From a virus, in the IMG/VR virus record IMGVR_UViG_3300027963_000041, positions 62,001-126,000 of that record: a stretch of 64,000 nucleotides of DNA. The stretch is one strand, 5' to 3'. A model generated the notes under the pieces. That model made no database searches. It had not been told where the DNA came from and saw only the letters and a list, made by a program, of their open reading frames with translations. A program made the translations under genes and the position numbers. Of this stretch, positions 1-64,000 are shown piece by piece (within the stretch, counting starts at the first letter, position 1; every line of letters begins with the position of its first letter).

Positions 1-1
1 A

Positions 2-3000
2 ACAACATCAAATACTGTTGTGACAGATAACTATACTTTTGACAATGGTCAAAGAGATACATCATATGAACATGGAAGTATTTCTCCTAAGATTGGTGTC
101 GTACCATCAGGACAATTGCTTGTAGTTTTTGATCACTTTAACCACGACACATCACAAGGTCTTGGGTATTTGTCAATTGATTCGTATCCAATTAACGATG
201 CAACTTCATCTAATACATCAATTAGAACAGATCAAATTCCAATCTACAGATCAAGAACTGGTACGTCATTTGATTTGCGCGACTGTTTAGATTTCCGTGC
301 AATTAAAGCGGCTAACACTACACCAACAAATCCATTACCATCTATCGCTACAGTTTTGACTGGTACAGCGAACGTAGCATTTGGTAGTGCAAATGTAATT
401 GGTACTGGAACAACATTCACAACAACAGTTATTGCTGGTGACACTCTTCGTATTTCAAATCAAGAAAGAATTGTTGCGTCTGTTACGAATAACACATTCT
501 TAACATGTACTACACAATTCTCAAAAACTGCAACAGCACAAACTGTTAATAGCATAAACCCTAATGAATACGTTATCCCTGGCGGCGGTTTACACTTTCC
601 AGTTCCATCATCTGACTATACCGCAGACTTAATTGTTTACAAAGGTAGAAAAGCAAAACTCTATGTTGATGAAAACGGTGAACTTGGTATCAATGATGGT
701 TCACCAGGTTACCCATATTCATCACCACCTCCAACAATTCCTGATACACTTGAAATTGCAGAATTGACTATTCCTGTGTATCCTTCTCTTGCAAGAGATA
801 TTCAGATCGAATCTTATAACAACCGCCGATTCACCATGCGTGATATTGGTAAGTTAAAGACTCGCGTTGAACAGTTAGAGTACTATGCTACACTCAACGA
901 AACTGAACGTAAAGCAAGTGAGAAAGTTATTCTTGACGATGCTGGTTTAGACAAATACAAAAACGGTGTTCTTGTTGATACTTTCGATGGACATAACATT
1001 GGTGACGTAAACTCAGCAGACTATAAAGTTTCTATTGATAGAACATTCCGCTATGCGACTGCTTATGCAAACAATCAAATTCAAATTGCTTTGAAATATA
1101 ACACAACCGGTTCTTCTGGTGTGTATCGCACACCTGGCAATAAATTGATGTTGGATTATAATGAAGAAACATTCATTGATCAGCCATATGCATCTCAGAC
1201 AATTAATCTAGCACAAGAACTTACATTCACTTGGACTGGTGATTTGGAAGTAGTGCCAGCAACAGATAACTGGATGGATACAAATTATCCACCAGACGCA
1301 AATACAGTTGTTGACTTGACTGGTTTTGCTGATAACTTCAGAACACTTGTCGATGCATGGAACACAGAAGTGGCTCCAATGACACGTTTTTGGACAGGCG
1401 AACCTCCAGTTACTTCACAAACAAACGTGGGTAGTGCGTTCCGCAGTTTCCAACGCGCAACTACATGGGGTCTTGCGGTTCTGCAAGCACAAAGAACACT
1501 TACTACACAAGATCAAATTCAATTTGAAAATCGTGGACAGATTGACATTGCCGCGGCTGACGTAAACAGAGTTACCGAACGTGTTTCTGACGTTTCTATT
1601 AAGCAATGGATGCGTCCACGCGACTTTATTTTCCAAGCACAGTCCATGAAAGACGGTGCAAGAGTTTATGCATTCTTTGATGATATTAACGTAACTGCTA
1701 ACTGCACACAAATTCGTTTGGTTGGTAGCACAACAGTAGATGATTTACTCGACTTGTTTGACACAAATGGTATTCTTGCAACAGATAACACAAAGTATGT
1801 TCGTTTGCCTGCTGGTACATTGCGTACAGAAAGAAATAGAATCTTCGGTCTCTTCAGAGTACCTGAGAATCGTTACTATACCGGTCAACGCACATTCCGT
1901 TTGACTGACGATATAGACAATCGCGTATCTACTGCCACAACAATTGCAAGTACATCAATCTTCTCACAAGGCCTTGCAATCTCTAAGGGGCTTGATATTG
2001 TTAATACTCGCCCGTTTAACTTTAGAGGATTTGCAGACCAGCGAGTTATTGGAACTGCTGGAACTCGACAAGTTGTTATATCAGACACAACTTCTAACGT
2101 GCAAGTTGGACAATGGGATCCATTGTCTCAATCATTCTATGTTGATGAAAACGTATACAAACAAGGTCTCTTTGTTTCATCTTTAGATTTGTTCTTTAGA
2201 AATAAAACGGACGAACCTAATCTTGGTGTGACTGTAGAAATTCGCGAAATGCAAAATGGTTTTCCAACCCGTAGAGCGGTTGGTGATGTATCAAGAAGAG
2301 AAAACGCAGAGATTAATGTAAGCACATCTGGTACAGTTGCAACCACGTTTGAGTTTAAGAGTCCAATCTATCTTGCGCCTGGCGTAGAGTATTGCTTTGT
2401 TGTAAAACCAGATGGTAACTCTACAGGCTTTGATGTGTTCGTTGCAGAACTTGGACAATTTGACATTACCAATCCAGAAATTAATCTGCGTATTGATAAA
2501 CAAGCCGCTGCCGGTATTCTATTCACCTCTGCTAACGACTTTACTTGGTCTGCAAGACAAAATCAAGACGTTAAGTTTAAGTTGAAGGTTGCCAAATTCC
2601 TAACTACAGCGCCTGGCGTTGCAGTACTTCAGAATATGAACTTGACGGCTAACAGCGACTTTGAATTTAACTCTTACATTTTGAATATTGAAAACCTTAC
2701 AATCCCAAAAACAGACGTAACATTGGAATCAAGAGTTTCTGATGCATCATATGCTATTGCAGATTTTAAACCAGTTCGTAATCTAGAACGTGTTCAAGAA
2801 ACTGCCGTTCGTATTATTGCAAATACAGTTAATGAAGCGACAGAACTTTCAACAACAAAATCAATGACTGTTCGCGCAACTCTGACTACAGAGAATGCAT
2901 ATATTACACCATACATTGATTTGCAACGTATGAATGCCGCGCTTGAGCAAACTCAGATTAATAACTTGTCCTATCGTGAATTAGATGGTGGAGTTACATG

Positions 3001-3835
3001 GTCAGCAAATAGCACCATTGTAACTGGCGCAGGCACATCATTTAATACTGAATTAAGTGCTGGTGAATTTGTTCTCTTTGGAGAAGAATATCGTCAAATT
3101 GCTTCCATTACAAATTCAAGTTACATGGAAGTTAAGAATGCATTCACCACATCCGGTTCTGGCGCAACAGTATTCCAAGAAAATGAAGAAAATCCAACTG
3201 GACCATATGCTTCAGAGTCGCGCTATATCACTCGCGTAGTTAAGTTGAATGACGGATTTGAATCTTCAGACCTTGCGGTTTACGTTTCAGTTAACAAGCA
3301 ACAATCAACAGGCATCAAAGTTTACTATAAAGTACTTAGCCCTGAAGATACTGATCCATTTGAGTCTAAATTCTGGAACGAGATGGTAATTGAAGGTGGT
3401 TCAACAACCAACCAAAACTCAATTACCTACAATGAAGAAAAGTATGTTGTACCACCCGCAAAGAAAACTGGTGGTTCTCAGTTATTGAGAGGCACAGTTT
3501 CTACAACAAATGGCGACACAATTGTTTCAGGTTCAAACACAGTCTTCTTGGAAGCATTGACTGTGGGTTCAACCATTGCGATTGGCACATCAAGATTGCA
3601 AAGAACAATTACCGCTATTTCGAACAATACTTTCCTTGCTGTAGATAGCGCATTTACCGCTAACACTACAGGACAAGAGGCTTATAAGGTTCTAAATAAC
3701 TCTATTGGCTACACAACACCTGAAGGCAAATCGTTTGATGGATTTAAATTCTTTGCAATTAAGGTAGTATTTTTATCTACCAATCGTGCATATGCACCAA
3801 AAATCAAAGAATTAAGAGCGGTTGCTTTGGCTTAA
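2..3835 (+). CDS. DUF4815-type virion structural protein, 5' truncated
   Basis: A very long structural protein whose reading frame is open to the left edge of the window, so the true start lies upstream; the first possible start inside the window is a GTG at 20. The central part (around residues 180-370, counted from that GTG) resembles the DUF4815 proteins of T4-like cyanophages, which sit among baseplate and tail-fibre genes. Three copies of a beta-rich module of about 60 residues with the pattern G-x-G-T-x-F ... G-D/E/S-x ... N-x-T/S-x lie at about 352-560, 2989-3175 and 3481-3700. No signal peptide or membrane segment is visible. Role as a baseplate or fibre-associated virion protein is inferred from family resemblance and position next to fibre genes; the exact location in the particle is unknown. 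Confidence 0.75.
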   Translation, partial: TTSNTVVTDNYTFDNGQRDTSYEHGSISPKIGVVPSGQLLVVFDHFNHDTSQGLGYLSIDSYPINDATSSNTSIRTDQIPIYRSRTGTSFDLRDCLDFRAIKAANTTPTNPLPSIATVLTGTANVAFGSANVIGTGTTFTTTVIAGDTLRISNQERIVASVTNNTFLTCTTQFSKTATAQTVNSINPNEYVIPGGGLHFPVPSSDYTADLIVYKGRKAKLYVDENGELGINDGSPGYPYSSPPPTIPDTLEIAELTIPVYPSLARDIQIESYNNRRFTMRDIGKLKTRVEQLEYYATLNETERKASEKVILDDAGLDKYKNGVLVDTFDGHNIGDVNSADYKVSIDRTFRYATAYANNQIQIALKYNTTGSSGVYRTPGNKLMLDYNEETFIDQPYASQTINLAQELTFTWTGDLEVVPATDNWMDTNYPPDANTVVDLTGFADNFRTLVDAWNTEVAPMTRFWTGEPPVTSQTNVGSAFRSFQRATTWGLAVLQAQRTLTTQDQIQFENRGQIDIAAADVNRVTERVSDVSIKQWMRPRDFIFQAQSMKDGARVYAFFDDINVTANCTQIRLVGSTTVDDLLDLFDTNGILATDNTKYVRLPAGTLRTERNRIFGLFRVPENRYYTGQRTFRLTDDIDNRVSTATTIASTSIFSQGLAISKGLDIVNTRPFNFRGFADQRVIGTAGTRQVVISDTTSNVQVGQWDPLSQSFYVDENVYKQGLFVSSLDLFFRNKTDEPNLGVTVEIREMQNGFPTRRAVGDVSRRENAEINVSTSGTVATTFEFKSPIYLAPGVEYCFVVKPDGNSTGFDVFVAELGQFDITNPEINLRIDKQAAAGILFTSANDFTWSARQNQDVKFKLKVAKFLTTAPGVAVLQNMNLTANSDFEFNSYILNIENLTIPKTDVTLESRVSDASYAIADFKPVRNLERVQETAVRIIANTVNEATELSTTKSMTVRATLTTENAYITPYIDLQRMNAALEQTQINNLSYRELDGGVTWSANSTIVTGAGTSFNTELSAGEFVLFGEEYRQIASITNSSYMEVKNAFTTSGSGATVFQENEENPTGPYASESRYITRVVKLNDGFESSDLAVYVSVNKQQSTGIKVYYKVLSPEDTDPFESKFWNEMVIEGGSTTNQNSITYNEEKYVVPPAKKTGGSQLLRGTVSTTNGDTIVSGSNTVFLEALTVGSTIAIGTSRLQRTITAISNNTFLAVDSAFTANTTGQEAYKVLNNSIGYTTPEGKSFDGFKFFAIKVVFLSTNRAYAPKIKELRAVALA

Positions 3836-3847
3836 AGATAAAAGGCG

Positions 3848-3855
3848 CATAAATA
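3848..3855 (+). promoter_or_regulatory. Possible late promoter box (CATAAATA)
   Basis: One mismatch from TATAAATA, but it ends one base before the ATG of the 77-residue protein, so its transcript would start inside that gene. It could serve the fibre gene further on, as could AATAAATA at 4082-4089. Confidence 0.35.
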
Positions 3856-3856
3856 A

Positions 3857-4090
3857 ATGGAACACAAAATTGAACTTTCCGAACCTATTCACGGATTTAC
3901 TCATAGAGATGCACACTCTAAAGCCTTATTGAATACAGATTTAAGCGGGCTGATGAAGTACAAGTTGCAAAGAGAGAGACACTTTCAAGGCATCCAAGAA
4001 ATGAATAGGGTCAGGTCGGATATTTCGTTCTTAAAAGGCGAAATGAAAGAAATTAAACAATTACTTTTAGTTCTATTACAGAATAAATAA
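3857..4090 (+). CDS. Small hypothetical protein with C-terminal coiled coil
   Basis: A 77-residue protein. The N-terminal half is rich in His and charged residues (EPIHGFTHRDAHSKALL), and the C-terminal third is an amphipathic helix ending in a Leu-rich stretch, a likely short coiled coil. It lies between two large structural genes in the same orientation, so it is probably a small virion or assembly protein; I do not recognise a family with a known function. A TATAAATA-like box overlaps the region just before the ATG, so translation probably depends on read-through from upstream or the box serves the next gene. Confidence 0.6.
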   Translation: MEHKIELSEPIHGFTHRDAHSKALLNTDLSGLMKYKLQRERHFQGIQEMNRVRSDISFLKGEMKEIKQLLLVLLQNK

Positions 4091-4119
4091 CCTAAATTAA
4101 CAGAAGAGAGAGAGAAAAG

Positions 4120-6639
4120 ATGGCACAGACTCAAATTCAGTTAGCAAATACATTCAATGAATTTCGCGCGGCATACAATGCGGCCGCGAATACCGTTGAT
4201 TCGCTAGAAACTTCACTTAACGCGATTACTGGAGGCGGAGGGTCTGGCATCAATGTTGGAACCGTAACTGCTAACAACTTCGTCAACACTACTTTAACCA
4301 GCGGAAGATTACTATTTGGTAATGCCGCAGGTCATATTGTTGGAGATGCCGGGCTGGCTTTTGCCACATCTAACAATCATTTGCTTGCCACAAACGTAAT
4401 AACTGGTAATGGTTATTTCTCAACTTCTCTTCGTGCCGCAACTGTTCAAGCAAACAATCTCACATCTGGTCGTCTTACTTTTGCAACGACAAATGGTCAA
4501 TTAACAGACGATGGTGATTTGGTTTGGGATACAAGTACAAATAGATTGACTGTAACAAATGGTCAGTTAAATCTCGCCGGTACTACATCACTAGACAGCG
4601 CAGGTAAAATTGATGTAAACAATACTCTTCGTGCCGCAAACGTAACTGCAAACAATCTTACATCTGGTCGCGTTCTAATCGCAGGCACATCTGGTCTGAT
4701 CACAGACGATAGCGGATTGACATACAATTCCGGAACAGACTCTCTCACCGCAAGTGGTAACATTACTGCAACTGCATGGGCTAATGCCGCAAACATGAAC
4801 ATTACAACCAATTTAAGTGTTGGTGCTAACGTAAATGTCTCAGGTACAGTAAATGCCGCATCCGACTTACATGTTGGTGGTGCGGCACAATGGATTATCG
4901 ATAAAGACGAAGATCAAGACGTTCACTTGGTTACAGCGGTCGGTCAAAGTGATGGCTCGCACGATATTGCTATTATTAACCGCAGTAATAGTGCAAACGC
5001 ATATGCCGAATTGATTGCAATGAACAACGCAGGTAATACCGATAACGGTTGGGTATCAATTGGTATTAATTCAACAAACTACAATCAAGGTGCGTTCGCT
5101 ATTACAAAAGGCGAAGACGCATACATTCTTTATAATCAACCAGTAGGTTCAACAAAGTCTGGTGACTTAATTATCGGTACTGGTGGTAACGGTACAGGCA
5201 ACAAGATCATCTTCTCAGCGAATGGCTTTGATGATCCAGCAAATAACACTCAGTTGACTATTGTTCCTGGTGTTAGTATTCACGTTGAAGTTCCTACACA
5301 GTCTATTTCGACCACAACTGGTGCATTGACAGTCGCAGGTGGTCTAGGCGTTGTTGGTAACATGAACGTAGGTGGTAACGTAACCATCACAGGTACTATT
5401 TCTCTACTTGGTGCAGGTAACACAGTTTCAACAGATACACTTTCTGTTGCAAACGCGATGTTGTTCCTTGCGAATGGTAACTCCGCAGACACAATCGACA
5501 TTGGTGTTATTGGTGAATACACAGCAGGTACAAAGAAGTATCTTGGCTTTGTTCGCGATGCATCAGATGGTGTCTTTAAACTATTTATTGATGGTAGCGC
5601 CAAACCTTCAAACACAGTAAACTTTGGTCTAGCAGGATTGAAGTATGGTTCAGTACAAATTGGTGAATTGTATACATCAAATACTACTGCAACTTCAAGC
5701 ACTACTACAGGTTCACTCAGAGTTGCGGGTGGTGCAGGTATCGCAGGTGGTGTATGGGCTGGCGGTGCAATTCGCACAGACTCAAATACTGTATCTACAT
5801 CTATATCAACTGGTGCATTGATTATTGCTGGTGGCGCAGGTGTCGCAGGCGCAATCAACGCTGGCGGTGCAATTAAAACAACAGATAGTACAGCATCCAC
5901 AACCACAGCAACTGGTTCTATCATCGCAGGTGGTGGTCTAGGCGTTGGTGGTCAAGTTACCGCTGGTGGCGCACTCAAGACTACAGATAGCACGGCATCA
6001 ACTACAACCGCGACAGGTTCTATCATCGCAGGTGGTGGTGCAGGTATCGCAGGCGCAATCAACGCTGGTGGTGCAATTAAAACAACAGACGCTACAGCAT
6101 CAACTACAACCGCGACAGGTTCTATCATTGCGGGTGGCGGCCTAGGTGTTGCCGGAGCCGCTTATATTGGTGGTATTATCTCCACTAGTGACGCCACAGA
6201 CACTACATCAGGAACATCGGGTGCTGTTCGAGTTGCTGGTGGTATCGGTGTTGTAAAAGGTGTTCACGTTGGTGGAACACTTATCACAACAAAAGTATCA
6301 GAGAAAACATCAGATGTATCGGCAAGTGGTGTTACAACATTCGATACAACAAACGGTCATGTATTCGCAGTTACACCAAGTGCTGACTTTACTGCAAACT
6401 TTACAAACGTAGACACAACATCAAGCCGTGTTCAAGTAATGACACTTATCATCACACAAGGCGGAACGCCACGTGCCTTGTCCGCAGTTCAGATTGCTGG
6501 TGTCGGACAAACAATTAAATACGCTGGTAACGTGACTCCAACATTTACTGCAAATAAAACAGAACTTGTTGTTATTACACTCATTAGAACTAGCGGCGGC
6601 TCATGGACTGTTACAGGTCAACTATCACAATACGGTTAA
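4120..6639 (+). CDS. Repeat-rich tail-fibre-like structural protein
   Basis: An 839-residue Gly/Thr/Ala/Ser-rich protein with the composition of phage fibres. The N-terminal third repeats a unit around ANNLTSGR followed by a DD-G/S segment (near residues 55, 110 and 183). The middle holds tandem 34-residue units with the core TTATGSIIAGGG and a turn GGAIKTTD, encoded by 102-bp DNA repeats between about 5680 and 6180. The C-terminal 100 residues are non-repetitive (VSASGVTTFDTTNGHVF and onwards) and look like a terminal head domain. The start has an AGAGAGAG purine tract just upstream. Receptor binding or fibre function is inferred from repeats and neighbours; no chaperone or peptidase tail domain is recognised. 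Confidence 0.7.
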   Translation: MAQTQIQLANTFNEFRAAYNAAANTVDSLETSLNAITGGGGSGINVGTVTANNFVNTTLTSGRLLFGNAAGHIVGDAGLAFATSNNHLLATNVITGNGYFSTSLRAATVQANNLTSGRLTFATTNGQLTDDGDLVWDTSTNRLTVTNGQLNLAGTTSLDSAGKIDVNNTLRAANVTANNLTSGRVLIAGTSGLITDDSGLTYNSGTDSLTASGNITATAWANAANMNITTNLSVGANVNVSGTVNAASDLHVGGAAQWIIDKDEDQDVHLVTAVGQSDGSHDIAIINRSNSANAYAELIAMNNAGNTDNGWVSIGINSTNYNQGAFAITKGEDAYILYNQPVGSTKSGDLIIGTGGNGTGNKIIFSANGFDDPANNTQLTIVPGVSIHVEVPTQSISTTTGALTVAGGLGVVGNMNVGGNVTITGTISLLGAGNTVSTDTLSVANAMLFLANGNSADTIDIGVIGEYTAGTKKYLGFVRDASDGVFKLFIDGSAKPSNTVNFGLAGLKYGSVQIGELYTSNTTATSSTTTGSLRVAGGAGIAGGVWAGGAIRTDSNTVSTSISTGALIIAGGAGVAGAINAGGAIKTTDSTASTTTATGSIIAGGGLGVGGQVTAGGALKTTDSTASTTTATGSIIAGGGAGIAGAINAGGAIKTTDATASTTTATGSIIAGGGLGVAGAAYIGGIISTSDATDTTSGTSGAVRVAGGIGVVKGVHVGGTLITTKVSEKTSDVSASGVTTFDTTNGHVFAVTPSADFTANFTNVDTTSSRVQVMTLIITQGGTPRALSAVQIAGVGQTIKYAGNVTPTFTANKTELVVITLIRTSGGSWTVTGQLSQYG
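5680..6180 (+). repeat. 102-bp tandem coding repeats in fibre gene
   Basis: Successive units start near 5861, 5963 and 6065 (period 102 bp, 34 codons), with more diverged copies on either side. The encoded unit contains TTATGSIIAGGG. Near-identity of the inner copies at DNA level suggests recent duplication or homogenisation. Confidence 0.7.
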
Positions 6640-6656
6640 TTAGAGAGGTTGCTTAA

Positions 6657-7994
6657 ATGCCATTTTTTAATTCGGCAGGCGCCGCCGCGGTAGCAACAGG
6701 TCGTGGAGGATATCATCCGAGTGTTTCGGGAACCGATGCGCCTGGCTCTTCAGCCGCGGGTTCCTTAGGAACATCAACGCTAAGTGGCAATGGTCAAACC
6801 ATTGCTTCTACTTCAGCATCGACTGTTACTGGTCAACGAGATATTATTGACCCGTGGTTCACTGGCGCAGAAGCATATTCAATTACTTCAGGTTCTTTAC
6901 CTCCAGGATTTGCACTCAACCCATCAACCGGTCAAGTAACCGGAGCATATACGATAGCAGGCTGGAACGAAGACGGTACTTATAATTTTACTGTTCGCTC
7001 AAATACTGGTGACGGGCTTCATCAAAGCGACAGGGCATATTCGATTGCGGTTTCAGTTCCTTTTCTTTACAAACAGATCATCACAATTGGTTATGTAGTC
7101 GGCGGTTACATTAGTTCAACTCCATACAGAAATGTGCATGGAATGAATAATGCAACGGACACCACCACAAACAAAGGCGATTTGATTGGTAATGCCGCCC
7201 AATATACTGATGGTTTCCCATCTAAAGACAACTCATATATAATGGGTACAAGCGATAGCGCAAGTACCGGTTCAGCAAGAACTGATAAATTCAATATGAG
7301 AACTGAGACTGCTATTGCACATGATGCTAGTAGAAACATGCCAGGTTCTAAAGATGACCTAACAATAGCATCAACATTGTCACCAGCCGCAATTGGTTAT
7401 ATTTTTGGTGGCGGGTCAGCATCAGTTTTTAAATTTACTTCAAGTAATGATACTTGCGCGACAATTCCTGCTACGTCAACTGCTGGATCGGCTAGCACAG
7501 CAACAGGTACTGGCTCTATTCAAGGAGAACTTAACGCAGTTATAACTCCTGGTGCAAATAAATTTGTTTACGCAACAGAAACAAATACAGGCATCGCGCC
7601 AGCATATCCTGATGTAGACGGACAGCAAAAAGGCTTGTCCACAAAATTAGGTAAAGGCTATATGGGCAACGAAGGTGGTTATGCTAGAGGTTATAACTTC
7701 CGCGTTTGGAATTTTAGTAGCGAAACATATACTACAGTATCAAAGCCAGCAATTCCATTACACCCATTGGGTTATGGTGAAGAAAATATGATCATGGGTC
7801 AACATTGGGGATATATTATGGGACTTTACAACGAATCAACTGGACAAATTACAGATTGCATCAAACATGTTTATCCAACAAATAGTGGATATTATCTGGG
7901 TTTCGGTGCTGATTCTGCGCCTGGTGGATTTAATGTGCCGGCTCCAGGTTCTCTTGGGGGAAGAAGTTCCGGAGCAAAGTCTTGGAGAGATTAA
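6657..7994 (+). CDS. Ig/kelch-like structural protein, copy 1
   Basis: A 445-residue protein beginning MPFFNSAGA followed by a Gly/Ser-rich stretch. Residues about 55-125 resemble the putative-Ig (He_PIG) type fold with the hallmark SLPPGFALNPSTGQVTG. The C-terminal 300 residues show kelch-like blades with YVVGGY, GYIFGGGS and WGYIMGLY motifs, suggesting a beta-propeller. It is followed without any gap by a paralogue with the same N terminus, so the two arose by tandem duplication. Gene order after a fibre gene suggests an adhesin or fibre-tip protein; this role is inferred. The start is preceded by a GAGAGG ribosome-binding site. Confidence 0.7.
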   Translation: MPFFNSAGAAAVATGRGGYHPSVSGTDAPGSSAAGSLGTSTLSGNGQTIASTSASTVTGQRDIIDPWFTGAEAYSITSGSLPPGFALNPSTGQVTGAYTIAGWNEDGTYNFTVRSNTGDGLHQSDRAYSIAVSVPFLYKQIITIGYVVGGYISSTPYRNVHGMNNATDTTTNKGDLIGNAAQYTDGFPSKDNSYIMGTSDSASTGSARTDKFNMRTETAIAHDASRNMPGSKDDLTIASTLSPAAIGYIFGGGSASVFKFTSSNDTCATIPATSTAGSASTATGTGSIQGELNAVITPGANKFVYATETNTGIAPAYPDVDGQQKGLSTKLGKGYMGNEGGYARGYNFRVWNFSSETYTTVSKPAIPLHPLGYGEENMIMGQHWGYIMGLYNESTGQITDCIKHVYPTNSGYYLGFGADSAPGGFNVPAPGSLGGRSSGAKSWRD

Positions 7995-9344
7995 ATGCCA
8001 TTTTTTAATTCGGCAGGCGCGTCCGCTGTAGCAACAGGTCGTGGGGGATTTCACCCAAATGTTTCTGGAACAGAGGCTCCAGGTTCTTCAGCCGCAGGTT
8101 CTTTAGGTACTTCAACGCTAAGTGGTAACGGACAGACCATTGCCGCCACTTCAGCATCGACTGTTACTGGTCAGAGAGATATTATTGATCCATGGTTTAC
8201 AGGAAGCGAATCTTACTCAATTACTTCAGGTTCTTTACCTCCAGGTTTTACACTTAATTCATCAACGGGTCAAGTCACAGGTGCATATACTGTAGCAGGT
8301 TGGAATGAAAGCGGATCATATAACTTTACTGTTCGTGCAAATACTGGTGATGGGCTTCATCAAAGCGACAGAGCATACTCAATCGCAATAACTGTACCAT
8401 TTTTCTATAAGCAAATCATTACAACTGGTTATGTAGTCGGCGGTTATTTAAACTCAGTACCGTGGCGAAACGTACATGCAATGAACAATGCGACGGACAC
8501 CACCTCAAACAAAGGCGATTTGATTGGTAATGCCGCACAATATACTGATGGATTTCCATCTAAAAATTCTTCATATTCAATGGGTACAAGTGATAGTGCG
8601 TCTACTGGTTCATCAAGAACTGATAAATGGAATATGAGAACAGAAACGTCTATTGCACATGATGCTGGTAGAAACATGCCAGGTTCTAAAGATGACTTAA
8701 CTATAATGAGTACACTGGCACCAGAAGCAGTAGGATATATTTTTGGTGGTGGTTCAACATCTATTTTTAAATTTCTTTCGAGTACTGACGTTGCCTCAAC
8801 AATTCCTGCAACCGGTCCAGCAGGCGGTACAGGAAGCGGATGTGGATCAATTCAAGATGAATTGGTCGGGCATGTTTGGGGAGATGGTAATACTGGACAA
8901 ACATTTACATATTCAACTGAGACTTTAGCCGCAGTCGGCGCAAACTCGGGCGGATTCAATGGACAGCAAAAAGGCTTATCTACAAAGTTAGGTAAAGGCT
9001 ATGGTGGTAATGAAGGCAGTTACGGAGGCGGTTATAACTTCCGCGTTTGGAATTTTAGTTCATCTACATATACTACAGTAGCAAAGCCAGCGATTCCTAG
9101 ATATCCAGCAGGTTATGGTGAAGAAAATATGATCATGGGTCAACATTGGGGATATATTATGGGACTTTATGTAAATTTAGAACCAGTAACATCACAAACT
9201 TCTGATTGTATTAAACACGTTTATCCAACAGATACCGGATATTATATGGGTTTTGCTGCCGATAGCGCGCCTGGTGGATTTAATGTGCCGGGTGCAGGAA
9301 TTATGGGTGGTCGTAGTTCTGGAGTAAAATCTTGGAGAGATTAA
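7995..9344 (+). CDS. Ig/kelch-like structural protein, copy 2
   Basis: A 449-residue paralogue of the preceding protein; its ATG directly abuts the upstream TAA. The N-terminal 150 residues (MPFFNSAGASAVATGRGG, Ig-like SLPPGFTLNSSTGQVTG) are almost identical to copy 1. Divergence is concentrated in two internal loops (codons about 260-320 and 385-400), the pattern expected when exposed loops of a propeller-like binding domain are under diversifying selection. The last residues (GGRSSGVKSWRD) again match copy 1. Probable fibre-tip or decoration protein by context; no enzymatic motif seen. Confidence 0.7.
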   Translation: MPFFNSAGASAVATGRGGFHPNVSGTEAPGSSAAGSLGTSTLSGNGQTIAATSASTVTGQRDIIDPWFTGSESYSITSGSLPPGFTLNSSTGQVTGAYTVAGWNESGSYNFTVRANTGDGLHQSDRAYSIAITVPFFYKQIITTGYVVGGYLNSVPWRNVHAMNNATDTTSNKGDLIGNAAQYTDGFPSKNSSYSMGTSDSASTGSSRTDKWNMRTETSIAHDAGRNMPGSKDDLTIMSTLAPEAVGYIFGGGSTSIFKFLSSTDVASTIPATGPAGGTGSGCGSIQDELVGHVWGDGNTGQTFTYSTETLAAVGANSGGFNGQQKGLSTKLGKGYGGNEGSYGGGYNFRVWNFSSSTYTTVAKPAIPRYPAGYGEENMIMGQHWGYIMGLYVNLEPVTSQTSDCIKHVYPTDTGYYMGFAADSAPGGFNVPGAGIMGGRSSGVKSWRD

Positions 9345-9369
9345 TTTTTTTGACTTGGAGAAAGTAAAC

Positions 9370-10251
9370 ATGACTGAATTGGTAACTAAAGAACATTTTG
9401 AAACATTAACAAAGAGATATTCAAAAAATTCTATTTCAACGCACACTCAACACGAATCAAATTTGGTTCCTTTGAGCAATAGTGAGAAGCATTTTTTGAG
9501 AGAAGATCAAAAAGAACTTCTAGAGTATGCAGTAAACCGAGAATGGCAAACATCAAAATTTAAGATGCGTCACTTTGTTGGTGATGCACAAGTAACGCCA
9601 TATGCAAAATTAAAACAATATATTGTTGAAGCAAGAGAAAGAGAAGAAGCAATTGCTTCTATGGAATTTGAGAAAAGAAAACAAGAAGTTGAAGTAAAAA
9701 TTCTCAAGAAAAAAATTGAACAAGAACAAGATGAACTTCAAAAAGAACTTCATCAAATTGAACTTGAGAAAAAAGAAAGAGGACAATCTTTAGGTATCAA
9801 ACGAATTGAAGACCTATACAAAGAGCGTCAACAATTCTTAGAATTAATTGATGAATTCAATAACTCTTCAGAAGGAAGATTGCCAGATGGAACTTTGTTA
9901 TTAGAATGTTTAAGCGATCCAATTAAAGAAGAAATTCTTGAAAGAGAATTGTGGACTGCAAGACTAGCAAAGCAAGCGGCTATGGAAATCGCAACTGCTG
10001 GAAGAATTGGTTCAGGCAATTTAGATGCTATCGCAATGCTTGATAAAAATCATCAAGCAGAAGTTTTATTTCTTGCAACAGACTATGGTACTAGACTTGA
10101 AAGCGCAATGGGCTTTTTAAGAAACGAAGCGGTTGGTCAACTCAATCTAACATACAAAGACAAAGATGTTAAACTTACAGAGATTTTGTCTTTTACCGCA
10201 CACGAAAAAAATTACAACAATCTATTAGCGCACGAAAAGGTTAAAGAATGA
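9370..10251 (+). CDS. Coiled-coil hypothetical protein
   Basis: A 293-residue protein starting at the ATG at 9370, which has a GGAG site 9-12 nt upstream; an in-frame TTG at 9355 would overlap that site. Residues about 90-150 form a long, highly charged Glu/Lys/Gln helix typical of a coiled coil. The C-terminal part is helical with no recognised motif. It lies in the fibre region and overlaps the next gene by four bases (ATGA), so the two are probably co-translated. It could be a fibre connector or a fibre-assembly chaperone; neither is shown by the sequence. Confidence 0.6.
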   Translation: MTELVTKEHFETLTKRYSKNSISTHTQHESNLVPLSNSEKHFLREDQKELLEYAVNREWQTSKFKMRHFVGDAQVTPYAKLKQYIVEAREREEAIASMEFEKRKQEVEVKILKKKIEQEQDELQKELHQIELEKKERGQSLGIKRIEDLYKERQQFLELIDEFNNSSEGRLPDGTLLLECLSDPIKEEILERELWTARLAKQAAMEIATAGRIGSGNLDAIAMLDKNHQAEVLFLATDYGTRLESAMGFLRNEAVGQLNLTYKDKDVKLTEILSFTAHEKNYNNLLAHEKVKE

Positions 10252-10820
10252 AAATCGTTTTTGTTCCAAAAGAAAGAACCTTCAATTATGAAGACCCTAA
10301 CATTAGATATACAGGATCAAGAATTCCACTATCGTTTATGATGGGGTTTGTCGCAGATGTGGATACTTCTTTTGACTTTTCTGCGGTTGACTATAAAGAA
10401 CTTACTGAAGAAGAATCATCAAGAACGATTAAGTTTTTTATGAATCCTAATGGGTATGTCAAAGTTACGCAAGGTACCGAAAATTCTACACTAGAAATTA
10501 CTGCATCAAAAGAAGATATTGCTGGAATGCTTACCAGAGTTAAATATTATCTCACCGATGAAGATAAAACAAAAGCATTTACCTTTACTAAAGAAAATAT
10601 TCTTTGGATGTTTGACTTGAGAGTTGATAGAGTTAAAAAAATACTTGATGACTTTAATAAAAGCGAATATGAAAGTAGTGCTAATCTTGTTAGAACTAAA
10701 ATTGTTAATTCTACAGAAATGAAAGATATTTTTGTAATTGCACATAAATATTTTGGTATGGAGGCGCCTCCTGCAATTGTAGAAGAATTTAATTTAACAA
10801 AAACAACATTGGTAATATAA
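10248..10820 (+). CDS. Hypothetical protein, paralogue pair member 1
   Basis: A 190-residue protein beginning MKIVFVPKERTF. It is clearly paralogous to the next gene: both share the start (I-x-F-V-P-K), a central F-x-N-x-x-G-Y-x-K-V-x-x-G-T-E-N-x-T-L block, and a C-terminal I-V/I-E-x-F/Y-N-L end. No catalytic motif, signal peptide or membrane segment is visible. Position between fibre genes suggests a fibre-associated or fibre-assembly role, by context only. Start codon overlaps the upstream stop in an ATGA. Confidence 0.6.
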   Translation: MKIVFVPKERTFNYEDPNIRYTGSRIPLSFMMGFVADVDTSFDFSAVDYKELTEEESSRTIKFFMNPNGYVKVTQGTENSTLEITASKEDIAGMLTRVKYYLTDEDKTKAFTFTKENILWMFDLRVDRVKKILDDFNKSEYESSANLVRTKIVNSTEMKDIFVIAHKYFGMEAPPAIVEEFNLTKTTLVI

Positions 10821-10821
10821 A

Positions 10822-11409
10822 ATGATTATTTTATTTGTGCCTAAAACTCTTCCATTTGATTGGGAAAACTCAGCGTTCACTTATCTGCCATTTAAATTTT
10901 CTATGCCATTTATGGCCGCTGACGGCGTAAGAGTATTGGACCCAACATCTACACAAGGCACAGAATTTTTACAGAGCGTGTATTATATGATTCTTAATGA
11001 AACTGAATACACAAGAAGTTATAAATTTTATTTAAATGTTCGTGGTTACATCAAAGTAATCAAAGGTACTGAAAACACAACCTTACAATCACCGCCTGGA
11101 AGTAGAGACTATGATAATGTTGAAAAATTCAACTACTATCCTACCGATGAAGAAAATGAATTAGGATTTCAGTACACAAAAAAAGTTTGGCGTTGGGCAA
11201 TCAATGTTAGAAAAACTGAAAGATTGAAAAATTTAAGTGAACAATTCGCTGAAGAATACACTTCAATTGTAAATTCAGTATTATCTGAAATTGAATCTGC
11301 AACAACTGTAGCAGAATTAGGAAAGATTGCTCACACTAAATTCGGTGCTCAAACTACCGATTCGATAATTGAACAATACAATTTATCAACACCAACATTA
11401 TTAATTTGA
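10822..11409 (+). CDS. Hypothetical protein, paralogue pair member 2
   Basis: A 195-residue paralogue of the preceding protein, separated by a single base from its stop codon. It retains the shared GYIKVIKGTENTTL block near residue 73 and the C-terminal NLSTPTLLI end, but the intervening loops differ in length and sequence, so this is an older duplication than the Ig/kelch-like pair. Function unknown; the repeated pattern of tandem duplicated genes in this stretch suggests a host-range region. Confidence 0.6.
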   Translation: MIILFVPKTLPFDWENSAFTYLPFKFSMPFMAADGVRVLDPTSTQGTEFLQSVYYMILNETEYTRSYKFYLNVRGYIKVIKGTENTTLQSPPGSRDYDNVEKFNYYPTDEENELGFQYTKKVWRWAINVRKTERLKNLSEQFAEEYTSIVNSVLSEIESATTVAELGKIAHTKFGAQTTDSIIEQYNLSTPTLLI

Positions 11410-11425
11410 TTTTTAGGGAGTCATC

Positions 11426-12004
11426 ATGATTGAGACAATGTTTACTGTGAATTTTTTTCGCAAAAATTTAAACACTAAAGTTGATCCGCTTTTAATTTCA
11501 GAACTATCTACTGAAGTTACCGGAGAAACATATAATATTGACGATGGTGGATCATCATCTCACCCAAGTAATGTGCTATATCAAACCGATGCGAGACTTG
11601 AATCTTTAGTAGATGAAATTAAAATTTCAACACAAGAAGCATGGAATGAATTAGAGTTTAGAAATGATTTAACACCAGTGATTACTGAAATGTGGATGAA
11701 TGTTGTTTACCCTAAAGGTAAAATGACAGACCAAGCACATCATTCTAAGTATTCAATGTATGGAGTTTATTATCTTCAAGCAGATGAAAATTGTGGTGAT
11801 TTAATTTTACATCACCCATTAGATGGCATGACAAGAAACTTGCCGTATCAACCAAAGCCAAACCTAGACAGATATAAGATTAAGCCAAAAACAGGCGAAC
11901 TAATTATTTTTCCATCATCATTTGTCTTTAACACAAAAGAAAACAAGAGTGAGTCTAATCGAATCACTCTTGAATTTGGAATCAATTACAAACTTAAAGT
12001 TTAA
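11426..12004 (+). CDS. 2OG-Fe(II) oxygenase-like protein, probably degenerate
   Basis: A 192-residue protein resembling the small phage 2OG-Fe(II) oxygenase family (TIGR02466-like), in which a His-rich strand precedes a G-V-Y-Y-L core and an F-P-S segment carries the distal iron-binding His. Here the core HHSKYSMYGVYYL is present and LIIFPSSFVFN follows, but the expected distal His after FPS is replaced by Asn/Phe, while the RITLEF end that would bind 2-oxoglutarate is kept. It is therefore either inactive or binds iron differently. The site GGGAG lies upstream of the ATG. Its TAA overlaps the stop of the convergent minus-strand gene within a TTAA. Confidence 0.5.
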   Translation: MIETMFTVNFFRKNLNTKVDPLLISELSTEVTGETYNIDDGGSSSHPSNVLYQTDARLESLVDEIKISTQEAWNELEFRNDLTPVITEMWMNVVYPKGKMTDQAHHSKYSMYGVYYLQADENCGDLILHHPLDGMTRNLPYQPKPNLDRYKIKPKTGELIIFPSSFVFNTKENKSESNRITLEFGINYKLKV

Positions 12005-12618
12005 TCTTCAAATTTTTTATTTGTCATTTGCTGTGTTTTTGGAAACCACAAAGAACGTCTTTCATCCCATTTGTGTTTAGGACTAAATTCTCCTTGAGCA
12101 TCAATGTAGTGTAAGAACATTTGATAATGGCGTTTGCCTGTATAAGGCTTGCGCCAGTGTGGCAAAATACATCCACTATACACAGCCAAGTCTCCAGGTT
12201 CTAATTCAACCTCAACTTCTTCTCCATTTTCTTTCTGAAAATAAATTGGCCAGTCAACTTCTTTCTTAACACATAGCGTAGCAGAGAATTGACAACTCGG
12301 TCTATCAATATGCTTTTCTAGCGTTCCTCCATTATAGTATATTCTCATATAACTATAAGTCTCAACAAGTTTTTTATTTACAGTTTGTTCTAACATATCT
12401 CTGAGATATACTAGAAGACTATCGCCATAGAGCGGTGAGTAAAATGCAAAACTGTTTGGCGATTGTGGATCACCATACGGATATCTTTGCGAAGAGTTAG
12501 GTGGATTGTGAGTATATCCAGCGTATTCGTGAATGTCAAAATTTAATTGAATGAAGCGAATAACTTCAGGATGAACTGCGTTTCGAATAATTTCGTATTT
12601 GTCTTCTTTGAATGCCAT
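12001..12618 (-). CDS. 2OG-Fe(II) oxygenase
   Basis: A 205-residue protein starting at MAFKEDK, chosen because a GAGG site sits 7 nt upstream; a longer frame into the preceding gene has no such site. The iron and 2-oxoglutarate ligands of the prolyl-4-hydroxylase-like fold are visible: H103-x-D105 (EKHIDR), distal H154 (LPHWR) and R163 (GKRHYQ). It would hydroxylate or otherwise oxidise an unknown substrate in the cytoplasm of the infected cell. It is the last gene of the minus-strand island, seven bases after a second oxygenase of a different subfamily, which suggests two oxidation steps on one product. Confidence 0.75.
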   Translation of the reverse strand: MAFKEDKYEIIRNAVHPEVIRFIQLNFDIHEYAGYTHNPPNSSQRYPYGDPQSPNSFAFYSPLYGDSLLVYLRDMLEQTVNKKLVETYSYMRIYYNGGTLEKHIDRPSCQFSATLCVKKEVDWPIYFQKENGEEVEVELEPGDLAVYSGCILPHWRKPYTGKRHYQMFLHYIDAQGEFSPKHKWDERRSLWFPKTQQMTNKKFED

Positions 12619-12625
12619 TTTTACC

Positions 12626-13252
12626 TCATCTAAATTTTGGACCAGTAACCCAACCAACTAAAGACTTTCTTTTTCCTTCAGTAACTTCTGCAACTCTATG
12701 CAACAAAAATGATGGAAAAAACATAATTGATCCTCTTTTCATAATTGGTACTGCTGGTCCTGTATGACTAACTAGAATTTCCATTCGACCACCTTGGTAA
12801 TCAACTTCTGGTTCAGATAGTAGAAAAGTAAAAGACAATTTTCTAAATTCAATCATAGTGGGTGGAGGATTTGCACCTAAAAACGAATCAAGGTGATAAT
12901 CATATTTACCTTCGTACTTTGCATTGTATTCAGTATATTGAAGACTATCATAACCATTTAACACAAAATTAAAATGATTGTTGTTTACGTCTTCAATTAC
13001 TTTATTCAATCTTTTAAAAATCCAAACTGTTTCTTCGTCAGGAGAAACCCAAGCGATATTAGATTTTCTAGAATTTTTTAAAATATCTTCATCTTGTTCA
13101 ATTGCCACTTGTCCCATGAACAATTCTTTTTTTGACATAATCTCACATATCTTATCCAATTCGTCTGGAGTAAATACATCATTTGCAGTTATGAATGTTT
13201 CTAACGCCCTTGCCCTATAATTCGTAAAGTTTGTTATTCCTGTGTATTCCAT
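12626..13252 (-). CDS. PKHD-type 2OG-Fe(II) hydroxylase
   Basis: A 208-residue protein with the order of motifs seen in PiuC/PKHD-type hydroxylases: H120-x-D122 (YDYHLDSF), a jelly-roll strand FTFLLSEPEVDYQGGRMEI, distal H185 in FFPSFLLHRV, and R195 for 2-oxoglutarate. Such phage proteins are widespread in T4-like cyanophages, but their substrates are unknown. All ligands are intact, so activity is likely. It lies between the unknown gene upstream (10-base gap) and another oxygenase downstream in the minus-strand island. Confidence 0.8.
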   Translation of the reverse strand: MEYTGITNFTNYRARALETFITANDVFTPDELDKICEIMSKKELFMGQVAIEQDEDILKNSRKSNIAWVSPDEETVWIFKRLNKVIEDVNNNHFNFVLNGYDSLQYTEYNAKYEGKYDYHLDSFLGANPPPTMIEFRKLSFTFLLSEPEVDYQGGRMEILVSHTGPAVPIMKRGSIMFFPSFLLHRVAEVTEGKRKSLVGWVTGPKFR

Positions 13253-13261
13253 AATAATTCC

Positions 13262-14014
13262 TTAAAAATATTTTCTTAGAGTCTTCATAAAAAGATTTTT
13301 GTAAGTAGCAGTTCTATCAAACGAATAAGAATTGATATAGTTTTTCTTTTCTAGCCACTCTTTATCTTTTTGATTTGCATCTCTCACAACCAATTCTAAT
13401 TTTCTTTCTGTAATTGGTATGATATGGACCAAAGGATATCCTGCTGGAAACAATATATTCCCATGAGGTACATTCCACCAACCTTGAATGTTTACCTCAG
13501 TCGATTCATCGGTATCTAGCAATCCGATTGACGCATCAAATAGCGCATTGTCTGGATAAGAAATTGGATTAAAAAGAAGTTTAATTCCTTGTGGGGCAAC
13601 GACATTCCAAGGAGTGTTAATCTTCATAAAGTTTTTAGATTGATTCCATGTTCTAGGCAACTGTTCTAAAATATGATCTGGTTGACTTTCAAATAATGCT
13701 TTGCTAGTAAACACATCTTTAATCAATGCTTCAGTTGGAATAGTCCACTCAAACCCTCTGCCTTTTGTAGAGTCAACTTCAATAACTGCATCATGCCAAA
13801 GCGGAACAATATATCCGCTTGACATTAACTTTACAATTCCTGGACACTTAGCAATATGTGATTTACGAACTATTGATGGGTCATTTTCTCTTGTATCTTT
13901 ATAATTTTTAAATGCATTTGTCATCCAAATTGGCATCATTTTCGATGCAGGAACAATCGGAAATGATTCAGCAAGACCAGGAACACTTGAAAAGAAAACT
14001 ATTTCGTCTTTCAT
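13262..14014 (-). CDS. Conserved hypothetical protein of minus-strand island
   Basis: A 250-residue protein starting MKDEIVFFSS; this start overlaps the upstream stop in an ATGA, which is preferred over a longer frame. Visible landmarks are PIWMTNAF, a KCPGIVKLMSSGYIVPLWHD block, a W-T-I-P segment, an INTPWNV strand, and a GYPLVHIIPITER block near the C terminus. The spacing of these blocks resembles an uncharacterised family common in T4-like marine phages, but I cannot assign a function. Translational coupling to the methyltransferase fusion upstream suggests a shared pathway. Confidence 0.6.
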   Translation of the reverse strand: MKDEIVFFSSVPGLAESFPIVPASKMMPIWMTNAFKNYKDTRENDPSIVRKSHIAKCPGIVKLMSSGYIVPLWHDAVIEVDSTKGRGFEWTIPTEALIKDVFTSKALFESQPDHILEQLPRTWNQSKNFMKINTPWNVVAPQGIKLLFNPISYPDNALFDASIGLLDTDESTEVNIQGWWNVPHGNILFPAGYPLVHIIPITERKLELVVRDANQKDKEWLEKKNYINSYSFDRTATYKNLFMKTLRKYF

Positions 14015-15675
14015 TTTCTCACCACAACAATATATAATCCATTCCACCAATCTTTAGAACTTTCAATTCCATTGAGAATCTTCTTATGATACAGAATTTC
14101 TAGTCCAGCCTTTTTAATGCCTTCGTCAGCACCAGAAACAATACCATCCCAATTAGCGTCATCGAAAATAAGAATGGCTTCTTTATCAAGTTTATCTGCA
14201 TAATATAATACTGCATTTCTTGTTGACTCATGATCGTGCGGACCGTCATAGAACATAAACTTTACAGGCTCATCAATCAAATCTTTATTGACTTGAAGAA
14301 AATCAGCATCGATAGCGTGAACATGATTCTCTTGTACATATGGTTCAATTGCACTAGCAAACTTTTCGTATTTGTTTTCAGGCATCTCAAAGTTACCATT
14401 TTCAGGATGCGTAGTCTGCGACCAGTTATCGATTGCCCATGCTTTAATTGTGTTACCTCTCAATGCAGATGCAAGTGTCGCACCCATTGCGGTACCAATC
14501 TCAAGATAATTGCCTGCAAATTTTGCAGTATGATTAATAATCTTTTGCACTCTAGGACTTGTTAAGCCTTTGATATTGATAATGATATTATCTGTAGCAG
14601 ACTTTTCGACAATATCTGCCATCGCAGAAACCATTGGTGTAAGAAATTGCGTTGCTTTCTTGTCATAGATTTTATCGCAGTAGTGACAATCCCAGCAATC
14701 AAATTTGCAAGTTTTAATTTTATTGCGCCAAATATCAATAGGCTTTTCTTCTAAATTATTGTCGGCAATATAGTCATCGAATTGATCAAAAAGAACTTCA
14801 TCACCATTCGCAAAGCGTTTGATGATATCCATTGTTTCAAGCAATCTAGATGAGGCTTCGCGCCCATGCATCTTGATTACATCAATGCCTAATTCTTCAA
14901 CAAACTCAACCCAATCTTCACGCCATGGCGGAAAGTTAGCCGTCTTCAATGATAATGCGTTGTCTTGATATTCCCACTTGGTGCAACTTACTCGGCTTGA
15001 TGGTGCGTTAAAATACTGTGGCGCATCATTGCCTCTTGTATTATTGTATTCAAAATGTTCTACCATGAATGAGCATTGACCTAAACAGCCTTCATTTGCA
15101 AGAAGGCTAAGTTTAATTGGCATACCATTTTTGTGGCAGTAATCTTTTGCTTCTTTAATTCTCAACAATGCATCTCTGTCTCGCATAAGATCACGATCCA
15201 AATTGATATAATGAAATCCTATCTGTGCAAGGTTCACTACTTCAGTTGCAGTATGAACATCTCTAAGGATCGTATTTTTGATCATTAACTTAGGAAATGC
15301 TTCTTGAATTTGACCTGTAGCAACCCAATGGGTGTGAGGTATTGTGGCAATATGAATGCCAGCATCATAATATGGCTTGAAGTTTTCAATCCATAAATCT
15401 AGATTTTCTTGCGTTGGAGGAACCTGAATGTTATTGAATGTTGCGCTGATTGGTATGCCAAGCGCGTCTTGAATATTTCTAGCGGCTAAAATGGCTTGTT
15501 CATAATCACCAGCATTTTTAAACACATCTCCCATTGCATCTTGGTGAAAAGGCGCAATTCGGGAGGTAAAATATACATCATAAATCCAGTCTTTATATTT
15601 TTGCAGAAACTCTAAAAAGTGAAAATATTCCTTCTCAGACAGTTTTGGATTCAATGGCACACTAAAAATTTTCAT
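14011..15675 (-). CDS. Cys-rich TIM-barrel-like / SAM methyltransferase fusion
   Basis: A 554-residue two-part protein starting MKIFSVPLNP, with a GAAGGTG site just upstream. The N-terminal part (about 1-370) resembles peptidase-U32-like TIM barrels: it has the segment ISATFNN, the strands NTILRDV and INLDRDLMRDRD, and a Cys motif LLANEGCLGQC, followed by VSCTKWE and a CKFDCWDCHYC cluster. These Cys could hold an iron-sulphur cluster as in U32 relatives, which is inference. The C-terminal part (about 385-554) is a class I SAM methyltransferase with motif I NYLEIGTAMGATL, an acidic AIDNW, and FMFYDGPHDHEST followed by AILIFDD. It leads the minus-strand island. Confidence 0.65.
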   Translation of the reverse strand: MKIFSVPLNPKLSEKEYFHFLEFLQKYKDWIYDVYFTSRIAPFHQDAMGDVFKNAGDYEQAILAARNIQDALGIPISATFNNIQVPPTQENLDLWIENFKPYYDAGIHIATIPHTHWVATGQIQEAFPKLMIKNTILRDVHTATEVVNLAQIGFHYINLDRDLMRDRDALLRIKEAKDYCHKNGMPIKLSLLANEGCLGQCSFMVEHFEYNNTRGNDAPQYFNAPSSRVSCTKWEYQDNALSLKTANFPPWREDWVEFVEELGIDVIKMHGREASSRLLETMDIIKRFANGDEVLFDQFDDYIADNNLEEKPIDIWRNKIKTCKFDCWDCHYCDKIYDKKATQFLTPMVSAMADIVEKSATDNIIINIKGLTSPRVQKIINHTAKFAGNYLEIGTAMGATLASALRGNTIKAWAIDNWSQTTHPENGNFEMPENKYEKFASAIEPYVQENHVHAIDADFLQVNKDLIDEPVKFMFYDGPHDHESTRNAVLYYADKLDKEAILIFDDANWDGIVSGADEGIKKAGLEILYHKKILNGIESSKDWWNGLYIVVVRK

Positions 15676-15705
15676 TACTTCACCTTCATTTTCAAAGTTG
15701 TTTAT

Positions 15706-15711
15706 ATTATA
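15706..15711 (-). promoter_or_regulatory. Possible -10 box for minus-strand island
   Basis: On the minus strand a TATAAT hexamer lies 30-36 bases before the ATG of the fusion gene. No good -35 hexamer is seen at 17 bp, and a short GC-rich palindrome (CCCGGCGGG, 15716-15724) sits just upstream. It is not a TATAAATA late box. Confidence 0.35.
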
Positions 15712-15746
15712 TAGGCCCGGCGGGTTGCTATGTAGATTCAAAAAAG

Positions 15747-15754
15747 CATAAATA
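15747..15754 (+). promoter_or_regulatory. Late promoter box (CATAAATA) for neck operon
   Basis: CATAAATA differs by one base from the T4 late consensus TATAAATA and lies 32 bases before the gp13 ATG, so transcription would begin a few bases before the AGGGG ribosome site. It would drive gp13 to gp17. Confidence 0.6.
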
Positions 15755-15785
15755 GATGGTAGATATTAACCTTATAGGGGCACAA

Positions 15786-16535
15786 ATGAGTACGCACAAA
15801 CCAGCAACCAGAGAAGAATTTAAAGACTACTGCCTCCGTCAACTTGGCGCACCGGTTCTGGAAATCAACATCGATGATTTACAGGTCGAAGATTGCGTGG
15901 AAGCCGCTCTTCAAGTTTACCATGACTATCACTACGATGGTACCGAAAAAGTTTACCTAGCACACAAAGTAACCGAAACTGACATTGCAAACAAGTATTT
16001 AGATATACCTGAGAACGTCATTTCAGTTATCAATATCCTTGACATTGGTAATTCATACTCTACCAACAATCTTTTCAACATTCGCTATCAGATGGCGCTG
16101 AACGATTTATTTGCTTTTAACTACGGTCCGTTCGCACCATACTACATGGCTTTGCAAAACGTAGCACTTGCCGAAGAGATGTTCGTAGGCAAGCAAGGCT
16201 TACGTTTCAATCGTCATGTCAACAAACTTTACATTGATATGGCATGGGGTGAAAAGATTCTTAAAGATGAGTATATCATAATTGAAGGCTACCGTCTACT
16301 AGATCCAGACACTTATACCGATGTATGGAATGATCGTTGGCTCAAAAAGTATGCTACCGCAATGATTAAAAAACAATGGGGTAATAATCTGAAGAAGTTT
16401 GAAGGTTTACAAATGCCAGGCGGCGTTACGTTCAATGGGCAGAAAATCTACGATGAAGCAGAGGATGAATTAAAAGCACTGGACGAGGATTTGATTCGTT
16501 CTTATTCTCTACCGGTAACAGATATGGTTGGATAA
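15786..16535 (+). CDS. 13: gp13-like neck (head completion) protein
   Basis: A 249-residue protein starting MSTHKPATREEF, preceded by an AGGGG site; an ATG at 15756 is rejected because it sits almost on the late promoter. The block CLRQLGAPVLEINIDDLQVEDCVEAA is highly typical of gp13 of T4-like cyanophages (given in two parts: CLRQLGAPVLEINIDD, then LQVEDCVEAA). In T4, gp13 and gp14 form the neck that closes the packaged head and accepts the tail. Gene order 13-14-15-16-17 supports the call. The next gene starts two bases after its stop. Confidence 0.85.
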   Translation: MSTHKPATREEFKDYCLRQLGAPVLEINIDDLQVEDCVEAALQVYHDYHYDGTEKVYLAHKVTETDIANKYLDIPENVISVINILDIGNSYSTNNLFNIRYQMALNDLFAFNYGPFAPYYMALQNVALAEEMFVGKQGLRFNRHVNKLYIDMAWGEKILKDEYIIIEGYRLLDPDTYTDVWNDRWLKKYATAMIKKQWGNNLKKFEGLQMPGGVTFNGQKIYDEAEDELKALDEDLIRSYSLPVTDMVG

Positions 16536-16536
16536 T

Positions 16537-17349
16537 ATGCGTAATCGCTACTTTAATCAGTATGGTACTGCAAGCGAACAGAACGTACTCGAAGATTTAA
16601 TCATTGAGTCGATGAAGATGTATGGCATTAATGCCTACTATCTACCGCGCACCCATGTAAATTTAGACATGCTCTTTAAAGAAGACGCATCAATGAAGTT
16701 TGACGATGCAATTGAAATTGAAATGTATCTCAAGACATACGATGGCTACATGGGGCAAAACGATTTTATTTCTAAGTTTGGTTTGCAAGTTGATGAATCA
16801 TTGACATTCACAGTTGCAAAGAAACGATTCTCTCAGATTCTTCAACCTAAGTTGATGACTGAGTACTCATACAATTTTAAACTTGAAGATAACGATTTAC
16901 TGCGCCAAGAAGTAAATTTCGATCAAGACTATACTGGATACATTCGCCCTAAAGAGGGTGATCTAATTTGGTTTCCATTTACAAGAGATTTGTTCGAAAT
17001 TAAGTTTGTCGAAACCATTGAAACACTCTTTCAATTAGGTAAACTTTATACCTATGAATTGCGCTGTGACAAATACGAATACTCTAGCGAAGTTCTTAAT
17101 ACAGATATTGTAGACATTGATCAACTTGAAACAGATTACAGTTTGTCTACAAGCAATGTTCCTAGAACACTTACTGAAGATGGTGATGCCTTACTTGCTG
17201 AAGAAGGTGGGTACTTGATGGAAGAGAGCAATATGGTAGAAGAAAAAGACGATACCGCACAGAATGATTATATCACAGGGCGTATCAATGACGATGACAT
17301 TTTGGATTTCTCAGAGAAGAATCCATTTGCTGAAACGAGGGTGTGGTAA
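16537..17349 (+). CDS. 14: gp14-like neck protein
   Basis: A 270-residue protein starting MRNRYFNQYG, one base after the gp13 stop codon. The N terminus and the segment GINAYYLPRTHVNLDMLFKED resemble gp14 of T4-like cyanophages (quoted here as GINAYYLPRTHVN). The C-terminal third is strongly acidic. In T4 gp14 forms the neck with gp13 at the head-tail junction. Position and size fit the family. The upstream ribosome site is weak, so translation is probably coupled to gp13. Confidence 0.8.
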   Translation: MRNRYFNQYGTASEQNVLEDLIIESMKMYGINAYYLPRTHVNLDMLFKEDASMKFDDAIEIEMYLKTYDGYMGQNDFISKFGLQVDESLTFTVAKKRFSQILQPKLMTEYSYNFKLEDNDLLRQEVNFDQDYTGYIRPKEGDLIWFPFTRDLFEIKFVETIETLFQLGKLYTYELRCDKYEYSSEVLNTDIVDIDQLETDYSLSTSNVPRTLTEDGDALLAEEGGYLMEESNMVEEKDDTAQNDYITGRINDDDILDFSEKNPFAETRVW

Positions 17350-18080
17350 TGTTTGGACACGATTTTTATCACGGTACGTTAAGACGCCATGTAATTATGT
17401 TTGGCAATCTCTTCAATGATATGCAGATTAAGCGTTTTGACCAGAACAATAATACTATTCAAACAGTCAATGTGCCGATTGCATATGGACCAAAACAGCG
17501 TTATATTGAACGTGAACTAGGCGACCCAACAGGTCTGCGTAGCGTATCGATTGTGCTACCACGCATGTCGTTTGTAATGTCTTCAATGTCATATGCACCA
17601 ATTCGCAAGTTGAATAGCACACTCAAATACAAGAGTAATTTTAACGCAACAAACAAAGAGTTTTCTTCAGTCTATGCGCCTGTGCCATACGACATGAACT
17701 TCACGTTATCAATCATGACAAAGAATGCTGAAGATGGCATTCAATTGTGCGAAAAAATTGTTCCGTTCTTTACACCAGACTTTACAGTTACGGTGAAAGC
17801 ATTGCCAGAACTAGGAGTTAATCTTGACGTTCCAATCGAACTTACGAATGTTTCGTCAGATGATAGTTATGAGGGGCAATATGAAGACCCACGCATTATG
17901 ACATGGGATTTAGATTTTATTGTCAAAGGCTATCTGTTTGGACCTGTCACAAAAACAAAATACATTTCAAGTCTTGAAGTTAATACATTCAATGATGATG
18001 GTAATGATAACTTTGACTTAGACGCAACTCAACTTTTCACAGGAAATTCGAACTTTGAAACTTCGAATACTATATCATGA
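17349..18080 (+). CDS. 15: gp15-like tail completion / sheath stabiliser
   Basis: A 243-residue protein starting MFGHDFYHGTLRRHV; its ATG shares a base with the gp14 stop (TAATG). The segment YGPKQRYIEREL and the strand VSIVLPRMSFVM are typical of gp15, the hexameric ring that caps the tail tube and sheath and joins the tail to the neck. Length is close to T4 gp15 (272). The last four bases overlap the small terminase gene in an ATGA. Confidence 0.85.
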   Translation: MFGHDFYHGTLRRHVIMFGNLFNDMQIKRFDQNNNTIQTVNVPIAYGPKQRYIERELGDPTGLRSVSIVLPRMSFVMSSMSYAPIRKLNSTLKYKSNFNATNKEFSSVYAPVPYDMNFTLSIMTKNAEDGIQLCEKIVPFFTPDFTVTVKALPELGVNLDVPIELTNVSSDDSYEGQYEDPRIMTWDLDFIVKGYLFGPVTKTKYISSLEVNTFNDDGNDNFDLDATQLFTGNSNFETSNTIS

Positions 18081-18475
18081 AACAAACAATAGATCAAAAG
18101 ATAGAAACTGTTTTAGACATTGCGCCTGTCGCATCTAACATCGTACCAAAAAAGAATACGGTTGTGATTGAAAATACTACAGTTGATGATGACTATGAGT
18201 ACGCAAGAAAGAATTTGCGAACTTTAATTGACAATGGTAAAAATGCAATGGAAGATTTAGCATATCTCGCAAGAGAAGGTGAGTCACCACGCACATATGA
18301 AGTACTAGGACAATTGATTAAAACCATTGCCGAAACAAATAAAGACTTGTTGGACATTGCAAAGAAAAAGAAAGATATTCAACAAGAAAAAGGTAGCGAA
18401 CAACCAACGCATGTTACAAATGCACTATTTGTTGGAAGTACCGCAGAATTACAAAAATTAATAAAGGGAACTTAA
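18077..18475 (+). CDS. 16: gp16-like small terminase subunit
   Basis: A 132-residue protein between gp15 and the large terminase, the position of gene 16. The central helical region (YEYARKNLRTLIDNGKNAMEDL) matches the oligomerising coiled-coil of T4-like gp16 (core YARKNLRTLIDNGKNAM). Small terminase subunits form rings that recognise DNA and regulate the gp17 ATPase. It is shorter than T4 gp16 (164), as in cyanophages. It is separated from gp17 by a thermonuclease gene, which is unusual. Confidence 0.85.
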   Translation: MKQTIDQKIETVLDIAPVASNIVPKKNTVVIENTTVDDDYEYARKNLRTLIDNGKNAMEDLAYLAREGESPRTYEVLGQLIKTIAETNKDLLDIAKKKKDIQQEKGSEQPTHVTNALFVGSTAELQKLIKGT

Positions 18476-18476
18476 C

Positions 18477-18905
18477 ATGTATCAGTACAGAGCAAAAATT
18501 TTAAAAGTACTTGACGGCGACACAGTAGAAATTGATTTAGATTTAGGATTTAAAATTGTTCTATCGAATCAAAAAGTGCGCTTGGCTGGCATCGATACGC
18601 CAGAATCTAGAACTGCAAATACTGAAGAGAAACCAAGAGGGGTATTGTCAAAGAAAAAATTGCAAGAAAAACTACCAGTTGGTTCATGGGCTATAATTGA
18701 AACAATGCGCCCTGATAGCAATGACGATAAATTTGGTCGTATTCTAGGCGTATTCATTACTGAAGACGGCACAAGAGTTAATCAATGGATGATTGACAAT
18801 AATTATGCAGTTTTGTACATGGGCGAGAATAAAGAATTAGTGCAAGAAGCACATCAACAAAACAAAAAGATTCTCATTGAAAGAGGCGAACTGCCAAACA
18901 AATAA
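18477..18905 (+). CDS. Thermonuclease-like (SNase) nuclease
   Basis: A 142-residue staphylococcal-nuclease-like (TNase) domain with all main catalytic positions: D in KVLDGDTVEID, the R-L-x-G-I-D-T-P-E block (VRLAGIDTPES, supplying the Arg, Asp and Glu), and the second catalytic Arg in KFGRILG. No signal peptide is seen, so it acts inside the infected cell. It lies one base after gp16 and three bases before gp17. It could aid host DNA degradation or process DNA during packaging; the location suggests the latter but does not prove it. The ribosome site AAAGGGAAC precedes the start. Confidence 0.85.
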   Translation: MYQYRAKILKVLDGDTVEIDLDLGFKIVLSNQKVRLAGIDTPESRTANTEEKPRGVLSKKKLQEKLPVGSWAIIETMRPDSNDDKFGRILGVFITEDGTRVNQWMIDNNYAVLYMGENKELVQEAHQQNKKILIERGELPNK

Positions 18906-18908
18906 TTT

Positions 18909-20531
18909 ATGGCAACTAAAACATATCTTGGCAACGCGAATTTAAAAGCGATTGGTGTAGACCTTGAATTTACTGAAGATCAAATTCAAGAATACCTCAA
19001 GTGCGCCAAAGACCCAATTTACTTCATTGAATCTTACTGTAAAATTGTAACGCTGGACCACGGGCTTCAGCCTTTCAAACTTTACGATTGTCAAAAGAAT
19101 AAAGTCAATATCATTCACAACAATCGCAAAATAATTTTGATGGAAGGGCGTCAGCAAGGTAAGACTACTACATCTGCGGCATACATTCTTTGGTATACTC
19201 TTTTTCAAGAAAGCAAAACAGTTGCAATTCTTGCAAACAAAGCATCAGCGGCGCGAGAGGTTTTATATCGTTATCAGTTGATGTATGAGAATCTTCCAAT
19301 CTGGTTGCAACAAGGTGTGTCAACATGGAACAAAGGTGACATTGCACTAGAGAATGGCTCTATTGTCTTCACAGCCGCAACAAGCCGTCAAGGTATTCGT
19401 GGTAAATCCGTAAACATGTTGTACGTTGACGAAACTGCAATCATTCCAAACAATCTTGCTGAAGAATTCTTTACCGCAGTTTATCCTACAATTTCTGCTG
19501 GTGAAACTACAAAGATTCTTCTTTCATCTACGCCACTTGGTTACAATCACTTTTGGAAATTCTGGAACGATGCAAAGAATGATCGTAATGGTTTTGTGCC
19601 GTTGTTTATTCCGTATTGGGAGATTCCTGGTCGAGATGAGAAATGGGCAGAGACCCAAAGAAAACTTCTTGGTGAATTAAAATATAATCAAGAGGTTCTC
19701 TGTAATTTTCTTGGTTCAAGTCTCACACTCATTGCCGCAGATACAATCGCGCAGTTGTCAGCAGATCAACCAATTCACAGCAAAGACGGATTGGATGTAT
19801 ACGAAAGAGCAGAAAAGAATAAAACTTATGTCATTGTTGCTGATACAGCAAAAGGTGTTGAGGGTGATTATTCAGCATTTCAAATCATTGATGTTACTGA
19901 GATGCCATACAAACAAGTTGGTAAGTATAGAGACAACAAAATTAGTCCATTGCTTTATCCATCCGTTATTTACAAACTAGCAAAAGAATTCAATGATGCA
20001 TATGTTCTGGTAGAAATAAATGTTTCTGAGCAAGTTGCAGACATTCTCTACAATGAGTACGAATATGAAAACATCATTTTTGTAAATAGAAATACAAACG
20101 GGCAAGTTGTTTCAGGCGGCTTCGGTGGTGGTAAAACACAACTTGGCGTAATCACGGATAAGAAGGTCAAAAGAATTGGGTGCTCTAACTTTAAGTCAAT
20201 GGCTGAAGAGAAGAAACTGCTTATTCGTGATGCAGATACTATTTCAGAAATTTCAACATTCATTCAAAAAAGAAACAGTTATCAAGCCGATGAAGGCTAT
20301 CATGATGATCTTGTCATGCCTTTTGTTTTATTTTCATGGCTCACGACTAACCCATATTTCAAAGACCTAACAAACATAAATATACGAAAAGAATTATATG
20401 AAAAGCGTATTCACGACATTGAACAAGAATTGACTCCATTTGGAATTATCAATGACGGACAAGATGAAGGCGCTTTTGTAGATTCAACAGGTCAAATGTG
20501 GCAAAGTGAAAATTCATTTTTTTATAAATAA
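18909..20531 (+). CDS. 17: gp17 large terminase subunit
   Basis: A 540-residue packaging motor protein. The ATPase domain has Walker A GRQQGKTT (80-87), Walker B MLYVDETA with the catalytic Glu at about 175, and the coupling motif LLSSTP (204-209). The RNase-H-like nuclease domain has its acidic triad at D311 (VADTAKG), E368 (VLVEIN) and D465/D466 (YHDDLVM). It translocates DNA into the prohead through the portal and cuts the concatemer. Length and motif order match T4 gp17. The next unit begins with a late box just after the stop codon. Confidence 0.95.
   Translation: MATKTYLGNANLKAIGVDLEFTEDQIQEYLKCAKDPIYFIESYCKIVTLDHGLQPFKLYDCQKNKVNIIHNNRKIILMEGRQQGKTTTSAAYILWYTLFQESKTVAILANKASAAREVLYRYQLMYENLPIWLQQGVSTWNKGDIALENGSIVFTAATSRQGIRGKSVNMLYVDETAIIPNNLAEEFFTAVYPTISAGETTKILLSSTPLGYNHFWKFWNDAKNDRNGFVPLFIPYWEIPGRDEKWAETQRKLLGELKYNQEVLCNFLGSSLTLIAADTIAQLSADQPIHSKDGLDVYERAEKNKTYVIVADTAKGVEGDYSAFQIIDVTEMPYKQVGKYRDNKISPLLYPSVIYKLAKEFNDAYVLVEINVSEQVADILYNEYEYENIIFVNRNTNGQVVSGGFGGGKTQLGVITDKKVKRIGCSNFKSMAEEKKLLIRDADTISEISTFIQKRNSYQADEGYHDDLVMPFVLFSWLTTNPYFKDLTNINIRKELYEKRIHDIEQELTPFGIINDGQDEGAFVDSTGQMWQSENSFFYK
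20523..20530 (+). promoter_or_regulatory. Late promoter box (TATAAATA) for tail sheath
   Basis: A perfect TATAAATA overlapping the last codons of gp17 and lying 74 bases before the gp18 start. Predicted start of transcription is about 13 bases from its first base. Confidence 0.75.
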
Positions 20532-20603
20532 AACAAGAATAATGAATGAATACCCTTTAAGTGAACGAAAAGATATAACATCTTACAATCAAGGAGAAAA
20601 AGA

Positions 20604-22502
20604 ATGGCAATCAATTTAATCTCACCAGGAATTAAGATTACCGAACAAGATCAGGTAGCGACAATTCCCGCTTCCGGCGCATCTGTAGGTGCAGTAGTCG
20701 GTATGCACAGATGGGGTCCAGTTGAGAAAGCAACACTGGTAACAAGCGAAACAGAATTGGTCGCCCGATTCGGTGCGCCAAATGCAACCAACGCTGTTGA
20801 CTTCCTAACCGGAGCAAACTATCTATCATACGCAGGCGCATTGTACGTTTCCCGTGCAAATACTACAGGTTTGCTTAACGCAACCGCAGAATCAAGCACA
20901 GGTTCAGGTAATACAGGTACAGGTCTTCTAATTAAGAACGAAGATGTATATCTTAACACATATACAGATGGTTCTGGTAACGTAGGACCATGGGTTGCTC
21001 AGTACGCTGGCGCACTTGGTAACTCTCTAAAAGTTTCTACATGCCCTTCAGCAACGGCATGGCAGTCAACTTTGACTGGTACTTTCACCGTAGCCGCAGG
21101 CGCAACAACCGTTGTCGGTACTGGCTCAACCGCGAATACTCAAATTACTGTAGGTGACATTCTAGTAATTGGCGGTCGTTCAATTCAAGTTGCGGCAGTT
21201 ACAAACGCAACTCACCTAACACTTGAGTCAGCACACTTGACTGGCGCAACAGCCGCAACAGTAGTTCGCCGTTGGGAATATTTCGATTCATTCGATCTAG
21301 CACCAGGCACATCAACATATGCGGCCGCAAAAGGTGGCGCAAACGATGAAATGCACATTGCAATTGTTGACGAAGACGGATTGATCACTGGCACATCAGG
21401 CACATTGCTTGAAAAATTTGCCGCTGTCTCAAAAGGTAGCGATGCAAAAGGCGAACAAGGTGGTAACAACTTCTACAGAGATGTAGTGAACAATGGTTCT
21501 AAATATGTTTATTGGATGGACAAAGATGCCGCTGGTGTAAACTGGGACACAACTGTAGTAAACAAGACTTTCACAGCAGTTACAGCACCAAAGAACTACT
21601 CACTCGCTGGTGGCGCTGATGGTTCAACACCAACCGATGCACAAAAGATTACAGCATTTGACGTATTCAAGAACAAAGCAACAGTCAAGATTGACTTGAT
21701 TGCAATGGGTGCCGCATCTGCTACAGTAATTAACACAGTTATTGCAGACATTGCTGAAAAACGTAAAGATTGCGTAGTTGTATTCTCTCCAGAACAAGCA
21801 GACGTTGTTAACAACGTAGGCAATGAAACAACAGACGTAAATGCATTTGCCGATACAATAACACGTTCAACATATGCGTTCATGGATGGTAACTTCAAGT
21901 ACCAGTACGACAAGTACAACGATACATATCGTTGGGTACCTGCAAACGGCGACACCGCTGGTTGCATGGCTAGAACAGACAGCGAAAGCGCACCATGGTT
22001 CTCACCAGCAGGTTTCGCAAGAGGTAGAATCCTCAACGTAACAAAACTTGCTTGGAATCCAAACGAAGCAGAGCGCGATCTTCTTTACAAGAATGCAGTT
22101 AACCCAATCTTCTCACAGCCAGGTCGCGGTGTAGTATTGTTTGGTGACAAGACATTCACAACAAAGACTGGTTCATTCAGCCGTATCAATGTTCGTAGAT
22201 TGTTTATCACAATCCAGCGTTCAATTGGAACATTTGCTGAAGACGTATTGTTCGAACAGAACGATGCCGCAACCCGTTCATTGTTCCTAAATACTGTAGA
22301 GCCATACCTAAGAAGTGTGCAAGCACAGCGCGGTATGACCGACTTCCGTGTAATCTGCGATGACACAAACAATCCAGATGACGTTGTAAATGCAAATGAA
22401 TTTGTGGCAGACATTTATGTTCGCCCAATCGCATCTATCAACTTCATTCAGTTGAACTTTGTTTCTGTGCGTGGAGCGGCGGCGTTCGCAGAATTGGGTT
22501 AA
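20604..22502 (+). CDS. 18: gp18 tail sheath protein
   Basis: A 632-residue contractile sheath subunit. The N terminus INLISPGIKITEQD and the block AVVGMHRWGPVE are typical of T4-like sheath proteins, and the C-terminal region (VFGDKTFTTKTGSFSRINVRR-type block, core GDKTFTTKTGSFSRIN) forms the conserved core that attaches to the tube and neighbours. Residues about 154-222 hold an extra beta-rich module (TVVGTGSTANTQITVGDILV) of the same type found three times in the first gene of the window; such insertions usually face outwards in the sheath. A strong AAGGAGAAA site precedes the ATG. Confidence 0.92.
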   Translation: MAINLISPGIKITEQDQVATIPASGASVGAVVGMHRWGPVEKATLVTSETELVARFGAPNATNAVDFLTGANYLSYAGALYVSRANTTGLLNATAESSTGSGNTGTGLLIKNEDVYLNTYTDGSGNVGPWVAQYAGALGNSLKVSTCPSATAWQSTLTGTFTVAAGATTVVGTGSTANTQITVGDILVIGGRSIQVAAVTNATHLTLESAHLTGATAATVVRRWEYFDSFDLAPGTSTYAAAKGGANDEMHIAIVDEDGLITGTSGTLLEKFAAVSKGSDAKGEQGGNNFYRDVVNNGSKYVYWMDKDAAGVNWDTTVVNKTFTAVTAPKNYSLAGGADGSTPTDAQKITAFDVFKNKATVKIDLIAMGAASATVINTVIADIAEKRKDCVVVFSPEQADVVNNVGNETTDVNAFADTITRSTYAFMDGNFKYQYDKYNDTYRWVPANGDTAGCMARTDSESAPWFSPAGFARGRILNVTKLAWNPNEAERDLLYKNAVNPIFSQPGRGVVLFGDKTFTTKTGSFSRINVRRLFITIQRSIGTFAEDVLFEQNDAATRSLFLNTVEPYLRSVQAQRGMTDFRVICDDTNNPDDVVNANEFVADIYVRPIASINFIQLNFVSVRGAAAFAELG

Positions 22503-22507
22503 ACTCG

Positions 22508-22515
22508 GATAAATA
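22508..22515 (+). promoter_or_regulatory. Late promoter-like box (GATAAATA) for tail tube
   Basis: One mismatch from TATAAATA, six bases after the sheath stop codon and 32 bases before the tail tube ATG, which has an AAGGAG site. Confidence 0.5.
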
Positions 22516-22539
22516 GATAAAAGAATCTAAGGAGATAAA

Positions 22540-23073
22540 ATGGCCGTTAATACACTATCACAAATTAAGACTGCGATTGGAGTTGGTGCGCGCCCTAATC
22601 TCTTCCGAGTTTCATTCTCAGGTGGGTTTGCTCAAGGTTTTGATTCAGCAACATATTCAATTCTTTGCAAAGCAGCCCAAATCCCTGGTTCGACTCACGG
22701 AACGATTGAGGTGCCAACCGGCGGTGGACGTAGATATAAAATTGCAGGCGACAGAACTTTTGCAGAGTGGACCACAACAGTTATCAATGATTCAAATATG
22801 AATGCACGAAGACTCATTGAAGCATATCAAACATCTTTCGTGTACGCAGATTTTGAAACATTCACATCAGTTAGTGCTGGCGGTAGAAGCACAGACAGTC
22901 AATTAACTACTGTTACAGTACAACATTTAGACCAGTCTGGCTCACCAGTTAGAACTTACACATTGAGCAACTGTTTCGTAAGCGATATTTCTGCAATCGA
23001 CCTATCATATGACAGTACAGATGCAATCTCTGAGTTTACTGTCACATGGGTTTACGATTACTTTACCGTTTAA
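22540..23073 (+). CDS. 19: gp19-like tail tube protein, copy 1
   Basis: A 177-residue tail tube protein. The segments GARPNLFRVSFSGGF, AAQIPGSTHGTIEVP and GDRTFAEWTTTVIND are typical of gp19 in T4-like phages, and the end AIDLSYDSTDAISEFTVTW is the conserved C-terminal strand pair (core IDLSYDSTDAISEF). Hexamers of gp19 stack to form the inner tube through which DNA is injected. A second paralogue follows 26 bases later, so this phage carries two tube-type subunits. Confidence 0.9.
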   Translation: MAVNTLSQIKTAIGVGARPNLFRVSFSGGFAQGFDSATYSILCKAAQIPGSTHGTIEVPTGGGRRYKIAGDRTFAEWTTTVINDSNMNARRLIEAYQTSFVYADFETFTSVSAGGRSTDSQLTTVTVQHLDQSGSPVRTYTLSNCFVSDISAIDLSYDSTDAISEFTVTWVYDYFTV

Positions 23074-23099
23074 CGCATAACGAAATAGGAGATTAATAA

Positions 23100-23618
23100 A
23101 TGTCAGTTTTTTCAATTACCGCTTTCAGAAGTGCGTTAGCAGGTGGCGCAAGACCTAACCTGTTCAAGTTTACATTTGGTGCATTGCCATCGGGTGTAAG
23201 TTTGACAGGTGCAGATGTTCTTATAAAAGCAGGTGCAATTCCTGGTTACACCTTGGGTGTTATTGAAGTTCCGTTCAGAAGCCGTAGAATTAAAGTTCCA
23301 GGCGACAGAACATTTGCGGAATGGACAGTAACAGTAATCAATAATGAATCACAGTCAATTCGCAAGGGCTTTGAAGATTGGATGTCCTACATTGCAGACA
23401 ACAATTTTGCAAACTCAAACTTGAGAAGAGCAGGTGCTGGTATTGATTACACCACACAGATTACTGTAGATCAGTTAAAAGATGATAACAGCGTATCTAA
23501 GTCAACCAAATTGTTCCATGCTTTCCCAACTGATGTAAGCACTATCGACTTGTCTTACGACACAACAGACGCGGTGGAAGAGTTTACAGTAACCTTCCAA
23601 TACGTCTATTCTGCTTAA
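23100..23618 (+). CDS. 19: gp19-like tail tube protein, copy 2
   Basis: A 172-residue paralogue of the preceding protein sharing GARPNLFKFTF, AGAIPGYTLGVIEVPF, GDRTFAEWTVTVINNE and the C-terminal IDLSYDTTDAVEEFTVTF. Loops differ clearly between the two copies, so both have probably been retained for different positions (main tube versus tip or baseplate-proximal ring), an inference. Followed by a late box and terminator that separate it from the portal gene. Confidence 0.88.
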   Translation: MSVFSITAFRSALAGGARPNLFKFTFGALPSGVSLTGADVLIKAGAIPGYTLGVIEVPFRSRRIKVPGDRTFAEWTVTVINNESQSIRKGFEDWMSYIADNNFANSNLRRAGAGIDYTTQITVDQLKDDNSVSKSTKLFHAFPTDVSTIDLSYDTTDAVEEFTVTFQYVYSA

Positions 23619-23639
23619 TTGACGAAACCTTTTCGCGAC

Positions 23640-23647
23640 TATAAATA
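23640..23647 (+). promoter_or_regulatory. Late promoter box (TATAAATA) for portal gene
   Basis: A perfect TATAAATA 70 bases before the gp20 ATG. The predicted start (about 23653) falls inside the left arm of the hairpin pair described next. Confidence 0.75.
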
Positions 23648-23650
23648 GTT

Positions 23651-23680
23651 GCGTAATAGTTTTAATGGGGGCTATTACGC
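23651..23680 (+). promoter_or_regulatory. Possible anti-terminator hairpin overlapping terminator
   Basis: A perfect 9-bp inverted repeat (GCGTAATAG at 23651-23659 and CTATTACGC at 23672-23680). Its right arm covers the loop and part of the stem of the downstream terminator hairpin, so the two structures cannot form together. Confidence 0.5.
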
Positions 23681-23688
23681 CCCCTTTT
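23667..23688 (+). terminator. Intrinsic terminator before portal gene
   Basis: A GGGGGC / GCCCCC stem with a six-base loop followed by TTTTCTT. It would stop transcripts coming from the sheath and tube genes. Confidence 0.75.
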
Positions 23689-23709
23689 CTTATGGAAAGA
23701 GAATAAAAT

Positions 23710-25374
23710 ATGGCAATCAAACTGTTCGGTTTTAAAATCGGTAAGGATGAACCTGCAAGTGAACAGGTAAGATCATTCGTACCACCAAATGATGATGATA
23801 ATGCAGTCAACATTGTCGGTGGCGGAGTATATGGAACTTATGTTGATCTTGAAGGTACAGTCAAGAACGACTCAGAACTAATCCGCAAGTATCGTGAAAT
23901 GTCGCTTCAAGCAGAGTGCGACACAGCGATTGATGATATTGTAAACGAAGCAATCGTCTATCAACCTGATGAGTATCCAGTACAAATTGTATTGGACAAA
24001 TTAGAGCAACCAGAATCAATCAAAAAGAAAATTCGCGATGAGTTTAAGCACATTCTTAAACTTCTTGATTTTGGTAATCAAGGATATGATATATTTCGTA
24101 GATGGTACGTTGATGGACGTTTATACTATCACCTAATCATTGATGAAAAACAACCTCGCGCTGGATTGAAAGAGGTTCGTTATATTGACCCTCGCAAAAT
24201 TCGCAAAGTACGCGAGACACAAAAATCAAGAGCAGTAGCAGGTCAAACAGAATTATATGTTAGACCTATTGAATACTTTGTTTTTTCAGAAAAAGGATTT
24301 GCTAAAGATGCAAATCAAGGTTTAAAAATTGCACCAGACTCTATCTGCTATGTTCATTCGGGCATTTCAGATAAAGATGGTAAAGTAATTATTTCACATT
24401 TAAACAAAGCAATTCGCCCACTTAATCAGTTGCGTATGCTTGAAGATGCAACAGTTATCTATCGTATCTCTCGCGCACCCGAACGTAGAATTTTCTACAT
24501 TGACGTTGGTAATTTGCCAAAGATTAAAGCGGAACAATATCTCCGTGATATTATGCAAAAGTACAAGAACAAACTTGTATACGATGCAACCACAGGAGAG
24601 ATTCGTGATGACAGACGCTTTCAAACAATGCTTGAAGACTTTTGGTTGCCTCGCCGCGAAGGTGGCAGAGGTACAGAAATTACTACACTTCAAGGCGGTC
24701 AGAATTTGGGTGAGATTGAAGACGTTTTATATTTTCAAAAGAAACTCTACAAATCACTTGGCGTTCCAATTTCACGCTTAGAATCTGATAACGGATTCTC
24801 TCTCGGTCGCGCATCCGAGATTACACGCGATGAATTAAAATTCTCAAAATTTATTGCAAGACTACGCAATAGATTTACACATCTATTTGACCGTATGCTT
24901 GAAACTCAATTAGTTCTCAAGGGCATTTGTACTAAGGCAGAATGGAATCAAATTAAAGAAGAAATTTATTTCGACTTTATTACCGATGCACATTTTGCTG
25001 AACTAAAAGATGCTGAAATTCTCAAAGAACGTCTAACACTTCTTTCAGATATTGATCAACACGTTGGTAAATACTTTTCCGTTGCTTATGTTCGTACTAA
25101 AATTCTACAACAGACTGAAGACGATATTAAGCAAATGGATAAAGAAATGGCAGAAGAAGAAGCAACAATGCCAGATGAAGAACCAGCACCCCCTCCAATG
25201 CCTGTAATGCCTCCTGCACCACCACCGCAACAAGTTGTAGTGAAGGTAAAGAAAGAGGAGGCAGAGCCTCATATTATTGATGATACGGATCAAAAAGAAT
25301 TAGCCAAATCAATGACTAAGTTTTTTGATACACTAGTTGAACAAGAGGCAAGAGGTGACAAAGAAAACGAATGA
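23710..25374 (+). CDS. 20: gp20 portal protein
   Basis: A 554-residue portal vertex protein, length close to T4 gp20 (524). Recognisable blocks are [34 protein letters not shown], the region [24 protein letters not shown] (core [17 protein letters not shown]) and [20 protein letters not shown] (core [13 protein letters not shown]). Dodecamers form the ring at the unique capsid vertex that initiates head assembly, serves as DNA channel and binds the terminase. The C terminus is acidic with a Pro-rich linker. It overlaps the start of the collagen-like fibre gene. Confidence 0.93.
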
Positions 25375-28300
25375 TAGCATAATCAACGATGCACTTTCAG
25401 TCGCTACCTCAATAGCGTACACTAAGAAAGAGATTGCAAAACTAAAAGAAGAGTTGCAATCGCAAGTCGTTGAACAAGGTCCTACTGGTCCAGTAGGTCC
25501 GCGCGGTGCTATTGGCGCAAAAGGTGAACAAGGCGCACAAGGTCTTAAAGGCGACAAAGGCGATGTGGGTCCTCGCGGTCCAGTTGGTGATACAGGACCG
25601 CAAGGTCCAAAAGGCGATGTAGGCGAAGTTGGTCCGCAAGGTCCGCAAGGTCCGCAAGGCGAACAAGGTTCAATTGGACCACAAGGCGCACAGGGCGAAC
25701 GTGGTTTGCAAGGAGAGCAAGGACCAAAAGGCGACAAAGGCGATAAGGGAGACAAAGGTGAATCTGGTAAAAACGGAGTGGACGGCAGAGATGGATCGCA
25801 GGGCGCAATGGGTCCCGCTGGCACAACAGGCCCTCAGGGAATTCAAGGTGAACGAGGTCCTAAAGGTGAGCCAGGAAGAGTTGGATCCCAAGGCATTCAA
25901 GGTGAACGAGGTCCTCAAGGCGAATCCGGACCACAGGGTGTTCAAGGACTGCCTGGTAAGGATGGTAGAGACGGAGACACAAAGCCAATTGAACAACAGT
26001 TCACAAAGTTCACAAAAAATCTCAACGACAACTTTGCAGAATACAGAACAAAGTTAAACGCACTCATTAGTAAATCACTAGCCAACGATGCATGGAAAGC
26101 AACTGGTTCTGGTGAAGTAAATCTACGCTATCTTGATGACGTAGATCGTAATAGTATTCAAGATGGTTATGTATTATCATACAATTCAACCACAAAAAAA
26201 TTCACATTCGTAGAGCAAACCGGTGGTGCAGGTGGTAGTGCAAATCTAATTGGTTATGCAGTTAACACTACAACTGATCTAATTTGGACTACCGCAAACT
26301 CAGCATGGGCAACCGCAAATTCTGCGCTCAACCAACAAAGTGGTGATCTTGATCAATTTGCAAGAGATAGAGCAAATGGTGCATATGGTCAAGCCAATTC
26401 ATCATTCAATCAAGCCAATCTTTCTTACACGGTTGCCAACAACTCTTGGGCGGCCGCAAACGCATCTTACATTCAAGCAAACTCCGCATTCAACAAGGCT
26501 AACAATGCACTTGATGTTGGACAAGCCGCTTGGAATTACGCAAACACAATTGTTGTTTCAAGTCTTTCTGGATACGCAGTTAACACAACCACAGATTTAA
26601 TTTGGTCTACTTCAAATTCAGCGTGGCAAAGTGCAAATTCTGCACAATCGTTAGCGCAAGCCGCGTACAATTATGCAAACACAATTGTTTCTGATACTCA
26701 GATTGATCCGTTTGCAAGGTCTACTGCCAATGGTGCTTTTGCTAAGGCTAACAATGCTTATGATGTAGCCAATGCCGCATACAATTATGCAAACACAATT
26801 GTATCAGATACACAAATTGACCCTCTTGCGCGTAGTACAGCAAATGGTGCTTTTGCAAAGGCAAATAACGCTTACGATGTAGGCAACTCTGCGTGGGCAA
26901 CTGCTAATGCCGCTTATAATGCCGCAAACAATGTTGTACTGTACAATCAAAATTTAAATACATCAAACTCAGTTTCTTTTGCAGGGCTAACTGTTACAGG
27001 TAACACTACAGTTCAGGACGTTATACCTTCAGCAAATATTACATACAATCTTGGTTCGTCAACTGCAAGATTTAGAGATTTATATTTAAGCGGAAACACA
27101 ATATATCTTGGTGCAATAACTTTAACTGCCGATAAAATTACAACAACTGCCGCAGTTGCCAATGCATCTTACGCACAAGCAAATACTGCAACTACTAATG
27201 CCGCTACTGCAAACACTTTAGCAGGTTCAGCATTTGCAAAGGCTAACAATTCTTATGACGTAGCAAATGCGGCTTACAATAAAGCAAATACTGGCACTAG
27301 TCAATTAGTTAACGGTGCTAGTACAGTTAGCCTTAGTGCAAATGGTAACTTAACAGTACCAGGACCAATTATTGGATTAGGAAATTCTAAACTAGACTTT
27401 ACCACTTACGGTTCTAACACAGCATATCTAACAACTACTGATGATGATGCTACTGCATTGTTTATGGGATTGACAGATTTAAACTTATACGCTCATACAA
27501 CTGTTCAAATTAGGACCAATACCACAGGAGTATCGAACAACTGGACATTTGGTGCAGATGGCACATTAACATTCCCAGATAACACAGTACAAACAACAGC
27601 ATTCACTGGTACTGTAATTGATTCTTTAGCAAGAAGCATTGCAAACTCTGCTTTCGATAAAGCAAATACTTCAGTAACATATAATCAAAGTCTTAATACA
27701 TCAAACTCAGTTTCTTTTGCAGGAGTAACAGTAACAGGAAATACAACAGTTCAACATGTTATTCCTAGCGCAAACATCACATATGATTTAGGAACGCCAA
27801 CTGCTAGATTCAGAGATTTATATTTAAGTGGAAATACTATTAATTTAGGTGGTGCTACAATTAAAACAGATGTTGGTACCGGAGCGATTGCACTAATTCC
27901 GGTACCAACTGTAGCAAATCCAAACCCAACAGGTATTGTTGTGTCGCCGACCGGAACTATAAGTACGGTATCTACCATCGGTGGCACCTTAACTGCAAAT
28001 GCAGTTAGCAATTCGTCTAATAATACAGCAATTACTGTAACTGAATATGGCGGTATTTTATTAGCAGAAGATTCAGGCACTTCAATTTTAGAAAGAAGAA
28101 TCTACAAAAATAGGCCGCTATCAGATTTACAAAATACTACAATTTCTACAGCGCAGTCAGCAACATTTAATGACCAAATTGGATCATTAGTTCCTGTTAG
28201 CAAACATTTTGTATGCAACAATGCAACAGAATCATTGTTTGTTTTGCCATCAGCAAATGGTGTAAGCCAAGGATTCAATTTAACATTCGATATAGTAAAT

Positions 28301-28552
28301 AGTGGCAATTTAATTTTCGAAGTAGCATCATCAAATACAGAGGTTATTAGGTTTGGACCAAATCGTGCAACGCAAGTTAAAATCGTTAATATAAATTCTA
28401 TAGACGCAGACACTATTGGTAATAAACAATTCAATTCGTCTACGGCAGGCATTTCATTCTCAAATTCAATTCTTACATTCAGCGGGCAACAAAACATATA
28501 TACACTAAAATTTGTACGCATAAATTCTACTGATTATATGTTGTCAAGATAG
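25355..28552 (+). CDS. Collagen-like fibre protein between portal and core genes
   Basis: A 1065-residue protein if translation starts at the GTG at 25355, which has an AGAGG site six bases upstream; a TTG at 25337 is the alternative. Residues about 38-210 are Gly-x-y collagen triplets ([21 protein letters not shown]). After a short link comes an Asn/Ala-rich region with repeated [20 protein letters not shown] units, then two copies of a block with IPSANITY...LG...[14 protein letters not shown], and a C-terminal beta-rich domain. It is a trimeric fibre or adhesin. Its place inside the head gene cluster, coupled to the portal gene, leaves open whether it is a head or tail fibre. Confidence 0.75.
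25480..25980 (+). repeat. Collagen-like Gly-x-y coding repeats
   Basis: About 165 codons of continuous Gly-x-y triplets, rich in GGTCC and GGCGA codon pairs. These produce long antisense open frames that are not genes. Confidence 0.9.
26670..26900 (+). repeat. Tandem [11 protein letters not shown]-type coding repeats
   Basis: Two adjacent units of about 110 bp encode [11 protein letters not shown]-(F/L)[18 protein letters not shown], with shorter, diverged copies up to 27290. Part of the fibre shaft. Confidence 0.65.
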
Positions 28553-28569
28553 CCAAAAATACCGAATTT

Positions 28570-28577
28570 TATAAATA
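28570..28577 (+). promoter_or_regulatory. Late promoter box (TATAAATA) for prohead core genes
   Basis: A perfect TATAAATA 27 bases before the ATG of the gp67-like gene, followed by an AAAGAGGAG ribosome site. Confidence 0.75.
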
Positions 28578-28596
28578 CTAACAAAGAGGAGTTATT

Positions 28597-28815
28597 ATGA
28601 GTGAACACATTCAAGCGGCAATAGATGCCGCATTAAACGCGAAACCTACAGATTTTAAAGACAGCATTTACAATGCAATTCAGCAAAAAGTAGATGACGT
28701 AATGTTCTTGAAAAAAATGCAGGTTGCTAACCAGATTTTCAATAACCAAGAAGAATCATCAACAAACGATTCGGAATTAAGTCCAGAAGAGGAAAATATA
28801 GATGAAGACCTTTAA
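28597..28815 (+). CDS. 67: gp67-like prohead core protein
   Basis: A 72-residue protein: a helical N-terminal segment (DFKDSIYNAIQQKVDDVMFL) followed by a very acidic tail. This architecture and the position between portal and protease genes match gp67 of T4-like phages, a small internal core protein cleaved by the gp21 protease during head maturation. T4 gp67 is about 80 residues with a similar acidic tail. Sequence similarity is weak, so the call rests mainly on synteny. It overlaps the next gene by 14 bases. Confidence 0.6.
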   Translation: MSEHIQAAIDAALNAKPTDFKDSIYNAIQQKVDDVMFLKKMQVANQIFNNQEESSTNDSELSPEEENIDEDL

Positions 28816-29182
28816 AAGTTTTCTTTTTAGTCTAGACGAAGTTAAGACCGTTGGTCTTAAAAATAAACTCGCTAAGACTACTTACATGGCACAAATGAAG
28901 GACCCTGGAGACCTTGAGGATGTAGGTCCTGAAGAGGTTGGTCCAGCGAGCGTTAAATCTGGTAGCGGTAAAAGACCTGCGGACAGACTTGACAACAAGC
29001 AAGCATTTGGCGAAGAAGCATACGCAACTATCAAAGCAAAAGTAAAAGAAGAAAAAGATCAAGACGCTTTGATTGCATTGTACGATTCACTTACAGAAGA
29101 AAATCAAAAAATCTTTTTAGAAAATTTTCAAAAAGATTCAGATAAAATTCTTCAGTTTGCTCTCTCATTAGTCGAGGAGTAA
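28802..29182 (+). CDS. 68: gp68-like prohead core protein
   Basis: A 126-residue highly charged protein starting MKTFKSFLFSLDEV, an N terminus of the kind found on internal head proteins of T4-like phages. It occupies the place of gene 68 between 67 and 21. The C-terminal half is helical (IALYDSLTEENQKIFLENFQ). In T4, gp68 is a minor prohead core protein that affects head shape. Identification is by synteny, size and charge, not by strong similarity. Confidence 0.5.
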   Translation: MKTFKSFLFSLDEVKTVGLKNKLAKTTYMAQMKDPGDLEDVGPEEVGPASVKSGSGKRPADRLDNKQAFGEEAYATIKAKVKEEKDQDALIALYDSLTEENQKIFLENFQKDSDKILQFALSLVEE

Positions 29183-29186
29183 TTAA

Positions 29187-29636
29187 ATGGCTGATACAGT
29201 AACCTCACAAAAATTAAAAGACCATGCAACAGCATGGGCGTACAAGTTTACAAATGAATCTGATGGTACAGGTGAGACTAATGTTCTCAAGGTTGATGTA
29301 TCAGGTTTAACTGCCGCGGCAAATAGCGCACTTACTAATCAGAGAGTAAACATTAATAAAATTACTTGGTCGATTGCAGGCGCAAATACCAAAGTAAAAC
29401 TCATGTGGTCTGGCGATGCACCAAACACAATTGTCTATCTATCAGGCACAGGTACAATGGACCTTGCAACAAACTTAAATGCACCAATTACAAATAATAT
29501 TGCAAACACAATCGGCGATATTTACTTGTCAACATTTGGACATGTTGCAGGTGCTGGTTATACAGTCATTGTCGAAGGCAAGAAAACCGCAGGCTTCACA
29601 AGCCGCGAGACAACAGACGATGGAGAGTCCCCATGA
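29187..29636 (+). CDS. Hypothetical virion-type protein before protease
   Basis: A 149-residue protein with a beta-rich composition (ITWSIAGANTKVKLMWSGDAP, core WSIAGANTKVKLMWSG) and no Cys. It lies between the prohead core genes and the prohead protease, overlapping the latter by four bases (ATGA), so it is expressed with head genes. A capsid decoration or head-associated protein is plausible; no family with known function is recognised. Confidence 0.6.
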   Translation: MADTVTSQKLKDHATAWAYKFTNESDGTGETNVLKVDVSGLTAAANSALTNQRVNINKITWSIAGANTKVKLMWSGDAPNTIVYLSGTGTMDLATNLNAPITNNIANTIGDIYLSTFGHVAGAGYTVIVEGKKTAGFTSRETTDDGESP

Positions 29637-30283
29637 GATTAATTTCAGAAATTAACGAAGAAGTTAAATTCATTACCGAGGCTACAGAAGCCGGTAAGAA
29701 AGAACTTTTTATTGAAGGTATCTTCATGATGGCTGAAGAGCCAAATCGTAACAAACGAATCTATCCAATGGAAATTTTGAAGCGCGAAGCAAATCGTTAC
29801 ATTAACGAGTATGTTAATAAAAGTCGTGCATATGGTGAACTAGGACATCCAGAAGGTCCTACAATCAATTTAGAACGTGTCTCACACATGATTAAAGAGT
29901 TGCGCCAAGATGGTAATAATTTTATCGGCAAAGCAAAGATCATGGACACACCATATGGTAACATCGTAAAAAATCTAGTTGGTGAAGGTGCATCACTTGG
30001 TGTATCTACAAGAGGACTTGGTTCTCTCACACAAACTAAAGAGGGTTACAATGTTGTGCAAGACGATTTTTATCTTGCAACAGCCGCAGATATTGTAGCG
30101 GACCCATCAGCACCGAACGCATTTGTACATGGTATCATGGAAAACAAAGAATGGGTATTTGTAAACGGTCGCTGGACAGAACAACATATTGAAGAATCAA
30201 AAACAGCAATTAAGAAGGCTAGTTCGAAAGATTTAGATAAAATCAAAATCAAAATTTTCGAAAACTTCATTAATAAACTGTAA
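29633..30283 (+). CDS. 21: gp21 prohead core protease
   Basis: A 216-residue serine protease of the T4 gp21 (S78-type) family. Catalytic His is H72 in AYGELGHPEGP and catalytic Ser is S125 in LGVSTRGLGS, spaced as in T4 gp21; an Asp in DIVADPSAP near residue 155 completes the likely triad. It degrades the scaffold and trims capsid proteins during head maturation. Length is that of T4 gp21 (212). The ribosome site GGAGAG lies in the end of the preceding gene. Confidence 0.93.
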   Translation: MRLISEINEEVKFITEATEAGKKELFIEGIFMMAEEPNRNKRIYPMEILKREANRYINEYVNKSRAYGELGHPEGPTINLERVSHMIKELRQDGNNFIGKAKIMDTPYGNIVKNLVGEGASLGVSTRGLGSLTQTKEGYNVVQDDFYLATAADIVADPSAPNAFVHGIMENKEWVFVNGRWTEQHIEESKTAIKKASSKDLDKIKIKIFENFINKL

Positions 30284-30289
30284 AAATAT

Positions 30290-30297
30290 TATAAATA
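30290..30297 (+). promoter_or_regulatory. Late promoter box (TATAAATA) for scaffold gene
   Basis: A perfect TATAAATA seven bases after the gp21 stop. The leader then carries TCAAATACTCAAAAGGAGAG (30311-30330), a segment repeated in the capsid-gene leader. Confidence 0.8.
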
Positions 30298-30336
30298 GAT
30301 ACTAGAAACCTCAAATACTCAAAAGGAGAGAGCATC

Positions 30337-31251
30337 ATGACAGAACAAGTAAAAGACAAGGTCGAAGACCTTGAAAAGAAAAACTTAGAAGAAGGTGAGA
30401 TGCCTGCCGCTCTGAAAGCCTATATCGATAAAAAAGGTAAAAAAGGCGAAAAAGAGAAAGAAGATGACGCAGAGGACGATGATGGCGAAGACAACAAGGA
30501 AGTAAAAGAAAAAAAAGCAAAAATGAAAGAAGACATTGACGCTATTTTTTCTGGTGAAGAACTTTCTGAAGAATTCAAAACCAACGCCAAAGCAATCTTT
30601 GAAGCAGCCGTAGCATCCCGCATTTCAGAAATTGAAACAGACCTTCAGGAACAATTTGATACCAAACTTAACGAACAGGTAGGCGAAATTGTTTCAGGTA
30701 TCGTTGACAAAGTTGACGAATATTTGGAATATGTTGTTGCTGAGTGGACAGAAGAACACAAAGTTGGTATTGAGAAAAATCTAAAAGCAGAAGTTACCGA
30801 AGACTTTATGGTAGGTCTAAAGAATCTATTCGTTGAAAACTACATTGACATTCCAGAAGACAAAGTAGACTTAGTAGACGAAATGACAAAGAAACTGCAA
30901 GACGCAGAAACCGATTTAGATAAAAAAATCACAGAAAATGCTGATTTAGTTGCAGAATTGAATTCTTATAAGAAAGACCAGGCTATTCACACAGTAACAG
31001 AAGGATTGTCTGAAATTCAAATTGCAAAATTAAAATCACTTGCAGAAAATATTGAATTCATTTCTGAACAAGATTACAAAAACAAACTTACTCTTACAAA
31101 GAAAAAGTACTTTGAATCTAAAGAAACTGAAAAAACCGCTGTTTCTGAGTCAAAGAAAGATTTAGATTCTGCTGATTCTGAATTGGAAGAATCGTTTACC
31201 CCTATCATGGAACACTATGTGAAGAATATTTCCAAGATAGTGAAAAGATAA
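30337..31251 (+). CDS. 22: gp22 prohead scaffolding core protein
   Basis: A 304-residue, extremely charged, mostly helical protein. It begins with a Lys/Glu-rich low-complexity stretch and continues with long heptad-like helices, as expected for the major scaffold that the capsid shell assembles around and that gp21 later digests. Position between 21 and 23 fixes the identity. The C terminus (HYVKNISKIVKR) is basic, which may contact the shell. Cys-free. Translation start has an AAAAGGAGAG site. Confidence 0.88.
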   Translation: MTEQVKDKVEDLEKKNLEEGEMPAALKAYIDKKGKKGEKEKEDDAEDDDGEDNKEVKEKKAKMKEDIDAIFSGEELSEEFKTNAKAIFEAAVASRISEIETDLQEQFDTKLNEQVGEIVSGIVDKVDEYLEYVVAEWTEEHKVGIEKNLKAEVTEDFMVGLKNLFVENYIDIPEDKVDLVDEMTKKLQDAETDLDKKITENADLVAELNSYKKDQAIHTVTEGLSEIQIAKLKSLAENIEFISEQDYKNKLTLTKKKYFESKETEKTAVSESKKDLDSADSELEESFTPIMEHYVKNISKIVKR

Positions 31252-31256
31252 GAAAT

Positions 31257-31264
31257 TATAAATA
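31257..31264 (+). promoter_or_regulatory. Late promoter box (TATAAATA) for major capsid gene
   Basis: A perfect TATAAATA six bases after the scaffold stop codon and 44 bases before the capsid ATG. The leader repeats the TCAAATACTCAAAGGAGA element (31278-31295) of the scaffold leader. Confidence 0.8.
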
Positions 31265-31300
31265 ACATCAGAGTTTATCAAATACTCAAAGGAGAAAAAT

Positions 31301-32623
31301 ATGTCAGACGCATTACTTAAAAAATGGGCACCCGTTCTTGATCACTCAGAACTTCCAGCGATCAAGGATTCCCACAGACGCGCAGTTGTAGCACAACTTC
31401 TTGAGAACCAAGAATTAGATGGTCGCTCGAATTCCTCAGCAGGCTATCGTAATCCTACTAGCCTTCTTAACGAAGATGCACCAACTAACGCAATGGGCGC
31501 TTCATCTTCAACCGCAGGCGATGGTAACATCGACCTTTACGATCCAGTACTTATCAGCCTAGTACGCCGTGCGGCACCTAATCTTATCGCTTACGATATT
31601 TGCGGTGTTCAGCCAATGACAGGACCAACTGGTCTTATTTTTGCTATGCGCTCACGTTACTCAGGTCAGAACGGTACTGAAGCGTTGTTCAACGAAGCAA
31701 ACACTGGCTTCTCTGGCACCGTAGGCGATCAAACCGGCGCAACAGCCGCACTTGCAAACGCAACCAACTACACAGTTCAGACTGGTATGACTACAGCGAT
31801 CGCTGAAGGTCTTGGCGGTGGCGGTTCAAACGCGGATTTCAACGAGATGGCATTCAGCATCGAAAAGATTTCCGTTGTTGCTAAGAGCCGTGCGCTAAAA
31901 GCAGAATACACAATGGAACTTGCACAAGACTTGAAAGCAGTTCATGGTCTTGATGCAGAGCAAGAACTTGCTAACATTCTTTCAACAGAAATTCTTGCAG
32001 AAATTAACCGCGAAGTAGTTCGTCAAGTTAACATCTCTGCAACAGTAGGCGCACAAGAAAACGTGGCAACTGCTGGTACTTTCGACCTTGACGTTGACGC
32101 TAACGGTCGTTGGTCAGTTGAAAAATTCAAAGGCTTGATGTTCCAATTGGAGCGTGAGTCTAACGCAATTGCTAAGGCAACTCGCCGTGGTAAAGGCAAT
32201 GTGATGATCTGTTCTTCAGACGTTGCATCAGCACTTCAAATGGCTGGCGTTCTAGATTACACACCAGCACTTGCATCTAACAACCTACAAGTTGATGACA
32301 CAGGCAACACATTCGCAGGTGTTCTAAACGGTCGTATCAAGGTTTACATTGACCCATACTTCGCATCTTCATCTGGCGTACACTACGCAACTATCGGCTA
32401 CAAGGGCACTTCAGCATTTGACGCTGGCTTGTTCTACTGCCCATACGTTCCTCTACAGATGGTTCGTGCAGTTGGTCAAGATTCATTCCAGCCACGTATC
32501 GGATTTAAGACCCGTTACGGCATGGTAGCGAACCCATTCGCAACTTCTGCGGCTGACGGTGTAATCAACTTTACAAACAAGAACATCTACTATCGTAGAT
32601 TCGCGATCACAAACTTGATGTAA
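31301..32623 (+). CDS. 23: gp23 major capsid protein
   Basis: A 440-residue HK97-fold capsid protein of the T4 type, somewhat shorter than T4 gp23 (521), as in cyanophages. Typical blocks are PNLIAYDICGVQPMTGPTGL (exactly the P-x-G-P-T-G-L region used in gp23 surveys), IEKISVVAKSRALKAEYTMEL and MVRAVGQDSFQPRIGFKTRYG (core DSFQPRIGFKTRYG). The N-terminal ~65 residues are expected to be removed by gp21. Codon use is visibly richer in C-ending codons than neighbouring genes, consistent with very high expression. Followed by a strong terminator. Confidence 0.96.
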   Translation: MSDALLKKWAPVLDHSELPAIKDSHRRAVVAQLLENQELDGRSNSSAGYRNPTSLLNEDAPTNAMGASSSTAGDGNIDLYDPVLISLVRRAAPNLIAYDICGVQPMTGPTGLIFAMRSRYSGQNGTEALFNEANTGFSGTVGDQTGATAALANATNYTVQTGMTTAIAEGLGGGGSNADFNEMAFSIEKISVVAKSRALKAEYTMELAQDLKAVHGLDAEQELANILSTEILAEINREVVRQVNISATVGAQENVATAGTFDLDVDANGRWSVEKFKGLMFQLERESNAIAKATRRGKGNVMICSSDVASALQMAGVLDYTPALASNNLQVDDTGNTFAGVLNGRIKVYIDPYFASSSGVHYATIGYKGTSAFDAGLFYCPYVPLQMVRAVGQDSFQPRIGFKTRYGMVANPFATSAADGVINFTNKNIYYRRFAITNLM

Positions 32624-32650
32624 TCATTAAGCCGGCACAGATCGGATTTG

Positions 32651-32678
32651 AGAGGGACCTTCGGGTCCCTCTTTTTTT
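32651..32678 (+). terminator. Intrinsic terminator after major capsid gene
   Basis: A perfect 9-bp stem AGAGGGACC / GGTCCCTCT closed by a TTCG tetraloop and followed by a run of seven T. Confidence 0.92.
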
Positions 32679-32682
32679 GTCT

Positions 32683-32690
32683 TATAAATA
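32683..32690 (+). promoter_or_regulatory. Late promoter box (TATAAATA) after terminator
   Basis: A perfect TATAAATA immediately after the T-run, 24 bases before the next ATG. Confidence 0.75.
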
Positions 32691-32713
32691 TATGATGACA
32701 ATAAGGCACAAAT

Positions 32714-33229
32714 ATGGCAACGTATAATCAAACACCTACCAACAAAAGTTTTCTTTCGAATAACAAGTATGAATTTGTTATTCAAAGACTGCCTCACGTT
32801 ACATTTTTTATACAGTCTGTTGTAATACCGGACGTATCACTTGTTGGAACACAGGTTCCATCTCCATATGTTTCTGTACCAATTCCAGGTAACATTCTAA
32901 CCTATGGTGAATTGCAAGTCACTTACATCATGGATGAAGACATGCAATCATGGCGTGAAATATATGACTGGATGTACAATCTAGGTAATCCAGAATCAAA
33001 AAATAAAATAGGTGATCTTACGCAAACTCCAGGTAGACGCAATAGCGTTACCTCTGATGCATCATTGTTAGTTAAATCAAACTCAAACAACCCTCGCGTA
33101 AAATTTACCTTTAAAGATATGTTTCCTACCACTCTTGGTGGAGTTACATTGTCTAGCGCAGAAGGGCAAGAATTTATTACATCAACTATTTCTTTTATAT
33201 ACAGTCATTACACAGTAGATTCGATTTGA
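32714..33229 (+). CDS. Tail-tube-like structural protein
   Basis: A 171-residue protein with the pattern of tube-fold proteins: an N-terminal strand SNNKYEFVIQRLPHVTFFI, the segment VVIPDVSLVGTQVPSPYVSVPIPGN (core VIPDVSL and PIPGN), then LQVTYIMDEDMQSWREIYDWM, and a C-terminal strand pair FITSTISFIYSHYT. The F/Y-x-V-x-x-x-P ... I-P-G ... F/L-x-V-x-x-I-x-x-x-x-x-x-W order is shared with gp19 and gp54-like proteins. It has its own late promoter. It may be a baseplate-tube adaptor; I cannot tell which. Its TGA stop lies inside the -35 box of the next promoter. Confidence 0.5.
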   Translation: MATYNQTPTNKSFLSNNKYEFVIQRLPHVTFFIQSVVIPDVSLVGTQVPSPYVSVPIPGNILTYGELQVTYIMDEDMQSWREIYDWMYNLGNPESKNKIGDLTQTPGRRNSVTSDASLLVKSNSNNPRVKFTFKDMFPTTLGGVTLSSAEGQEFITSTISFIYSHYTVDSI

Positions 33230-33254
33230 CATTTATATCAGTTTGTGTTATTAT
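33226..33254 (+). promoter_or_regulatory. Sigma70-type early promoter for uvsY
   Basis: TTGACA (33226-33231), 17-bp spacer, TATTAT (33249-33254). The stop codon of the preceding gene is the TGA within the -35 box. Confidence 0.8.
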
Positions 33255-33286
33255 GATATGTAATTGGATCCATATGGAGGAGTGTG

Positions 33287-33724
33287 ATGACGTTAGATCA
33301 ATTGATGGAAGAATGGAAGAAAGATGCGCCAGTAGATTCTACTGAGTTAGCCATTGCTTCACTTAAAATACCAGAACTGCATAGTAAGTACCTCAAAATT
33401 TATTTTGAAGAAAGACGCAAACTCAAAGGTTTAGAGTTTCAGTCTAAGGAATTGTTTTTGAAGAAATATGAATATTATAACGGACGTATATCTGAAGAAG
33501 AGTTAGAACAACTTGGTTGGGAACCTTTTATGAAACGTCTAATGAAAAATGAAATTGACATGTATATTGATTCTGACAAGGAAATTATTGAGAAGAATAT
33601 GAGAATCGTCATGCAAAAGGAAAAACTAGATTTCCTTGAAGAGGTGATCAAGAATCTCAATCAAAGAAACTTTCAAATTAAGAATGCAATTGAATGGAGA
33701 AAGTTTACTCAAGGTGTCGCATAA
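33287..33724 (+). CDS. uvsY: UvsY recombination mediator
   Basis: A 145-residue, highly charged helical protein; T4 UvsY has 137 residues. The start is the ATG after a GGAGG site, six bases away; a GTG three bases earlier is in frame. The region RRKLKGLEFQSKELFLKKYEYYNG (core KELFLKKYEYYNG) resembles UvsY, which loads UvsX recombinase onto single-stranded DNA covered by gp32. It is followed by uvsW as in T4, where the two genes are adjacent. Transcribed from an early-type promoter directly upstream. Confidence 0.88.
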   Translation: MTLDQLMEEWKKDAPVDSTELAIASLKIPELHSKYLKIYFEERRKLKGLEFQSKELFLKKYEYYNGRISEEELEQLGWEPFMKRLMKNEIDMYIDSDKEIIEKNMRIVMQKEKLDFLEEVIKNLNQRNFQIKNAIEWRKFTQGVA

Positions 33725-35171
33725 CTCTATCACTATATCTAAGGTAAATGAAGTATATGCTAAGATACATTGCGAACGTGGAGAAGCAATGGAACTTAGC
33801 GAGTACTTCACCTTTTACGTTCCCGGTTATAAATTTATGCCTGCATTCAGGAATAAAATCTGGGACGGAAAGATTCGCCTATTCAATACACAAAACCATA
33901 CCATCTATTATGGCTTAATGCCGTACATAGAAAAGTTTTGTCATGAACGCGAGTACCTTATAGAATATGATGCATCAGTTGATCTTGCAGATGAATTTTC
34001 GGAGAATGAAGCAGATGAGTTTATTGCTAAACTCAAACTGCCGCATGAAGTAAGAGACTATCAAAAGAAAGCATTTATCTACGCTATAAGAAATAGAAGA
34101 GGGCTTCTAGTTTCACCAACTGCGTCAGGTAAATCTCTTATCATCTATCTCATTACAAGATACCTCAAAGGTAAGACACTTATCATTGTGCCTACCATTT
34201 CTCTTGTATCGCAAATGTTCAAAGACTTTAAAGACTATGGACTTGATAGCGAAACATACATGCACAAGATTACTGCTGGCGCAGATAAAGAATCAAACAA
34301 ACCAATCATTGTATCAACGTGGCAGTCAATCTACAAGATGCCAAAAGAATGGTTTGCACAATTTGATTTAGTCATTGGTGACGAAGCGCACTTATTCAAA
34401 GCACAATCACTTACAAAGATCATGACAAATCTAACAGAGTGTGGCTATCGCTTTGGACTGACTGGTACGCTTGATGGAACACAAACTCATCGATTGGTGC
34501 TTGAAGGTTTATTCGGTAGAGTGAAGAATGTAACCACAACTAAAGAACTGATTGATACCAAAAGACTTGCAGATTTTAAAATCAAAGCATTGGTACTCAA
34601 GCATGATGAAGTTTCATGTGAAGCAATTAAGAAAGCAAAGTACCAAGAAGAGATTGACTACTTGGTATCATCAGAAATACGGAACAAATTTATTACAAAC
34701 TTGACTATTTCCCTCAAAGGGAATACACTAGTATTGTTTCAGTTTGTACACAAGCATGGTGATGTACTTCACCCTATGATTCTCAATAAGGCTAAAGATA
34801 GAAAAGTCTTCTACGTTCACGGTAATGTGGATGTAGATGAACGTGAACTTGTACGAGAAATTACTGAGAAGGAATCTGACGCTATCATCATTGCGTCATA
34901 TGGGACGTTCTCAACAGGTATAAATATAAGAAACTTACACAACATTGTTTTTGCGTCCCCTAGCAAAAGCAAGATTCGCACACTACAATCGATAGGGCGT
35001 GTACTCAGACTTGGTGAAAACAAAGAGACTGCAACGCTATTTGATATAGCGGACGATTTAACTTACAAAAGTAAAAAGAACTTCACCCTTGATCATTTCG
35101 TAGAAAGAATGAAAATATACAATGAAGAAAAGTTTGAATATAAAATTTATTCAATCAACCTAAAAGGCTGA
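33684..35171 (+). CDS. uvsW: UvsW DNA/RNA helicase
   Basis: A 495-residue superfamily 2 helicase; T4 UvsW has 503. The N-terminal double-stranded DNA-binding domain has GYKFMPAFRNKIWDGKIRLF, followed by Walker A SPTASGKS, motif II GDEAH, motif III GLTGT and motif VI SIGRVLRLG. UvsW remodels replication forks and recombination intermediates and ends origin-dependent initiation by unwinding R-loops. The ATG used here overlaps uvsY by 41 bases; a GTG at 33714 would give an N terminus closer to the family and is a good alternative. Confidence 0.93.
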   Translation: MQLNGESLLKVSHNSITISKVNEVYAKIHCERGEAMELSEYFTFYVPGYKFMPAFRNKIWDGKIRLFNTQNHTIYYGLMPYIEKFCHEREYLIEYDASVDLADEFSENEADEFIAKLKLPHEVRDYQKKAFIYAIRNRRGLLVSPTASGKSLIIYLITRYLKGKTLIIVPTISLVSQMFKDFKDYGLDSETYMHKITAGADKESNKPIIVSTWQSIYKMPKEWFAQFDLVIGDEAHLFKAQSLTKIMTNLTECGYRFGLTGTLDGTQTHRLVLEGLFGRVKNVTTTKELIDTKRLADFKIKALVLKHDEVSCEAIKKAKYQEEIDYLVSSEIRNKFITNLTISLKGNTLVLFQFVHKHGDVLHPMILNKAKDRKVFYVHGNVDVDERELVREITEKESDAIIIASYGTFSTGINIRNLHNIVFASPSKSKIRTLQSIGRVLRLGENKETATLFDIADDLTYKSKKNFTLDHFVERMKIYNEEKFEYKIYSINLKG

Positions 35172-35173
35172 CC

Positions 35174-35572
35174 ATGCAAGAAGAAAAGGGTGTTTCACCC
35201 AATACAACAATTTGCAAAGTGTTGAAACTGTCAAACGGAGAGACAATCATTGGTAATATCACCAAGGAGACTGTTTCTTATATTGATGTGAATAGACCTT
35301 TGAAGATTCTTATTATGGTTCGTCAAGACATGTCTGCTATCAATATGTCTGTTATGAGGTGGGACCCTACTTTTGATTATGCTCTTCCAATAAGAGTATA
35401 CAAGAATTCAATTGTAGCATGTGCAGAACCAAATGAATTAATGGTAAGGAATTATAATGAAGTATTAGAACAGGCTGATAAGCCCGAAGAAGATCAAAGC
35501 GATGAGACTACAGAGGTTGGTGATATGATGCAAGAGATACTTAAAAGGATTAAACCTAGTACTATGCATTGA
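35174..35572 (+). CDS. Sm-like (LSm-fold) hypothetical protein
   Basis: A 132-residue protein. The first 85 residues fit the Sm-like beta-barrel pattern: VLKLSNGETIIGNITKE, then PLKILIM and a last strand near ALPIRVYKNSIVACAEP. A similar protein is encoded at 56881-57192. The C-terminal third is acidic. It lies between uvsW and the late sigma factor gene. Sm-like proteins such as Hfq bind RNA, so a role in mRNA handling is possible, but this is inference from a weak fold match. Confidence 0.5.
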   Translation: MQEEKGVSPNTTICKVLKLSNGETIIGNITKETVSYIDVNRPLKILIMVRQDMSAINMSVMRWDPTFDYALPIRVYKNSIVACAEPNELMVRNYNEVLEQADKPEEDQSDETTEVGDMMQEILKRIKPSTMH

Positions 35573-35632
35573 AAGGCAACACCCTGATTGTACACACATG
35601 TCAAGTAAATGTCAATAAAATGAGAGGTGAAT

Positions 35633-36196
35633 ATGGGAACAAATCATTATGTAAACAACGAGCAATTTCTCCAAGAGATGGTTGCTTATAAAAATTTAGT
35701 TAAGGCTGCCGTTAGCAATACTACAGAACGACCAAGAGTGCCAGAATACATCGGCTCTTGTTTGTTTAAGATCGCCACGCACTTAGCACGAAAACCAAAC
35801 TTTGCGAATTATACCTTTAAAGAAGATATGGTTTCCGATGGTGTAGAAAACTGTTTGCTCTACATCGATAACTTTGATCCTGAAAAGTCAAAAAATCCAT
35901 TCGCGTACTTCACGCAAATTATTTATTTTGCTTTCTTGCGAAGAATCCAAAAAGAAAAAAAACACATGTACATCAAGTACAAGAGCATGGATAACGTAAT
36001 TATAAATGCTCTAATTGAAAACAATGGCGAAGATGTTGTTGGATCACACATGCAAGGCATGATGCATGAATCTTACAGCGAACATTTCATTAGTGATTTT
36101 ATTCAAACCTTTGAAGATACCAAACGTAAGAAAACAGACGCCAGAAAGAAGAAAAAGGAGGTGGAAAATGCAGACGCCGATTCCAGTACAACTTGA
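35633..36196 (+). CDS. 55: gp55-like late sigma factor
   Basis: A 187-residue protein starting MGTNHYVNNEQF after a GAGAGGTG site. It matches T4 gp55 (185 residues), with the region KEDMVSDGVENCLLYIDNFDPEKSKNPFAYFTQIIYFAFLRRI; its core FNP/SKNPFAYFTQIIYFAFLRR aligns with sigma region 2 (quoted here as KNPFAYFTQIIYFAFLRR). gp55 directs host RNA polymerase core to TATAAATA late promoters together with the sliding clamp. Many such boxes occur in this window. The C terminus is Lys-rich and low in complexity. Confidence 0.93.
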   Translation: MGTNHYVNNEQFLQEMVAYKNLVKAAVSNTTERPRVPEYIGSCLFKIATHLARKPNFANYTFKEDMVSDGVENCLLYIDNFDPEKSKNPFAYFTQIIYFAFLRRIQKEKKHMYIKYKSMDNVIINALIENNGEDVVGSHMQGMMHESYSEHFISDFIQTFEDTKRKKTDARKKKKEVENADADSSTT

Positions 36197-36350
36197 ACAA
36201 TGGATTAAGACGGTACAAAACAAAAGATCGCCATACGATTTGCGCGAATCATCTATCTTGCATTTAAAGAACATTCGTGATATAATTGATCAGGTAATCC
36301 GTGAAAATGGAAGAAGTAACACTACTTGGAAGAATAACATTAAGAGATGA
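36168..36350 (+). CDS. Small hypothetical protein between gp55 and gp47
   Basis: A 60-residue protein starting at the ATG preceded by an AAGGAGGTG site, one of the best ribosome sites in the window; a longer frame lacks support. It overlaps the end of gp55 by 29 bases and the start of gp47 by four (ATGA). It is helical and basic, with no recognised domain. T4-like phages often carry a small gene in this place; function unknown. Confidence 0.65.
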   Translation: MQTPIPVQLEQWIKTVQNKRSPYDLRESSILHLKNIRDIIDQVIRENGRSNTTWKNNIKR

Positions 36351-37405
36351 AAATTGCCCTACTTGGAGATACACATTTTGGCGTAAGAAACGATGCACGA
36401 CACTTCCACGAATACTACGAGAAGTTTTATAGCGAAGTTTTCTTTCCATACTTAGAAGAGCATGGTATTGATACCATTATTCAACTTGGTGATTTGTTTG
36501 ATCGTAGAAAATATATCAATTTCCTTTCTCTTGCAGAAAGCAGACGATATTTTTTCGATGAGTGTAAGAACAGAAACATTCGCCTTCATGCGTTGATTGG
36601 TAATCATGATATTTTCTGGCGCAACAGTTTGGAGATTAATTCTCCAGATTTGCTTTTGCGCGACTATGACAACATTACATTATGGGCTAAGCACGGCACA
36701 CTTGAACTAGATGGTGCTGTGTTTGATATGATTCCTTGGATGTGTAACGAGAACGAAAACGAGATTCGTGAATTTGTTTCAAAGAGTACATCGCCGTATT
36801 GTGTTGGTCACTTTGAACTTGTTGGTTACTATATGCAACGTGGTCAAGTCAGTCATGAAGGCTATGAAGATGTATTTCTGAAAAACTATGATCAAGTTTA
36901 TAGTGGACACTATCATTCGCGTTCGGCATCAGTAGATGGTAAGATTGCATATCTCGGCACACCATACGAATTGTTTTGGTCAGACTATAAAGATCAAAAA
37001 GGCTTTGGTGTGTTTGATACACAAAGTAACGTGTTTAAGTTTGTGACAAATCCAAATCGTATGTTCTACAAGTTAACTTATGACGATACAAAAGAATTGG
37101 ACGAAGACTTTTCTAATCTAAAAAACAAATACATAAAGATAGTAGTCGTACAAAAAACAAACCCTCAAAAGTTTGATACCTTTATGGATGATATTTACAA
37201 GATGAATCCTATTGATGTTACTATTGTTGAAGATGTAAATGAGATGGTGAACAATGAAGAAGATGTAGTTGACCAAGCACAAGACACTTTGACGATTTTA
37301 TCTAACTATATTGATCAGCAAACAATTCAAGTTGAACCGCAAAAACTAAAAACAGTCATGCGTGAACTTTATCTTGAAGCATTGTCATCGGAAACTATTG
37401 AATGA
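36347..37405 (+). CDS. 47: gp47 recombination nuclease (SbcD/Mre11-like)
   Basis: A 352-residue metallophosphoesterase. Catalytic motifs are GDTHFG (D8, H10), QLGDLFDR, IGNHDIF with the N-H-D triplet, GHFELVG and SGHYHSR. Together with gp46 it resects DNA ends to produce 3' single strands for UvsX-driven recombination-dependent replication. Length is near T4 gp47 (339). The 3' end overlaps gp46 in an ATGA, so the two subunits are translationally coupled. Confidence 0.95.
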   Translation: MKIALLGDTHFGVRNDARHFHEYYEKFYSEVFFPYLEEHGIDTIIQLGDLFDRRKYINFLSLAESRRYFFDECKNRNIRLHALIGNHDIFWRNSLEINSPDLLLRDYDNITLWAKHGTLELDGAVFDMIPWMCNENENEIREFVSKSTSPYCVGHFELVGYYMQRGQVSHEGYEDVFLKNYDQVYSGHYHSRSASVDGKIAYLGTPYELFWSDYKDQKGFGVFDTQSNVFKFVTNPNRMFYKLTYDDTKELDEDFSNLKNKYIKIVVVQKTNPQKFDTFMDDIYKMNPIDVTIVEDVNEMVNNEEDVVDQAQDTLTILSNYIDQQTIQVEPQKLKTVMRELYLEALSSETIE

Positions 37406-39114
37406 TTTTATTTCGTAAACTTCGTTGGAAAAACTTACTTAGCACAGGCAATCTTTTTACCGAACTGAATCTAAACAATGAATCAACAACATTGATTGTT
37501 GGTACAAACGGATCAGGTAAATCAACGATGCTTGATGCGCTATGCTTTTGCCTTTTCGGTAAGCCTTTTCGCAACATTAACAAATTACAACTTGTTAATT
37601 CAATTAACACAAAAGATACTGTAGTTGAAGTAGAGTTTGATATTGGTAGCAAGTCATACAAAGTGGTGCGTGGCATCAAGCCCAACCTGTTTGAAATTTA
37701 TTGTAATGGTAATCTGCTATCGCAAGATGCCGCAATCAAAGACTATCAAGAGTACCTTGAGAAGTTTATTCTCAAATTAAACTACAAATCATTTACACAG
37801 ATTGTGATTCTTGGTAGTGCATCATTCACTCCGTTCATGCAATTGTCTGCATCAGATCGTAGATCAATCATTGAAGACTTGCTTGACATTCAAATCTTCT
37901 CGCGCATGAATGGCATTGTAAAAGACAAAGTGCAAATTGCTAAAGAGAATATCTCAGAAAAGAAACATGAGATTGGCTTGCTTGAACAAAAGTACAATCT
38001 TAAAAAAGAATATGTTGATGAATTAAAACGAAACAACGAAGATAGGATTGCAGAATATGTTGAAGAGATACAGAGTAATCAGAGTGCTATACAAACCCTT
38101 CATGAAGAAATATTTACCTTCACCGAGCAGGTTGAAGCCCTCAATGCCATTGTGGAAAATAAAATTGAAATTGAAAGTAAGGTCAAGAAACTTACAAAAC
38201 TTGAATCGCAAATTGAAAGCAATGTATCCAAATTTCGAAAGGATATACATTTCTTCGGGCACAATGACGATTGTCCAACCTGTAGGCAAGCCATTGCCGT
38301 GGAGTTTAAAGAAGCGCAACTTAGCGGTCTTACCACCAAAGCCGAAGAATGCAACACCGCTCTTGAACAACTCTTGACAAAACTTACTTCGGAACAAAAC
38401 AAGTTAGACAAAATTACAGAGACACAGAAAAAAATCAATACACTTCAAGTAAAGGTTGCATCTGACAACTCATCCATTACTGAGATGAACAAACAGATTA
38501 CCAAGTTGAACAAACAGATTGAAGACATTCGTAATGCATCAACTGTATCTGATAAAGATGTGCAAGAATTAAACGCTATAAAAGAGCAGTTAAGTGAGAT
38601 AAAGATTAATATAAACACCTTTATCGATGAGTTGAACTATTACAGTACTGCCGCGTTGATGCTAAAAGATACTGGTATTAAAACAAAAATTGTTAAGCAA
38701 TATCTACCAGTTATCAATAAACTTGTCAACAAATATTTGACTACATTGGATTTCTTTGTGAACTTCAATTTGGATGAATCGTTCAAAGAAACTATTAAGT
38801 CTCGCCACCGCGATGACTTTAGTTATGCATCATTCTCTGAGGGTGAGAAACAACGTATTGATATGGCATTGATGTTGACATGGCGTGCGGTTGCTAAATT
38901 GAAAAACTCTACCAATACAAACATTCTGATATTGGATGAAATTTTTGATTCGTCACTTGACACAAATGGTACAGAAGATTTGATGAAAATTCTTTCTATG
39001 CTTGAGAACACAAATCTCTTTGTGATTAGTCATAAAGGTGATATACTACAAGACAAGTTTAGAAATGTGATTCGATTTGAGAAGGTAAATAATTTTTCGA
39101 GGATTATAAAATGA
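37402..39114 (+). CDS. 46: gp46 recombination ATPase (SbcC/Rad50-like)
   Basis: A 570-residue SMC-like protein; T4 gp46 has 560. Walker A is GTNGSGKST (34-42), a coiled-coil arm runs from about 170 to 430 interrupted by the zinc-hook CPTC near 291-294, and the C-terminal lobe carries the signature SFSEGEKQRIDMAL and Walker B ILILDEIFDSSLD. It powers and structures the gp46/47 end-resection complex. Intact and typical. Confidence 0.95.
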   Translation: MILFRKLRWKNLLSTGNLFTELNLNNESTTLIVGTNGSGKSTMLDALCFCLFGKPFRNINKLQLVNSINTKDTVVEVEFDIGSKSYKVVRGIKPNLFEIYCNGNLLSQDAAIKDYQEYLEKFILKLNYKSFTQIVILGSASFTPFMQLSASDRRSIIEDLLDIQIFSRMNGIVKDKVQIAKENISEKKHEIGLLEQKYNLKKEYVDELKRNNEDRIAEYVEEIQSNQSAIQTLHEEIFTFTEQVEALNAIVENKIEIESKVKKLTKLESQIESNVSKFRKDIHFFGHNDDCPTCRQAIAVEFKEAQLSGLTTKAEECNTALEQLLTKLTSEQNKLDKITETQKKINTLQVKVASDNSSITEMNKQITKLNKQIEDIRNASTVSDKDVQELNAIKEQLSEIKININTFIDELNYYSTAALMLKDTGIKTKIVKQYLPVINKLVNKYLTTLDFFVNFNLDESFKETIKSRHRDDFSYASFSEGEKQRIDMALMLTWRAVAKLKNSTNTNILILDEIFDSSLDTNGTEDLMKILSMLENTNLFVISHKGDILQDKFRNVIRFEKVNNFSRIIK

Positions 39115-39299
39115 AAACACTTAGTGAATATTATGGAACAGATATAGACAGAGAAGCGCATATCTACTTAGATGAGAATTTCTATAAAGTTAGAATGCGA
39201 AATGAATTAGGATCTTGGTTTGTTGCATTCTTCAAAACGCAAGATGAAGCACAAAATTATGCAGAAAATTATGTATTAGGAGAAACACATGAACCTTGA
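39111..39299 (+). CDS. Small hypothetical protein
   Basis: A 62-residue acidic protein that overlaps the gp46 stop by four bases (ATGA) and the deformylase start by 11. It contains several aromatic residues (YYGTDIDREAHIYLDENFY) and looks like a compact alpha/beta fold. Tight overlaps on both sides support it being a real gene. I do not recognise the family. Confidence 0.6.
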   Translation: MKTLSEYYGTDIDREAHIYLDENFYKVRMRNELGSWFVAFFKTQDEAQNYAENYVLGETHEP

Positions 39300-39804
39300 A
39301 TTTGTTCCAGAAAGTTCTTCGATGCTATTACAGCCATCGAAAGAGTTTGACTTTGCTAACCCACCTTTTGATCCAAAAGAGTTTGCAGAGAGCCTATATA
39401 ATACAATGGCTCGACATGACGGACTTGGATTGTCTGCTGTGCAAGTTGGACATCCATATCGCGTCTTTGCGATGCGTAATGATAAAGACCCAATCGTATT
39501 GTTCAATCCACGCATTGTGTTTCAGTCTGAAAACATTCTATCAATGAAAGAAGGATGCTTGAGTTTTCCATTATTGTTTTTGAGTGTGAAGCGACCCGAT
39601 TCAATTCGCATACGCTATCAGACATGGGAAAACACTACAGACACTTCTACTTTTATCGGTATGACTGCGCGAGTAGCATTACATGAATATGATCACCTTG
39701 AGGGCAAATTGTTTACACAAGTTGCTTCATCTTTTGAAGTAGAACGATCAAAACGCAAACGAATGATTCTTCAGCGAAAAGTAAAGAGCGCCAAGAAGGG
39801 ATAA
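39289..39804 (+). CDS. def: Peptide deformylase
   Basis: A 171-residue deformylase with the three diagnostic motifs: motif 1 GLGLSAVQVG (G-x-G-L-A/S-A-x-Q), motif 2 EGCLSFP with the metal-binding Cys, and motif 3 HEYDHLEG with the two metal-binding His and catalytic Glu. It removes the N-formyl group from nascent proteins. Phage deformylases are known from T4-like cyanophages, where they act on phage and host proteins during infection. All key residues are intact. The start has an AGGAGAAACAC site in the preceding gene. Confidence 0.93.
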   Translation: MNLEFVPESSSMLLQPSKEFDFANPPFDPKEFAESLYNTMARHDGLGLSAVQVGHPYRVFAMRNDKDPIVLFNPRIVFQSENILSMKEGCLSFPLLFLSVKRPDSIRIRYQTWENTTDTSTFIGMTARVALHEYDHLEGKLFTQVASSFEVERSKRKRMILQRKVKSAKKG

Positions 39805-39807
39805 ACA

Positions 39808-40026
39808 ATGAAATATTGGACTATTATTTTTCCCGGAGAATTAGGTCAGCATGTACAAGAAACATGGTCAGAAGATCAAATTCTCAAATCATATTTTCCT
39901 CATTGGTGTAAGATGATGGTAGAAGCAGGCAAAGGAGATTTTGTCAACGAACAAGATTGCCTAAATGATTGGACTGTAGTGCATTGGGCAGAAGAAACAA
40001 CTCAATTTGGAGAGAAGTTGAAATGA
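39808..40026 (+). CDS. Conserved small hypothetical protein
   Basis: A 72-residue protein beginning MKYWTIIFPGELGQHVQETWSE, rich in Trp (five in total). Similar short proteins with the opening Y-W-T-I-I-F-P-G occur in T4-like cyanophages, but no function is known to me. It lies three bases after the deformylase and overlaps the following hydroxylase gene by four bases (ATGA). Confidence 0.65.
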   Translation: MKYWTIIFPGELGQHVQETWSEDQILKSYFPHWCKMMVEAGKGDFVNEQDCLNDWTVVHWAEETTQFGEKLK

Positions 40027-41135
40027 AAGATTGGCAACATGGATTTGACATAGACTATCTCAAGGGTCTAGAAAAAAAGTACGAAGAGTACAATCGCTAT
40101 ACACTCTCGCCTTTTGCAAAGTATAAGAAAAATAACATTGCAGAGTCTTTGTTTAAAGGTACGCTAACAATTCTTGATGATGCAATGCTTGAAGTATTTG
40201 AATCAAAGTCTGCATCTAACATTACCATGCACGGTGATACTGTTATCGCAAAGAAACAAAAAGGCGACATGACAGTAAGCAAGTTATCAGGAAATTTGAG
40301 TACACTTAAAAAATGTCTTGAGCCTATAACAAATGTTTTTGGACTACCTTTAAAAGATGTTTGGCTCATTGTGTGGGCTGAGAATAAAGATCATTGCAAG
40401 TTAGCAGAAGAATCTGGTTTCTGTTACGTTGGTCCAAAGATTACAACATACGGCGAAGTGTATGCCATCTACTATCGTGGTAAGCAGAGAGATTTTCCTA
40501 AAGTTGATCGCGCTGAATATTTGTCAATCAAAAAAGTTGAGAATATCGATGCTAAATTGATTGAAGCAATTTACAATAAACTTACTGAGTTGCCTAGTTT
40601 TACGAATCACTATAGCAACTACAACAAAGGTAAGTCATGGGGTGCATTATCATTGCGTGGCTATACATTAGACCCATCGTTCATTACAAAACCAATTGAA
40701 ATGAATGATACTTGGATAGAAGAAAACAAAGGCCAAGTATTTTGCCTACAAGATACACCTTTGTTTGATTTGTTTCCTGAAGTGCGTGAATTGATTCGCC
40801 CGTATGGTGAGACTGTTCACCGAGTGCGATTCATGAGATTGAAACCTAATGGGGGTGAACTTTCAAGACACACCGATCAAGTTGATCCAGATTCTGGTGG
40901 GTCATTAGGTAAGTTAGCAAGGTTGCATTTCCCAATCAAAACAAATTCAGATATGTTATATACTGTATGGAACACAAAAGGTGAACCAGAAAACATACAT
41001 ATGAAAACGGGCGAGTGTTGGTTTCTTGATACACGCAAGCCTCACATGGCTGTCAATGGTGGAGATGAAGAACGTATCCATCTTGTCGTAGATATTATTA
41101 CCGAGAAAAAATTACATGATAAACTTGTCAACTGA
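40023..41135 (+). CDS. Aspartyl/asparaginyl beta-hydroxylase-like two-domain protein
   Basis: A 370-residue protein starting MKDWQHGFD at an ATGA overlap. The C-terminal part (about 260-365) matches the Asp/Asn beta-hydroxylase type of 2OG-Fe(II) enzyme: LSRHTDQVD supplies the H-x-D, LARLHFPIKTN is the beta-barrel strand, GECWFLDTRKPHMAVNGG gives the distal His, and ERIHLVVDI the Arg. The N-terminal 160 residues have a LIVWAENKDHCKLAEESGF block recalling acetyltransferase-like folds; this is uncertain. Substrate unknown; context suggests a small auxiliary metabolism cluster. Confidence 0.7.
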   Translation: MKDWQHGFDIDYLKGLEKKYEEYNRYTLSPFAKYKKNNIAESLFKGTLTILDDAMLEVFESKSASNITMHGDTVIAKKQKGDMTVSKLSGNLSTLKKCLEPITNVFGLPLKDVWLIVWAENKDHCKLAEESGFCYVGPKITTYGEVYAIYYRGKQRDFPKVDRAEYLSIKKVENIDAKLIEAIYNKLTELPSFTNHYSNYNKGKSWGALSLRGYTLDPSFITKPIEMNDTWIEENKGQVFCLQDTPLFDLFPEVRELIRPYGETVHRVRFMRLKPNGGELSRHTDQVDPDSGGSLGKLARLHFPIKTNSDMLYTVWNTKGEPENIHMKTGECWFLDTRKPHMAVNGGDEERIHLVVDIITEKKLHDKLVN

Positions 41136-41877
41136 TGAATTACTTGATACAATAAAGGGATGGGAAGACCCAAACCCACCGCCTATCATTGAAGAATACA
41201 ATGGCTTTCATGTTGTGCGCGATGATAAGTTAGGCTATGGTAGCAAAGCAAGATTCATTGATTATCTTATTGCAACTGAAGGTGACGAATGGGTTTTCGG
41301 TGGTGCAAACAAAGTGGGATGGGGACCAATTTCTCTAACACACGTTTGTAATAAATATGGAAAGAAAGCAACCTTCTTCATGGCTAAGCGCAAAGAGCCA
41401 ACATGGCATCAACAGCAAGTCTTAGACATGGGCGGCACAATTCATTGGGTAGCAAATGGCATGTTAAATGTAACGAAAGCGAAAGCAAGAAACTACTACG
41501 AAGAAGATACAAAGAGTCGTAGAGTCTTGCCACTTGGTCTTGAACATCCAACTGTGCTTGCATCAATCGTCAAAGTAGCACGAAACTTAAAAATCAAACC
41601 GACTGAAATTTGGACTGTAGCATCAAGCGGCACTCTCAACCGCGGGTTACAATTAGCATTTCCTACTGTTCCTGCTTATGCAGTAGAAGTAGGACACAAG
41701 ATGAGTGATTATGAAAAAGGTCGTGCTATCACAATGCGTTCATCATATGCTTACGATCAGAAAGTAGAACCTGATCGAATGCCCCCATATCCTTCAGAAC
41801 CATACTATGACGCGAAGTTATGGGATTTTGTAATTGCTAATGGAAAGAAAGGAGCATTAATCTGGAATGTAGCCTAG
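41116..41877 (+). CDS. PLP-dependent (fold type II)-like enzyme
   Basis: A 253-residue protein whose order of motifs resembles ACC deaminase or cysteine desulfhydrase-like fold type II PLP enzymes, but it is shorter. VVRDDKLGYGSKARFIDYL would place the Schiff-base Lys in GSKAR (core DDKLGYGSKARF); FGGANKVGWGPISLTHV corresponds to the substrate-binding G-G-x-x-S-N-H loop, though without the usual Ser-Asn-His; and VASSGTLNRGLQLAF resembles the phosphate-binding S-G-G-T loop with one Gly changed. It may be a diverged enzyme or a binding protein. It overlaps the preceding gene by 20 bases. Confidence 0.5.
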   Translation: MINLSTDELLDTIKGWEDPNPPPIIEEYNGFHVVRDDKLGYGSKARFIDYLIATEGDEWVFGGANKVGWGPISLTHVCNKYGKKATFFMAKRKEPTWHQQQVLDMGGTIHWVANGMLNVTKAKARNYYEEDTKSRRVLPLGLEHPTVLASIVKVARNLKIKPTEIWTVASSGTLNRGLQLAFPTVPAYAVEVGHKMSDYEKGRAITMRSSYAYDQKVEPDRMPPYPSEPYYDAKLWDFVIANGKKGALIWNVA

Positions 41878-41898
41878 TTTTCAATTAAGGAGAAATTA

Positions 41899-42144
41899 AT
41901 GAGTAACGACAAAGACAAAGAGAAACATGGCAAGCGTATCATGAGAGATGAAAACGCTATTCGTAAACAGGTTAAAATTGCAAAAGTGTTTGGGTTACCA
42001 GTAACCGAAGCGCATCGATTTGCAAAACATCACGCCACAAATTGTGGTATCCCAGGTTGTGTGATGTGTGCAAATCCAAGAAAAACATTTAAAGAAAAAA
42101 CAATTCAAGAAAAGAAATTTGAACAGAGAGAATTATATGACTAA
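41899..42144 (+). CDS. Small Cys/His-rich conserved protein
   Basis: An 81-residue basic protein with a conserved-looking metal-binding pattern FAKHHATNCGIPGCVMCANPRK (core H-H-x3-N-C-x4-C-x2-C). Similar small proteins with HRF-x-KHHA-x-NCG occur in T4-like cyanophages. The two His and three Cys could form a single zinc site. The purine-rich AAGGAGAAA site precedes the ATG. It overlaps the cupin gene by eight bases. Confidence 0.65.
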   Translation: MSNDKDKEKHGKRIMRDENAIRKQVKIAKVFGLPVTEAHRFAKHHATNCGIPGCVMCANPRKTFKEKTIQEKKFEQRELYD

Positions 42145-42508
42145 ACTTAATGGATTGGTGCCAAAAGGTTGGGGTTCAGAGTTTATTTTTGCCACCAACG
42201 ATAAGTATTGTGGTAAATTTTTAAACTTTGAAACAGGCGCTAAATTTTCAATGCATTTCCATGCAGTCAAAGATGAAACATGGTATGTACAAAGTGGCAA
42301 ATTTATTGTTCAGTACATTGATACTACTAACGCAGAAGTAAAAGACAAATATCTTGAGGTTGGTGATACATGGCATAACCCGCCATTGTTGCCTCATCGC
42401 TTGATTTGTGTTGAAGAAGGTAGTATAATTGAAGTAAGTACACCTGATTCGGTGGAAGATAACTATAGGGTGATGGCAGGTGATAGTCAAAAAGAGAATA
42501 TTCGTTAA
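42137..42508 (+). CDS. Cupin-fold protein, sugar-phosphate related
   Basis: A 123-residue single-domain cupin starting MTKLNGLVPKGWGSE. Cupin motif 1 is MHFHAVKDETWYVQSGKF (H-x-H plus Glu) and motif 2 is around PPLLPHRLICVEEGSIIEV with the third metal-binding His. It resembles the metal-binding domain of mannose-6-phosphate isomerase-type and WxcM-like sugar enzymes. The next two genes are a nucleotidyltransferase and a heptose-kinase-like protein, so a role in activated sugar synthesis is likely, by context. Confidence 0.7.
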   Translation: MTKLNGLVPKGWGSEFIFATNDKYCGKFLNFETGAKFSMHFHAVKDETWYVQSGKFIVQYIDTTNAEVKDKYLEVGDTWHNPPLLPHRLICVEEGSIIEVSTPDSVEDNYRVMAGDSQKENIR

Positions 42509-42887
42509 TGGTTCATTTGATGTTCTGCATCTTGGTCATCTACGGCTTCTAAATTTTGCAAGAAGCCTAGGTGATCATCTTTGCGTTGCAATAGATACAG
42601 ACAGACGAATTAAAGAACTGAAGGGCGAGAGTCGCCCTATAAATAATTTGTACGAACGAAAAACATTCTTAGCAAACTTAAAGTGTGTTGATGAAGTTTT
42701 AGTTTTTGATAGTGATATGGATTTAATTCACATCATGGAAGCATACAAGCCAGACATTATTGTTAAGGGTAGTGATCACAGAGAGACAAGTCAACTCTCT
42801 AAAAAATATTGTAAAGAGGTTATATTTTATGAACGATTTGGTGAATACTCTTCAACAAGAAAAATACAAGATATTGCTAGTCGGTGA
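42480..42887 (+). CDS. HldE C-terminal-like nucleotidyltransferase
   Basis: A 135-residue cytidylyltransferase-fold enzyme starting at GTG, with an AGGG site about ten bases upstream. The catalytic H-x-G-H signature is VNGSFDVLHLGHLRLL, followed by RPINNLYERKTFLANLKCVDEV and IVKGSDHRE; the C-terminal GEYSSTRKI replaces the usual S-T-S/T-x-x-I. These match the RfaE2/HldC-type domain that transfers a nucleotide to heptose-1-phosphate. It overlaps the PfkB kinase gene by 59 bases. Exact sugar and nucleotide unknown. Confidence 0.8.
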   Translation: MIVKKRIFVNGSFDVLHLGHLRLLNFARSLGDHLCVAIDTDRRIKELKGESRPINNLYERKTFLANLKCVDEVLVFDSDMDLIHIMEAYKPDIIVKGSDHRETSQLSKKYCKEVIFYERFGEYSSTRKIQDIASR

Positions 42888-43599
42888 TGCTTGCATTGAT
42901 CGATACATCTACGGCACAGTAGAAAGAATCTCGCCTGAGGCGCCCGTTCCTGTTCTAAAGATGAATGGGAAAGAAGAGTTTCGGCCAGGTATGGCAAGCA
43001 ATGTGTACGAGAATCTAAAAGCATTGTATTGTGACGTACAACAATTAAGTGGCATACCCTCTAAGAAAACAAGATTCGTTGATGTGAAGAGTGGCTATCA
43101 ATTGCTACGGGTCGATGAAGATCATAAGAATGCACCAATCAGTTTTGCTACACTCATACCCAACTATGATGCGGTTGTAATTTCAGACTACAACAAAGGT
43201 AGCGTTACATATGAAACTGTGCGAGAAATTCAATCGATGTTTAGAGGACCAATCTTTATTGATACAAAGAAGCCAAGCATGATTGAGTTTGATGGTTGCT
43301 ATGTAAAGATCAATGAATTAGAATGTAGTCTAGCGCAGACATTACCTAGTTCTAATTACTTGATTGTTACGAAAGGTGCAGAAGGCACTCAGTACAATGG
43401 TAAGACATACCCAACAAAAAAAGTAGAAGTGCATGATGTAACTGGCGCAGGTGATGTTCATCTAGCCGCTCTTGCCGTGTTCTATTTGTTGACTGGTTCA
43501 ATTGAAAATGCATTGCCTTACGCAAACAAACTAGCATCTATCTCTGTACAGCATCAAGGTTGTTATACAATCACAAACGAAGACTTGGTTACACTATGA
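42829..43599 (+). CDS. HldE N-terminal-like PfkB sugar kinase
   Basis: A 256-residue PfkB-family kinase starting MNDLVNTLQQEKY after an AAAGAGGT site. The N-terminal region LLVGDACIDRYIYGTVERISPEAPVPVLK (core GTVERISPEAPVPVLK) is the hallmark of the heptose-7-phosphate kinase domain of HldE/RfaE1, and the catalytic PfkB signature is VTGAGDVHLAAL. It lies directly after an HldE C-terminal-like gene, so the two halves of bacterial HldE are present as separate genes in reversed order. Product probably feeds a nucleotide-activated heptose-like sugar. Confidence 0.8.
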   Translation: MNDLVNTLQQEKYKILLVGDACIDRYIYGTVERISPEAPVPVLKMNGKEEFRPGMASNVYENLKALYCDVQQLSGIPSKKTRFVDVKSGYQLLRVDEDHKNAPISFATLIPNYDAVVISDYNKGSVTYETVREIQSMFRGPIFIDTKKPSMIEFDGCYVKINELECSLAQTLPSSNYLIVTKGAEGTQYNGKTYPTKKVEVHDVTGAGDVHLAALAVFYLLTGSIENALPYANKLASISVQHQGCYTITNEDLVTL

Positions 43600-44030
43600 T
43601 TAAAGAAAAGTACCTTGATACTTACATGAAGACTGCGAAATTATTCGCAGAGCATAGTAGTGCAGTTAGAAAAAAAGTTGGTGCTGTTGTTGTTAAGAAT
43701 GACAGAATCATCTCTATCGGTTACAATGGTATGCCAAGTGGATGGGATAATGATTGTGAAAATTATTTTGGATTAGATTTAAGCGGTAATCCAACATTAG
43801 TAACAAAACCCGAAGTTCTACATGCAGAGTCTAATGCGATTGCCAAACTAGCAAAGTCTACTGAGAGTGGCGATGGTGCGAGTATGTTTATCACTTGCAG
43901 TCCATGCATAGATTGTGCTAAAATGATATATCAATCTGGCATTAAAGAAGTTTTTTATGGCGAAGAATATCGTAACAATGACGGCATTGATTTCCTAAAT
44001 AAATGTGGGCTATCAGTAAGAAAATTATGA
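43596..44030 (+). CDS. cd: dCMP deaminase-like protein
   Basis: A 144-residue zinc-dependent deaminase starting MIKEKYLDTYMKTAK at an ATGA overlap. The zinc ligands and proton shuttle are in LHAESNAI (His, Glu) and CSPCIDCAK (two Cys). The N-terminal KKVGAVVVKNDRIISIGYNG and GMPSGWDNDCEN match phage dCMP deaminases such as T4 gp cd, which makes dUMP for dTTP synthesis. Whether it has the allosteric dCTP/dTTP site is not visible. Confidence 0.88.
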   Translation: MIKEKYLDTYMKTAKLFAEHSSAVRKKVGAVVVKNDRIISIGYNGMPSGWDNDCENYFGLDLSGNPTLVTKPEVLHAESNAIAKLAKSTESGDGASMFITCSPCIDCAKMIYQSGIKEVFYGEEYRNNDGIDFLNKCGLSVRKL

Positions 44031-44209
44031 AATACAAGTACGAAAAATTTGAAGACTATTTTGATGAGGTAGAAAATTATGCCACTAGAGGCGAAAGATT
44101 TTATGATGAGTTTTCCGATCCAATGAAAGTGGATCGTGCCATTCAATGGCTTGAAGCCGCGTTCAAGTGTGGGCGTGAAATGCAAAGTGAGAAAGAAATT
44201 AATGACTAA
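44027..44209 (+). CDS. Small hypothetical protein
   Basis: A 60-residue acidic helical protein starting MKYKYEKFEDYFDEVENY at an ATGA overlap with the deaminase stop. Its end overlaps the start of the DNA methyltransferase by eight bases. Such close packing supports its reality. No known family recognised. Confidence 0.6.
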   Translation: MKYKYEKFEDYFDEVENYATRGERFYDEFSDPMKVDRAIQWLEAAFKCGREMQSEKEIND

Positions 44210-45755
44210 ACATTTTTATGAACGAAACGATTGGTTGCTGAATCATGAGACAAACAAGTCGTTCGAAGAAATACAAAGGATGACTGATGATGAATTCAGA
44301 CAATGGTTTATTGACCTCCGTAAAGCGGTTGTCTATGCATGGGATACTCTTAATCAGCCTCCGCGGGTTGGTTGGGATGAGAACGAGATTCGAAAACAGT
44401 TTAGGGAAATGTACGGATTTCCTGTTCACGGATTTGAACAAACAGACGAACTTACCGGAGAAAAAGACGTAATTCGAAACACTAGCGTAGTTGGCAATGC
44501 CGCGAATCAATGGTTTCCTACCATGATGAAGACACGCATTAACTATACTAAGAACGATGATGGTTTGTCTATCTACGATCACTTTGTTCGCGATGATCTA
44601 CTTGAGAAGACTTTAAAGTATGCGCGAAGACATTACAAGCGCGATTCATTCTATCACTACTCAAACACTATCAGAGTAGGCGAAGTAGTTGAGATTGGTA
44701 GTCACCAAAAGAAATTTAAAACTGGTGATGAATTTGTTCAGTATTTTGAACAAACTAACTTGCGCGAGTATGGCTATGATTATTGGATAGAATCGCGTGA
44801 TGATGAAGAAGAGTACACCGGTTATAATGAAGACTTGAAGAACGCCAAGTATCTAGAGATTGCAGACTTGTCTTTGTGTGCAGAGCATACTACAAAAAAC
44901 ATTCAATCGAAACAATCAAAGTATCGCATTCGTATGTACAAGATGGGTCAGAAGATTTTTCCTCTTGGCTTCAAAGCATTCCGAGTATCGTGGTGTCAAT
45001 ACGCAGTTAACTTTCCTCCACTCACAGCAAAGTACCTTTATGAAAAATTTACTAAACACATTAAAGACCAAGACAGAATTGTGGTTTACGATCCCTCTAG
45101 TGGTTGGGGTGGCCGTATTCTCGGCGCTATGTCTACTCGCCTTAGCACCCCTTTGCATTATGTTGGTACTGATCCTAATACTGACCATAGCATTGCCGGT
45201 GATTCTACTAAGTATGCCGATTTGGCTAATTTTTATAATGCCTCCAAAAACTCAGGAGTATTGTTCCAAAGCGCCAATACTTTCGACATATATCAATTGG
45301 GTTCAGAAGTTATCGGATCCGATGAGCGATTTTATGCCTACAAAGATAAGTTAGATATGGTCTTTACTTCACCGCCATACTTTGCAAAAGAGGCGTATAG
45401 TGAAGACCCAACACAATCGTACAAAAAATTTACTGGTTATGATTCTTGGCGCGAAGGTTTTCTACGCCCAACATTGAAGACTGCTGTTGAGTGGTTACGC
45501 AATGATCGTTATCTGTTATGGAATATTGCAGATGCAAAGTTTGGCGCTGACATGCTACCACTTGAAAAAGATAGCCGAGACATTCTTGAAGAGTTAGGTA
45601 TGGAGTACAGAGGCGTTTTGAAAATGTCACTTGCACAAATGCCAGGCGGCAATCGCATTGATTCTGATACTGGACTACCCAAAGCAAAAAACTTCTGCAA
45701 GGTCAACGGCATGTGGCTCAAGTATGAGCCGATTTTTGTGTTTTATAAGCCGTAA
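44202..45755 (+). CDS. DNA methyltransferase (amino-methyltransferase)
   Basis: A 517-residue protein starting MTKHFYERNDWLL. The SAM-binding motif DPSSGWGGRILGA (about residue 316) is followed after some 75 residues by the catalytic motif IV TSPPYF, so motif I precedes motif IV. TSPPY indicates exocyclic amino methylation (N4-cytosine or N6-adenine). The N-terminal 290 residues have no obvious motif and may hold the target-recognition domain. No restriction enzyme gene is nearby, so it probably protects phage DNA or marks it. Followed by a strong terminator. Confidence 0.85.
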   Translation: MTKHFYERNDWLLNHETNKSFEEIQRMTDDEFRQWFIDLRKAVVYAWDTLNQPPRVGWDENEIRKQFREMYGFPVHGFEQTDELTGEKDVIRNTSVVGNAANQWFPTMMKTRINYTKNDDGLSIYDHFVRDDLLEKTLKYARRHYKRDSFYHYSNTIRVGEVVEIGSHQKKFKTGDEFVQYFEQTNLREYGYDYWIESRDDEEEYTGYNEDLKNAKYLEIADLSLCAEHTTKNIQSKQSKYRIRMYKMGQKIFPLGFKAFRVSWCQYAVNFPPLTAKYLYEKFTKHIKDQDRIVVYDPSSGWGGRILGAMSTRLSTPLHYVGTDPNTDHSIAGDSTKYADLANFYNASKNSGVLFQSANTFDIYQLGSEVIGSDERFYAYKDKLDMVFTSPPYFAKEAYSEDPTQSYKKFTGYDSWREGFLRPTLKTAVEWLRNDRYLLWNIADAKFGADMLPLEKDSRDILEELGMEYRGVLKMSLAQMPGGNRIDSDTGLPKAKNFCKVNGMWLKYEPIFVFYKP

Positions 45756-45767
45756 ACCAAAGTGTAC

Positions 45768-45795
45768 ACTACTGTATGCATGTACAGTAGTTTTT
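45768..45795 (+). terminator. Intrinsic terminator after DNA methyltransferase
   Basis: A perfect 9-bp stem ACTACTGTA / TACAGTAGT with loop TGCATG followed by five T. It ends the recombination/metabolism transcription unit. Confidence 0.85.
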
Positions 45796-45801
45796 ACCCC
45801 C

Positions 45802-45830
45802 AATCCGTTGTTTTTATGCAACAAACGGAT
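45802..45830 (+). promoter_or_regulatory. Imperfect inverted repeat upstream of early promoter
   Basis: ATCCGTTGT and ACAAACGGAT pair with a single bulge, six bases before the -35 box that follows. It could be an operator or a second hairpin of the terminator. Confidence 0.35.
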
Positions 45831-45835
45831 ATCGC

Positions 45836-45863
45836 TTGACCTGTTCTCCCATTGTGCTATACT
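45836..45863 (+). promoter_or_regulatory. Sigma70-type early promoter
   Basis: TTGACC (45836-45841), 16-bp spacer, TATACT (45858-45863), 32 bases before the next ATG. Confidence 0.75.
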
Positions 45864-45894
45864 AGAGTCTGTAGTGAGTGATATGGAGAATCTA

Positions 45895-46128
45895 ATGACT
45901 GATAAAGAGCAATTGATGTACGGAATGTCTACTGAAGACATTCGCGAAGAGTACATGGAATCCTTGACGGCTCGCCTGTCTGGACTTGAAATGGTTGTTG
46001 CTGGCATTCTTTCTGACTGCCAAGAACTTGGTGCTATGGGTCGCACCGAAGCCGTTCGCAAGCAATTGAATATTGCGAAATTTGTTTTGTTTGAAATGAT
46101 GGATGCCAAGCGTAAGGAGATTGCATAA
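45895..46128 (+). CDS. Small helical hypothetical protein
   Basis: A 77-residue protein starting MTDKEQLMYGM, chosen because a GGAG site lies six bases upstream of this ATG; an ATG 12 bases earlier overlaps that site. The protein is acidic and predicted helical with four Met near the N terminus. It is the first gene of an early-type transcription unit and its stop shares a base with the next ATG (TAATG). Function unknown; early position suggests an effect on the host. Confidence 0.6.
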   Translation: MTDKEQLMYGMSTEDIREEYMESLTARLSGLEMVVAGILSDCQELGAMGRTEAVRKQLNIAKFVLFEMMDAKRKEIA

Positions 46129-46793
46129 TGATCAAGTTTACTCGCACCACTGGTTATACACCAGAAGGTACCGCCATTAAGGTCACCGACACCCTCGGTG
46201 TTGGCACCACTCTTTACACCTATGCACAATCCGAACGGATAATGTCCGACATTTGGGAATGGGTCACCAGTGTTTACTATTGGGATCCAGCAACAGGTTC
46301 TATCAAGTCCATGTGGCTTGGCGAAGAAACCACATACACTATTGATTGTGACTTTGCTACAATTGCCGATGATGTTCGCAAGTCAATCTTTGACCGCAAT
46401 TTTAAATACCAGTTGGGTATTGCAAGTGCCGAGGCTGAAGTTCCTACCAAAGGTCGCATGGTTCGAGTTGTGCGCGGTAGAACCGGCAAAGGTTCCGAAG
46501 GCAAGGTTGTTGTTTCGATTGAACGTCCCTACGGCATGGGCTATCATACCAGTTATGAAAACAAACTTGGCATTGCCCTTGATGATGAAATGACAACCTA
46601 TGTTGCCAAGAACGGAAAAACTTATCCTACCCATAAAAACATGATTTGGGTTTGGGCGCGTAATTGCGAAGTGATTGAACCTCAAGTTGATATTGAGGAT
46701 GTTACTTATCGCGCAAATAGCGTGACGGATCGTGAAGTTGCAGGTTTACAACAAAAATGCAAATTCAAAGATGCTGAATTACTTGCCGCTTGA
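46128..46793 (+). CDS. Hypothetical protein with KOW/SH3-like segment
   Basis: A 221-residue protein preceded by AAGGAGA. Residues about 107-180 contain GRMVRVVRGRTGKGSEGKVV, a pattern like the KOW motif of NusG and ribosomal proteins (V-x-V-x-x-G-x-x-G-x-x-G), followed by a strand pair ending WARNCEVIEP. KOW domains bind RNA or RNA polymerase, so an early regulator of transcription or translation is a possible role, by weak motif only. Its TGA lies within the -35 box of the next promoter. Confidence 0.6.
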   Translation: MIKFTRTTGYTPEGTAIKVTDTLGVGTTLYTYAQSERIMSDIWEWVTSVYYWDPATGSIKSMWLGEETTYTIDCDFATIADDVRKSIFDRNFKYQLGIASAEAEVPTKGRMVRVVRGRTGKGSEGKVVVSIERPYGMGYHTSYENKLGIALDDEMTTYVAKNGKTYPTHKNMIWVWARNCEVIEPQVDIEDVTYRANSVTDREVAGLQQKCKFKDAELLAA

Positions 46794-46818
46794 CACAAAG
46801 TTAAAACCATGATAGAAT
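46790..46818 (+). promoter_or_regulatory. Sigma70-type early promoter for VWA gene
   Basis: TTGACA (46790-46795), 17-bp spacer, TAGAAT (46813-46818). The upstream gene's stop TGA is part of the -35 hexamer. Confidence 0.8.
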
Positions 46819-46843
46819 ACATACATACTGAAAAAGGCACCGT

Positions 46844-48988
46844 ATGTTGACAACACAAAATACCAAGACCAATCTAGCCAGGCTTCTGGCAACAGAAAAC
46901 ATTAACGTAGAGTATCGTAAGACTGATACCGCGTCCTTCAATGTAGAGTCTCGCACCCTTACTCTTCCTGTCTGGAACGATATGACGCCAGAGATGGAAG
47001 ACTTATTAATCGGGCATGAAGTTGGTCACGCCCTTGATACCCCTAGAGAATATGGCAATGAAGACTTGCAAAATTATGGCAAGGGCTTCAAAGGATTTCT
47101 TAACGTGGTTGAAGATGCGCGAATTGAACGCCGCATTAAAGACCGCTATCCAGGTCTCAAGCGATCCTTCTCGAAAGGTTATGCCGAGTTTGCGGCGCGT
47201 GATTTTTTCAAAGTGAAGAATCAAGACGTAAGCCGCATGTTACTGATTGACCGTATTAATCTTTATTACAAGATTGGTCCTTTCTTCAATGTTAAATTCA
47301 ACGAACAGGAAAACACATTCATTCGTAAAATTGATACTGTTGATTCCTTTGATGGCGTAGTTGCAATTTGCAAAGAATTGTATGATTACTGCAAAGAAGA
47401 GTTAGAAGAAAAACGTCAAGAAGCCTTAGAGCAATTGAAACAAGACCTTGCCGCTGGCAATGACGAAGACTTTGACGATTTTGAAGACTATGATTCTGAC
47501 GGTTTTGGTGATGATGAGAATGATGTAGAGTATCAAAATCCAAAAGACTTTAAACCTTCCGATGAAGAAGGCGAAGAAGACAATGACGAATTTGGTTACA
47601 GTAACGAATCAGGAGGCAGTCTGCCTCAAGAGTTAGAACAGTATGACAATGAAGTGAAGTCCGCTACCGATGAAGCCTTGCAAAACTCTCTTCAACAAAT
47701 GACTGAGAAAAAGCAAATTGCTACTGGTAAGATGCCTTCTACTAGCGAATGGAAGTATGATGATGTAATTGTTGATTACAAAAAATTCCTTGGTAAAATC
47801 TTTGATGAGTCTCTAGAAAAATTCGAAGACTACAAGCCAAACATGCTAATGGAATTCGAAGCCAAGAATAAGAATGCTATTCTGTACTTGGTCAAAGAAT
47901 TTGAATTGCGTAAGAAAGCCGCTGAGTTGCGCCGTGTGGTTGTCTCTGATACTGGTGTGCTTGATACAAACAAATTGCACACTTACAAATTCAATGACGA
48001 TATTTTCCGCAAGGTTGGTTCAGTAGCCGCTGGTAAGAACCACGGTGTTGTGATGTTCATTGACTGGTCTGGTTCGATGACTGACAACATGAAAGGTACC
48101 ATTGAACAGTTGATTACATTGACCACGTTCTGCCGCAAAGTGAATGTGCCGTTCGATGTATACGCATTTACTACTGAATGGAATTGTGAAGCGTTTAGTG
48201 CCGTTGATCCCAAGGATGGTCAACTTGACTTTAGTGGAAAGTTTAATCTACTGAATCTGTTCTCAAGCCGTATGCGTAACCAAGAATATCGCCGTATGGG
48301 TAATGACTTGTTGAACTATGGTGAGACTATCGGTAATTATTACAAGCGTAGTTTCATTTCAGAAAACATGGGTCTTGGCGGCACTCCGTTGAACAGCACC
48401 ATTGCAATTGCAAGTGGCATTGTGAATCGTTTTCGCAAAGCATACAAGGCTGAAGTAGTTGATGTAATCTTTTTGACTGATGGCGAAGATAGTGCTAGTC
48501 TCTATACCAAGTCACCTGAATTTTATGGCTCAATGCGAATTGGTCCTGCACAATACAATTCAATTTCTTATATTGAAGACACGGACACTCACAAGCGTTA
48601 TCGCGTTGAGAATGCTGGTGTTACACCAACTCTGCTAGAAATTTTGAAAGACAAGACTGGTTGTGGTTTGATTGGATTCTATATCATGCCACGCGGCCGC
48701 AGAAACTTTGACAATGTGTTAACACGATTGAATGTATTTTCAGTTGATGGTTTTGCAAAATTCAAAAGTGAAAAGTTTTTCGCGATTGATAGTTATGGCT
48801 ATGATCAGTACTTCCTGATTCCTGGCGGTGCCGCTTTGTCTACCGAAGATGAAGACTTGGATGACTTGTTGGGTGAAAACAACAAAGAAGTTACTACTCG
48901 AAAACTTAAAGGTGCATTTCTCAAGATGAACCAGAACCGATTGACAAACCGCGTCCTACTGTCCAAAGTGATTGAGGAAATGGCTTGA
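46844..48988 (+). CDS. CobT-like VWA protein with HExxH motif
   Basis: A 714-residue protein. The N-terminal domain has IGHEVGHALDTPRE, an HExxH zinc-protease-like motif, followed 40 residues on by NVVEDARIERRI, which could give a third ligand. A long acidic low-complexity linker (about 205-265) leads to a von Willebrand A domain with the metal-ion-dependent adhesion motif DWSGSM near residue 406 and LTDGED near 545. This matches CobT-like partners of CobS/MoxR ATPases, and such an ATPase is the next gene. In phages the pair is not expected to make cobalamin; a remodelling or chaperone role on a large complex is more likely. Confidence 0.75.
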   Translation: MLTTQNTKTNLARLLATENINVEYRKTDTASFNVESRTLTLPVWNDMTPEMEDLLIGHEVGHALDTPREYGNEDLQNYGKGFKGFLNVVEDARIERRIKDRYPGLKRSFSKGYAEFAARDFFKVKNQDVSRMLLIDRINLYYKIGPFFNVKFNEQENTFIRKIDTVDSFDGVVAICKELYDYCKEELEEKRQEALEQLKQDLAAGNDEDFDDFEDYDSDGFGDDENDVEYQNPKDFKPSDEEGEEDNDEFGYSNESGGSLPQELEQYDNEVKSATDEALQNSLQQMTEKKQIATGKMPSTSEWKYDDVIVDYKKFLGKIFDESLEKFEDYKPNMLMEFEAKNKNAILYLVKEFELRKKAAELRRVVVSDTGVLDTNKLHTYKFNDDIFRKVGSVAAGKNHGVVMFIDWSGSMTDNMKGTIEQLITLTTFCRKVNVPFDVYAFTTEWNCEAFSAVDPKDGQLDFSGKFNLLNLFSSRMRNQEYRRMGNDLLNYGETIGNYYKRSFISENMGLGGTPLNSTIAIASGIVNRFRKAYKAEVVDVIFLTDGEDSASLYTKSPEFYGSMRIGPAQYNSISYIEDTDTHKRYRVENAGVTPTLLEILKDKTGCGLIGFYIMPRGRRNFDNVLTRLNVFSVDGFAKFKSEKFFAIDSYGYDQYFLIPGGAALSTEDEDLDDLLGENNKEVTTRKLKGAFLKMNQNRLTNRVLLSKVIEEMA

Positions 48989-49013
48989 CATGCCGCCCCT
49001 TTTGGGGTATACT
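48985..49013 (+). promoter_or_regulatory. Sigma70-type early promoter for MoxR/CobS gene
   Basis: TTGACA (48985-48990), 17-bp spacer, TATACT (49008-49013). The upstream TGA lies in the -35 box, and the spacer contains the palindrome CCCCTTTTGGGG (48996-49007), which could bind a regulator. Confidence 0.8.
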
Positions 49014-49053
49014 ATGTGTATTGTGATTGATAATTTGATGAAGGACTTATATT

Positions 49054-50232
49054 ATGATTTCCCAAAGTGAAAAGGTTGCGTTTCTGACTGAAGCCGCCAA
49101 GCGTTATGGCAACACCGCCACTCGCCAACAACTTGTTGCATTGTCGAGTGAAGGCTACGGCCGCCAGTTCTGGCTTGAGGCTGATAAATATCGGGTTGGT
49201 CGTGGCACCTATCAGTTGCCGCTTGATGAATTCAATATCAATTTAACCGGTGCTACTGCAACCGTTATCGAAATGCCTAAAAAAGAATACATTGCACCGG
49301 TTGCAAAACCCGTAGCAAAAATTTCATCCGTTGGTCGCGTTGAAGAAGGTGCGATTGTTCCAAAAGTGAATAGTCTGTATGTGCCGTTTGGCTTCTTTGA
49401 CAAGATGAAAGCAATTGTTGCTAGTCAACGATTCTATCCTGTTTTCGTTTCTGGCTTGTCTGGTAACGGCAAGACCTTCATGGTCGAACAATCTTGCGCC
49501 CAAGCAAAACGTGAATTCTTGCGAGTGAATATCTCGCCTGAAACCGATGAAGATGATTTGATCGGTGGCTTCCGTTTGATTGATGGCGAGACCAAGTGGT
49601 TCGATGGTCCTGTTATTCAAGCAATGAAACGTGGTTCAGTTTTAGTGCTTGATGAAATTGATCGTGGCTCTAACAAACTTATGTGTATGCAAGGCGTCCT
49701 TGAAGGCAAGGGCATCCTAGTCAAAAAGACTGGTGAGTATGTTGAACCTGTTACGGGTTTCAACGTGGTTGCTACTGCAAACACCAAAGGTAAAGGTGAT
49801 GAGACTGGTCGCTACATGGCGGCTACGATTCTTGATGACGCCTTTCTTGAGCGTTTTCCAATTACTGTTGAACAGGAATATCCTGACACTAAGATTGAGA
49901 CTAAGATTCTCGCCAAAGTGTTTGATAGCCTCGGTATCAAAGACAAAGACTTTGTTGACAACCTTGTGAAGTGGGCTGACATTATCCGTAAGACCTTCCA
50001 AGAAGGTGCGATTGATGAATTGATTTCCACTCGCCGTCTTGTCCACATTGCTGAAGCCTACACTATCTTTAATAACAAGATGGATGCAATTCAGTATTGT
50101 ATCAACCGATTCGATGCTGAAACAAAGTCTGCCTTTCTTGATTTGTACACCAAGATTGATGCTGGCATTGATCCTACTGCACAACCTGAAGTGATGGCAG
50201 AAGAACCTAAGCGTGATGAAGTTCCGTTCTAA
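49054..50232 (+). CDS. cobS: MoxR/CobS-like AAA+ ATPase
   Basis: A 392-residue AAA+ protein. Walker A is GLSGNGKT near residue 134, Walker B LVLDEID near 195, sensor 1 VVATANTKGKGD, and the C-terminal STRRLVHIAEAY sensor 2 region. The N-terminal ~100 residues form a separate charged domain. Phage homologues are often annotated CobS in T4-like cyanophages. With the VWA protein encoded directly upstream it forms the MoxR-VWA pairing known from bacterial chaperone and chelatase systems. The stop codon is followed by a strong hairpin terminator. Confidence 0.88.
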   Translation: MISQSEKVAFLTEAAKRYGNTATRQQLVALSSEGYGRQFWLEADKYRVGRGTYQLPLDEFNINLTGATATVIEMPKKEYIAPVAKPVAKISSVGRVEEGAIVPKVNSLYVPFGFFDKMKAIVASQRFYPVFVSGLSGNGKTFMVEQSCAQAKREFLRVNISPETDEDDLIGGFRLIDGETKWFDGPVIQAMKRGSVLVLDEIDRGSNKLMCMQGVLEGKGILVKKTGEYVEPVTGFNVVATANTKGKGDETGRYMAATILDDAFLERFPITVEQEYPDTKIETKILAKVFDSLGIKDKDFVDNLVKWADIIRKTFQEGAIDELISTRRLVHIAEAYTIFNNKMDAIQYCINRFDAETKSAFLDLYTKIDAGIDPTAQPEVMAEEPKRDEVPF

Positions 50233-50251
50233 TTAAAGCGGTACTAATTAG

Positions 50252-50278
50252 AAGTGGTCACAATTTGTGACCACTTTT
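50252..50278 (+). terminator. Intrinsic terminator after MoxR/CobS gene
   Basis: An 11-bp stem (AAGTGGTCACA / TGTGACCACTT) with a three-base loop and a trailing TTTT; the flanking AAs make it nearly symmetric. Confidence 0.85.
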
Positions 50279-50284
50279 CGCATA

Positions 50285-50292
50285 TATAAATA
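50285..50292 (+). promoter_or_regulatory. Late promoter box (TATAAATA) for glycosyltransferase
   Basis: A perfect TATAAATA directly after the terminator, 29 bases before the ATG, whose site is TATGGAGAAAT. It places this gene in the late class although it lies among replication genes. Confidence 0.75.
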
Positions 50293-50320
50293 TACTACAA
50301 TTCTTTTTTATGGAGAAATT

Positions 50321-51160
50321 ATGCAACTTGAGATGAATATTGAACAATTGCGCGGTAAGAAAATCTTCCTCGCCACACCAATGTATGGTGGAGTTTGTCA
50401 TGGTGCTTATACCAAAGCACTTGCAGACTTGATGATTCTAGCAACCAAACATGCCATTGATGTTAAACTGTATTTCATGTTTAACGAATCCCTAATCACC
50501 CGCGCACGAAACTATCTAGCAGATGAATTCCTGCGAAGTGGTTATGACTATTTGCTATTCATTGATAGCGATATTCATTTTGAAGCACAAGACGTTTTAG
50601 TGCTTTCGCACTTTGCTATCAACAATGATAATATGGATGTTATCTGTGGTCCATATCCAAAGAAAGCAATTTCTTGGGAGAAGATCAAGCAAGCAGTTGA
50701 CCGTGGATTCGCAGACAAGAATCCATTATTGCTTGAAGAATTTGTTGGTGACTATGTTTTCAATCCTGCTGATGGTATCACACAATTCAAAATTGATGAA
50801 CCAGTCGAAGTGAAAGAAGGCGGCACAGGCTTCATGCTTATCAAGCGTACTGCATTCGAAGCATGGGATAAAGCATATCCAGAAAGATCATACAAGCCTG
50901 ATCATGTGCGTACAAAATCGTTTGATGGTAGCCGTGAGATTATGGCTTACTTTGATTGCGTTATTGATCCAGAATCAAAGCGTTATCTTTCCGAAGATTA
51001 TATGTTCTGCCAACACTCAAGAGCAATTGGTTTGAAAGTTTGGATGCTTCCTTGGATTAAATTGAAACACGCAGGTACTTATATCTTTGGCGGTTCTCTT
51101 GCCGCACTCGCCGCAGTTGGTGCATCACCTACTGCAAGTGATAATGCACCTAAAAAATAA
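50321..51160 (+). CDS. GT-A fold glycosyltransferase-like protein
   Basis: A 279-residue protein starting MQLEMNIEQLRG. KIFLATPMYGG opens the nucleotide-sugar-binding Rossmann-like half, ITRARNYLADEFLRSGYDYLLFIDSDIHF contains the D-x-D metal site (core FIDSDI), and a GGTGFMLIKRTAFEAW block precedes a FCQHSRAIGLKVW acceptor region. It resembles glycosyltransferases of T4-like cyanophages. Late expression suggests modification of virion proteins or of the cell surface rather than DNA. The C terminus is Ala-rich and low in complexity. Confidence 0.8.
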   Translation: MQLEMNIEQLRGKKIFLATPMYGGVCHGAYTKALADLMILATKHAIDVKLYFMFNESLITRARNYLADEFLRSGYDYLLFIDSDIHFEAQDVLVLSHFAINNDNMDVICGPYPKKAISWEKIKQAVDRGFADKNPLLLEEFVGDYVFNPADGITQFKIDEPVEVKEGGTGFMLIKRTAFEAWDKAYPERSYKPDHVRTKSFDGSREIMAYFDCVIDPESKRYLSEDYMFCQHSRAIGLKVWMLPWIKLKHAGTYIFGGSLAALAAVGASPTASDNAPKK

Positions 51161-51167
51161 AGGATGA

Positions 51168-51521
51168 ATGATGCCTAAACTAGATGATGAAGTTGATACT
51201 TTTCCAATGTTCAGAGATGCACCTCGACTAGAAAAGACATACATGGTTGCAACACCATACAAATTCAACGAAGGCGATATAATCGCCGAAGTGAAAAAAT
51301 ATGTGGATTCCACATATGAAGAACACTATGCAAGAACTAAATTTCAAGCCACGGAGTTTATTCTTGATGGTGGGCATGGTGATGGTTTTTGCATTGGTAA
51401 CATCATGAAGTATGCACAACGCTACGGAAAGAAAGATGGATACAATCGCAAAGACTTGCTAAAAATTATTCACTATGCTATAATTGCTATACATAATCAT
51501 GATATGAATGAGAGGAAATAA
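51168..51521 (+). CDS. DUF3310-like protein
   Basis: A 117-residue protein with two adjacent ATG codons, the second equally likely. Residues about 70-112 carry the DUF3310 (SaV-like) signature: GFCIGNIMKYAQRYGKKDGYNRKDLLK (core GNIMKYAQRYGKKDG) followed by a helix with HYAIIAI. DUF3310 proteins are common in phages and are sometimes fused to nucleotide kinases, but their role is unsettled. The promoter of the sliding clamp gene lies inside its 3' end. Confidence 0.7.
   Translation: MMPKLDDEVDTFPMFRDAPRLEKTYMVATPYKFNEGDIIAEVKKYVDSTYEEHYARTKFQATEFILDGGHGDGFCIGNIMKYAQRYGKKDGYNRKDLLKIIHYAIIAIHNHDMNERK
51456..51484 (+). promoter_or_regulatory. Sigma70-type promoter for sliding clamp
   Basis: TTGCTA (51456-51461), 17-bp spacer, perfect TATAAT (51479-51484), inside the end of the upstream gene and 41 bases before the clamp ATG. 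Confidence 0.65.
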
Positions 51522-51524
51522 ATT

Positions 51525-52190
51525 ATGAAATTATCTGAAAACACGGTCAATGTTCTCCGCAACTTTGCAACAATCAACCAAGGGCTAGTCTTCAAGTCTG
51601 GCAACACCTTGCGTACTGTAAGCAAACAACAAAACGTACTTGCAAAGGCAACTGTCACAGAATCTTTTGACAATAACTTTGCAATCTATGATTTGAATCG
51701 TTTTCTTGCGGTTCTATCTTCAATGAACGATCCTAACTTGACTGTTGGTACCGGCAACGTGAAGATTGCATCTGGCACATCAAAAACAACTTATGGTCTT
51801 TCTGATGAGACTATGGTCGTATCTGCACCAGACAATGACATTTCGGTGCAAAATGCCGAAGTGAAATTTACACTCACAAAAGACAATCTTGCACAGGTTC
51901 TCAAATTGTCAGGCGTTCTCGGCTTACCTAACATTGCTGTGCGAGGTAATCGTAAGAAAATTTCTATCGCCGCAGTTGATGTAAAGAATCAAGACTCTGA
52001 TGTTTTCTCGGTTGACGTAGGCGATACTGATGCAGAATTCCAATTCATTTTTGTTACAGAAAACTTCAAGATGATTCCTGGTGACTATGAAGTACAAATC
52101 TCTTCAAAGGGTGTTGCACACTTCAAGTCTAAGAAAGATCCACTAGAGTATTGGATTGCAACCGAAGTTGGTTCTAAGTTCGAGGCGTAA
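51525..52190 (+). CDS. 45: gp45 sliding clamp
   Basis: A 221-residue processivity clamp; T4 gp45 has 228. The N-terminal MKLSENTVNVLRNFATINQGL and the block VTESFDNNFAIYDLNRFLAVL are characteristic, as is the repeat of two domains per monomer. The trimeric ring tethers the DNA polymerase and also activates late transcription through gp55. A GAGAGGAAA site precedes the ATG. It is followed by two small genes and then by the clamp loader. Confidence 0.93.
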   Translation: MKLSENTVNVLRNFATINQGLVFKSGNTLRTVSKQQNVLAKATVTESFDNNFAIYDLNRFLAVLSSMNDPNLTVGTGNVKIASGTSKTTYGLSDETMVVSAPDNDISVQNAEVKFTLTKDNLAQVLKLSGVLGLPNIAVRGNRKKISIAAVDVKNQDSDVFSVDVGDTDAEFQFIFVTENFKMIPGDYEVQISSKGVAHFKSKKDPLEYWIATEVGSKFEA

Positions 52191-52191
52191 T

Positions 52192-52401
52192 ATGAAAATT
52201 GCTGATGGTATTTTTGATTTGACTCGCGAAGAGTATGTTGCCGTTTTACAAAACGAAATTGAAACTTTACGCCGTTACTACTTCAAGCCTCAAGAAGAAG
52301 GAACAGGACAGTACAATACTGCAATTTCTGTTCTAGAATCTAGAGTGCAAGAGATTAATGAACAACTAAACCACTTGGTTCAAAGTTATGGTCAACTATG
52401 A
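52192..52401 (+). CDS. Small coiled-coil hypothetical protein
   Basis: A 69-residue protein starting MKIADGIFDLTREEY two bases after the clamp stop codon. The C-terminal half is a heptad-like helix (ISVLESRVQEINEQLNHLV). It overlaps the next gene by four bases (ATGA). A clamp-associated role is possible from coupling alone; no family recognised. Confidence 0.6.
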   Translation: MKIADGIFDLTREEYVAVLQNEIETLRRYYFKPQEEGTGQYNTAISVLESRVQEINEQLNHLVQSYGQL

Positions 52402-52784
52402 ACTCAAGAAGAAACTTTCTGACAGGATCAGCGAAGGGGGCGAGTATCTTTGGGGCGTTCTTGGGAGGTTTGGCGGCTCCTGTGATTGTGGAACGTGTAG
52501 TGGAAACACAAGTGCCCTTTTCACCTCCCTCTCTACCGACAGTCGATCCGAAAGTCGTAGAGAAGATTAAAGAGTCTGCGCCATCAGGTATTTTAGAACT
52601 TCATAGAACCTATGGTGAAGTTGTACCGCCTAAACCTAACTCATCACCATTTGTGATCACCAATGGTGAACCAAAATTTGTTCCTGGTACAGAGAACAAT
52701 GTTCGTGTTGGTATGATGGTCGGACCTGATGGTGAACTTTATATCAGAGTTAAAGACGATTGGAAAAGAGTTTTAACAACCTGA
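52398..52784 (+). CDS. Small protein with Tat-type leader
   Basis: A 128-residue protein whose N terminus, NSRRNFLTGSAKGASIF, fits the twin-arginine signal consensus (S-R-R-x-F-L) followed by a weakly hydrophobic Gly/Ala-rich stretch ending LGGLAAP. The rest is a small Pro-rich domain with repeated V-G-x-D/E patterns (MVGPDGELYIRVKDDWKRV, core GPDGELYIRV). If exported it would be a folded periplasmic or membrane-anchored protein. It is ATGA-coupled to the preceding gene. No clear signal peptidase site is visible, so membrane anchoring is as likely as release. Confidence 0.6.
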   Translation: MNSRRNFLTGSAKGASIFGAFLGGLAAPVIVERVVETQVPFSPPSLPTVDPKVVEKIKESAPSGILELHRTYGEVVPPKPNSSPFVITNGEPKFVPGTENNVRVGMMVGPDGELYIRVKDDWKRVLTT

Positions 52785-52813
52785 TTGCACTCTAACATGT
52801 TTTATGTTAGAAT
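52785..52813 (+). promoter_or_regulatory. Sigma70-type promoter with palindromic spacer
   Basis: TTGCAC (52785-52790), 17-bp spacer, TAGAAT (52808-52813), directly after the upstream TGA. A perfect inverted repeat TCTAACAT / ATGTTAGA (52791-52798 and 52804-52811) fills the spacer and runs into the -10 box, as an operator would. Confidence 0.65.
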
Positions 52814-52845
52814 ATATTTTTATGTTATGAATGAGGTGCTATATG

Positions 52846-53781
52846 ATGGAAAACTTTTTATGGGTAGAAAAGTATCGCCCTAAAAAAATTGCAGACACAA
52901 TTCTGCCAACTGATCTAAAACAAACTTTTACTGAGTTTGTAAATCAAAAAGAAGTACCCAATCTTATCCTCGCTGGCGGTCCTGGCGTTGGTAAGACTAC
53001 TGTTGCAAAAGCAATGCTTGAAGAACTTGGCTGTTCTTACATTGTGATCAATGGTTCTATGAATGGTAACATTGACACACTACGCAATGAAATTAAAAAC
53101 TTTGCATCAACTATATCTTTTAAAGGTGGAAGAAAATATGTCATTCTTGACGAGGCTGACTACCTTAACCCACAGTCTACGCAACCTGCCTTGCGTAACT
53201 TCATGGAAGAGTATTCTGCTAATTGTGGTTTTATACTCACTTGTAACTTTCTTAACCGTATCATTGCTCCCCTACATTCCAGATGTTCCGTTATACAGTT
53301 TAAAATAGCGGCATCTGATAAGCCAAAACTCGCGGCACAGTTTATGAAGCGAGTGGAGATGATTCTCAAAACCGAAAAGGTTGAATACGATCAGAAGGTT
53401 GTAGCAGAATTAATTCTCAAACACTTTCCTGATTGGCGCAGGGTTCTCAATGAACTTCAGCGTTATTCTGCTACAGGTAAAATTGACACCGGCTTGCTTG
53501 CAAACATCTCTGATGTTTCGATGAAGAAACTTATGCAAGCGATCAAAGACAAAGACTTTTCAACTGCGCGTAAGTGGGTTGTTGATAATTTAGATAACGA
53601 CCCCGCGGTTCTGTATCGCAACTTCTTTGATAATGCTGTTGAATACTTTACGCCGCAATCTGTTCCACAACTTGTGGTTCTTCTTGGTGAATATCAATAC
53701 AAGTCTGCATTTGTTGCTGATCAAGAAATTAACATGGTTGCGTTTCTCACCGAAGTGATGGCGTCATGTGAAGCAAAATGA
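52846..53781 (+). CDS. 44: gp44 clamp loader large subunit
   Basis: A 311-residue AAA+ protein starting MENFLWVEKYRPKKI; T4 gp44 has 319. This ATG lies seven bases after a GAGGTG site; an ATG just before it and one 15 bases upstream are less suitable. Walker A is GGPGVGKTT, Walker B ILDEADYL, and the S-R-C motif HSRCSVIQF provides the arginine finger. With gp62 it forms the 4:1 loader that opens the gp45 ring on primed DNA. The stop overlaps the next gene in an ATGA. Confidence 0.94.
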   Translation: MENFLWVEKYRPKKIADTILPTDLKQTFTEFVNQKEVPNLILAGGPGVGKTTVAKAMLEELGCSYIVINGSMNGNIDTLRNEIKNFASTISFKGGRKYVILDEADYLNPQSTQPALRNFMEEYSANCGFILTCNFLNRIIAPLHSRCSVIQFKIAASDKPKLAAQFMKRVEMILKTEKVEYDQKVVAELILKHFPDWRRVLNELQRYSATGKIDTGLLANISDVSMKKLMQAIKDKDFSTARKWVVDNLDNDPAVLYRNFFDNAVEYFTPQSVPQLVVLLGEYQYKSAFVADQEINMVAFLTEVMASCEAK

Positions 53782-54263
53782 CAAGACGAAAATTGTCAGG
53801 TTTTGATAGACTGCATAACACAATCAAACGCAATGCAATTTACTTAGATGAACGCACACAAGAGTGGAAGATAGATTCTTCTACAAACCATAAGCGTTGG
53901 AAAGATGTAGCAAATGATTGGCAACCAAAGAAACTTTTTCTTACAGTAAAAAACTTAGAAGACATTTGGAATGCACAAGGCAGAGTTTGCTACTGGTTTA
54001 AAATTCCATTAGACTTTAATCTACTCAATGCTACTTACACTCATTATGTGCGTAAACATCCTCTAGCGCCATCAGTAGATCGAATTGACGATAGTGGAGA
54101 CTACACAAAAGAAAACGTAGTCATATGTTGCCGTCTTGCGAACTACGGAAGGAACGAATATCCTTATGATAAATTTCATGATATAATCAATGTAGTGACT
54201 CGAAAGAAAGAACACTATGTTCCTGATATTATTAATTTTATAACTGGACCTTATACATCATGA
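53778..54263 (+). CDS. HNH-like nuclease-type protein between gp44 and gp62
   Basis: A 161-residue protein. The region GRVCYWFKIPLDF and then APSVDRIDDSGDYTKENVVICCRLANYGRN resembles the beta-beta-alpha HNH core of phage endonucleases (core PSVDRIDDSGDYTKENV), where the Asp of D-R-I-D and the Asn of the last helix are typical. The usual first catalytic His is not clear and a single Cys replaces a zinc-knuckle pair, so activity is doubtful. It sits between the two clamp loader genes, a place where freestanding homing endonucleases could have entered. ATGA overlaps on both sides. Confidence 0.6.
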   Translation: MTRRKLSGFDRLHNTIKRNAIYLDERTQEWKIDSSTNHKRWKDVANDWQPKKLFLTVKNLEDIWNAQGRVCYWFKIPLDFNLLNATYTHYVRKHPLAPSVDRIDDSGDYTKENVVICCRLANYGRNEYPYDKFHDIINVVTRKKEHYVPDIINFITGPYTS

Positions 54264-54673
54264 ATCCTTTTGACTATATCAATGCAATTAATCAGAGCAA
54301 AGAGAACCTCATGGTCGGCTCTGATAACGATGAATTGGCAGAAAAGGTGTACGATCCTTACATCACAAATCGTGGATTATCTTTTTTTGCCGATACGATT
54401 CTCTATGCTAATGAGATGAATCGCCTATGTTTACTAGATAAAAAACCTCAATTCTCCTATTTACTAAATAGTGTGAGACCACGGAAGCGTTGGAGCAAGT
54501 GGTTGAAAAAAGAAAAGATTGAGGAAGTGGATATCATTTCGGAATATTTTGGCTATAGCAAATCTAAGTCTAAGGATATCATTAAACTTCTCACCGATGA
54601 ACAAATAAAAATTATAAAATCTAAATTAGAAAAAGGTGGGCCTACCACTAAGGAGAAGAATAATGAGCGTTGA
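54260..54673 (+). CDS. 62: gp62 clamp loader small subunit
   Basis: A 137-residue protein. YDPYITNRGLSFFADTILYANEMNRL matches the conserved centre of gp62 in T4-like phages (core ITNRGLSFFADTILYANEMN). It is shorter than T4 gp62 (187), as in cyanophage versions. It is the single non-ATPase subunit of the gp44/62 loader. It overlaps regA by 11 bases. In most relatives it directly follows gp44; here an HNH-like gene separates the two. Confidence 0.87.
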   Translation: MNPFDYINAINQSKENLMVGSDNDELAEKVYDPYITNRGLSFFADTILYANEMNRLCLLDKKPQFSYLLNSVRPRKRWSKWLKKEKIEEVDIISEYFGYSKSKSKDIIKLLTDEQIKIIKSKLEKGGPTTKEKNNER

Positions 54674-55061
54674 AAATTTGTTAGAGGTGACGCTGAAAGA
54701 AGAAGATGATTTTCTAAAAGTGAGAGAAACATTGACCCGCATAGGCGTTGCATCCAGAAAAGATAAAAAACTATTCCAGTCTTGCCACATTCTACATAAG
54801 AAGGGCAAGTATTACATTGTACATTTTAAAGAACTATTTGCATTAGATGGCAAAGGAACAGACTTTGATGACAATGATATGGGTAGACGAAATACAATTG
54901 CCAAACTACTCGAAGAATGGGGTTTGGTAAAAGTTGTAAATAAAAATGCAGTAGAAGCACCTGTTGCGCCATTGTCTCAAATTAAGATTCTATCTTATGG
55001 CGAAAGAGATGATTGGGAACTCATTACCAAATATAGCATCGGAACTAAAAAGAGAGTATGA
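54663..55061 (+). CDS. regA: RegA translational repressor
   Basis: A 132-residue protein starting MSVENLLEVTLKEEDDFLKV after an AAGGAG site. It matches T4 RegA (122 residues), with VRETLTRIGVASRKDKKLFQSCHILHKKGKYYIVHFKE (core QSCHILHKKGKYYIVHFKE). RegA binds the initiation regions of many early mRNAs, including those of the clamp and clamp loader, and blocks translation. Order 44-62-regA is that of T4. Confidence 0.93.
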   Translation: MSVENLLEVTLKEEDDFLKVRETLTRIGVASRKDKKLFQSCHILHKKGKYYIVHFKELFALDGKGTDFDDNDMGRRNTIAKLLEEWGLVKVVNKNAVEAPVAPLSQIKILSYGERDDWELITKYSIGTKKRV

Positions 55062-55498
55062 TGGAAGAACTTATTAGCGAAATGAAGGTTGCACTTGCAA
55101 CCGCCTTTACATACCAACTCAAAGCACACTACTATCATTGGAATGTAGAGGGTCCAGATTTCCCTCAGTACCACGAATTACTTGGTAAAATTTATCAAGA
55201 TGTGCATGATAGTGTCGATCAGTTTGCCGAAGAGATTCGCGCACTTGATGCATATGCGCCTGGCAGTTATACCAGATTCTCAGAACTTTCTCTAGTCGAG
55301 GAAGACAATACACTTGTACCAGCAAATGTCATGTTTAGTCGTTTGTTGAATGATACATATATTGTAGTCGAACATTTAACTGCTGTATACGAATTGTGTG
55401 AGAACAATAAAAAATATGGGTTGAACGATTTTATTGCAGGTAGAATTGACACCCTAAATAAATTTGCGTGGCAGTTAAAAGCAACGCTAAAAATTTGA
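55058..55498 (+). CDS. dps: Dps-like ferritin
   Basis: A 146-residue four-helix ferritin-like protein. The inter-subunit ferroxidase ligands of Dps have exactly the right spacing: H27 and H39 (12 apart), D54 (15 further) and E58 (4 further), in AHYYHWNVEGPDFPQYHE and DVHDSVDQFAEEI. Dps proteins form 12-subunit shells that oxidise and store iron and protect DNA from peroxide. The Lys-rich DNA-binding N-terminal tail of E. coli Dps is absent. It overlaps the regA stop in an ATGA, so it is made with replication proteins. Its own TGA stop is inside the next -35 box. Confidence 0.85.
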   Translation: MMEELISEMKVALATAFTYQLKAHYYHWNVEGPDFPQYHELLGKIYQDVHDSVDQFAEEIRALDAYAPGSYTRFSELSLVEEDNTLVPANVMFSRLLNDTYIVVEHLTAVYELCENNKKYGLNDFIAGRIDTLNKFAWQLKATLKI

Positions 55499-55523
55499 CA
55501 ATAGCATAGTAATATGTTATAAT
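55495..55523 (+). promoter_or_regulatory. Consensus sigma70 promoter
   Basis: TTGACA (55495-55500), 17-bp spacer, TATAAT (55518-55523): a full match to the bacterial consensus. The upstream TGA stop is within the -35 box. Confidence 0.9.
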
Positions 55524-55530
55524 CACCTTT

Positions 55531-55554
55531 GGCGATGGGTTACATCGCCGTTTT
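55531..55554 (+). terminator. Promoter-proximal hairpin with U-run
   Basis: GGCGATG / CATCGCC stem (7 bp) with a GGTTA loop, then GTTTT. It begins about at the predicted transcription start of the consensus promoter, so it is either an attenuator, a 5' stabilising hairpin or the end of a tiny RNA. Confidence 0.55.
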
Positions 55555-55582
55555 AATCATTAACTTTGAATGGAGTAATACT

Positions 55583-55810
55583 ATGTCTTTTGTAAATACC
55601 ACTAAAACTCAGGTTGAGTATCTTGTTTCTTACCTTCGCGGTACGAATCGTGGTTTGAGCGCACCACAGGCTCGCGCCCTGTTCGGCATCAAGAACCTTC
55701 GCGCACGAATCTCTGACCTTCGTCAGATGGGATTCAAAGTTCGCAAGAACACAAATACTGAAGGTCGTACCACATATTTTGTGTCACGCCGCATGATTGG
55801 CCAAGCATAA
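55583..55810 (+). CDS. Small winged-helix/HTH protein
   Basis: A 75-residue protein starting MSFVNTTKTQVEYLVSYL after a TGGAG site. GLSAPQARALFGIKNLRARISDLRQMGFKV has the layout of a winged helix-turn-helix (core ARALFGIKNLRARISDLR), followed by a two-strand wing ending RTTYFVSRR. Similar small helix-turn-helix proteins are common in T4-like cyanophages. It is the only gene before the next late promoter and is driven by the strongest sigma70 promoter in the window, so it is probably an abundant early DNA-binding regulator. Confidence 0.7.
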   Translation: MSFVNTTKTQVEYLVSYLRGTNRGLSAPQARALFGIKNLRARISDLRQMGFKVRKNTNTEGRTTYFVSRRMIGQA

Positions 55811-55813
55811 TCA

Positions 55814-55821
55814 TATAAATA
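55814..55821 (+). promoter_or_regulatory. Late promoter box (TATAAATA) for phasin-like/Hsp20 unit
   Basis: A perfect TATAAATA four bases after the HTH gene stop; the predicted start near 55827 gives a leader of about 105 bases, the longest late leader here. Confidence 0.75.
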
Positions 55822-55842
55822 AGTATATCCTCGGGATGGGGA

Positions 55843-55872
55843 CCTGTGGGGTGCGACACAGGAAAAACGCAC
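55843..55872 (+). promoter_or_regulatory. Candidate H-type pseudoknot in 5' leader
   Basis: Stem 1 is CCTGTG (55843-55848) with CACAGG (55857-55862). Its loop contains GTGCG (55851-55855), which is complementary to CGCAC (55868-55872) downstream, after an AAAAA linker. This is the classical H-type pseudoknot arrangement with an A-rich third loop. A further TTCG-containing small hairpin follows near 55882-55896. It lies in the untranslated leader, 60 bases before the ribosome site. Confidence 0.55.
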
Positions 55873-55931
55873 ATTACCGTCACGCCTTCGGGGTGGCATT
55901 TTAACTTTACTCGCTTAATAAGGAGCAAACT

Positions 55932-56144
55932 ATGCTAATGTACGCAAACATGGCTATTGACGCCATTCAATCTGGTAAGACCGCTTGGTTGAACCAATAC
56001 GTTCAGGACAAATCTGTCCGCGAACCTCTCCAACAATTTGTAACTGCTCAAACTGAGTTTACTAAACAAATCGCTAAAACTTTTTGGGAAGTAACTGGTT
56101 CTGCAACGCAAGCCGCTGTAGGCAAAGTATTTACATCTAAGTAA
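55932..56144 (+). CDS. Phasin-like small protein
   Basis: A 70-residue amphipathic helical protein with an AGGAG site six bases before the ATG. The sequence EPLQQFVTAQTEFTKQIAKTFWEV resembles the Gln/Thr/Phe-rich helix of phasins (core QQFVTAQTEFTKQIAKTF), proteins that coat polyhydroxyalkanoate granules in bacteria. It is shorter than host phasins (usually over 100). It precedes Hsp20 in one late transcription unit. The similarity is to pattern and composition only, so the call is tentative. Confidence 0.5.
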   Translation: MLMYANMAIDAIQSGKTAWLNQYVQDKSVREPLQQFVTAQTEFTKQIAKTFWEVTGSATQAAVGKVFTSK

Positions 56145-56154
56145 GGAGAACACC

Positions 56155-56652
56155 ATGACACACTTATCAGTATTTGGTCCTGGCTTTAAGGACTTCGATA
56201 AATTCTTTGTAGGCTTTGATGACACTTACAGTCGTCTTGCAAAAATGCATGATGACTTGACTAAGAGCATTCCTAACTATCCACCATACAATATTCGTAA
56301 GACTAGCGATAACACATACGTTATTGAACTTGCTGTTGCTGGTTTCGGAAAACAAGAAATTGACATTACACTAGATGACAATAAACTTGTGATTTCTGGA
56401 AATACGAAAGATGATGGTGATAATTTCTTGTTCAAAGGAATTGCAAACCGTGCTTTTACTCGCACATTTGCTTTGGATGATCACATCGAAATTCAAGATG
56501 CCGCACTTGTAAACGGCATGTTAAAAATCGCGCTTGAGCGTATCATTCCTGAACACAGAAAGCCAAAGAAAATTGAAGTTAAGGACGTAGAAGAAAAGAA
56601 AACTTCCAAGCGTCAACTCTTAACTGAAGACCCACTAGATCGTAACCTGTAA
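56155..56652 (+). CDS. Hsp20 small heat-shock protein
   Basis: A 165-residue alpha-crystallin-domain protein. After an N-terminal arm, PPYNIRKTSDNTYVIELAVAGFGKQEIDITLDDNKLVISG (core YVIELAVAGFGKQEIDITL) opens the domain, and FTRTFALDDHIEIQDAALVNGMLKIAL (core ALVNGMLKIAL) closes it. Hsp20 proteins are standard in T4-like cyanophages, where they hold unfolded proteins during particle assembly. The C-terminal tail is charged and lacks an obvious I-x-I anchor except around KKIEVKDV. An AAGGAGAACACC site precedes the ATG. Confidence 0.92.
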   Translation: MTHLSVFGPGFKDFDKFFVGFDDTYSRLAKMHDDLTKSIPNYPPYNIRKTSDNTYVIELAVAGFGKQEIDITLDDNKLVISGNTKDDGDNFLFKGIANRAFTRTFALDDHIEIQDAALVNGMLKIALERIIPEHRKPKKIEVKDVEEKKTSKRQLLTEDPLDRNL

Positions 56653-56661
56653 GGTGCAACC

Positions 56662-56838
56662 ATGTGGAAAAAAGTTAAGAACGTATTTACAGGTATACTA
56701 GAAGGTATTGCTGAAAGTAAAAGATATAAGTTACAAGGCTATGATGAATGGTACAGAAACTATTATCTTTCGCAATCCGCGGACGCCGCAGATTTTGAAA
56801 AAAGGCAATCGGACCTAAAGTCTAAAGGGTATCTGTAA
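56662..56838 (+). CDS. DUF3563-like small protein
   Basis: A 58-residue protein starting MWKKVKNVFTGILEG, ten bases after the Hsp20 stop, with an AAGGTG site. The C-terminal half, YYLSQSADAADFEKRQSDL, fits the DUF3563 pattern (Y-L-x-x-S-x-D-x-x-D-x-E-x-R) of small proteobacterial proteins of unknown function. It is followed directly by a strong terminator, so it ends the late unit that begins with the pseudoknot leader. Similarity to a host-type family suggests acquisition from a proteobacterial host. Confidence 0.65.
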   Translation: MWKKVKNVFTGILEGIAESKRYKLQGYDEWYRNYYLSQSADAADFEKRQSDLKSKGYL

Positions 56839-56841
56839 TCT

Positions 56842-56865
56842 TGGGGGCGCAATGCCCCCATTTTT
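56842..56865 (+). terminator. Intrinsic terminator after DUF3563-like gene
   Basis: TGGGGGC / GCCCCCA stem (7 bp) with a five-base loop followed by TTTTTATTTT. The next ribosome site (GGAG) starts right after it. Confidence 0.88.
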
Positions 56866-56880
56866 ATTTTGGAGAATATA

Positions 56881-57192
56881 ATGGGTAATATTAGATTATT
56901 TCGTTTGATTAGTGGTGAAGAAATTGTTGGTGAAGAAATTGGCACCAGCCAAGGTATGCCAAAACGCGCAATTAAAAATCCTTGCCTTATTGGACTTATG
57001 CCGACACCAACTGGTGGTGCAACATTGAACATGCAACCACTTCTACTCTTTTCAGACACAAAAGAAATTAACATTAAAGAAGATCACATTCTGTATGATA
57101 CGGGTGTTGACATTAAGATTCTAAACAAGTATAATGAGATATTTGGATCAGGGATCGTAATTGCTCAACAAACCCCAACTTATACACGATGA
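56881..57192 (+). CDS. Sm-like (LSm-fold) hypothetical protein
   Basis: A 103-residue protein starting MGNIRLFRLISGEEIVGE, with a GGAG site six bases upstream. The beta-strand pattern (RLFRLISGEEIVGEEIG, then GATLNMQPLLLF and a closing strand near EIFGSGIVIAQQ) resembles the Sm-like barrel and the protein encoded at 35174-35572. It directly precedes, and overlaps in an ATGA, the DNA polymerase N-terminal gene. RNA binding is a possible role; unproven. Confidence 0.55.
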   Translation: MGNIRLFRLISGEEIVGEEIGTSQGMPKRAIKNPCLIGLMPTPTGGATLNMQPLLLFSDTKEINIKEDHILYDTGVDIKILNKYNEIFGSGIVIAQQTPTYTR

Positions 57193-58631
57193 AATTCTAT
57201 ACACACTTTACACGATATGGTAACTATATTCTAGAACGCGGCTATGAAAATGGCAAGCGTTACGCTAATAAAGTAGAATATAATCCAACATTGTTTGTTC
57301 CGTCAAAAACGGAAACTGAATTTAGTACATTGGAAGGCTATCATGTGGCGCCCGTTGAAATGGGAACGATGCGTGATGCAAATGACTTTATTAAAAAGTA
57401 TGAAGAAGTAGAAAACTTTCCAATCTACGGCTCTACAAACTATCCATATGTGTATATCAATGAGCAGTATCCAGATGAAGTATACTACGACAAAGATTTA
57501 ATTCGTGTTGCAAACATTGATATTGAGGTTGGTTCTGAGAACGGGTTTCCTGAGCCAGACAAAGCGAGTGAACCAATCACCGCAATCACAATAGAGATTG
57601 ATGGTACGTTTTTCGTCTTTGGTTGTGGCGACTATGAAACACATCAAGATAATGTATCATATCTCAAATGCAAAGATGAGAATCATTTGATTGAACAATT
57701 TCTAAACTTATGGGAATTAAAATCACCAGACGTAGTGACTGGTTGGAATATTCAATTCTTTGATATTCCATATATCTACAATCGCATTAATCGCTTGATG
57801 GGTGAGAAGACAGCAAAGCGTTTGTCCCCATACAAATCGATTGGCGAACGCACAACAACAATCCACAACAGACAGCAAACTGCGTTTGATCTTGTGGGTA
57901 TTGCAATTCTAGATTATCTAGAACTGTACAAGAAATTTACTTATTCGCAACAAGCATCTTATCGCCTTGATCATATCGCATACATCGAACTTGGTGATAA
58001 AAAATTAGACTATTCTGAGCATGAAACTTTACACCAACTCTATAAAAACAACTATCAAAAATTTATTGAATACAACATCAAAGATGTGGAACTTGTCGAC
58101 CGCCTCGATGAAAAAATGAAATTCATTGACATGGTGCTGGCGCTGGCATACGATGCAAAGGTCAATATGACTGATGTATTCACGCAAGTACGCATGTGGG
58201 ACACTCTAACACATAATGCCTTGTGGAAGAAAGGTGTTGTTGTACCTCAAAAGAAATTCTCATCAAAGAATGAGAAGTATGAGGGTGCCTATGTGAAAGA
58301 GCCGGCACCAGGCAAATATGATTGGGTTGTATCGTTTGACTTGAACAGTCTTTATCCACACTTGATTATGCAATACAATATTTCGCCTGAGACTATCATC
58401 AACGGCAAACACGCCAGCGTAAGTATTGAAGATTTACTGCACAGTAAATATAACAATGATAGCGAATATGTTATGGCTGCCAATGGCCATTATTTTAGAA
58501 AAGATGTGCAAGGCTTTCTGCCTGAGATGATGCAACGCATGTATAATGATCGTGTTCTATATAAAAATAAGATGATTGAATCACAGAAAGAACTTGAGAA
58601 AGTCAATGCACAGTTAAAGGAATTAGCATGA
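57189..58631 (+). CDS. 43A: gp43 DNA polymerase, N-terminal part (split gene)
   Basis: A 480-residue protein containing the N-terminal, 3'-5' exonuclease and first palm parts of a T4-like family-B polymerase. Exonuclease motifs are complete: I D111/E113 (VANIDIEVG), II N187/D192 (GWNIQFFDIP), III Y295/D299 (EYNIKDVE). Polymerase motif A is VVSFDLNSLYPHLI with D384. It stops within the fingers, after the helix NKMIESQKELEKVNAQLKEL, and lacks motifs B and C. These are encoded by the gene at 59133. The stop TGA overlaps the start of an intervening oxygenase gene, and an AAAGGA site for that gene lies in its last codons. Confidence 0.95.
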   Translation: MKFYTHFTRYGNYILERGYENGKRYANKVEYNPTLFVPSKTETEFSTLEGYHVAPVEMGTMRDANDFIKKYEEVENFPIYGSTNYPYVYINEQYPDEVYYDKDLIRVANIDIEVGSENGFPEPDKASEPITAITIEIDGTFFVFGCGDYETHQDNVSYLKCKDENHLIEQFLNLWELKSPDVVTGWNIQFFDIPYIYNRINRLMGEKTAKRLSPYKSIGERTTTIHNRQQTAFDLVGIAILDYLELYKKFTYSQQASYRLDHIAYIELGDKKLDYSEHETLHQLYKNNYQKFIEYNIKDVELVDRLDEKMKFIDMVLALAYDAKVNMTDVFTQVRMWDTLTHNALWKKGVVVPQKKFSSKNEKYEGAYVKEPAPGKYDWVVSFDLNSLYPHLIMQYNISPETIINGKHASVSIEDLLHSKYNNDSEYVMAANGHYFRKDVQGFLPEMMQRMYNDRVLYKNKMIESQKELEKVNAQLKELA

Positions 58632-59140
58632 TACAAACTTATACAGAAATTTTACCAAAAGATTTTTGCGAACATTTGATGCGTAAATTTGATGAACAGG
58701 AGACAAAAGATTTGTCTCATGGTATGTTTGAACAAATTGAAATTGATTGGGAAGATGAAGTAAAGGCATTGATCGATACCACAAAACATGTGGCCGAACA
58801 CTATAAAACTTTATATGATTCGCATAATATGATGCCACGGCGCAGACGTATTGAAGGGTTTCGTATCAAGCGGTATGAACCTAACAAACATTCTTTCCCA
58901 TTACATTCCGATGCGTCAAGTTTAGAATCATGCACAAGGTATCTTTCCTTTTTGTTTTACTTAAACGATAGCGAAGCAGGAACAAGATTCCATGGACCTT
59001 TAGGCATGGAGCCCTTGACAATTGAAGCAAAACAAGGTAACCTATTAGTGTTTCCTCCTATGTGGATGTATCCACACGAAGGCATTATGCCTACTGAAAA
59101 ACCAAAGTATATTATGAGTACCTATTTCCATTATGTCTGA
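58628..59140 (+). CDS. 2OG-Fe(II) oxygenase-like gene inserted between polymerase halves
   Basis: A 170-residue prolyl-4-hydroxylase-like protein. Iron ligands are H93-x-D95 (PLHSDAS) and H150 (YPHEG), with K160 (KPKYIM) in the 2-oxoglutarate position; RYLSFLFYLND is the expected core strand. Everything needed for activity seems present. It starts at an ATGA overlap with the polymerase N-terminal gene, with its own AAAGGA site, and its end overlaps the start of the polymerase C-terminal gene by eight bases. It shows no homing-endonuclease feature. Substrate unknown. Confidence 0.85.
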   Translation: MIQTYTEILPKDFCEHLMRKFDEQETKDLSHGMFEQIEIDWEDEVKALIDTTKHVAEHYKTLYDSHNMMPRRRRIEGFRIKRYEPNKHSFPLHSDASSLESCTRYLSFLFYLNDSEAGTRFHGPLGMEPLTIEAKQGNLLVFPPMWMYPHEGIMPTEKPKYIMSTYFHYV

Positions 59141-60224
59141 TAAAACAGAACTACTGAAAAGAAAACGTCAACTAGAAAACGAAATATCACGTTACAAGAA
59201 TTTGCAACTTGCAAAGAAGGTGCAACTAAACTCAGCGTATGGTGCGCTAGGTAACGAATATTTTAGATTCTTTGATCTGCGTCAGGCAGAAGCAATTACC
59301 TTTTCTGGTCAACTTTCAATTCGTTGGATTGCTGACAAACTCAATATGTACATGAACAAACTATTGAAGACTGAAGGAATTGATTATGTCATTGCGTCAG
59401 ATACGGACTCTGTATATCTCCATCTTGGTCCGTTGGTGGATATGGTCTACGGATCGAAGAGTATCGAAGAAGAAAAGATTGTTGATTTTATCGACAAAGC
59501 CTGCCAAGAAAAGATTGAACCGTTTATTGATAAGGCGTATGAAGAACTAGCGAACTACATGAATGCGTTTGATCAAAAGATGTTCATGAAGCGCGAAGTG
59601 ATTGCGAACAAAGGTATTTGGACTGCAAAGAAGCGGTACATTCTGAACGTGTGGGACTCAGAAGGGGTTCGTTATAATGAACCAAAACTGAAAATGTCTG
59701 GCATTGAAGCAGTCAAGTCTTCTACACCAGGATCATGCAGAACAAAAATTAAAGAAGCACTCAAGGTAGTCATGAAAGGCACCGAGGCAGAGTTTCATGA
59801 ATTCAATCGCAAATTCAAAGAAGAGTTTTTTACTCTGCCATTTGATGATGTAGCATTCCCGCGCGGTGTTTCTGAACTGACTAAATATCAGAGTAAGACT
59901 GATCTTTATCAGAAAGGCACACCAATTCACGTTCGCGGCGCATTGATATATAATAAACTTATTGAAACAAAAAAGTTGTCTCGCAGATATGAGACAATCA
60001 AAGATGGGGACAAGGTCAAGTTTTGTTACATGAAACTACCAAACCCTACGCAAGAGAACGTGCTATCTGTTCTCAATGTTTTACCAAAAGAGTTTGCTTT
60101 GGAGAAATATATCGACTATGAAACACAATTTGAGAAGGCGTACTTAGAGCCGCTCAAAATTATTGTGAACACTTTTGGATGGAGTGCCGAACCAGTTTCA
60201 TCACTAAAAGGATTTTTTACATGA
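59133..60224 (+). CDS. 43B: gp43 DNA polymerase, C-terminal part (split gene)
   Basis: A 363-residue protein holding the rest of the polymerase: a charged fingers helix (LLKRKRQLENEISRYKN), motif B with K29, N33 and Y36 (KKVQLNSAYGALGN), motif C D90-T-D92 (IASDTDSVYL), and the thumb. The C-terminal GWSAEPVSSLKGFF is the clamp-binding tail typical of T4-like polymerases. It must join the N-terminal polypeptide to form an active site, since motif A is there. No strong ribosome site precedes it, so translation probably depends on re-initiation at the ATGTCTGA overlap. Confidence 0.95.
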   Translation: MSDKTELLKRKRQLENEISRYKNLQLAKKVQLNSAYGALGNEYFRFFDLRQAEAITFSGQLSIRWIADKLNMYMNKLLKTEGIDYVIASDTDSVYLHLGPLVDMVYGSKSIEEEKIVDFIDKACQEKIEPFIDKAYEELANYMNAFDQKMFMKREVIANKGIWTAKKRYILNVWDSEGVRYNEPKLKMSGIEAVKSSTPGSCRTKIKEALKVVMKGTEAEFHEFNRKFKEEFFTLPFDDVAFPRGVSELTKYQSKTDLYQKGTPIHVRGALIYNKLIETKKLSRRYETIKDGDKVKFCYMKLPNPTQENVLSVLNVLPKEFALEKYIDYETQFEKAYLEPLKIIVNTFGWSAEPVSSLKGFFT

Positions 60225-60622
60225 GTACAATACCACAAGAATATTTAATTCCAAGATCACAAGAAGATTTTGGATTCACCGCAGTCGATGAAGGAGACTT
60301 AACTCCTTCATACGATCCTAACACATTAGAAACAGAAGTAATTCGCACTCAAGTAGGCGCGTCTGCTGAAGGCGTTGCTCGACTTGAATCTAAGATAGAT
60401 ACTATTTTAGATTTATACAACAATGGTAAATTAGGTTTAGATGCTGATCGTGCAAAAATGTTGACCGAAGTTAAATCTAATCTTACACAACTGGAACAAT
60501 TAGTTGTGCCATTGTTAGTCAATTTGATGAAGAATCCTGAAAAGGAATACATTTACTGGCCTAATCGTAAAGAAAAAATTCAGGAACAAATTGACAAAGT
60601 GCTTAAACTCACTAGAGGTTAA
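60221..60622 (+). CDS. Conserved hypothetical protein after polymerase
   Basis: A 133-residue protein starting MSTIPQEYLIPRSQEDFGF at an ATGA overlap with the polymerase. The N terminus resembles a family found in T4-like cyanophages (I-P-x-E-Y-L-I-P). The remainder is helical, with a coiled-coil-like stretch around ARLESKIDTILDLYNNGKLG and a C-terminal basic helix. Function is not known to me; proximity to replication genes is the only context. Confidence 0.6.
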   Translation: MSTIPQEYLIPRSQEDFGFTAVDEGDLTPSYDPNTLETEVIRTQVGASAEGVARLESKIDTILDLYNNGKLGLDADRAKMLTEVKSNLTQLEQLVVPLLVNLMKNPEKEYIYWPNRKEKIQEQIDKVLKLTRG

Positions 60623-60624
60623 CT

Positions 60625-61581
60625 ATGTTATTTGCGATCCTTACTTTACTGTGCGCGTTAAGCGTATCAGCAATTGCCGCTTACTATTCTGTTATAGGAC
60701 TTATAGCGATCTTCTCTGCCGCACCAATTCCAATTGCAGTTATGGGCGGCACACTTGAAGCGGCTAAACTTGTTGTTGCATCGTGGGTATATAAGAATTG
60801 GAATGTTGCACCCAAACTGTTGAAGTATTATTTTGTATGTGCTATAATTGTATTAATGTTCATTACGTCATTGGGCATCTTTGGTTTTCTATCAAAGGCG
60901 CATAGCGATCAAAGTCTTGCCACAGGTGATGCAATATCAAAGTTAGAAATTATTGATGATAAGATTCGTGTAGCAAAGGATACGATTGATGCAAACCGTA
61001 AGGTACTTAAACAATTGGACGAAAGTGTGGACCAAATTATGGCACGAAGCACTTCAGAAGAAGGTGCCAGAAGGGCGAATGCTTTGCGTGTTTCTCAGAA
61101 AGCAGAGAGGAACCGTATCGCTAACGAAAACGAAGCCCAACAAAAAATTGTTGCTAAACTCAATGAAGATAGACAGCCATTCGCTACGGAAGTACGAAAG
61201 GTTGAATCTGAGGTAGGACCACTCAAGTACATTGCCGCAATGATATATAATGAGCAAGTCACACAGACTATGCTTGAGCAGGCAGTACGATGGGTAATTA
61301 TTTTAATCGTTTTAGTTTTTGATCCACTTGCAGTTTTGCTTGTCATCGCAGGTAACTTCTCATTAAAACAAGCGCGAGAAGAAAAAGAAAATCTAGAACC
61401 TATTTTACCATTCGTTGCAGACGTAGGCGAAAAACCTACAAAAGAAGAATTAGAAGAGACAGAGTACGAAGTAAAAGAAAAAATTGATGTAACATCTTTT
61501 GATCCTGTGCCAATGAATAAAGATGAAATAGAAAAAGTTTCTGAGGTTCGCCGTACACAAAAATATCCACTAGATAAGTAA
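60625..61581 (+). CDS. Membrane protein with cytoplasmic or periplasmic coiled coil
   Basis: A 318-residue protein with two to three hydrophobic segments in the first 95 residues (about 1-22, 24-45 and 66-90) and one more near 215-243 (WVIILIVLVFDPLAVLLVIAG, core IILIVLVFDPLAVLLVI). Between them lies a 110-residue charged coiled coil. The C-terminal 75 residues are acidic. Similar proteins with TM segments flanking a coiled coil occur in T4-like cyanophages with no known role. It could act in lysis control, superinfection exclusion or membrane remodelling; none is shown. Confidence 0.65.
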   Translation: MLFAILTLLCALSVSAIAAYYSVIGLIAIFSAAPIPIAVMGGTLEAAKLVVASWVYKNWNVAPKLLKYYFVCAIIVLMFITSLGIFGFLSKAHSDQSLATGDAISKLEIIDDKIRVAKDTIDANRKVLKQLDESVDQIMARSTSEEGARRANALRVSQKAERNRIANENEAQQKIVAKLNEDRQPFATEVRKVESEVGPLKYIAAMIYNEQVTQTMLEQAVRWVIILIVLVFDPLAVLLVIAGNFSLKQAREEKENLEPILPFVADVGEKPTKEELEETEYEVKEKIDVTSFDPVPMNKDEIEKVSEVRRTQKYPLDK

Positions 61582-61585
61582 TATT

Positions 61586-62086
61586 ATGAAAATTGGTTTT
61601 AATTGTTCGTCATTTGATTTATTCCATGCTGGTCATGTGACAATGCTAAAGATGGAAAAAAAGTTGTGTGACTATTTGATTGTTGCACTACAGGTCGACC
61701 CTACTGTGGATAGACCTAGCACAAAAAACAAGCCTGTACAATCGGTATATGAAAGATATGTTCAATTGCAGGCATGTAAGTATGTGGATGAAATTCTTGT
61801 GTATCATACCGAAGAAGACTTAGCCAATCTGATTATGACACAGACAATGCACATAAGGTTTCTCGGTGAAGAATATAAAAATAAAGACTTTACTGGTAAA
61901 CAATATTGCATTGAAAACGGAATTGAGTTATACTATCATGTGAGGAATCATAGTTATAGTACATCGGAACTTCGTCAACGTACATATGAGTTAGAATTGC
62001 AGAAGAAAAGCGAACCTGCTATCGTTGAATATGAACAGCATTCGCCAAAGTTATTAAACAAATATTATGAAGGAAAAACACAATGA
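61586..62086 (+). CDS. Glycerol-3-phosphate cytidylyltransferase-like protein
   Basis: A 166-residue cytidylyltransferase-fold protein. The catalytic signature is [16 protein letters not shown] (H-x-G-H), with [20 protein letters not shown] for the second helix and a C-terminal [12 protein letters not shown] matching the S-T-S/T-x-L/I motif. It resembles TagD-type enzymes that make CDP-glycerol and also phage homologues in cyanophages. It is a different branch from the HldE-like enzyme at 42480. The natural substrate is unknown. It overlaps uvsX in an ATGA. Confidence 0.8.
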
Positions 62087-63147
62087 GTAATTTTTTTACA
62101 GATTTAGTTAGTCAATTGAAAGATGAAGACACAAAAATTTTATCTGACGGTGGTGCATCTGCTGAGTATAGTGGATGTATTGATACTGGTTCATATGCAT
62201 TGAATGCTGTTTTATCAGGTAGCATCTATGGCGGTGTACCTAACAATAAAGTAACTGCATTTGCTGGTGAATCGTCAACAGGCAAAACATTCTTTGTGCT
62301 TGGCATTGTCAAACAATTCCTTGACGCAAATCCTGAAGGCGGTGTTATCTACTTTGATACAGAAGCCGCAGTCACAAAACAAATGATGGAATCCCGTGGT
62401 GTTGATACTAAGCGGGTTGTTATCTCTGAGCCAGATACAATTCAAAAGTTTCGTCATACTGCATTGCAAATCATTGAGAAGTATCAAGCGCAACCAGAAG
62501 CGAAGCGCAAGCCAATGATTATGGTTCTTGATTCTCTTGGTCAGTTATCTTCAACTAAAGAAATGGAAGATACTGCTGAAGGTAAAGAAACTAAAGACAT
62601 GACCAAGTCTGCTATTCTTAAAGCAACATTCCGTGTATTGAATTTGAAACTTGCTAAGATTGGTGTACCATTGCTTGTAACGAATCACGTTTATGATGTA
62701 GTTGGTGCATACATTCCAACAAAAGAAATGTCTGGTGGTTCTGGTTTGAAGTACACCGCATCCACAATCGTTTACTTGTCCAAGCGTAAAGATAAAGATG
62801 GTACTGCTGTTATTGGTAACATCGTTCGCGCTAAGTTGCACAAGTCGCGCCTAACAAAAGAAAACTCACAAGTTGAAGTAAAGATTACTTACAGCACAGG
62901 TTTGGATCGTTACTACGGGCTACTTGAAATTGCTGAGAAATATGATATAATTAAGAAAGTATCAACCCGATACGAACTGCCAGATGGCACAAAAGTATTC
63001 GGTAAGTCAATCAACGATGATCCTGAAAAATATTTCACAAAAGAAATTTTGGACGCAATTGATGAAGCGTGTAAAAAAGAATTTTTGTATGGGCAAGATG
63101 GTGTTGGCTTCTCCGATGAAGAAGAACTTGTAGAGGAAGAAGCATGA
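62083..63147 (+). CDS. uvsX: UvsX RecA-like recombinase
   Basis: A 354-residue recombinase; T4 UvsX has 391. Walker A is GESSTGKT (62-69), Walker [13 protein letters not shown], the L1/L2 region contains LLVTNHVYD and [13 protein letters not shown], typical of UvsX. The C terminus is strongly acidic, as in T4, where it regulates DNA binding. It catalyses strand exchange for recombination-dependent replication together with UvsY, gp46/47 and gp41. Start is in an ATGA. Confidence 0.94.
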
Positions 63148-63476
63148 AATATGATGTAGATTTTCGAGTAACAGACAGACTCTATACATACAAAGAAAAA
63201 CATGATTTAGCAAGCATTGAAATTCTGACTGGACCTTACAAAGAAGTAGAGTTTACATTCGGTTCAATTCATGTTAATGAAAAGATTGAAGATGGCGAAG
63301 CAACTATTTCTTTTGATTATACAGTACACAACGATGAAACTTTAGAAGGCAATGAAGAGTTTGAAGAAGTACTTGGTGAAGTGATGAATTCATTGCTTCA
63401 GCATTCTTTAGAAGAGGCTGAGAAACGATATGATGATGAGCGTAGAAAAGAAAATACTGAAACACCTACTGAATGA
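63144..63476 (+). CDS. Conserved small hypothetical protein between uvsX and gp41
   Basis: A 110-residue acidic protein starting [19 protein letters not shown] at an ATGA overlap. The first two-thirds look like a beta-rich domain (ITFSFDYTV-type strands), and the end is a charged helix ([20 protein letters not shown]). A small gene in this position is frequent in cyanophage relatives; function unknown. It overlaps the start of gp41 by about 40 bases. Confidence 0.65.
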
Positions 63477-64000
63477 TGATGCGTACACTAGAAAGATTCT
63501 TCCGTTTCTTTCTGGTGATTACTTTTCAGATCATTCAGAAAAAGTTATTTACGAAGAAATTCATAAGTACATCACGAAGTATAACAACTTACCAACAGTT
63601 GAAGCACTTACAATTGAGGTTGATGGTCGTTCAAACTTATCTGGTGACCAACATAAGAAAGTCACAGGACTTTTAGATGAATTAAATTCCACAGAGTTTG
63701 ATACAAGAGATGGTGCGTGGCTTCTAGATGCAACAGAAAAATTCTGTCAAGAGAAAGCAATCTACAACGCAATCATGGAATCAATTCAGATTCTAGATGA
63801 AAGCGGTAACAGCAAAAAAGAAAAGGGTGCAATTCCTGACATTCTATCTGATGCACTTGCAATTTCATTTGATAATCATGTTGGGCATGACTTTATAGAT
63901 GACGCAGAAACTCGCTATGAGTTTTATCATACAGTTGAAAAGCGTATTCCGTTTGATCTAGACTATCTCAATCGAATCACTAAAGGCGGCTTGCCAGAAA
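63436..64000 (+). CDS. 41: gp41 replicative helicase, 3' truncated
   Basis: The frame starting [14 protein letters not shown] (two further in-frame ATG codons directly upstream at 63430 and 63433) stays open to the window end, giving about 188 residues. It matches the N-terminal part of T4 gp41: AIYNAIMESIQIL, then GAIPDILSDALAISFDNHVGHDFIDD (core GAIPDILSDALAISFDNHVG), then IPFDLDYLNRITKGGLP, which leads into the RecA-like ATPase domain beyond the edge. gp41 is the hexameric 5'-3' helicase that works with the gp61 primase. Walker motifs lie outside the window. Confidence 0.93.
   Translation, partial: MSVEKKILKHLLNDDAYTRKILPFLSGDYFSDHSEKVIYEEIHKYITKYNNLPTVEALTIEVDGRSNLSGDQHKKVTGLLDELNSTEFDTRDGAWLLDATEKFCQEKAIYNAIMESIQILDESGNSKKEKGAIPDILSDALAISFDNHVGHDFIDDAETRYEFYHTVEKRIPFDLDYLNRITKGGLPE

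Follow-up and report, generated by a model that had tools for sequence, protein, structure and literature searches.

A T4-like phage DNA polymerase gene split at the fingers tip around a prolyl-4-hydroxylase-like oxygenase gene

INTRODUCTION

In the Aeromonas phages 44RR2.8t and 25, the T4-type DNA polymerase (gp43) is encoded by two genes, 43A and 43B; the break falls at the fingers tip and the halves stay in order within one operon. Phage 25 carries an endonuclease of the seg type, seg43, linked to its gene 43 split, and its two polymerase proteins purify together and show polymerase activity (PMC2988022). A similar interruption of a core replication enzyme gene is the mobE-split nrdA of phage Aeh1, the product of which works as two chains (PMC2988022); there, however, a homing endonuclease interrupts the gene of ribonucleotide reductase. 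Acinetobacter phage KARL-1 has a gene 43 split at the tip as well, with 43A ending at about residue 502 of RB69 gp43; its gap of about 2 kb holds six small genes without assigned function and no oxygenase.

Oxygenases of the 2OG-Fe(II) type are found in cyanophages (PHROG 61; S-CAM9, P-SSM4 and others), with the gene located between uvsX and 41 and with 43 intact. Nitrogen or DNA-repair roles linked to 2OG were proposed in the cyanophage papers, without tests (PMC3037559).

Here we analyze a locus of a T4-like phage, a virus of bacteria, in which a 2OG-Fe(II) oxygenase gene sits between the two halves of the polymerase gene. The cyanophage oxygenase belongs to the same protein family (30-37% identity) and the same operon neighbourhood. 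A search of the open-access literature found no published oxygenase in a split polymerase. With a probability of about 0.7, the locus encodes a two-chain polymerase that reassembles and whose insertion-tolerant tip carries a mobile, co-expressed protein hydroxylase not needed by the split enzyme. By this reading, a non-nuclease gene of metabolic type can settle in the fingers tip of an essential polymerase gene and spread there, although mobile endonucleases are the occupants otherwise known for that position.

RESULTS AND DISCUSSION

Three overlapping genes

The window (the whole stretch of DNA analyzed, 64 000 nucleotides) comes from a virus record of 143 095 bases that carries T4-type major head, tail sheath, gp46/47-like, clamp-loader and RegA genes. 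The locus consists of three ORFs in the order 43A, oxygenase, 43B, with the following features:

57189-58631, + strand: 43A, N-terminal half of family-B DNA polymerase; 480 aa, with exonuclease domain, palm motif A and fingers helix N
58578-58631, + strand: 43A C-terminal tail, ESQKELEKVNAQLKELA; extended fingers helix, assigned to the mobile cassette
58614-58620, + strand: Shine-Dalgarno of the oxygenase (AAAGGA region; AAAGGA or GAAGGA in most relatives)
58628-59140, + strand: 2OG-Fe(II) oxygenase, prolyl-4-hydroxylase-like; 170 aa, ligands H93, D95 and H150, 2OG-binding K160
58628-58631, + strand: ATGA overlap of the 43A stop and the oxygenase start
59133-59140, + strand: ATGTCTGA overlap of the oxygenase end and the 43B start; no Shine-Dalgarno for 43B
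59133-59198, + strand: 43B N-terminal head, MSDKTELLKRKRQLENEISRYK, 22 residues; predicted helix, the first ~17 residues assigned to the cassette
59133-60224, + strand: 43B, C-terminal half of the polymerase; 363 aa, with fingers helix P, motifs B and C, and thumb

Polymerase motif A (DLNSLYPH) is in 43A; motif B (KKVQLNSAYG) and motif C (DTDS) are in 43B. Pfam places DNA_pol_B_exo1 and DNA_pol_B profile positions 14-148 in 43A and positions 144-236 of the latter profile in 43B, with 2OG-FeII_Oxy_3 matched between the two. PHROG 262, a family of intact polymerases, matches both halves in order, as do PHROGs 2062 and 1918, families of N- and C-terminal halves. Thus, Pfam, PHROG and the RB69 alignment all show the exonuclease domain and palm motifs A, B and C of a family-B polymerase in the order of T4-type gp43. 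In the window, 43A and 43B share a reading frame and are separated by 168 codons.

The Shine-Dalgarno of the oxygenase is conserved in the main clade. No such site precedes 43B, which starts within the final codons of the oxygenase, so its translation probably depends on coupling to that of the oxygenase.

Conservation and selection

At least 21 contigs, the window included, carry the complete triple among the matches listed (the best 80 of at least 599 in each large scan); in three others the contig ends before the triple is complete. Recurrence of the triple on these listed contigs rules out a chance arrangement, and identical junctions on many contigs rule out an assembly artefact or a frameshift. 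Oxygenase identity is 56-100% for the main lineage, against about 40% for the relative L048. The HxD residues H93 and D95, as well as H150 and K160, are invariant in an alignment of 11 oxygenase sequences.

All three genes are under purifying selection: pairwise dN/dS, computed from pairs with unsaturated dS, is 0.04-0.29 for the oxygenase, 0.05-0.16 for 43A and 0.03-0.12 for 43B. With dN/dS well below 1 and the ligands invariant, a pseudogene can be ruled out. Since both polymerase halves are under purifying selection, they presumably assemble into an active polymerase, by analogy with phage 25. As to the host, four MAG contigs with distant relatives (46-51%) pointed to no consistent one.

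Position of the break

In alignment with RB69 gp43, 43A reaches residue 499 and 43B begins at residue 554; the break thus separates helix N from helix P at the tip of the fingers, as in split gp43 of the Aeromonas type. The split of 44RR maps to RB69 positions of about 511/514-519. The Aeromonas loci differ in what separates the halves, which is a 49-nt untranslated gap in 44RR and a seg-type endonuclease in phage 25; unlike the window, neither phage has an oxygenase or a translational overlap of three genes.

A sequence-only reading of this DNA had described a polymerase encoded as two genes split in the fingers, a complete oxygenase in the gap joined by the two overlaps and with intact iron ligands, translational coupling of the three genes, and a likeness to split gene 43 of Aeromonas phages; each of these descriptions agrees with what we saw. 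It had also posited an own ribosome site for the oxygenase, which holds; 43B lacks one.

RB69 residues R482 and K486 correspond to R455 and K459 of 43A, and K560 and N564 to K29 and N33 of 43B, as read off the alignment. By the known biochemistry of RB69, these four residues sit at the incoming nucleotide; spread over 43A and 43B, they imply that the nucleotide pocket should form across two chains. One polycistronic message would yield both chains, and these would come together non-covalently at the fingers tip, which is solvent-exposed and distant from the catalytic site.

In intact relatives the tip counts 22-26 residues, except for 52 in a single one of 100. All split forms, with or without an insert, have a tail of 15-20 residues and a head of 21-28, and proline is absent from all split termini. 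Tail and head together make the tip longer in all split forms than in nearly all intact ones, and would probably form an antiparallel helical pair in place of the covalent hairpin. An AF2 model of 43B alone, in which the head forms part of a helix, is suggestive in this respect, at a low overall confidence (pLDDT 70).

Movement of the cassette between phages

In a polymerase tree computed without the fingers tip, oxygenase-bearing 43 genes occur at four places: the window clade, L017, L142 and L048. L017 is the sister of the intact L033, and L142 of the intact L150, followed by L151; a single clade of oxygenase-bearing polymerases is rejected (AU test p=5e-43). The oxygenases of the window clade, L017 and L142 form one lineage. 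This lineage also contains L264, where the oxygenase does not adjoin the polymerase; the match between lineage and place is therefore imperfect.

L142 is about 80-98% identical to the intact L150 and L151, except for about 60-100 nt on either side of the oxygenase. L017 resembles L033 until about 60 nt short of the 43A end, is donor-like after that point, and resembles L033 again past position 355-546 nt of 43B (permutation p=0.001 for each breakpoint). These mosaic breakpoints show that the 43A tail, the oxygenase and the 43B head moved jointly by recombination; they have passed between phage lineages as one compact cassette, arriving at the same site through homologous recombination. One ancient insertion followed by vertical descent is ruled out by the AU test and the breakpoints.

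Outside the tip, the L142 polymerase has 2 columns changed toward the donor type vs 2 and 9 in controls. There is thus no excess of changes to suggest that the polymerase body adapted to the insert and, because the L142 body shows no more donor-type changes than the controls, the cassette seems self-sufficient. A GIY-YIG nuclease, a candidate driver of the movement, was absent from six oxygenase-bearing records, mostly fragments.

Fingers tip as a recurrent target

The tip of L048 holds an oxygenase of a second lineage: one clade of all such oxygenases is rejected (p=0.002), while L048 itself is a long branch of unsure position in the polymerase tree. In L049, L056, L057 and L059, gene 43 is split with a ATGAATAG overlap and is empty of any insert; the reading frame of the halves differs in L048 and in the L049-type. 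The clearest recent split is that of L023, where a short spacer separates the halves and the relatives L019-L021 (93-99% identical) are intact; an early in-frame TAG in its 43B could mean misassembly or a dead copy. The tip gap of L193 holds a DUF559 nuclease remnant (E=1.9e-9) without a clear start codon. The best reading of these cases is that the fingers tip is a hot spot tolerant of insertions. Genes that are intact, split without insert, split around a nuclease remnant or split around an oxygenase form a natural series, which makes the origin and the cost of replicase breakage testable.

One could speculate that a homing endonuclease first split gene 43 and was then lost, the oxygenase entering the empty intercistronic site at a later time. 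The remnant in L193, the seg43 endonuclease at the phage 25 split (PMC2988022) and the empty splits of the L049-type and L023 fit this order of events. However, no oxygenase-bearing gap retains a nuclease remnant, and the splits of L193, L049 and the window are in different lineages and thus do not make an ancestor-descendant series. We regard such a beginning as possible but tentative; it would be compatible, as an origin story, with the reassembling two-chain polymerase that we favor.

Family and possible substrates of the oxygenase

The AF2 model of the oxygenase (pLDDT 91) has as its best solved Foldseek matches the collagen prolyl hydroxylase of PBCV-1 (vCPH, the top match), PHD2 and the Pseudomonas putida P4H, solved in complex with EF-Tu. 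vCPH and P. putida P4H share the fold and the HxD/H/K catalytic set with the phage oxygenase, but are only about 16-18% identical to it. The double-stranded beta-helix fold, the HxD...H ligands and the basic 2OG-binding residue are those of the prolyl-4-hydroxylase type (PF13640). The predicted fold points to a protein hydroxylase rather than to a nucleic-acid enzyme like AlkB or TET, though it does not by itself fix the substrate. In Pfam the insert matches just an oxygenase family and, with its prolyl hydroxylase fold, it does not qualify as a homing endonuclease. Two PHROGs labelled 'DNA endonuclease', phrog_2297 and phrog_274, are among the weaker matches to the oxygenase.

Among loci that could be placed, the wider family is mostly in the 43-uvsX-41 replication module, in the uvsX/41 gap, in the 43/uvsX gap or after 41; S-CAM9 conforms to this pattern. 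Members elsewhere adjoin a tail-type gene (L179) or are in an unrelated phage context (L266), and in the L151 genome the oxygenase is about 40 kb from an intact 43. The oxygenase was not detected in G002, G003 and G004, which are 144-152 kb long and have an intact 43, or in G007, the 147-kb L059 contig with the empty split; these records may be incomplete.

In our preferred reading, the oxygenase would be an independent protein hydroxylase, translated in step with the polymerase halves, from a family resident in the 43-uvsX-41 module that here occupies the polymerase gap. Attachment of the wider family to this module could reflect a replication role. The family is widespread and uncharacterised; given a fold of the protein-hydroxylase rather than the DNA-repair kind, its substrate can be sought.

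A closer tie is conceivable, in which the oxygenase acts as a replisome partner that hydroxylates gp43 or another replication protein, its place inside 43 fixing its ratio to the polymerase. Besides the predicted fold, this idea draws on the adjacency of the family to uvsX, 43 or 41 in most placeable loci, on 43B being hardly translatable unless the oxygenase is translated, and on the entry of two oxygenase lineages into the same gene. Yet splits without oxygenase exist, the long contigs with intact 43 show no detectable oxygenase, elsewhere the gene is 40 kb off or beside tail genes, and the polymerase body was unchanged on acquisition. Hydroxylation of prolines in the new termini is improbable, the termini being proline-free. 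All in all, we consider such a partner unlikely. A mandatory partnership in particular is argued against by the comparison of loci, because 43 can be split without the oxygenase, and intact with the oxygenase elsewhere or absent.

The oxygenase might instead hydroxylate a collagen-like tail fibre, with its place in 43 accidental. The genome does encode such a fibre (window positions 25337-28552, with 56 Gly-X-Y triplets), and the top Foldseek match is a viral collagen prolyl hydroxylase; still, Pro occupies only 2 of the 56 Y positions (and 17 X positions), and collagen-like fibres are also present in relatives without oxygenase (G002 and G004), which leaves this substrate doubtful.

We hold it quite improbable that the oxygenase serves the split polymerase as a regulated subunit or as a modifier, with hydroxylation controlling assembly or activity of 43A-43B; if true, supply of oxygen, iron and 2-oxoglutarate would govern the replicase, and replication would respond to the redox and nitrogen state of the host.

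As for the remaining proposals of the sequence-only reading, an oxygenase at a site used by mobile DNA is borne out by the L193 remnant and by the horizontal movement of the cassette itself, and the same three-gene order, which it suggested seeking in relatives, was indeed found there. A role tied to replication does not survive as a required link; a weaker link persists through the family's place in the replication module. Modification of DNA by the oxygenase has lost ground, the nearest folds being those of prolyl (protein) hydroxylases. The counter-evidence that it had itself named, intact 43 with the oxygenase at an unrelated site, does exist, in L151.

Returning to the polymerase, production of a single chain, whether through splicing of an intron or intein or through ribosomes bypassing the oxygenase gene, a notion encouraged by the common frame of 43A and 43B in the window, is scarcely credible: the gap is entirely coding with overlapping stop and start codons, the frame is not kept in L048 and the L049-type, both ends have extra helix length, no group I intron matched Rfam up to E=1 in the window region (nor in L037 or L193), and the three proteins, with their separate start and stop codons, have no intein-like domain in Pfam.

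Two further observations concern nuclease-like genes. In L037, gene 43 is interrupted at another place by a separate ORF that has no Pfam match and looks GIY-YIG-like by eye only. The window's own genome encodes one GIY-YIG nuclease, about 107 kb away.

Gene 43 and nucleases in related loci

In the related locus L037 an ORF (5085-6000) interrupts the polymerase gene downstream of motif A; judged by eye, this ORF is GIY-YIG-like, and it had no matches in a Pfam search. The polymerase gene of the sister locus, L038, is unbroken. At L193, where gene 43 is split at the same fingers tip as in the window, the gap holds a remnant (2475-2763) of a DUF559 nuclease, PD-(D/E)XK type, which lacks a clear start codon. 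The window's own genome also carries a GIY-YIG nuclease gene scoring above the Pfam cut-off; it is located outside the window (L286; 13955-14227 of the G000 contig), about 107 kb from the polymerase.

Splits without the oxygenase were seen as well. The split polymerase of L023 has no insert; near the start of its 43B, at 6110-6120, we observed a 9-base insertion with an in-frame TAG, which could be a decayed gene, a recombination scar or a misassembly. In Acinetobacter phage KARL-1 (locus L295, 4001-6006) the polymerase halves are separated by ∼2 kb containing six small genes with no function assigned.

Relatives of the oxygenase were found in contexts unrelated to replication: one adjoins a tail-type gene (L179, 5001-5516), another is in a different phage type (L266, 4971-5528).

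Other genes of the window

52831-53781, clamp-loader gene 44
53778-54263, endonuclease VII-like gene (PHROG 3322, 1035)
54260-54673, clamp-loader gene 62
55058-55498, Dps/ferritin-like gene (PF00210)
25337-28552, collagen-like tail fibre gene

Like the oxygenase, the endonuclease VII-like gene is a wedged-in gene, lying between genes 44 and 62, joined to each by a 4-base overlap, in the same replication operon as the split gene 43. There, RegA directly precedes the Dps/ferritin-like gene, the two also overlapping by 4 bases. The tail fibre has an unbroken, collagen-like run of 56 Gly-X-Y triplets, with Pro at X in 17 of the 56 and at Y in two.
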